Virus record (IMG/VR): IMGVR_UViG_3300028025_001917
Location: 1 to 23,841 of that record
Length of the DNA stretch: 23,841 nt
DNA from: a virus
Reading direction: 5' to 3' (one strand)
Shown: positions 1-23,841 of the stretch, piece by piece
How positions within the stretch are numbered: position 1 is the stretch's first letter
How the letters are laid out: each line of letters begins with the position of its first letter
Notes under the pieces: model-generated
What the model was told of the DNA's origin: nothing
Database searches by the model: none
What the model saw: the letters and a program-made list of their open reading frames with translations, nothing else
Program-made: the position numbers and the translations under genes

Positions 1-176
1 TCACGCTCGACGACCTTGACCGTGACGCGCATCATGCCCCATGACACGGCGATGCCGATGATGCCTGACACCACCGGCATGGTGACGGTGCTGAACGGAC
101 CGGACGACTGCGCCATCGCAGTCCCTGCGGCAGAAGCGGCACCGATCATCAGCGCCGTGCTGGTTTCAGCGGTCAT
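1..176 (-). CDS. Small membrane protein, N-terminal part (partial)
   Basis: Below the 996-residue gene an ATG at 176 overlaps its TGA (ATGA) and the frame stays open to base 1. The visible 58 residues start MTAETSTALMIGAASAAGTAMAQSSG and contain a single hydrophobic segment from ~32 to 47 (VVSGIIGIAVSWGMMR), then TVKVVER. A short exposed N-terminus, one membrane span and a charged C-terminus that could begin a coiled coil suit phage accessory membrane proteins near lysis or ejection genes. The frame is cut by the window edge, so length and function are unknown. The ATGA overlap is the main evidence that it is real. Confidence 0.6.
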   Translation of the reverse strand, partial: MTAETSTALMIGAASAAGTAMAQSSGPFSTVTMPVVSGIIGIAVSWGMMRVTVKVVER

Positions 177-3163
177 CGCCCTCCTCCAAACTGTCGTCCA
201 AGAAGTCCAGCCGTGCTGGTTTGCAGTGCCTGCGGGAGCCGTGTGCCAATCGTCGGGTAAAGCTGCTGAACGTAGTTGGTCATCTGCGCTCCGAACAACC
301 GCTTTACTGCTTCGTTTTTCTGGAGGGCATTGATGCGCTTGATGATCTCCTGCGGTGCGACACCCGCATCGGCCATGTCCTTGATCTGACGCTGCAACTG
401 TGAGCCAAGTACTGCAACAGCTTCCTGTTGCTGCTGCGGATTCATCTTCGGCAACGTTTCCTGCAAGAACTTCGCAGCCGACTCAGACTTGCCTAGCGCG
501 CCTTCAACATTTTTCAGAGAGGATTGGCTCGCTGTTGCTCTAGCAATGCGTGCCTGAGAAAGGTCTTTGGCAAACTGAGCCGCTTCTGTTGCTGCCGCTT
601 CTTGTGCGGCTCTCGCTGAAGCAATCGGTGAACGACCAGCTTCTTGGACTTGGCGAAGACGATCCATCGCGGATGTCTTTCCCTGCTCAACAAGCTGCTC
701 CGCTTTCCCCTTCGCTTGTTCTTTAGCGCGTGACGCAAGGCTTTTGGCCCTCTCGATACGCTGCTGTGCTGCGACTTCTGTTTCCCCGATACGCCGTGTT
801 GCTTCTAACTCACGCTGCTGAAGCGCAGAGGCCGCACGTTCCTTGCCCTGTGCTGTCGCACGTTCCGCAAGAGACTGTGCCCGTGTTGCACGTCCAGTAA
901 GCGGCGTAACTGCCTCCTGACCACGCTGCGTAATCTGCGTTGCGAGTGTTGCCGCTTCTGCCCGTGCCGCTTCTGCGGCGGCTTTTGTTTTGCCTGCCAA
1001 CACATCGGGCGCAAACTGGCGAAGACGCTCAACCGCTTCGTCGCCAAACGTCAACGCAAGTCTCCTCTGAGACGCTTCACTCCTGAACTTCTTGGCAAAC
1101 TCTAGCGCATCGTTTGGAGATTCCTGCACGAGTCGATCAAACCATTCCCGTGCGCCAGTCTGGAATCCAACCTTCTGATCGTCCGTCATGCCTTCGACGC
1201 GCTTCACCACTTCGTCCAACTCTTTGCGGCTTTGAGCCAAGATGCCAGACGCTTTCCCTGCCTTGACTGTGCCAAGGTTTAGCCCTTCCTGCACCGCTTC
1301 AAGCTGCAAGAACTTATCACGGTAGGCAGTCCGTGCCGTCCGCAAAGCTTCTGCCGCATCATCAGTCCCGAACCCAGCAAGGTAGCGTTCTTCCAGCCGA
1401 TTAATCGTGTCGAACGCTTCTTTCTTTTGCGAGCGAGACAGACCAACGACGTTCTCTCCCTTTCGCACTTGAGGCTCAAGGATTTTTCGACGCATCATGT
1501 CCATCTTTTCTAGCGTCAGTTCTGGGACTTCTGTCCCATCGATTGCCAAAACTCTGCGAGCCGCACGGATCGGCGCACCGGGGAGTTCGTTCCGCATCTC
1601 CTTCTGCAACGCCCCTTCGGCGGCACCAAAGGCATCTTTCAGTGCTGGAGAAGCAAAGATTTCCCGATAAATCTCAGGGTCAGGCTCTGGGGGCGCACCA
1701 ATGTTTCTGATGGCTTCATAATGCCCAACAGCTTCCCCTGTTTGACTCTTGCGGATTGTTTCTTGGAGTTCTTTTGCCGCACCGCGAGGCTGCATCCCAC
1801 GCAACCCTTGAATTGCCTGTCCCGCTTCTTCCTTGGCACGGGCTACCACATCTTCAGCCGCTACTTTCGCCGCCTGTCGGCCTTCGGACACCGCACGCTT
1901 TGCCGCTTCACTGGTTTTCTTTTCAAGCTGACTGGCGGTTGATGACGCTTCTTTCCCTGCTTGCTTCAGTGCCTGTGCGCGTGACGTTCCAGCCGCACGA
2001 GTCGCTGCGGCCTGTTCTTTGACCGCCAGCGTCTTCTCAAGCTCCTGCGCTTTGACTTCGGGGAGGATGCCTCGCGCTTCGTCTGCCGCTTGACGGAGGC
2101 GCTCTGCGCGTGACATCCCTCGCTGCGTCACATCACGGGCCACCTTTTGTGCCTCAGAGACCGTCGTCCGTCCCTCGGTCTTGGCGGCACTCACCGCCGC
2201 ACGCTGGGCTTCTTTGGCCTTCGTCACTTCGAGTGTGGCAAGGCGAACGCGCTCCTTTGCCGCTTCCTGTGCCGCCCGTGCTTTCCCTTCTGCGGCCCGT
2301 GCGCCAGTGACCCCAACATCCAGTGACTGGGCTGTTGGACCGTCTAATGCGCCGGGGAGTGTCGCAGCCGCCTCACGTTGAATGCGCGTGATGTCGGTGG
2401 GTTCAATCGCACGACCAAACCGCTCAAGTGGCTTTGCCTTGAACAACTGATCTGCCACAAATCGCTGCGCCTGTCCATACGCAGACGACGCTGCTTGTCC
2501 TGCGGCAGTCGGTGAGACATACTTGGCCACCTTGCTTGCGGCCTTGCTGGCGACAAAAGGAAGGGCCGCGCCCACCGTCCCGCCAATGGCAGCGCCCTTC
2601 AGCCGCTCGCCAGACAGCGCCCCGCCCTCTCCAGCGCCATAGCCAGAGATCGCACCCTGCCCCACATTGCTGGCAAGCGCCGTCTTTGCCCCAGCCTTGA
2701 GGGCTTCCCGCAACCCAGCCCGGCCAGCCGTCGCCGCTAACGCACGGGCACCGCCAGCGAGGCCAGTGATAAGCCCACCGCCAAGTTCGTAGGCAATGGC
2801 TTCTTTGGGGCGATCTTCACGATATGCGGCCAGCTTGTCCGCAATGTCTTGCTTGGCTTGCTCGTATGTTTCCCCGTCTTTCCCAGAAAAGGCAGAGCGA
2901 AAGGCTGCTTCAAGCTCGTCCGTCAGGCCAAGCCCAGCCCCTTGTGCGATGGCACGAAGCCGCTGCGTTGGGACATAGGGCTTGTCAGAGACAGCCGTTG
3001 CTTCAGCAGGGGCTGTTGTTTTAGCGGGCTGCTTGGTTGTCTGAGCATAGGCTTTGTCAAACTCATCTTCTTCATCAAGATCAGTTGACCGGACTACCGG
3101 AGCCGCTTTCTTGCCTTTGCCATAGACGTTCTGAAATGCCTTATCAAAATCATCCTGTGGCAT
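173..3163 (-). CDS. Large ejection (internal virion) protein, 996 residues
   Basis: The product is the largest in the window. Two short motifs, DDFDKAF (residues 4-10) and DEFDKAY (33-39), repeat near the N-terminus. A region at ~75-205 has GLGLTDELEAAFRSAFSG, DGETYEQAKQDIADKLAAYREDRPKEAIAYELGG and a long Gly/Ala-rich stretch (GYGAGEGGALSGERLKGAAIGGTVGAALPFVASK). These features recur in phage ejection proteins. Long Ala/Lys/Glu/Arg coiled coils fill ~290-470 and ~740-900. The C-terminal end (QEIIKRINALQKNEAVKRLFGAQMTNYVQQLYPTIGTRLPQ) is helical. No transglycosylase motif of the T7 gp16 kind is seen. It probably forms part of the trans-envelope conduit. A tape measure role is unlikely because no tail-tube protein is encoded. 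Confidence 0.72.
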   Translation of the reverse strand: MPQDDFDKAFQNVYGKGKKAAPVVRSTDLDEEDEFDKAYAQTTKQPAKTTAPAEATAVSDKPYVPTQRLRAIAQGAGLGLTDELEAAFRSAFSGKDGETYEQAKQDIADKLAAYREDRPKEAIAYELGGGLITGLAGGARALAATAGRAGLREALKAGAKTALASNVGQGAISGYGAGEGGALSGERLKGAAIGGTVGAALPFVASKAASKVAKYVSPTAAGQAASSAYGQAQRFVADQLFKAKPLERFGRAIEPTDITRIQREAAATLPGALDGPTAQSLDVGVTGARAAEGKARAAQEAAKERVRLATLEVTKAKEAQRAAVSAAKTEGRTTVSEAQKVARDVTQRGMSRAERLRQAADEARGILPEVKAQELEKTLAVKEQAAATRAAGTSRAQALKQAGKEASSTASQLEKKTSEAAKRAVSEGRQAAKVAAEDVVARAKEEAGQAIQGLRGMQPRGAAKELQETIRKSQTGEAVGHYEAIRNIGAPPEPDPEIYREIFASPALKDAFGAAEGALQKEMRNELPGAPIRAARRVLAIDGTEVPELTLEKMDMMRRKILEPQVRKGENVVGLSRSQKKEAFDTINRLEERYLAGFGTDDAAEALRTARTAYRDKFLQLEAVQEGLNLGTVKAGKASGILAQSRKELDEVVKRVEGMTDDQKVGFQTGAREWFDRLVQESPNDALEFAKKFRSEASQRRLALTFGDEAVERLRQFAPDVLAGKTKAAAEAARAEAATLATQITQRGQEAVTPLTGRATRAQSLAERATAQGKERAASALQQRELEATRRIGETEVAAQQRIERAKSLASRAKEQAKGKAEQLVEQGKTSAMDRLRQVQEAGRSPIASARAAQEAAATEAAQFAKDLSQARIARATASQSSLKNVEGALGKSESAAKFLQETLPKMNPQQQQEAVAVLGSQLQRQIKDMADAGVAPQEIIKRINALQKNEAVKRLFGAQMTNYVQQLYPTIGTRLPQALQTSTAGLLGRQFGGGR

Positions 3164-4488
3164 TATCGACCCCTCTGGTTATACCGCGCACGATACTGAT
3201 CGCGGTCTTCATCATCGCGCTTAGGGTTCTGCGCCATCCACTCTTGGGCCGACATCGCGCTCTTCCCGCCTTCCGTCCCACCACTCGGCTTGCCCGTCAT
3301 CGCTTCCACGCCCGTCCGCACACCCATCAGCAAGTCGTTGCGAAACGCATCAACCTGCGCCAACGACTCTGGCTCCGTGCCGCCGGGGCCAATGCCTGAC
3401 AATGCAATTTCCATCTGCATCATCAAGTTTGATCCACCACGGGGCGTAATTTCACGCACGGCGCTGGCAATAGACTTGCCCGCACGGATGTATCGGAGGA
3501 GCGCTGGGTTCTTATCAATCAAGAAGTTGCCCTTGTTTAGCGCCTCTTCGGCAATGGCAGACCCCGGTGTGCCAGCCAAAGCCTTTCGTGCGGCTTCAAG
3601 CTGAACGCCTGTCATCTTCAGCTTCCCATCACGCAAGTCATCTTCAAACTTCTTCATGATTTGAGTGTTGGTTTCCAGAAGGTTCAAGGCAGTGGCTGCA
3701 CGAGCTTTACCCATTGCTTGGAGGCCGTTGGAAATTTGGCCTTGCTGAGTTTCGCCTTCACCCTTGCCCTTCTCAAAATCAAATCGATCTTGCGCGAGTT
3801 TCAGTTGACCTCGTGAGATGCCAAGGGCTTGCATATCCTTGTCGCTCATCATGACATCGCCGTACTTCGCTCCAGTTCGTGCAGCGACTTCTGCCTTTGC
3901 GTCAGACAGCCCTGCCGCCTTCCATGCCGCTTTCGCATCAGCAATATCTGCGCTCTTCGCCTCAGCAACACGCTGCGCTTCCGTCGCTTTGACACGCTCC
4001 GCTTGCTGCAACTGACGAGCCTTTGCCTCTTCGTCTTGCGCCATATCCATTGCATCCCGTTCCTGCTTGGTCTGCATCTGCTCGTAGGTCTTGCCGCCGA
4101 CATTGAAGCTTTGCGCGGGGGCGTTGCGGTATGTCCCCGCCGCCTTCTGCACGGTAGACATATCGGGCAGTACGCCAGCAGGGCCACCGCCCATGCCGAA
4201 GCTGGACAGCGCCGTGCTGACCATTGACCCCAGCGCCGGGGCAGCAGCCTTCGCCCGCTCTTCGCGAACGCCTCTCTCAACGAAGCCTTTCTCGCCCAGC
4301 GCGATCTGGTCCAGCATCGACTGACGTTCAGCCGCTGCCGTATCCATTCGCGCTTGCCGCTCAAGAGCCGCCGCAACGCGACTCTTTTCCTCGTCTGCCG
4401 CTCGCTGCTGCATCCGGCCTTCGATGCCGCCAGAGAAGCCAGCCAGCGCCGCTTGCAGCGCCGTCATCATCCCGCTACGTCGTGCCAT
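3163..4488 (-). CDS. Ejection (internal virion) protein, 441 residues
   Basis: The protein opens MARRSGMMTALQAALAGFSGGIEGRMQQRAADEEKSR with a positively charged, amphipathic start. Residues ~140-185 are a charged helix (KQERDAMDMAQDEEAKARQLQQAERVK). A globular-looking part from ~255 to 390 (LQAMGKARAATALNLLETNTQIMKKFED, FLIDKNPALLRYIRAGKSIASAVREITPRGGSN, MEIALSGIGPGG) may be a conserved core domain. Its start lies two bases past the previous stop, and the next gene's ATG overlaps its TAA by one base (TAATG). It lies between the Gln-rich and the 996-residue ejection proteins, so it is probably the middle partner of a complex. I do not recognise a named family. Confidence 0.65.
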   Translation of the reverse strand: MARRSGMMTALQAALAGFSGGIEGRMQQRAADEEKSRVAAALERQARMDTAAAERQSMLDQIALGEKGFVERGVREERAKAAAPALGSMVSTALSSFGMGGGPAGVLPDMSTVQKAAGTYRNAPAQSFNVGGKTYEQMQTKQERDAMDMAQDEEAKARQLQQAERVKATEAQRVAEAKSADIADAKAAWKAAGLSDAKAEVAARTGAKYGDVMMSDKDMQALGISRGQLKLAQDRFDFEKGKGEGETQQGQISNGLQAMGKARAATALNLLETNTQIMKKFEDDLRDGKLKMTGVQLEAARKALAGTPGSAIAEEALNKGNFLIDKNPALLRYIRAGKSIASAVREITPRGGSNLMMQMEIALSGIGPGGTEPESLAQVDAFRNDLLMGVRTGVEAMTGKPSGGTEGGKSAMSAQEWMAQNPKRDDEDRDQYRARYNQRGR

Positions 4489-4490
4489 AA

Positions 4491-6302
4491 TTAATCCTCT
4501 GTGGGGACGACATCATAGGTTGTTCCGTTCCAGCGGTATGTCTTACCATCTGCCGCCTGTGCCGTCGCGCCAATGTACCGTGGATCACCTACAGGGACAG
4601 CCGGAAGCCCAGCGGGTGGTGTGCTGTATGTCACGGCAGCAGGCGGGTAAAAGGTGTTCCCGTAATTGCCGCCCTCATCAATAGTGCCGCCGCCACCAAA
4701 CGTGCTGCCACCGCTCACGCCAGTGCCACCAGAACCACCTGTGCCGCCAGTCCCGCCAGTGCCACTGGTTGTCCCGCCGGTAATAATGTTGCGAATCTGC
4801 GTCGGCGTGAGAGTCCCCAATGTCTGTGCGATTTGCAGCATCAACTGATTCTCTGCCAGACGCGCTTCTGCTTCTGCCGACAGTCGAGACACGCCAACCT
4901 GTTCACGTTGGATGCTTTGTTCGGCCAAGCGAGCAGCAACCTGTTCAGCAAAAGTTGACCCATACTGACTTTGCTGGTTGGTAATCCGCTGCTGTTCCAG
5001 ATTGTTGATCGCAGCATTCTGCAATCCCTGCACGGTCATCTGCGTGTTGAACTGATACGCTTGGTTGGAGATTTTCTGCGATTCCTGTGCAAGCTCCTGC
5101 GCTGTAAACCCACCCTGATAGAGTCGAGCAGCCTGCTGCTCTGTCAACTGCAACCCGAACTGGCGAGCCTGTTCGGTAATCTGCTGCGTCTGCAAGTCCC
5201 TGCGTGATGTAATCTCCTTTAGTTGCTGCTGTTCAGCAGCCGTCAACTCACGGCTTTGCATTGACGCTCGGAGATTACGCTCTGCTGCCGCATCCGTGGC
5301 CTGCTGCTGCAATGCTTGCTGCTTGATGCCCACTTCCTGCTGCTGGATGCCAAGCCCGCCCAGTCCAAGCTGCTCCTGCAACCGCTGCTGAATATCAAAC
5401 TGACGGCGCTGTTCGGCTTGCTGCTGACCCGCCAACGTCTGCACCCCGCCAAACTGGCCCGTCAGTCCAGCCCGTTCCGCTTCCTGTGTGCCCAGCAACC
5501 GCTGCAAGTCCAGCGACAGTCCCGCCGTTTGGCCGAGTGCCGACAGATCAAACTGGCGAGCGGCTTGCGAGGCGGCTTCTTCGGCTTGTGCGCCTTGGAA
5601 GGCTTCCTGTCCAGCCTGTTCAAACTGCTGCTGCCCAAACTGAGCGGCACGCAACTGGTTCTCAAACGTCGCCGCCTGTGCCACACGGTTGGCCTCAAAC
5701 TGCGCCAAGTCCTGTGACCCCGCCAGTTCGGCCAGACCCTGCCCTGACTGCATGAACTGGGCACGATCCTGCGCCTGCGTGTCCGCCGCTTGCTGCAACA
5801 ACTGCGCGTCGAGGGACGACAACGCACGGGCTTGCTGTCCTGCCAGATCGCCCATGCGACCACCACCAATGCTTGACGCCGACAGGCCACGACGGGCCAA
5901 GTCTTCGTTCAGCGCCTTCTGCTGTGCGCCGTATTCCGACTGGAGGTTGGCGGCTTGTGCGCCACGAATCTGCTGGAACGCTTGCGTGTCATAGCGCGAC
6001 GGAGCCTGACCGAACTCTGTCAGGCGCTGCTGCAACTGAGAGCGCAACTGCTGCCCCTGCTGACTGCCCCCGTACTGCCCGAAGGCCGTCGCGGTGGGGC
6101 CAGTCGGGGCAGGAGGGCGAGCTACGCCACGCTGCTGCATCTGCGCGAAAGTCTGCGCGGGCTGCTGGGTGGTGCGCTGCGTCTGGGTCTGACCACCGTA
6201 CACCGTAGGCTGCTTCTCTTCGCCGCCAGCGGTGGTGTTGGTCGTCCCCATCATCTCCTTGTATCCGGGCAGCGAGCCAAACGCCGTGTTATACGTTGCC
6301 AT
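4491..6302 (-). CDS. Ejection (internal virion) protein, Gln-rich, 603 residues
   Basis: The product follows the preceding gene by two bases. Residues ~60-500 are remarkably rich in Gln and Ala (QQ runs, LQEQLGLGGLGIQQQEVGIKQQ, RNLRASMQSRELTAAEQQQL) in long helical coiled-coil segments, consistent with a rod-like protein packed with DNA. Residues ~509-548 are a Gly/Thr/Ser linker (GTGGTGGTGGSGGTGVSGG), and the last ~33 residues form a small motif (YIGATAQAADGKTYRWNGTTYDVV). The central region recalls the Gln/Arg-rich internal proteins of many podoviruses, which are expelled into the host to help DNA cross the envelope. No catalytic motif is visible, so the role is assigned from composition and neighbours. 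Confidence 0.68.
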   Translation of the reverse strand: MATYNTAFGSLPGYKEMMGTTNTTAGGEEKQPTVYGGQTQTQRTTQQPAQTFAQMQQRGVARPPAPTGPTATAFGQYGGSQQGQQLRSQLQQRLTEFGQAPSRYDTQAFQQIRGAQAANLQSEYGAQQKALNEDLARRGLSASSIGGGRMGDLAGQQARALSSLDAQLLQQAADTQAQDRAQFMQSGQGLAELAGSQDLAQFEANRVAQAATFENQLRAAQFGQQQFEQAGQEAFQGAQAEEAASQAARQFDLSALGQTAGLSLDLQRLLGTQEAERAGLTGQFGGVQTLAGQQQAEQRRQFDIQQRLQEQLGLGGLGIQQQEVGIKQQALQQQATDAAAERNLRASMQSRELTAAEQQQLKEITSRRDLQTQQITEQARQFGLQLTEQQAARLYQGGFTAQELAQESQKISNQAYQFNTQMTVQGLQNAAINNLEQQRITNQQSQYGSTFAEQVAARLAEQSIQREQVGVSRLSAEAEARLAENQLMLQIAQTLGTLTPTQIRNIITGGTTSGTGGTGGTGGSGGTGVSGGSTFGGGGTIDEGGNYGNTFYPPAAVTYSTPPAGLPAVPVGDPRYIGATAQAADGKTYRWNGTTYDVVPTED

Positions 6303-6304
6303 GA

Positions 6305-7189
6305 TTATCCCCCGTAGGACTGGCGAGACTGCATCTGCGTGAACATCGGCATCAGCAGTTCAGCAATACGACGGCGACGTTCCTGCTCGGTCTCGTCCTG
6401 CTGCTTCTCGTACTCAAACTTCTGTCGCGCCAACTCCGTCTGGCTTTCCAGCGCCCCAGCTTCGGCACGGCCACCAAGCACACTGCCGACACCCTTCGCG
6501 ATGCCACCAAGCATCCGCTCGTTGCGCTCAAGGTAGCCGTCCTTGCCAAACGCATCAGATGCCATGCTTCCCAAGCTGCGCGGCGTCTTTGGCGTAAGCG
6601 CCCCCTTAAACATCCCATCGGTCGTCGCCTGTGGCATCCCAATATCGGGCATCGGCGCTCGGCTAGTCGGGGTCGTGCGAATCATCTTAGACATATCCAT
6701 CTTAGGCAAATCAGCCATCGCACTCGACGGGACAGGGGCTGCGCTTCCAAGCGGCATCCCAATGCCATACCCACCGATGTTGCCCGTGTATGCCGCTGCG
6801 GGAGCAGAAGCCCCTGCGCCAGCCATTGCAGGCTGGAAGCTTCCCGCCGCACCATAGGACGTAGGACCGCCAGCCGTCAGGCCAACCTGCGGAGCGCCCG
6901 TCAGCTTATCCAACGGGCTAGCCGTGAACATCTTGGCAAGGCCACCCTTCGCCGCCTGACCCAGCTTGGCACCACCGTAGCCTTCAAGACCGCCACGGAC
7001 AGCACCGCCCACATCAAGGCCGATCCCGCCCTTGCCGGGACGATCCAAGCCGCCCATCGCGGCACCAAGGGCAGCGCCAACAGCAGGTCCAACACCGGGG
7101 ATGAAGCCAGCCGCAATCGGCGCGACTTTCTTAATCACACCCTTATTCCGATCCCATACGCCCGCTAGTCCACCACGCTTCTTTGCCAT
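6305..7189 (-). CDS. Ejection (internal virion) protein, Gly/Ala-rich, 294 residues
   Basis: The frame is open to an ATG at 7261, but that would overlap the repeat protein. The ATG at 7189 (MAKKRGGLAGVWDRNKG) has an AGAGGA ribosome site about eight bases upstream, so I chose it. Residues ~22-47 (VAPIAAGFIPGVGPAVGAALGAAMGG) are a Gly/Ala hydrophobic stretch that could insert in a membrane. The rest is Gly- and Ala-rich, and the last ~50 residues form a charged coiled coil (ALESQTELARQKFEYEKQQDETEQERRRRIAELLMPMF). Small proteins with a membrane-active Gly-zipper and a helical tail are typical of the first ejection protein of podoviruses, which enters the outer membrane or periplasm during infection. 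I see no lysozyme motif. Confidence 0.7.
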   Translation of the reverse strand: MAKKRGGLAGVWDRNKGVIKKVAPIAAGFIPGVGPAVGAALGAAMGGLDRPGKGGIGLDVGGAVRGGLEGYGGAKLGQAAKGGLAKMFTASPLDKLTGAPQVGLTAGGPTSYGAAGSFQPAMAGAGASAPAAAYTGNIGGYGIGMPLGSAAPVPSSAMADLPKMDMSKMIRTTPTSRAPMPDIGMPQATTDGMFKGALTPKTPRSLGSMASDAFGKDGYLERNERMLGGIAKGVGSVLGGRAEAGALESQTELARQKFEYEKQQDETEQERRRRIAELLMPMFTQMQSRQSYGG

Positions 7190-7212
7190 GTCTCCGTTCC
7201 TCTTGAGTAGGG

Positions 7213-9072
7213 TTATATCCGGTCCATCGTAGCAATGATGGACGCCGTAGACGGTGCCCATGCGCTGGCGATCCTATGCTCCAGCCTGACTGTCGTACTC
7301 GACGCAGCCCAGTACAACTCGACGTAATCGCCAGCCACCAGCGGCAGGTAGTAGTTCCAGCCCGGAAGGACATGGCCGTCCGTAGACCCGTGACGCTTTG
7401 GCACTGAAATGCGCCCCGCCGATCCGACGACATCCACCCCGTTAATTCGCACCCAGATTTCCACGTCCTGTTCGGCAGAGTCCGAGTTGGTAAATTGCCC
7501 GCTCCACTGGAAGTTGTAGTTCCCCGCATACGCCGCTGTCATCCGCGAGCTACTGACCAAGCTAAACCCAGACACCATGTCTACGGTGTCAAACGTAATA
7601 CGGGTGGCCGTGTTGATCGTCGCAATCGTCTGGTCGGTGTAGTCCGAGAACGACCCATACCAGTGCGCCCAGCCAGACTGCACCCATGCGTTACTGACGT
7701 AGGTGTAGGTGTCTCTGGTATCCGTGCAGAAGTAGGTGGCACCCTCTGCGGTGATGGTCGGGCGGCTGATCAGCAGCCCTGACTGCATATGGATCGACGC
7801 ATCGCTGTCATGCGCGTTCAGCGCCACGACCGTGATGTTGTCGTTAGACCGCACCGTGTTGGAGTCGATCACGCCCACCGAGTTGACGGGGCTTGGGAAC
7901 AGGCCAAGCCTGTTTTGCCCGACCTGCGACCTGCGGTAGAAAAACGCCACGTTCCCCCCTGTCAAAGCAAATGATCCGGCACTGCCTACCAGCAGCTTGG
8001 TTTCCAGCAGGATCGCGCTCTGACCCGTCAGCGTAAACGATCCCGCGCCAGAGGTCAGGCGAATCTGGCGACCCAGCGATGCCGCACGACCTGTCAGCGC
8101 AAACGTCCCAACCGCTGCCTGAATCGGACGGTTGACCCGCAACCCCGCCGCTTGCCCAGCCAGCGTAAATGATCCAGCCGCCCCCACCACGATGCGCGAG
8201 ACACTGAGCGATGCGTCGTTGCCGGTCAGCGCAAACGCGCCAACATCGGACGGCATCACTTGGCTCAAGCGCAGGGATGCGTCTTGCCCAGAGGCGACAA
8301 AGGTTCCGGCTGCTGCCTGTACTGCCTTGCCGTACTTGGCGTTCGCCGCTTGGCCGGTCAGCGTAAATGCGCCAACGGCTGAGATCAGCTTTTTGCCAAC
8401 GCCAAAGTTGACAGCGTTGCCAGTCAGCGTGAACGCCGTGGCAGACGCGGTGAGGCGTGTGGCTGACTTGAGTGTGGCCGGTTGCCCTGTCAGGACAAAT
8501 GCGCCAACCGATGATGTCAGCCGCTTGCTGACCTTCAGCGCGGATGACTGCCCAGTCAGCGTAAATGTGCCCACCCCGCCTGTGACAGATTTGCCAGCAC
8601 GGAGGGTGGCGGCTTGTCCTGTCAGCGTGAACGCGCCAACGGACGACGTGAGCTTCTTGCCAAGGCGCAGCGTCGCGGGCTGGCCCGTCAGCGTGAACGG
8701 GCCGACGCTAGAGACAAGGTTCTTGCCAGCCTTGAGTGTCGCAGCCTGTCCCGTCAGCGCAAACGATCCAACCGACGAGGCGCGAGCAACACGGAATCTG
8801 GCAGCGTTGCCCACAACGCTGAACGTGCCAACACCACCTGTGACCGACTTGCCAGCCCGAAGCGTAGCGGGCTGTCCTGCTAGAGCAAACGATCCTGCGT
8901 CAGCCGTGAGGCGCTTAGACGTGCTGAGTGTCGCCGGTTGCCCTGCCAGCGTAAACGCGGCAACAGAGGCGACCAGCGAAAACGCGGTCCCCCCTGCTGC
9001 AGGTTTGATGCCAATGAACCGTTGCTGCCCATACGGTCCCGTGGCGCGGGCTGATACCCGGCGACGTGACAC
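7213..9072 (-). CDS. Repeat-array adhesin with C1q-like C-terminal domain, GTG start
   Basis: The 619-residue protein starts at GTG (GTGTCACGTCGCCGG), the only start consistent with its upstream neighbour. Residues ~37-376 are sixteen copies of a beta-strand repeat with consensus VGAFTLTGQAATLRxGKxLTSS, spaced by exactly 22 residues except for one 20-residue unit. Residues ~393-469 are a module shared with the N-terminus of the tail fibre. Residues ~472-619 look like a C1q/TNF-type jelly roll (GSFSDYTDQTIATINTATRITFDT, AGNYNFQWSGQFTNSD, VEIWVRINGVDV, GDYVELYWAASSTTVRLEH), a fold common at phage tips. It is probably a long, rigid host-binding protein. The repeat DNA may expand or contract by recombination. 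No enzyme motif is seen. Confidence 0.82.
   Translation of the reverse strand: MSRRRVSARATGPYGQQRFIGIKPAAGGTAFSLVASVAAFTLAGQPATLSTSKRLTADAGSFALAGQPATLRAGKSVTGGVGTFSVVGNAARFRVARASSVGSFALTGQAATLKAGKNLVSSVGPFTLTGQPATLRLGKKLTSSVGAFTLTGQAATLRAGKSVTGGVGTFTLTGQSSALKVSKRLTSSVGAFVLTGQPATLKSATRLTASATAFTLTGNAVNFGVGKKLISAVGAFTLTGQAANAKYGKAVQAAAGTFVASGQDASLRLSQVMPSDVGAFALTGNDASLSVSRIVVGAAGSFTLAGQAAGLRVNRPIQAAVGTFALTGRAASLGRQIRLTSGAGSFTLTGQSAILLETKLLVGSAGSFALTGGNVAFFYRRSQVGQNRLGLFPSPVNSVGVIDSNTVRSNDNITVVALNAHDSDASIHMQSGLLISRPTITAEGATYFCTDTRDTYTYVSNAWVQSGWAHWYGSFSDYTDQTIATINTATRITFDTVDMVSGFSLVSSSRMTAAYAGNYNFQWSGQFTNSDSAEQDVEIWVRINGVDVVGSAGRISVPKRHGSTDGHVLPGWNYYLPLVAGDYVELYWAASSTTVRLEHRIASAWAPSTASIIATMDRI
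7945..8964 (-). repeat. Sixteen 66-bp tandem coding repeats (22-residue units)
   Basis: The F of FxLxG occurs at residues 40, 62, 84, 104, 126 and then every 22 up to 368 of the protein, so the DNA period is 66 bases with one 60-base unit (84 to 104). The + strand repeatedly shows the phrase gtcagcgtaaacg and close variants. Units differ by synonymous and conservative changes, so the array is old or under purifying selection rather than a recent pure expansion. Confidence 0.85.
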
Positions 9073-9075
9073 GGC

Positions 9076-9321
9076 TTACGGCGCGGGCTGCGCCATCACA
9101 CACGTCCCTGCGGGCTGGTTCAGCGCCGTATCAAGCGCACTGCACAGATCGTCGTCGCTCCAGTCTGGCACGTTGAGCGGCGGGACCGTCTGCGACAGCA
9201 CGATCTCCGACAGGCGCGGGATCGCTTGGTTCAGCACCGTGTCGTCGATGCTGTACCCGTAGCGCACGTCCACCGTGTTCGCGACAGGATCGACGGCGTA
9301 GGAGGTAATCGTGATGACCAT
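9076..9321 (-). CDS. Small paralogous protein B, PDW-DD-LC family
   Basis: The 81-residue protein (MVITITSYAVDPVANTVDVRYGYSIDDTVLNQ...) is the second member of the family at 11154-11429. It shares VPDWSDDDLCSALDTALNQPAG with SPDWTDDELCAAVATALNVPV, and both start with a short beta half. Unlike paralogue A it lacks the Pro-rich tail. The two copies are separated by four other genes, so a simple tandem duplication was followed by insertions, or the pieces came separately. It precedes the repeat protein, whose GTG start is only three bases past this TAA. Function unknown. Confidence 0.73.
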   Translation of the reverse strand: MVITITSYAVDPVANTVDVRYGYSIDDTVLNQAIPRLSEIVLSQTVPPLNVPDWSDDDLCSALDTALNQPAGTCVMAQPAP

Positions 9322-9332
9322 GTGTGCTCTCG

Positions 9333-10016
9333 TTAAGCGAACGTGGGACGGATGGGCGGCTCTTCGGCAATGTCGAGTCGCCCGGGTGCTACGGGTACAG
9401 TCAGGTTGTTGCCGCTACCAGATTCGTCAACCAAGATGCCGCCAGCGCCGACGCCGACAAATCCCAGCCCAAAGTAGCGCCCTTTTAGGTTTGGATTGAC
9501 GACGGTCGGGTCCATCAGCTTTCTAATGTTTTGTTCAGGGACAGACGCGCCAAGGATGATTTGCAAGTCGAACAGATTGCCAGCGAAGACGCTATTGATT
9601 GCTGGTGATGGTGCTAGCGTAGTCGTGCACGCAGCGTTTGCGGTCGGGACATTTGCGGCTGCGGTGCGACCGACAAGCACACCATTGACATAACCTCGGA
9701 CAACAGAGCCGTCGTAGGTAATGGCAAAGTGCTGCCAAATCCTCTGGTGATGACGATTGTTTGAAGCGGCATTGTATGTGGTGGCTGTCGTTGCCGTTAA
9801 ATGACGCGCTTGCAGTTCCGCAGAGCCAAACGTGATGATGTACCCGTCTCGCGCTGTATTGGCCGTCGAAGATTGTCGAATAATATCTCCGCCACCATTG
9901 TTATTTGGCCCCTTTGCCCAGAACGCGAACGTGTACCCGCCCGTGACGTAGTTCAGTCCCGTGACGTTGGTGCCAGTCGCGTTTGAGTTTGTGCTTAGGC
10001 GGTACACGCTCGGCAT
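9333..10016 (-). CDS. LamG/concanavalin-like binding protein
   Basis: The 227-residue product has a concanavalin-like (LamG/pentraxin) pattern: YTFAFWAKGPNNNGGGDIIRQSS, ARDGYIITFGSAELQARHL, IWQHFAITYDGSVVRGYVNGVLVGRT, then FAGNLFDLQIILGASVPEQNIRKLMD. The W-x-HFAITYDG...GYVNGVLVG stretch is the hallmark of these beta-sandwiches, which bind glycans or proteins. A ~45-residue C-terminal tail (GLGFVGVGAGGILVDESGSGNN) follows. It probably contributes to host-surface binding together with the neighbouring fibre genes. The base composition is more AT rich than the flanks (sampled lines near 47-48% G+C), suggesting recent acquisition. There are no catalytic residues typical of a glycosidase. Confidence 0.8.
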   Translation of the reverse strand: MPSVYRLSTNSNATGTNVTGLNYVTGGYTFAFWAKGPNNNGGGDIIRQSSTANTARDGYIITFGSAELQARHLTATTATTYNAASNNRHHQRIWQHFAITYDGSVVRGYVNGVLVGRTAAANVPTANAACTTTLAPSPAINSVFAGNLFDLQIILGASVPEQNIRKLMDPTVVNPNLKGRYFGLGFVGVGAGGILVDESGSGNNLTVPVAPGRLDIAEEPPIRPTFA

Positions 10017-10018
10017 CG

Positions 10019-10489
10019 TTACTGCGCTTCCATCGTGATCGGCAGGACCTGCACCTCAAAGTTGCCCGCCGTGGCGTTCAACGCTTGGCCGATAGCGTTC
10101 CACACCGCGATGTTATAGTCAGGCGGCAGATCGTAGGCGAGGAACGTCTTGGTGTACGTCGTGTTGGTCGCAGCCGTCACGACAATCGCGCCCAGCACCT
10201 CACCGTTTGTCGGCTCTGCCGCCACGGCGGCATCCGCAGACCCCAACCCGTTGTCCGACAGGTCGGTCGTGTCGTTGCTATGCCGGATGAGATATACACG
10301 AATCGGCGTGCCCGCGTTTGGTGCCGTGCCGCCCGTGGTCACCTTCACGAACACCATCGCCATCGGTGCCCGTGTCGTCGTGTTGTCGATGATCGCCGAC
10401 ACACGCCCTGCGCCGTTGGCTAACGACGCAAGGGTGATGGTCGGCTTAATGATCGTGTGGTACTTGGCTAGAAACTGCGATACCGCCAT
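10019..10489 (-). CDS. Beta-rich virion-associated protein (156 residues)
   Basis: The protein begins MAVSQFLAKYHTIIKPTITLASLANGAGRVSAIIDNTTTRAPMAMVFVKVTTGG and continues with RVYLIRHSNDTTDLSDN, EVLGAIVVTAATNTTYTKTFLAYDLPPDYNIAVWNAIGQAL and FEVQVLPITMEAQ. These phrases resemble a family of small phage proteins found among tail genes and predicted to be jelly-roll or beta-sandwich. The ATG has a GGAGAG ribosome site upstream, after a 22-base gap from the previous gene. The next ATG lies two bases after its TAA. Function is unknown, and a role as fibre-associated or decoration protein is inference. Confidence 0.7.
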   Translation of the reverse strand: MAVSQFLAKYHTIIKPTITLASLANGAGRVSAIIDNTTTRAPMAMVFVKVTTGGTAPNAGTPIRVYLIRHSNDTTDLSDNGLGSADAAVAAEPTNGEVLGAIVVTAATNTTYTKTFLAYDLPPDYNIAVWNAIGQALNATAGNFEVQVLPITMEAQ

Positions 10490-10511
10490 AGACTCTCCGG
10501 TCTGCCAGTGA

Positions 10512-10934
10512 TTACGCCAGCGTCAGGACGCCCGTGGACGGATCGAAGTCTACGGTGAACGAGTCGCCAACGGCCAGCGACACCGCACTCCCGTAATCCC
10601 ACCAGCCGATCAGTTCCTTGTTCGTGGCCGTGTCGTTGTACAGCACAGCGTAACGGAACGTGGCAATCGAACCACCCGATGCCGTCCATGCGGTCGGGTC
10701 GTTCAGCACCAGCTTGTAGGTGCCGCTGGTCTGCGACGACGTAGCCTGCGTGGCCTGATTACCGCCCGCCGTGTAGCCGTTGCCCGCCGTGATCTCCGTG
10801 ATGTCCGTCTTGATCCCGTTCGCCGCCAGCGGCAGCACGTTCGACAGCATCACCTTGAGCGTATCCGTGCCCAGGTTGTGGACCTTCTCCGCGACCGCCT
10901 CAACAAACGGGTCGAACTTATTAAACGTGGCCAT
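10512..10934 (-). CDS. Phage tail-associated hypothetical protein (140 residues)
   Basis: The product opens MATFNKFDPFVEAVAEKVHNLGTDTLKVMLSN and carries ITAGNGYTAGGNQAT, GTYKLVLNDPTAWTASGGSI, FRYAVLYND, LIGWWDYGSAVSLAVGDSFTVDFDPSTGVLTLA. This set of phrases is common in a family of phage and prophage proteins encoded beside tail fibres, and I recall no experimental function for them. The fold looks like a beta domain of the kind found in fibre or baseplate attachments. An AGGTGA ribosome site lies a few bases before the ATG. I regard it as a structural, tail-tip-associated protein by context. Confidence 0.78.
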   Translation of the reverse strand: MATFNKFDPFVEAVAEKVHNLGTDTLKVMLSNVLPLAANGIKTDITEITAGNGYTAGGNQATQATSSQTSGTYKLVLNDPTAWTASGGSIATFRYAVLYNDTATNKELIGWWDYGSAVSLAVGDSFTVDFDPSTGVLTLA

Positions 10935-10941
10935 GTGTCAC

Positions 10942-11151
10942 CTATTCCGTGGGAGTGTCAGCGGATGCGACAGGCACGAACGTGCCCGCGAACGGATCAA
11001 ACGACCAGACGCTCGGGTCACGACCGTCCGACTCAAACGCGATCTTTGCCAACTGATCCCGCTCCGCGACGAATCGGTCAGCGAACTGCTTGCACAACAC
11101 GCGCACGGCCAAGCTGGCCGGTTCACCCTTGGGCTGCATCTGGTCAGTCAT
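10942..11151 (-). CDS. Small protein of unknown function (69 residues)
   Basis: The protein begins MTDQMQPKGEPASLAVRVLCKQFADRFVAERDQLAKIAFES, with a helical stretch from ~12 to 42, and ends in DGRDPSVWSFDPFAGTFVPVASADTPTE. The ATG lies two bases past the previous stop (TAATTATG) and the stop is TAG. It contains one cysteine, and no membrane segment or known motif. Its tight packing with both neighbours and its ribosome context make it likely to be translated. It could be an assembly factor or a small fibre partner, but I cannot say. Confidence 0.6.
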   Translation of the reverse strand: MTDQMQPKGEPASLAVRVLCKQFADRFVAERDQLAKIAFESDGRDPSVWSFDPFAGTFVPVASADTPTE

Positions 11152-11153
11152 AA

Positions 11154-11429
11154 TTAGTTGATAGGGTCAACGGGAGGAACAACAGGCGCAGGGACCGGCG
11201 CGACCGCGACCGACACGTCCGTTACCGGGACGTTTAGCGCCGTCGCCACCGCTGCACAGAGTTCGTCGTCGGTCCAGTCCGGTGACAGATCGTCGCTCTG
11301 GAGCGAGACGCTGGTGCCGACGTAGGTGACGCCAATGGACAGCACCGTGGTTTCGATGCTGCACTGGCAGTCGGTCGTGCCGCTGGTGTAGTTGATCACA
11401 GCGGTCGAGATGGTAACAGGAGTGCTCAT
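11154..11429 (-). CDS. Small paralogous protein A, PDW-DD-LC family
   Basis: The 91-residue product has a strong ribosome site (AAGGAG, five bases before the ATG) that begins within the stop of the fibre gene. An N-terminal beta half (VTISTAVINYTSGTTDCQCSIETTVLSIGV) is followed by SPDWTDDELCAAVATALNVPVTDV and a Pro/Val/Ala-rich tail. The core PDW(S/T)DD(D/E)LC(S/A)A..TALN..P is shared with the 81-residue protein at 9076-9321, so the two are paralogues. I know no function for the family. Its setting between fibre genes suggests a small virion or fibre-associated protein, but that is inference. The last residues are separated from the next start by only TAATTATG. Confidence 0.75.
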   Translation of the reverse strand: MSTPVTISTAVINYTSGTTDCQCSIETTVLSIGVTYVGTSVSLQSDDLSPDWTDDELCAAVATALNVPVTDVSVAVAPVPAPVVPPVDPIN

Positions 11430-11434
11430 GGTTG

Positions 11435-11440
11435 CTCCTT
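11435..11440 (-). promoter_or_regulatory. Ribosome binding site of the 91-residue protein
   Basis: The minus strand reads AAGGAG, a perfect match, five bases before the ATG at 11429 and overlapping the tail fibre stop codon, which couples the two genes. Confidence 0.7.
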
Positions 11441-13607
11441 ATGCGTTCGCGATAGTAGTGACGGTGCCGCTCGACCCGCGATATTTGAGTGCACCACCTT
11501 CGACGTACAGTTGACCCATGCCAGCAGGCGAGGTGGTCGGGGCCGTGCCGTTGCCTATGGCAATGACCTTCGCCGCAGACGTGCCAAACGAGGTTGCGCC
11601 CACGCCGACATTGCCTGTTGCGGTAACACGCATCACCTCGGCTGAGGACGCCTTATCAAAGAAGCGCGTGATATCAGATGAGAGGATCAATTCACCTGTA
11701 CCGGCTGCGCCAATGCTCGGGTATGTGGCACTGCTTAACCCAAGCCAAAGCTGTGTAGCGCCCGAACTCACAACCGCCTTGCCGCTCAGGTACACGTCCT
11801 TCGGCCTGCTGACCCCGCTCCCGCCGATGTCGTAGGTCGCGTCGGTACCGGCAAGAAAATGCCCGCTGGCCGAGATGCGCCACACCTCATTCCACGTGAT
11901 GACATTCCCAGCCGTGCCAGACGGTGCGTTATACCAAACGTGTCCACCCGTCGCACTTCCGTTGACAAAGTACCCAGCCGCAGGGTTCCCTGAGTTTGTG
12001 TAGCGGTACTGGCCACCGTCGTAGCGCGCATTTGCAAGCGCCCGAATATCACACGCTTGGGGGGACCATATCGCGTTGCCGACGTTATTGATTTCAATCG
12101 CCTTGCCAACACCACCCCACGCACTTGGCGTGACGCCAATGCCGAGGTTGCCACTCGCATCCAGCGTCATCGCTTGCACAAGCGTGATCGCGTTACCGGC
12201 GGTGCCACTGGGCGCATTGTACCAGCGATGCTGGCCGAGGGCCAGCGAGTACGCGCCAGCCGCAGCGTTTTGCTTGTACCGGAACGTGCTACCAGAGTCG
12301 ATGTACGCATTGAAATACAAGTCGGCTGCACTAGCCGATCCGATCAGCGCCATCGAGTTGCCAACGTCAATCGCCTTGTAGCTGCTGTTCCACGCACTCG
12401 GCGTGACCCCAAGGCCGAGGTTGCCGGAGGAGTCGATGCGGGCGCGTTCGGTTGAATTGGTCAGGAAAGAAATCGGCGTAGCACCGCCTGCGACAACTGA
12501 CAAGCCATTCGTAAACGTGGAATCGCTTTGCAGGACAGCGCGGTTTGGGAACGTCGTGTGCGCGGCTGAATACGCCCGCATCTGGAAGCTGCCAACGGCG
12601 CTTGCTGCCGTCACTGCACCAAACGCGCTCGACCCCGTATTCAGATTGCGAACAAACAATCCATCCGACGCATTTACATCGGTTTCAACTTGCAGCTTGA
12701 TGGTCGGCGTTGCCGTGCCTACGCCGACACGGTTGTTCGTCGCGTCAACGTAGAACGTGTTCGTGTCTACGGTAAGGTTGCCTACACCGTCCAGACGCAT
12801 CCGTTCAGCACCACTGTTTGCAAACGTCAGAGCGGTTGAACTTGCCGGATTAGAAATAACCCAGCTTTCGTTAGCGTCTTGGAACAGTTGCAGTCCAGCC
12901 GCTGACCCACTCGGCGTGTTGACCATCAACACCTGTGAGTTGCTTGCGGCTCCCGTGCCAACTTTTGTATTGCCAACAACGTGCAGCGGAGCAATCGGAC
13001 TGACCGTGCCGATACCGACACGGTTGTTCGTCGCGTCTACGAACAGCGTGTTGGTGTCAAACGTCGCGTTGCCGCTGACCGTCAACGTGCCCAACGTGCC
13101 CACGCTGGTCAGGCTGCTGGCCGTCACGCCACTGTTCAACGTGCTGCCCGTCAACGTGCCAGCCGCTGCCGTCACGGTGATATCTGCCGTGCCGTTGAAC
13201 GCCACGCCGTTGATGTTGCGGGCTGTCTGGAGCGCCGTGGCCGTGCTGGCGTTGCCCGTCACAGGCCCCGTCACCGAGGCCGTCAGTGTCCCCGTGACGG
13301 TCATGTTGCCCGTGACCGTGCCGCCATTCGTGGACAGGTACGACAGTTCGTACCATGCGCTGCCGTCGTCAAAGAAGAGACGGTAGCTGCTCGGGTCCGT
13401 GGTCAGCCACTTCCGGCCCAGCGACCCCGGCGAGGAGCGGGTCGCCAGCGACGACGACTGAACGTGCAGCCCACCGTCTGCATCGTGATCCACATACGCC
13501 GAACGCAAGTTGTTGTCGTTGCCTTTGACAACCGTGGCGTCGAGCGTGTCGCCGTTGCTGGGCGACGTAAACACAGCAACGCCATGTGTTCCTACGGTCT
13601 GTGCCAT
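11439..13607 (-). CDS. Tail fibre protein (major receptor-binding candidate)
   Basis: The 722-residue protein follows the nozzle gene directly. Residues 14-90 form a module shared with the 619-residue protein at 7213-9072 (NDN, HD, H-x-QS, TD and AW at matching spacing). Then come repeats typical of fibre shafts, such as [30 protein letters not shown], several [12 protein letters not shown] units, and two long copies of a unit with SGNLGxGVTPSAW and [10 protein letters not shown]. The ending ([36 protein letters not shown]) is the common C-terminus of phage tail fibres. There is no S74 peptidase chaperone domain or other catalytic motif. It most likely trimerises as an elongated fibre that contacts the host surface. 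Internal DNA repeats could allow recombination of the shaft. Confidence 0.83.
11874..12434 (-). repeat. Two tandem copies of a ~91-96-residue unit in the tail fibre gene
   Basis: Within the fibre gene the unit beginning D-x-SGNLGxGVTPSAW...KAI and continuing to [13 protein letters not shown] occurs twice. The first copy is about 273 bases (12434-12162) and the second about 288 bases (12161-11874). DNA identity is high in places, for example around 12118-12152 against 12391-12425. A third SASGH start at 11873 begins a further, diverged unit. Confidence 0.7.
12724..13037 (-). repeat. Direct repeat of 23 identical bases inside the fibre gene
   Basis: Bases 12724-12746 and 13015-13037 are identical, 291 bases apart. 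They encode the N-N-R-V-G turn of the VDATNNRVG motif in two neighbouring fibre repeats, and the following bases stay similar ([10 protein letters not shown] against [10 protein letters not shown]). Confidence 0.75.
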
Positions 13608-15122
13608 TTATCGTCTGCCCAGCGAAAAGGTTTCTAACTGGAAGTTACTAAACACGGGGATCGTCTGACCGCTGTCGATAATGTTCACGTCTATAAAATA
13701 GCCTGCCCCGCCCATCGGGATGCGGTAGCTCTGGCTGCTGGCCGATCCCCACTGGCTCGTCCCCCACAGACCACCACCCCAAATCCCGTAGAACGAGAAC
13801 GGCAAGCTGTACGATCCCATCACCTCGCCCGTCGTCCAACTGACACGGCACTCGGCAGACCCACGCAACTGCGCCGTTAGATACCCCCAGCGCAGCGCCT
13901 TATAGGTCGCCGTATCGCCACAGTACATCCGGTGCAGACGCACGTTGAACGTGTACGCCGACCCACCCGTCCCGTCTGCGTTGACGTTATCCAGCGCCAC
14001 ACTGGCATCACACAGACTGACGTATCCACTGGCATCCCCACGCAGCGTCACAGGGAGGCCTTCTGTGTTCAGCGTCTCCCACATGGAACTTGTGTCAGGG
14101 TCGATGTACGCCCCGTCCCACGGGCCAGTCCATGCGTTCAGCGTGGTGTGGTAGGTGTACACGCCGATCTCAGGCAACGTGATCCACAACTCTCGCGTAG
14201 CCCGGTTAAACGTGCAGCGGATGTTGCTGAAGTCTGCCGACGCCATCGACCGGATCAGCGGCAGCAGCGGGTCAGGCGTTTCCTTGCTCGACACAGGCGC
14301 GACTTCGGCTTCGTTGCAGCGGTATAACCCACGCTCTGACACGAAGTACGCCACGTTGCCAATGCTGACGATGGACTTCTTGGCAATCGTCCCGACATCG
14401 GACGTGATGCCAGACGGGGTGACCGTGATGTCGTCCTGCCCGTAGCCTGTCAAACGAGAAATGCCGCGACGGTGGAAGATCAGCAGCGAGGTGCTGACAC
14501 TTGCCAATCCAACCACCGTCTCGTCGGAGAACGTGCGGACGATGATCTGCCCACCATTCAGCGACCCGTTGCCCAGCGTTGAGCCGTTGTTGATGTCCGA
14601 GTAGAAGATGCTATCTGGGAACGACGGGTTCCCGCATCCCCACAGCCGCTCGTTGTGGACGACGATGGTGTTGACCGCAACCGTGCCTGCAATGTCCGTC
14701 GTGACAGCGGTGCCGTCCCAAGCGTTGAGCAAGCCGCCGTCTGCGATGTAGACCACATCGTTCGTGCCGTCACGGAACTGGGCAAACGACGGCGCGACGG
14801 ACGTGGAGAACGTCCCCGTCTGGCTGGCCCACGTCCATGGGAACGCGCCGTAGGTCGTCGTCCGCAACGTCCCGTTGCACATCGCCATGATCTCTTGGGT
14901 GCCGCCGTCCTTGAGCCATGTGTAGCCATTCAGCACAGGATGGGCGCTCAAGGCCGCGCTGGACCGCTGGGTACCACCACGCTTGGTGATGGCCCCAAAG
15001 TCCGTCAGACGGGCGTTGCCAGCCTTGCGGAGTTGCGTCGGGGTCAGCGCAACGTCGTCAGAGATGCTGTTCAGCCCACCGTCCATCATGGGCTGTTGAT
15101 CCAGCAACTTATCCCGCGCCAT
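13608..15122 (-). CDS. Beta-propeller tail nozzle / DNA-stabilisation protein
   Basis: The 504-residue product follows the adaptor gene with a one-base overlap. Its sequence alternates short beta stretches with turns, as in propellers: MDGGLNSISDDVALTPTQLRKAGNARL at the start is the usual opening of this phage group, then AMCNGTLRTTTYGAFPWTWAS, YIADGGLLNAWDGTAV, VVHNERLWGCGNPSFPDSIFYSD, TSLLIFHRRGISRLTGYG and AKKSIVSIGNVAYFVSERGLYR. Such proteins (P22 gp10-like stabilisation protein, or the T7 gp12 nozzle) plug and lengthen the short tail below the adaptor. At 504 residues it is near P22 gp10 (about 470) and smaller than T7 gp12 (about 790). The C-terminal third (VRLHRMYCGDTATYKALRWGYLTAQL) is a further beta domain that may bind the fibres. 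Confidence 0.78.
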   Translation of the reverse strand: MARDKLLDQQPMMDGGLNSISDDVALTPTQLRKAGNARLTDFGAITKRGGTQRSSAALSAHPVLNGYTWLKDGGTQEIMAMCNGTLRTTTYGAFPWTWASQTGTFSTSVAPSFAQFRDGTNDVVYIADGGLLNAWDGTAVTTDIAGTVAVNTIVVHNERLWGCGNPSFPDSIFYSDINNGSTLGNGSLNGGQIIVRTFSDETVVGLASVSTSLLIFHRRGISRLTGYGQDDITVTPSGITSDVGTIAKKSIVSIGNVAYFVSERGLYRCNEAEVAPVSSKETPDPLLPLIRSMASADFSNIRCTFNRATRELWITLPEIGVYTYHTTLNAWTGPWDGAYIDPDTSSMWETLNTEGLPVTLRGDASGYVSLCDASVALDNVNADGTGGSAYTFNVRLHRMYCGDTATYKALRWGYLTAQLRGSAECRVSWTTGEVMGSYSLPFSFYGIWGGGLWGTSQWGSASSQSYRIPMGGAGYFIDVNIIDSGQTIPVFSNFQLETFSLGRR

Positions 15123-15808
15123 CAGCCACCACCCCAGTCGTACTTCACATCTGGGTACGCCATGCGCGTCGGGTTGATCGTGCGGCGACGGATATCGTCC
15201 AGCATGATCTGACGCTCCCCGTTTGCCAGCGCCTTCAAGTCACCCGCTGCACGGGACTCTGCGCCACCCTTGAGCAGCAACTGTGACGCTGCTTCCCATA
15301 CGACGATGAAGTAGCTGTTCTCGGGGTACTGTATCGTGGAACTGGTGCTGGCAAGGTCGAGCAGGGAGGTCGGTTTGTAGTTGACCGCCACATACGTCGG
15401 CGTCCCTTGTGCGACAGGCAGCAACTGGATCGCCTGACCCGCGACGTAGTACGTCCTCGGGTACGTTGGCAGATAGTTTGTCGTCGTCGCCAGCGGGACG
15501 TTCTGGAAGCTCGTCTCGGTGTACAGAAAATTCCCGTCGTTGACCGACAGGATGCGGTACATATTCTTTTGCGTGTCACCGCTGCCGTCGTTCAAGTCCG
15601 TAAACAGGATTTGCCCGTTCGCGTCAGTCGTGACCAGCTTCTGGTTGAACGTGTAGTATGGGGCAGCGTTCAGAATCTGCGACCATTCTCCGTCAAAGAC
15701 GGAATTGAGAACGGCCTTAATCGTCGTGTCAGACCACCGAGACGAGGACTCTGCGTCCATGTACTCCTTGGTACTGTCAATCAGCATCTGAAACGTGGCT
15801 ACCGGCAT
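15122..15808 (-). CDS. Head-tail adaptor (tail tubular protein A-like)
   Basis: The 228-residue protein starts at ATG after a GAGAGGTAG ribosome site. The first ~40 residues (MLIDSTKEYMDAESSSRWSDTTIKAVLNSVFDGEWSQIL) are the helical start typical of adaptor proteins of the T7 gp11 and P22 gp4 kind, which bind below the portal and link it to the nozzle. The middle has beta strands (YRILSVNDGNFLYTETSFQNVPL, AIQLLPVAQGTPTYVAVNYKP). The end is a helical pair (YFIVVWEAASQLLLKGGAESRAAGDLKALANGERQIMLDDIRRR) and a short Gly tail. Its stop overlaps the next start (TGATG), and the next gene encodes the propeller nozzle, as in podoviruses. Identification rests on pattern and context, not on an invariant motif. 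Confidence 0.75.
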   Translation of the reverse strand: MPVATFQMLIDSTKEYMDAESSSRWSDTTIKAVLNSVFDGEWSQILNAAPYYTFNQKLVTTDANGQILFTDLNDGSGDTQKNMYRILSVNDGNFLYTETSFQNVPLATTTNYLPTYPRTYYVAGQAIQLLPVAQGTPTYVAVNYKPTSLLDLASTSSTIQYPENSYFIVVWEAASQLLLKGGAESRAAGDLKALANGERQIMLDDIRRRTINPTRMAYPDVKYDWGGG

Positions 15809-15818
15809 ACGCTACCTC

Positions 15819-16262
15819 TCAAGAAACTTTGCGCGGACGCCCACGGCCACGACGAATCGTGGACGGATTGGCGCTATCCAGCATATCCCCAATCGCTTCT
15901 TCAACGGCGCTGTTCACCACACCCGTGTTGTAGTTACTCACCGAGTCTGACAAACGCTGAATGTCTTCACGCGGAAACGTCCGCATCATCTTTTCAAGGT
16001 ACGACGGCGCTTCATCAGGAGAACAGCCAAGGGGAAGATAACCAATAATGTCGTAGGCCATCTTTCGGTCGTATTGCTCCGTCTGGCACCATTCCCAGCG
16101 ACGGTCATCAGGTTGCCACTCCATGCACACGGACCATGTGGGGACACCAGTGTCAATCAAGCGCAACTTGAGTCCACCATGCACCTCCCGAAGCCGCCGC
16201 TGAATCTCAGGCGACGGCTCGGGGATGCCCGCAGGATTCACCAGAATCACGGGCGTGGTCAT
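15819..16262 (-). CDS. Head/neck-region protein with AT-hook-like C-terminus
   Basis: The 147-residue product starts at ATG two bases after the previous stop. The N-terminal half (IPEPSPEIQRRLREVHGGLKLRLIDTG, then WSVCMEWQPDDRRWEWCQ) resembles a group of phage proteins with a SPELQxRLREVxPxLxLRW...WxVxMEWPxxDPRW pattern that are usually encoded near the capsid gene and not understood. A second part (AYDIIGYLPLGCSPDEAPSYLEKMMRTF) also fits that group. The last eleven residues are RRGRGRPRKVS, a textbook AT-hook core (GRP flanked by basic residues) that binds the minor groove of AT-rich DNA in other proteins. Whether it touches packaged DNA here is inference. The gene lies between the decoration candidate and the adaptor, so a role in head completion is plausible. 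Confidence 0.75.
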   Translation of the reverse strand: MTTPVILVNPAGIPEPSPEIQRRLREVHGGLKLRLIDTGVPTWSVCMEWQPDDRRWEWCQTEQYDRKMAYDIIGYLPLGCSPDEAPSYLEKMMRTFPREDIQRLSDSVSNYNTGVVNSAVEEAIGDMLDSANPSTIRRGRGRPRKVS

Positions 16263-16263
16263 G

Positions 16264-16698
16264 TTACTCGGTCACCAGCAGTTCGACGTACACGGCAAGG
16301 TCGTCAGGCTGGACCGACACTGCGCCCGTCGTCACCAGCGCCACGCGGAGGCTGTCGCCCTGATTCAGCGTCCGGTTGGCATCCGTGGTCGTCGTCAGGA
16401 AGACAAACTGAAGCGGCGTATCAGCCGCCGCTGCGCTGATCGCAAGGCCGCTGGTCAGTGCCACTGCCGTCGCGCCCGTCATCTTGAACAGCGTGGCGAC
16501 GCAGGACGTAGCCGCCGTGGGATAGACGGCTGCACACACCGACGCACGGTTGATGTACGCCTTGGCCGGTGAAGCGCAGACGTTGTGGTTTTCCGTGCCA
16601 GCCGCCAACGTGCCGCCCGTGGGGTTCATGTCACTTGACACGACATTCGGGTGGACGCCCAGCCGTCCGGGCTTCGGAGCAAAAAAGTTATATGCCAT
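16264..16698 (-). CDS. Putative capsid decoration or head-associated beta protein
   Basis: The frame is open back to an ATG at 16722, but that start overlaps the post-capsid hairpin. The ATG at 16698 (protein MAYNFFAPKPGRLG) has a GGAGA ribosome site six bases upstream and gives 144 residues, so I chose it. The product is Ala/Thr/Val-rich and mostly beta, with a repeated alternation of hydrophobic residues (ATLFKMTGATAVALTSGLAIS; LQFVFLTTTTDANRTLNQGDSLRVALVTTG) and a VQPDDLAVYVELLV ending. Position just after the capsid gene and the beta-sandwich look suit a decoration (cementing) protein, but I cannot name a family. It shares general style with the 156-residue protein at 10019-10489, though I see no aligned motif. 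Confidence 0.68.
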   Translation of the reverse strand: MAYNFFAPKPGRLGVHPNVVSSDMNPTGGTLAAGTENHNVCASPAKAYINRASVCAAVYPTAATSCVATLFKMTGATAVALTSGLAISAAAADTPLQFVFLTTTTDANRTLNQGDSLRVALVTTGAVSVQPDDLAVYVELLVTE

Positions 16699-16723
16699 CT
16701 GAAGTCTCCAAGTTGATCCCAAT

Positions 16724-16755
16724 GGGGGGCAGTAGCCGGATTGCTACCACCCCCC
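16724..16755 (-). terminator. GC-rich hairpin after the capsid gene (terminator-like or processing)
   Basis: On the transcript a 13-bp stem forms with arms GGGGGGUGGUAGC and GCUACUGCCCCCC around a six-base loop AAUCCG; two of the pairs are G-U. It lies nine bases after the capsid TAA and ends 25 bases before the next ATG. No U-run follows (AUUGGGAUC), so a classical intrinsic terminator is doubtful. It may be an mRNA-stability or RNase-processing hairpin that sets capsid mRNA apart from downstream genes, or a partial terminator. In T7 the late terminator sits in the same place, right after the capsid gene. Confidence 0.6.
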
Positions 16756-16764
16756 ACCGCGACT

Positions 16765-18075
16765 TTAGATGTGCGAGTAGCGGGCTGTGTCGGTGTAGCC
16801 CGTGATGCTGCCGTGCGCGTTACGCGCCAAGCAGGCGAGGTTGCCGTACCAGCCATACGTCGTTTCAAACGCATCGCGGCCAGACAACCAACGCCACGGA
16901 CCAGCGCCCTCAAACTCCACGAAGCCCCAGTCCTTCGCATCCACCCACGACAGCGACGGGATGTGCAGGAGGTAGATCGTGCCAGCGGGGACGTAGTAGT
17001 CCGTCACGCACGGGATGCCACAAATCTCAATGGCCTTGTAGCCACCCTTGATCGTGGTGCCGAACTCGCCAGCGGTGAACCGACGCTGCGCCACCATCGA
17101 CTCCATGAGCTTCTTGGCAAGACCCGGCGTGGTCATTAGCAGGAAGTCCTTGGGCTTCACGTTGGCGTCCTTGCCAGAGCGACCCGCGATGCGCTGGATC
17201 AAGTCCCAGATGTCCGATTCGGTCGGCTGGGTCGCATCCGGCGTGTCCGTGCCAGCGACGAGGCGCGTAGCATCCCAGATGCTGTACGTCGCGTTGCTGA
17301 TCGTGTGCAACGTGGCGTAGGCGTTGCCGCGGTTGGTGATGTTGATCAGACCATTCATGGCGCTGTTAAACGACGTGTCGTTTGCCGTCGCCTTCACGAT
17401 CTTGTCCGTCGCCGCCATGCCCGAGATGGCCGTGCCCAGCGTCAGCGTGGCGTTGTCGCCGCTGTTGGTGATGCCGGTAATAGTCGCACGACCAAGGACG
17501 GCATTTGACACCGACGTGTCCAGCACCGCAATGTGGTCGCCAATAGACAGGAGCAGCGCACCCTGACCAGCGTTCGCCACGCCATAGGGCGAAGCTACGA
17601 TGATTTCGGTCGTGCTGTTCACCGTGCCAACCAAGGCCACCACGCCGTCAGCCTTGTTGTGCAACGCCTGCTGCATGAGCAGCATGGAGGCGTCCTTGAT
17701 TTCTTCCATCGTCTTGGTGGCGATGGTCGTGAAGGCCGCGTCCTTCGACTGCGTTCCGACGAACGCCAAACCGTCAACCTGACGGGTGGTGTAGGCACGG
17801 ACGATACCAACGCGAGCCTGCACTTCGGTCGCCGTCGTGTCGGGCGGGAAGTAGCCAGCCGACGAGAACGTCGCGCCAGACGGACGACCCGTCACCACGT
17901 CAAAGAACACATCGTTGCCGCCCCAACGCATATTGCGCGGGCCACCGGCACGTCCCTTCTCCAACTGCGCGAGGAGCGGCGTGACGAGGTTCTGCACCTT
18001 CTCACGGAACTGCGCGTACACGTTCTTGAGCAAACCAGTCAGTTCGCCATCGGTAATAAGAGTGGGGTTAGCCAC
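16765..18075 (-). CDS. Major capsid protein (HK97-fold), GTG start
   Basis: This 436-residue protein is the likely coat protein that forms the icosahedral shell. It starts at GTG, preceded at a spacing of three bases by AGAGGTGA, a strong ribosome site, and follows the scaffold stop by 20 bases. The opening (MANPTLITDGELTGLLKNVYAQFREKVQ) is the N-arm. GGNDVFFDVVTGRPSGATFSSAGYFPP resembles an E-loop region, and the helix KTMEEIKDASMLLMQQALHNKADGVVALVG resembles the P-domain spine. Residues ~150-230 form a beta-rich Thr/Gly segment that looks like an inserted domain. Later parts (FLLMTTPGLAKKLMESMVAQRRF, WGFVEFEGAGPWRWLSGRDAFETTYGWYGNLAC) fit the A-domain. No N-terminal delta domain or cleavage site is evident, which agrees with the separate scaffold gene. 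Confidence 0.85.
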   Translation of the reverse strand: MANPTLITDGELTGLLKNVYAQFREKVQNLVTPLLAQLEKGRAGGPRNMRWGGNDVFFDVVTGRPSGATFSSAGYFPPDTTATEVQARVGIVRAYTTRQVDGLAFVGTQSKDAAFTTIATKTMEEIKDASMLLMQQALHNKADGVVALVGTVNSTTEIIVASPYGVANAGQGALLLSIGDHIAVLDTSVSNAVLGRATITGITNSGDNATLTLGTAISGMAATDKIVKATANDTSFNSAMNGLINITNRGNAYATLHTISNATYSIWDATRLVAGTDTPDATQPTESDIWDLIQRIAGRSGKDANVKPKDFLLMTTPGLAKKLMESMVAQRRFTAGEFGTTIKGGYKAIEICGIPCVTDYYVPAGTIYLLHIPSLSWVDAKDWGFVEFEGAGPWRWLSGRDAFETTYGWYGNLACLARNAHGSITGYTDTARYSHI

Positions 18076-18078
18076 GGG

Positions 18079-18086
18079 TCACCTCT
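18079..18086 (-). promoter_or_regulatory. Strong ribosome binding site for capsid GTG start
   Basis: On the minus strand the bases read AGAGGTGA, an extended match to the anti-Shine-Dalgarno sequence, three bases before the GTG at 18075. It sets the start of the major capsid protein, which has no nearby ATG, and may offset the weaker GTG codon for a highly made protein. Confidence 0.7.
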
Positions 18087-18095
18087 AGGATGTTA

Positions 18096-19148
18096 TCAGC
18101 GAAAGGATGACAACGCCGAGTTCAGCGCACTCGCTACGGCGTCATCTACGGTGTTGCCTGCGACAGCCTTGGGTTTGCCAGACGGCTTCCCAGCACTGCC
18201 CACAGGGACCATCTTCTGTCCTACGGCGCGCTTGGCTCGCTGCGCTTCCACACGGGCCTTATCGCGCTCGACCAACGCCTTCTGAGTCTCCTGTTGAGGA
18301 GCCGAGGTAGTTGTGCGAGATCGACGCCCATGCTGGGCTTGTGCCCAGACGGCCAAATCGTCGAGGATGTACTGCCTGACAGCTTCGTAGCGTGACGCCG
18401 GGATGTACGGCTCCCCATTCGGAGCGCGTTCAACGTGCGCGTACATAGCCATCTGAAACTTCTGAGCCAGTTCTTCCACGGGAACAGACGGCAGTGCCTC
18501 GGCAATCATGTCGAGGGCTGGCGCTACTTCGTTCTCGTAGAACCGCTGACCTGTCTCCACAATCACAGACATCTTCTGCTCAACCCGAAGGTCTTCGACA
18601 GCTTTCTCTGCGCGTGTGGCCCTGCTTTCCGGCGAGTTCTCTTCGCCATACGCATCGCGTACAGCCATCAAGAAATCGTCGTCTAACAGCAGCTTCTCAA
18701 TCTGTGACTCACGTTCCGACAGCAGGGCGGCGAGTTGCTCGCGCTCCTGATGGACCTGTTGAGCCATCTGCTCAACCTGCTGGACCTTCTGCTCACGTTC
18801 CTGATTGTACACGCCCCACTGCGCCAGCTTCACCACCTGATCCAAACGGTCTTGGCGCACCTTCCCGTTGGCTTTGTACTCGACCATCAAATCAGGAACT
18901 TCAACCTCTCCTTCTGCGTCCCGAAGAGTAAACTCCGTTGCCAGATCATCCGTCACCGTGCGAACAGCGACGTACCCCTCTGGCATATCAGATGGCGCAT
19001 CGTCATCCGCACTATCGTCTGACGCTACGGCATCCCCTTCGTCTGCGTCTGGAGCCAGTGTCTCTTCAGCGTCATCCGCCGCGACGGTGTCTTGTTGCGG
19101 TGGGAGGGCGTTGGCGACGGCACTGGAAATGGCTTCACCGATGTCCAT
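18096..19148 (-). CDS. Capsid scaffolding protein
   Basis: The product has 350 residues and lies between portal and major capsid genes, the usual place of the scaffold. Scaffold proteins guide coat assembly into procapsids and leave before or during packaging. The N-terminal ~60 residues are extremely acidic (runs such as ADDAEE and DDSADDD). A long charged coiled-coil/helical region follows from about 98 to 195 (VRQDRLDQVVKLAQ through QEREQLAALLSERESQIEKLL). The C-terminal ~75 residues are basic (GRRSRT, KARVEAQRAKRAVGQK) and end in an amphipathic helix (VDDAVASALNSALSSFR), which resembles the coat-binding C-terminus of other phage scaffolds. There is no protease motif, so self-cleavage is not indicated. 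The function is assigned by composition and context. Confidence 0.82.
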   Translation of the reverse strand: MDIGEAISSAVANALPPQQDTVAADDAEETLAPDADEGDAVASDDSADDDAPSDMPEGYVAVRTVTDDLATEFTLRDAEGEVEVPDLMVEYKANGKVRQDRLDQVVKLAQWGVYNQEREQKVQQVEQMAQQVHQEREQLAALLSERESQIEKLLLDDDFLMAVRDAYGEENSPESRATRAEKAVEDLRVEQKMSVIVETGQRFYENEVAPALDMIAEALPSVPVEELAQKFQMAMYAHVERAPNGEPYIPASRYEAVRQYILDDLAVWAQAQHGRRSRTTTSAPQQETQKALVERDKARVEAQRAKRAVGQKMVPVGSAGKPSGKPKAVAGNTVDDAVASALNSALSSFR

Positions 19149-19157
19149 GCAGCGATC

Positions 19158-21452
19158 CTATTGCTGTCGGGATAAGATGTCAGCTTGCTGCGCGGCCTGT
19201 TCTGCCTCTGGAATGCCAGCCAAATTCTGCTGAAGAAGGTTGGTAATCCCAATCGGCGGGTTGCCACTCGCGAGCGGTAACTGTCCCGGTGTGATATTTG
19301 GTACGCTGGCAGCGGGAGGTCCGCTTGCTGGGCCAGCACCAGCGGGAGGGGCCGCGCCCATGTCGGGTGGCGGTCCTCCTCCCTGTTTCTGCTGCGCTTG
19401 GTTGGCAAGCGCGGTCCACCGCTCTTGCGCGGCGGCAATAATCGATGGGTCGATGTCGTCCTGCAACAGCAACTCGCGTTCCAGCACGTCCTGATGAATC
19501 GACTCGTTGTCCTGCCAACGAAGCTCAGGAACCGGCGTCTGCATCCGAATCGCGTCAGCCACCCGCTTGGCTCGCGCTTCCTGATCGTCGTCTGGAGACG
19601 CAATGTTGGTGGCGACGGCAAACATCTGGCGACGACGGTACTCCTTCATGTCGATCACGCCGGTTTGCAGCCAGTTGTCCAGCATATACAGCCGGAACGC
19701 CATCGGCATCGGCATCATCGTCGCAGCTTCGACCTTCACATCGCTCTGCCCGTCAAAATCTGACGACGAGACAGCGCGAGCAAGGTCAGGGCGACCCTTG
19801 CCAATCGCGCCAAGCGAGCGCGGCATATCGTAGCCCCACGACATCCCCGCCAGCGTGACCTTGCCCCAGTCCGTGTACGCCATTGCCAGCGCATTGACGC
19901 ACGGGCTGAACACGCGCTCCAACTGTTCGCGGCTGGCAATGATGGCACGGCCTGATTCGCCGGTCACCTGACCACGGCTGACCGTATTCCAGCCCGAGGC
20001 GTTCTCAAACGCGCTCTTCTCCAGCGCCAGCGCCTCTTTGACATCGCCGCCCACGCTAAACCCGTTGACCGGCTGGATGCTGTCGGACATCGGACCAGCG
20101 CCACGGATTTCGATCATGGAAGTCACGCCGCCCATGAAGGTTTCCGTGGCAATCGCGTTCGGTCGCGTCAGGAATCGACCACCCGCGTTAACCCGGATGT
20201 TCTCGATCCACTTTGACAGGAGTGCATTGACGCGCATCTGGTGGTCTATCCATTGCTCCATGATGGGGCGAGGATAGTAACTGGGGTCGCTGGAACCGTC
20301 GCGTATGGGCACCAGTGGAATCACGTTCCACATCAGGGGCGAGGGGCCAAATACGACTTCATCACCAACGACCACCATCTGCAAGCCTTCGGGCAGCACA
20401 TCGGGGTGCGGCTCCAGATAGACCGTGAACCGCTCGGTCACATCCTCATCGCGGAGACGCTGGCCTTCGCCAATGGTCGTCTGCGACAGCACCCACGCGC
20501 CGATCCCTTCCGATCCGCTGTACGTCGGGCCGTTGCCGGTGGACATCATCGTGTCGGCAGCATCCAACCCCGTAATGCCGTACCGATACGCCGCTTCGGA
20601 ACGCGAGATCACCTCCCGAATAATGACCCAATGCGGTTTCTGTGTGGCCGTGGCGTTAGGCGAGACACGAACCTGCTCGACCCGAAGCGTCTGGCAGCCA
20701 ATATCCCCCATGGGCTTCTTCTGCCCAGCGATATCCCCCATGCGCTCGTCCCACGGGCCACGATTCGGATTCCAGTATTCGTGCCAGAAGGAAATGCCGT
20801 CCGTTTGCGCCCAGAATGACGCCTCACGCGCCATTCGCGGCATCTCCTGCTGCTCATACTGGTACTCCAGCGCCATCTGTTGCGCTTGGGCCTTGCGACG
20901 GTCCTCTGGGTCTTGCGTGACCGGCGTGACGGAGAACCCGGGCTTCTGATCCATCATGATTTGCAGCCGCTGATCCAGCGCCTTGTCAATCATGTTGTAG
21001 ACCACGCGAGCCGCATCACGCGGACGGGCCGGTTCACGCCACGGGCCGAGTCCGCTGGCCGAAATCCACTGCTGACCGGCACGGAACAAGCGATTTCGCT
21101 CGACCAAGTGCAAGTGCATCTGCACCGCTTCGCGTCGGCTGTCCCACAAGCCACGACACCACGACGCCCACGCCGACGATTCGATGTTTTCTACGTCGTC
21201 AGCGGCAGGGAAGTCGTGACCGTACAGCGCACGACGCAACGAAGCGTCATTTTCTGACGCCGTGCTGGTGTTATTTGACGGAGGGTTCGGAGCAACCTTC
21301 TCGTTCGGGCCGAGTGGGTTGTTGGACAGCCCTTCCATCGCACGGAGCATCTCCGTTTCAAGGATCGGGCCTTCAAGGGACGGTACAGTCGCGCTCCCTT
21401 CATCAAGCATCCCAAGTGGATCGTCCCCGCCAAAATACACCGGACCCGTCAT
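19158..21452 (-). CDS. Portal protein
   Basis: This 764-residue protein fits the large P22-type portal family. The portal forms the dodecameric ring at one capsid vertex through which DNA is packaged and ejected and onto which the tail attaches. The order from the N-terminus is an acidic Gly/Asp-rich leader, the REPARPRDAARVVYNMIDKALDQRLQ segment typical of portal clip/wing entry, FWHEYWNPNRGPWDERMG, and a long central part with QTLRVEQVRVSPNA. Then come the region GSSDPSYYPRPIMEQWIDHQMRVNALLSKW and a helical stretch with QVTGESGRAIIASREQLER. The last ~100 residues are a Gln/Pro/Gly-rich tail (GGGPPPDMGAAPPAGAGP) without predicted fold. The gene follows terminase and precedes scaffold and capsid. 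Its TAG stop is nine bases from the scaffold start. Confidence 0.88.
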   Translation of the reverse strand: MTGPVYFGGDDPLGMLDEGSATVPSLEGPILETEMLRAMEGLSNNPLGPNEKVAPNPPSNNTSTASENDASLRRALYGHDFPAADDVENIESSAWASWCRGLWDSRREAVQMHLHLVERNRLFRAGQQWISASGLGPWREPARPRDAARVVYNMIDKALDQRLQIMMDQKPGFSVTPVTQDPEDRRKAQAQQMALEYQYEQQEMPRMAREASFWAQTDGISFWHEYWNPNRGPWDERMGDIAGQKKPMGDIGCQTLRVEQVRVSPNATATQKPHWVIIREVISRSEAAYRYGITGLDAADTMMSTGNGPTYSGSEGIGAWVLSQTTIGEGQRLRDEDVTERFTVYLEPHPDVLPEGLQMVVVGDEVVFGPSPLMWNVIPLVPIRDGSSDPSYYPRPIMEQWIDHQMRVNALLSKWIENIRVNAGGRFLTRPNAIATETFMGGVTSMIEIRGAGPMSDSIQPVNGFSVGGDVKEALALEKSAFENASGWNTVSRGQVTGESGRAIIASREQLERVFSPCVNALAMAYTDWGKVTLAGMSWGYDMPRSLGAIGKGRPDLARAVSSSDFDGQSDVKVEAATMMPMPMAFRLYMLDNWLQTGVIDMKEYRRRQMFAVATNIASPDDDQEARAKRVADAIRMQTPVPELRWQDNESIHQDVLERELLLQDDIDPSIIAAAQERWTALANQAQQKQGGGPPPDMGAAPPAGAGPASGPPAASVPNITPGQLPLASGNPPIGITNLLQQNLAGIPEAEQAAQQADILSRQQ

Positions 21453-21730
21453 GCGTCGATTCTCCCTACGTTGAAGGCACTTCGCACCAGATTCCAGTCA
21501 CGGAGCGCATCGTACTTCTCACGAATCGCCTTCATCATGTCTTCCTGCGCCCACCCGTCCGGGTACTGCATCGCGACGGCGACCAGATCATCTGGCACGA
21601 CCGCGCTGTACGGGTCTTCCTCTAGTTTCTGCACAATAGGCATTGGCGCGAAGAGCGTCACCGTCTCGCAAATGCGGTGGACGGCGTAGATCGCCGCGAC
21701 AGGCCAGAGAACGCGCAGGAGTTCGGTCAC
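21449..21730 (-). CDS. Small helical protein of unknown function before portal
   Basis: The frame is open back to an ATG at 21784, but that would overlap the upstream gene by 58 bases and has no visible ribosome site. The GTG at 21730 forms a GTGA overlap with the upstream stop and gives 93 residues, so I chose it. The stop in turn overlaps the portal start as ATGA. Residues ~2-17 (TELLRVLWPVAAIYAVHR) are amphipathic to hydrophobic and might contact a membrane. The rest is soluble and helical, with PDDLVAVAMQYPDGWAQEDMMKAIREKYDALRDWN. I do not recognise the family. The coupling on both sides suggests an amount matched to portal protein. Confidence 0.65.
   Translation of the reverse strand: MTELLRVLWPVAAIYAVHRICETVTLFAPMPIVQKLEEDPYSAVVPDDLVAVAMQYPDGWAQEDMMKAIREKYDALRDWNLVRSAFNVGRIDA
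21727..21730 (-). promoter_or_regulatory. GTGA stop-start overlap
   Basis: The TGA of the beta-sandwich gene and the GTG of the following gene share two bases. This decides the GTG start at 21730, because no ribosome site precedes the longer open frame beginning at 21784. Confidence 0.55.
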
Positions 21731-22059
21731 GATCCGACGAAACGCACCGTTAACACGGGAGACACGCTGGCAAACGTGCTGCATCGCGCACGAATTGCCG
21801 TGTACCCGCCAGAGTTAACAGTCCACGCACCAACGGTTGCGACCGCAGACGCAGCCGCTGTCGTGCTGTTGCTCGGCGTACAGTTCAGCGCCACATAGTT
21901 CGTGCCATCAACGGTGGCCTCAAACGAGATCGTGGTGCCCGTCACGGTCCCCGTGATCTGAATGCCAACAACGCCAACGCTTGGCAAGCCTGACACCGTA
22001 GCTGCGCTATCCGCAGCGGTGACGGTAGTCGTTTGTTTGAGCAAAGTCCCAACAGACAT
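21727..22059 (-). CDS. Small beta-sandwich structural protein
   Basis: The protein has 110 residues and starts at ATG (MSVGTLLKQTTTVTAADSAAT) after a GGAGAGTCTG-like ribosome site. It is almost wholly predicted beta strand, rich in Thr, Val, Gly and Ser. The segments VGIQITGTVTGTTISFEATVDGTNYVAL, GAWTVNSGGYTAIRARCS and VSPVLTVRFVGS recall a widespread group of small phage virion-associated proteins with an Ig- or jelly-roll-like fold, usually annotated hypothetical. It sits two genes ahead of the portal gene. It could be a capsid decoration or head-fibre-like protein, but the sequence gives no direct evidence for that. Its TGA stop overlaps the GTG start of the next gene (GTGA). Confidence 0.72.
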   Translation of the reverse strand: MSVGTLLKQTTTVTAADSAATVSGLPSVGVVGIQITGTVTGTTISFEATVDGTNYVALNCTPSNSTTAAASAVATVGAWTVNSGGYTAIRARCSTFASVSPVLTVRFVGS

Positions 22060-22080
22060 CAGACTCTCCGGCTAAACGTT

Positions 22081-22524
22081 TTATATCGGGAAGAACACAT
22101 CAGTGTTTTCATCTTCCACCTTTGCTTCTCCTCCCCAGTACGGCTGACACTCTCCGCAAGCGCAACGACCCTCAAGGTACAATGCAGCAAAGCGAAGAAG
22201 TTCTGGGTTATCTCGAAAATGCCCGAGACCCATGTTGCACCTCATGCACAACCCGCCGCGTACGTGTCCAGTGCTGTGGTCATGGTCTACGGCAAACTTT
22301 TCATCTTTCGGATCACCGCAAATTACACATTCTGTCAAAGCGCGAGCTTCGTATCCCCGCTTTTTGTCAGAAACGCCTTTTGGCAATACCGTTCCACGTT
22401 TGTACTCAGAACGGCATTGACGGCACCATGAATCTAGACCGTTATGCTTTTTGTTGTGCAATGGGAAAAATTCAGCGGTTGCTGGCTTTTCTGTTTTGCA
22501 TCGCGTGCAGGTCAGCATTCCCAT
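22081..22524 (-). CDS. Endonuclease VII-type HNH endonuclease
   Basis: This 147-residue protein resembles the recombination endonuclease VII family (T4 gp49-like) of His-Me finger nucleases, which cut branched DNA or act as free-standing homing-type nucleases. Visible motifs are zinc-binding CxxC pairs at residues 66-69 and 93-96, the catalytic VDHDH at 79-83, TGHVRGGLC at 85-93, and CN at 96-97. These parallel the zinc cysteines, Asp-His and Asn of T4 endonuclease VII. An extra pair of CxxC motifs (residues 6-9 and 34-37) forms an N-terminal zinc knuckle common in phage relatives, and three more cysteines lie at 121-126. The base composition is more AT rich than the flanks: two sampled 60-base lines are 40% and 50% G+C, against about 62% in a sampled capsid-gene line. 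This suggests later acquisition. It could resolve packaging-blocking branches or be a selfish element. Confidence 0.88.
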   Translation of the reverse strand: MGMLTCTRCKTEKPATAEFFPLHNKKHNGLDSWCRQCRSEYKRGTVLPKGVSDKKRGYEARALTECVICGDPKDEKFAVDHDHSTGHVRGGLCMRCNMGLGHFRDNPELLRFAALYLEGRCACGECQPYWGGEAKVEDENTDVFFPI

Positions 22525-22772
22525 TGACGCCTTGCTTTGTTAAGACGACTGTCTGGGTTTGCTGCGGCCTTTGGCCACATCTTAGCCTGTCCAGCACTGC
22601 GCCGACAGAAGGCGATCCGTCGCTTGGCGCTCGTCGGGCTTTTAGCCGCTTCGGCCTTCTTGACCGGCGGTTTGATGTCTTTGCCAGCCGCCCGCAATGA
22701 CGCACGGCCCTTCGCGTTCAGGCCCCCTTCGGGGTTTTGCCCCTCTTTGCGCTGCCATGCGGGCGAAGCCAT
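22512..22772 (-). CDS. DUF6321-like conserved phage protein
   Basis: The protein has 86 residues and its ATG lies one base past the preceding stop (TAGCATG). It begins SPAWQRKEGQNPEGGLNAKGR and ends with RRIAFCRRSAGQAKM...NPDSRLNKARRQWEC. The AWQRKEGKNPEGGLNxKGR opening and the DPDSRxNKxxRKWxC ending are, from memory, the hallmarks of the DUF6321 family seen in many phages and of unknown function. The protein is basic and contains two conserved cysteines, one in the SFC-like motif and one at the very end. Its last 13 bases overlap the start of the HNH gene. A DNA- or capsid-associated role is possible, but nothing in the sequence shows it. Confidence 0.75.
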   Translation of the reverse strand: MASPAWQRKEGQNPEGGLNAKGRASLRAAGKDIKPPVKKAEAAKSPTSAKRRIAFCRRSAGQAKMWPKAAANPDSRLNKARRQWEC

Positions 22773-22773
22773 G

Positions 22774-23079
22774 CTACTGCTTGGCCTTCAACTGCTTGTG
22801 CTGTTTGATCGCGATAGCCAAGAAGCCCGCAACCAGCGCCTTCACCACTTCGCCATCCCACAGCGCCAGTTCGGTGGGGATGTCCGTGCCGACCAGACTT
22901 GCCAGCGCCGTTGCCAGCGAAGCGATGGCGATAGCCATGCCCTGCTTGGCATACGCAGGCAGTCCGTCCACCAACGTGCTGGCGCGCTTAATACCGTCGA
23001 GGACAAACGGCGTGACAAAGCCGATCAGGATCGGGGAAACGACCTTCAGCGCGAGCGTCAGCGCAGCGTCACCAAGCAT
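22774..23079 (-). CDS. Holin-like small membrane protein
   Basis: The protein has 101 residues and starts at an ATG overlapping the previous stop (TGATG). It has three likely membrane segments: residues ~8-27 (LALKVVSPILIGFVTPFVL), ~46-63 (GMAIAIASLATALASLVG) and ~79-91 (VVKALVAGFLAIAI). A short basic C-terminus (KQHKQLKAKQ) follows. Length, segment number and the charged tail match class I holins, which form membrane holes that time lysis. Holin families are too diverse for a firm call without a search. Its place next to the terminase gene is unusual for lambdoid phages, but T7-like phages also keep lysis genes beside terminase. No endolysin or spanin is visible nearby. It could instead be another phage inner-membrane protein. 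Confidence 0.6.
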   Translation of the reverse strand: MLGDAALTLALKVVSPILIGFVTPFVLDGIKRASTLVDGLPAYAKQGMAIAIASLATALASLVGTDIPTELALWDGEVVKALVAGFLAIAIKQHKQLKAKQ

Positions 23080-23435
23080 CAGTCTTCCTCCTCGTCGTCC
23101 ATCTCATCGTCTTCGCCGCCTTCGTACTTCGCCAGCTTCGCTTCCAGCGCATCAATGCGCTCCATCAGCGCGTCGATCTTGGCGTTCATCGACTCAGGTT
23201 CCATCTCGTCCATCGGCTCCGACTCGTCGTCACGCTCTTCCATCGGGTAGCCCTTGTCGTCGCGCTTTGCCATCGCGCCGCGACCACCCATTGGCTTGCC
23301 CATGCCGATCACGACCGTCATGCCGGATTCCTTCATCGGGCTGCTGTCGGTCAGGCCTTTGCGCTTGAGCATCGGCTTGCGACCGAGCTTCTTGCCCAGC
23401 TTCGCCAGCACTGCGTCCATGCCAGTCTTCTCCAT
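23079..23435 (-). CDS. Acidic coiled-coil protein of unknown function
   Basis: The open frame extends up to 23522, but that start would overlap the terminase by more than 80 bases. I prefer the ATG at 23435 (protein begins MEKTGMDAVLAKLGKK), five bases after the terminase stop, with a modest GGTAAG-type ribosome site; this gives 118 residues. The N-terminal third is basic (GKKLGRKPMLKRKG), the middle is Gly/Met rich, and residues around 80-105 (MNAKIDALMERIDALEAKLAKYE) form a clear heptad coiled coil. The protein ends in an almost wholly acidic tail (EDDEMDDEEED). Its stop overlaps the start of the next gene as TGATG, so the two are probably translationally coupled. I do not recognise the family. 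The basic-to-acidic layout could suit a small structural or chaperone role, but that is inference. Confidence 0.7.
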   Translation of the reverse strand: MEKTGMDAVLAKLGKKLGRKPMLKRKGLTDSSPMKESGMTVVIGMGKPMGGRGAMAKRDDKGYPMEERDDESEPMDEMEPESMNAKIDALMERIDALEAKLAKYEGGEDDEMDDEEED

Positions 23436-23439
23436 GTGC

Positions 23440-23841
23440 TTACCAGCCCGATCCGGGCAGTTGCGATTGAAAGTCTCCTGACGGCTGAAAAGACCGAGCA
23501 GGGCCATTCTCAGGGGAAACATAGGGATCGTCGCTGACCAAGCGCAACCCTACGGGCGCTTCAGGCACCGCCCCCTGCACCCGATCCCAGCCGTACAGGC
23601 CCAACGCTACCGCCATTACGCCGTCATCGTGGAATCCGCTGGGCGCTTCGTAGCGTACCCCTGTGGCCGTGTAGGTAAATTCAAACGCCTCCATCTCCGA
23701 CGTGAGCCATCGGCAGTCTTCTCCGTCTGGCAACGTCAACTCCTTGCCCTGAAACGCCGCCACCAGTCGCTGCATTAGGCGCAGCTTGGAGCTTTGGGTG
23801 AAGACATGGGGCGTGACGTTGACCCCCATCGCTTGCAGGTC
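23440..23841 (-). CDS. Terminase large subunit, C-terminal part (partial)
   Basis: The frame is open to the window edge, so only the last ~133 residues are present; the first ATG at 23829 is internal and not the true start. The large terminase is the ATP-driven packaging motor and nuclease that threads and cuts phage DNA at the portal. The visible part looks like the C-terminal RNase H-like nuclease lobe: a segment on a helix rich in K/R and L (SSKLRLMQRLVAAF), a beta segment with FEFTYTATGVRYEAPSG, then HDDGVMAVALGLYGW. The HDD followed by a small-residue helix is the usual last catalytic acid region of this nuclease. A low-complexity tail ends at TAA. It is the first gene of the module that leads to portal, scaffold and capsid, as expected. 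The ATPase half and any small terminase lie outside the window. Confidence 0.85.
   Translation of the reverse strand, partial: DLQAMGVNVTPHVFTQSSKLRLMQRLVAAFQGKELTLPDGEDCRWLTSEMEAFEFTYTATGVRYEAPSGFHDDGVMAVALGLYGWDRVQGAVPEAPVGLRLVSDDPYVSPENGPARSFQPSGDFQSQLPGSGW

Follow-up and report, generated by a model that had tools for sequence, protein, structure and literature searches.

The window analysed here, the whole 23,841-nucleotide stretch of IMG/VR virus record IMGVR_UViG_3300028025_001917, carries on its minus strand a gene for a protein built largely of a 22-residue repeat, followed by a putative C1q-like head and flanked by a small set of linked genes. The features on which our argument draws are these:

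7213..9072, minus strand: gene of the array-head protein, 619 aa, GTG start
8956..9072, minus strand: residues 1-39, the N-terminal leader (relative L032 shows 77% identity over residues 2-71)
7906..8955, minus strand: array of 16 units, residues 40-389, for which a beta-solenoid of three strands to the unit is predicted; unit 16 enters the next domain
8764..8823, minus strand: unit 3, the sole 20-residue unit by motif spacing
7708..7929, minus strand: domain, residues ~382-455, common to the N-terminus of the neighbouring tail fibre
7216..7665, minus strand: predicted C1q/TNF-like head, residues ~470-619, from BFVD and fold matches
9076..9321, minus strand: small cassette gene immediately upstream of that for the array, with 88% identity in L032
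9333..10016, minus strand: cassette protein with a LamG/ConA-like lectin fold (PF13385, E 1.6e-13)
10019..10489, minus strand: 156-aa cassette gene, 82% identical in L032, with a faint likeness to the Bxb1 tail wing arm (E 0.43)
10512..10934, minus strand: phrog_644 protein, 140 aa, the linked partner and a probable fibre adaptor (PHROGs, linkage, fold)
13320..13607, minus strand: N-terminal domain of tail-fibre gene 11439-13607, paralogous to array-protein residues ~384-455
7923..13274, minus strand: approximate segment absent from relative L001 (MCP 96% identical); it covers the tail fibre from residue ~111 onward and reaches array-protein residue ~384

L032 has the same GTG start of the array gene and agrees with the window at 29 of the 30 bases upstream of it. 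A program-called open reading frame at 6305-7261 overlaps the array gene, but its start more likely lies at 7189 (MAKKRGG, with AGAGGAACGGAGAC before it), past the array stop. The small genes at 9076-9321 and 11154-11429, which flank the cassette, are apparently distant paralogues of each other, and an endonuclease VII-like gene (phrog_2633, E 4.6e-28) lies near the portal end of the window at 22081-22524.

The F-x-L-x-G motif that defines the repeat starts at residues 40, 62, 84 and 104 and then at every 22nd residue up to 368, confirming the sixteen units claimed in a preliminary description of this DNA. The same description had held the phase to be exact at 22 residues save for one step of 20, and this is borne out over the 15 intervals measured, 14 of which span 22 residues and one 20. 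When the array protein is compared with itself at a shift of 22 residues, the identity is 0.416, as against 0.100 +/- 0.016 with a maximum of 0.158 for the shuffled stretch (n=1000), which excludes chance as the source of the repeat; self-identity also follows at shifts of 44, 66 and 88. At the DNA level the units have a mean pairwise identity of 0.49 and a maximum of 0.74, no pair of 66-base windows within the array reaches at least 85% identity, and Tandem Repeats Finder, run on the window DNA, does not report the array. Judged by their divergence, the units of the window array are old at the DNA level.

Both model-based and model-independent evidence points to regular beta structure rather than disorder, as the preliminary description had expected. 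Single-sequence AlphaFold2 (AF2) places strands at unit positions 1-4, 8-12 and 15-18, that is three per unit, and residues 40-240 of the model reach a pLDDT of about 80-93. When residues 29-361 are aligned with solved structures, beta-helix phage tailspikes come out on top (6e1r, Z 13.9, rmsd 4.0, 268 residues aligned; next 8iq9, Z 12.5, and 7xyc, Z 10.5), on a scale where, for repeats, a Z below about 13 can reflect a common arrangement. Searching PDB sequences with the array protein found no beta-helix and returned two chance matches only. When given near-perfect repeats, AF2 has a known tendency to produce beta-solenoids that are confident but false, often with buried charges (PMC11795689), and given this bias we sought evidence independent of AF2 in the composition of unit positions and in step lengths. 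In a set of 814 distinct 22-residue units drawn from related phages, hydrophobic residues make up 85-100%, and charged ones no more than 4%, at positions 1, 3, 8, 10, 16 and 18, the charges sitting at positions 7, 9, 11, 12, 14, 15, 17 and 19. Over 104 complete arrays we counted 1028 unit steps of 18, 20, 22, 24 or 26 residues, as against 37 of odd length; when length shifts by two residues, the in/out pattern of a beta-strand is preserved, which fits a need of a solenoid. We therefore think a flexible or partly disordered linker, with the predicted solenoid an AF2 artefact, a very unlikely account of the repeat, even though the bias of AF2 towards solenoids for repeats speaks for that reading, because a linker would need neither six strictly hydrophobic, nearly charge-free positions per unit nor even-numbered length changes. 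The units of the window are, moreover, only about 40% identical and their core is free of charge, which lessens the concern, while the caveat of AF2 bias still stands for the modelled window array.

The tailspike matches raise another reading, in which the solenoid itself would be the glycan-contacting surface, as in beta-helix tailspikes, and the C1q head an accessory. Besides finding support in these best fold matches, it would suit the many arrays that lack a C1q head and end instead in short tails such as ...QDPNW... or ...TVYIAP.... We nevertheless consider it improbable, since the uniform units have short loops and lack long insertions able to form a catalytic groove, and whole units are gained or lost without other change. 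We prefer to see the predicted solenoid as a stem. Solenoids in general rise by about 4.8 A per coil, so that sixteen units would form a rod of about 77 A by this general geometry.

The picture of the array as a stem between the N-terminus and the head, also put forward in the preliminary description, proved too simple in one respect, because array and head are not joined directly and a separate, anchor-type domain (residues ~384-455) lies between them. This domain is homologous to the first ~90 residues of tail-fibre gene 11439-13607, and the two share the invariant residues N-D-N ... H-D ... H..S. If the fibre-type domain, C-terminal to the array as it is, serves as the tail anchor, then tail and head would not have the rod between them. 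The C1q-like nature ascribed to the head, on the other hand, was upheld: matches in BFVD include a 'C1q domain containing protein' at 46% identity, along with others, at E below 1e-5; alignments with C1q/TNF-like phage heads reach an identity of up to 54%; fold matches comprise TNF ligands, C1QL1, Cbln1 and a cyanophage short-tail-fibre domain; and the head homologue in L111 gives a weak BclA_C match (E 1.5e-4) that falls below Pfam's curated cut-off. From these matches, the C-terminus of the array protein, its last ~120 residues, looks like a jelly-roll fold of C1q/TNF type, a head that by analogy presumably binds the host surface.

The array gene is tightly linked to phrog_644, a family annotated in PHROGs as of unknown function. 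It is present in 36 of the 37 array loci that extend at least 5 kb upstream of the array, and pairs of array and phrog_644 all lie on the same strand, with the array downstream in 53 of 57 loci. Viewed from the other gene, 34 phrog_644 loci extend 6 kb or more downstream; 22 of these hold an array, always downstream and on the same strand, and six of the remaining 12, first scored as array-free, hold about one to five repeats on re-check. These mini-arrays, each about one to five repeats long and joined to other C-termini in the vicinity of phrog_644, lie at:

L205, 485-1018
L213, 5876-6652
L215, 10421-10909
L216, 12354-12659
L222, 7679-8083
L223, 1625-2386

Control loci found through the C1q head alone (n=69) contain neither an array (0) nor phrog_644 (0). 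The linkage holds among 50,697 phage records as well, where all five records with an array fall among the 21 with phrog_644.

We modelled the phrog_644 protein with AF2 from 57 sequences (pLDDT 95). The best alignment of this model is to 8jou_a, which is the fibre-tail adaptor in phage GP4 (VIA Z 8.8, 121 of 136 residues, 15% identity); the ten entries that follow are without exception phage proteins of the neck, baseplate, arm or fibre, and the first unrelated one scores 3.6. A Foldseek search with the model yielded nothing significant (best E 0.64), and an HMM search with phrog_644 gave no significant match. Judging from the modelled fold, we suggest that the phrog_644 protein is probably an adaptor or collar carrying the appendage on the tail. 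In the GP4 fibre, a fibril has been placed between the adhesin and the tail collar (PMC13243795).

A relative of phrog_644 at 57% identity, Pam1_09, is encoded between the needle-head and needle genes of Pseudanabaena phage Pam1 (L146 7866-8279). The virion structure of Pam1 has been solved, and since phrog_644 searches of PDB sequences found no match, Pam1_09 seems to be absent from its built chains. Elsewhere phrog_644-like genes occur as tandem pairs (L036 3592-4471, L067 5334-6207, L083 7525-8405, L094 5679-6544, L110 547-1403, L124 828-1701 and L127 6297-7216), one copy being strongly diverged in most.

The neighbourhood also bears on where in the virion the array protein would sit. In Acinetobacter phage phiAC-1 a gene with a related C1q domain lies directly 3' of that of the major head protein, an arrangement that would suit a fibre or decoration on the capsid (head) more than one on the tail. 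We hold such a capsid location to be unlikely for the window protein, however, whose gene sits between the tail fibre and presumed internal virion proteins, whose domain preceding the head is common to the tail fibre, and whose partner phrog_644 resembles tail-fibre adaptors and in Pam1 has its place between needle head and needle. A location on the tail is the one we infer.

Comparison with relatives shows that the cassette comes and goes. L001 and L009, with a capsid protein 96% identical to that of the window, are without array and phrog_644, as are eight further relatives (capsid 72-77% identical where in the locus), and all of these keep the head as a stand-alone gene directly after the fibre gene. 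Because array and phrog_644 are missing from such close relatives, about 5.3 kb of the window count as an extra segment. L032 shares the leader of the window protein and has neighbours that are 82-88% identical and 13 units, with no C1q head across its whole 36.8-kb record; in L051 and L174 the protein has seven units and ends after the fibre-type domain, and in L181 seven units are followed by a head. From these sequences, the array is best read as an exchangeable stem module of a virion fibre.

Scans of the window protein against Pfam and PHROGs gave no match above the curated cut-offs, and neither collection describes a model of the array, which is new here. Pfam matches of other arrays (for example to the YscD domain) fall on the repeats, belong to unrelated domains and look like repeat or composition artefacts, and we set them aside. 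Literature searches for the repeat strings of the array and for repeat number in tail fibres found no papers in the library searched. IMG/VR was searched by a two-unit DNA pattern, and among the matches listed the array appears common among uncultured phages, with about 2 to 36 units. The five reference phage records (of 50,697) that contain it, each without a named host, are EBPR siphovirus 2 and four near-identical Manatee Spring genomes. In EBPR siphovirus 2 (L132, JF412297) a 'CAP CRISPR match' annotated at 7345-7361, in the gene adjoining the array gene, hints at the host. Bacterial genome contigs, mostly alphaproteobacterial MAGs, gave 11 matches to the two-repeat pattern, of which seven hold arrays, six of them with phrog_644 nearby; the other four contain no array by profile. 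An N-terminal signature, M-L-x-F-x-P-I/L ... P-L-A/S, is found in 62 of 123 arrays, has no convincing instance in other open reading frames of the loci, and is absent from the N-terminus of the window protein itself. Separately, L133 (PQ492659, Limnohabitans phage DC33) is a 39-kb genome with a C1q-head gene whose Inoviridae label looks wrong.

The number of units differs widely among complete arrays, from 4 to 36 by motif count, with shorter arrays also present. L019 and L118 have 34 units and L036 and L114 have 36, and outside one gap their genes are 92.8% identical, the gap being single, in frame and 132 bases long, exactly two units. In a second set, L050, L086, L093 and L091 have 16, 23, 28 and 34 units between the same ends, with downstream DNA about 95% identical; L091 and L093 differ by gaps of exactly 198 and 132 bases, and in L050 adjacent 66-base windows are 100% identical, which argues for recent duplication. 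In these two length-variable lineages, which the kind of sequences around them, rather than sample metadata, suggests to be marine, the flanks are 93-96% identical and the unit number differs by whole units. Array-and-head genes of 463-465 aa that are 84-90% identical, in contrast, keep a constant unit number (L192 and L194: 90.9% DNA identity, no gaps), and L101 and L109 are 95.3% identical, also without gaps. Since both variable and constant lineages are found, unit number can change by whole units, but does not do so everywhere. The window array, with its diverged units, gives no sign of recent unit change. Of the hypervariable length dial proposed in the preliminary description, the difference in copy number among relatives thus stands, whereas hypervariability of the window array itself finds no support, its units being diverged and the unit number of the related 463-465-aa genes constant. 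A constant copy number together with disorder, the outcome named there as contrary to such a role, was looked for and not found, because a regular beta structure is predicted and copy number differs among relatives. A stem of adjustable length is, by the whole-unit changes in relatives, a fair hypothesis for the family rather than for the window array.

On balance we think it probable that the array serves a virion fibre or adhesin as its stem, made of solenoid coils and borne on an exchangeable cassette with the phrog_644 adaptor, here with a coupling domain and a C1q head. In this model, each 22-residue unit would form one three-stranded coil of a parallel beta-solenoid; with one coil per unit, the number of units would set the length of the rod. 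The array gene and phrog_644 would make up the exchangeable cassette, the phrog_644 protein carrying the appendage on the tail, and in this phage the rod would be fused to the fibre-type coupling domain and then to the C1q-type head that presumably contacts the host surface. The repeat with its strand-like pattern, the linkage of the genes, the coming and going of the module and the changes by whole units in relatives are observed; the solenoid, head and adaptor folds are predictions, and which part binds which, like any effect on reach, we infer. Judged from its genes, the cassette appears to work like a modular fibre. More tentatively, and with some doubt, we propose that phrog_644 and the 22-residue solenoid may together form a plug-in fibre system that is general among uncultured tailed phages, in which one adaptor would carry a rod of interchangeable coils with many exchangeable tips, and gain or loss of coils would provide a fast evolutionary setting of length. 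Fibre length and tip decide the reach of a phage to its receptor, and a rod that changes in whole steps, between known flanks and with a fixed partner gene, would make the effect of length on adsorption directly testable. Both phrog_644 and a repeat family absent from Pfam and PHROGs gain a probable function.

Among similar known systems is the gp34-36 cassette of Alishewanella phage LSH1, which like the array cassette is fibre-like and occurs in only part, about half, of related genomes, with one protein that resembles a GP4 fibril and with poorly predicted beta-helical stretches; its description also sets it apart, as no 22-residue repeat is given (PMC13243795). The fibre-tail adaptor of Ralstonia phage GP4 (8jou) offers a structural counterpart to the phrog_644 protein, which aligns with it over 121 of 136 residues at Z 8.8, though at 15% identity and with no significant Foldseek or HMM match. 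No arrays were found in PDB sequences. For the head, the short tail fibre of cyanophage A-1(L) (8ke9) and the C1q-domain phage proteins of BFVD share the predicted jelly-roll, and unlike the window protein most C1q phage proteins are without an array (0 of 69 control loci). Tailspikes, namely those of Acinetobacter phage P1 (6e1r) and Klebsiella phage K2-2 (8iq9) and gp52 of Kp7 (7xyc), have three strands per turn, as predicted for the array; their coils, however, are irregular, with long loops and an active site, whereas the array combines a uniform 22-residue unit, free of enzyme-like insertions, with a variable number of repeats and a separate head.
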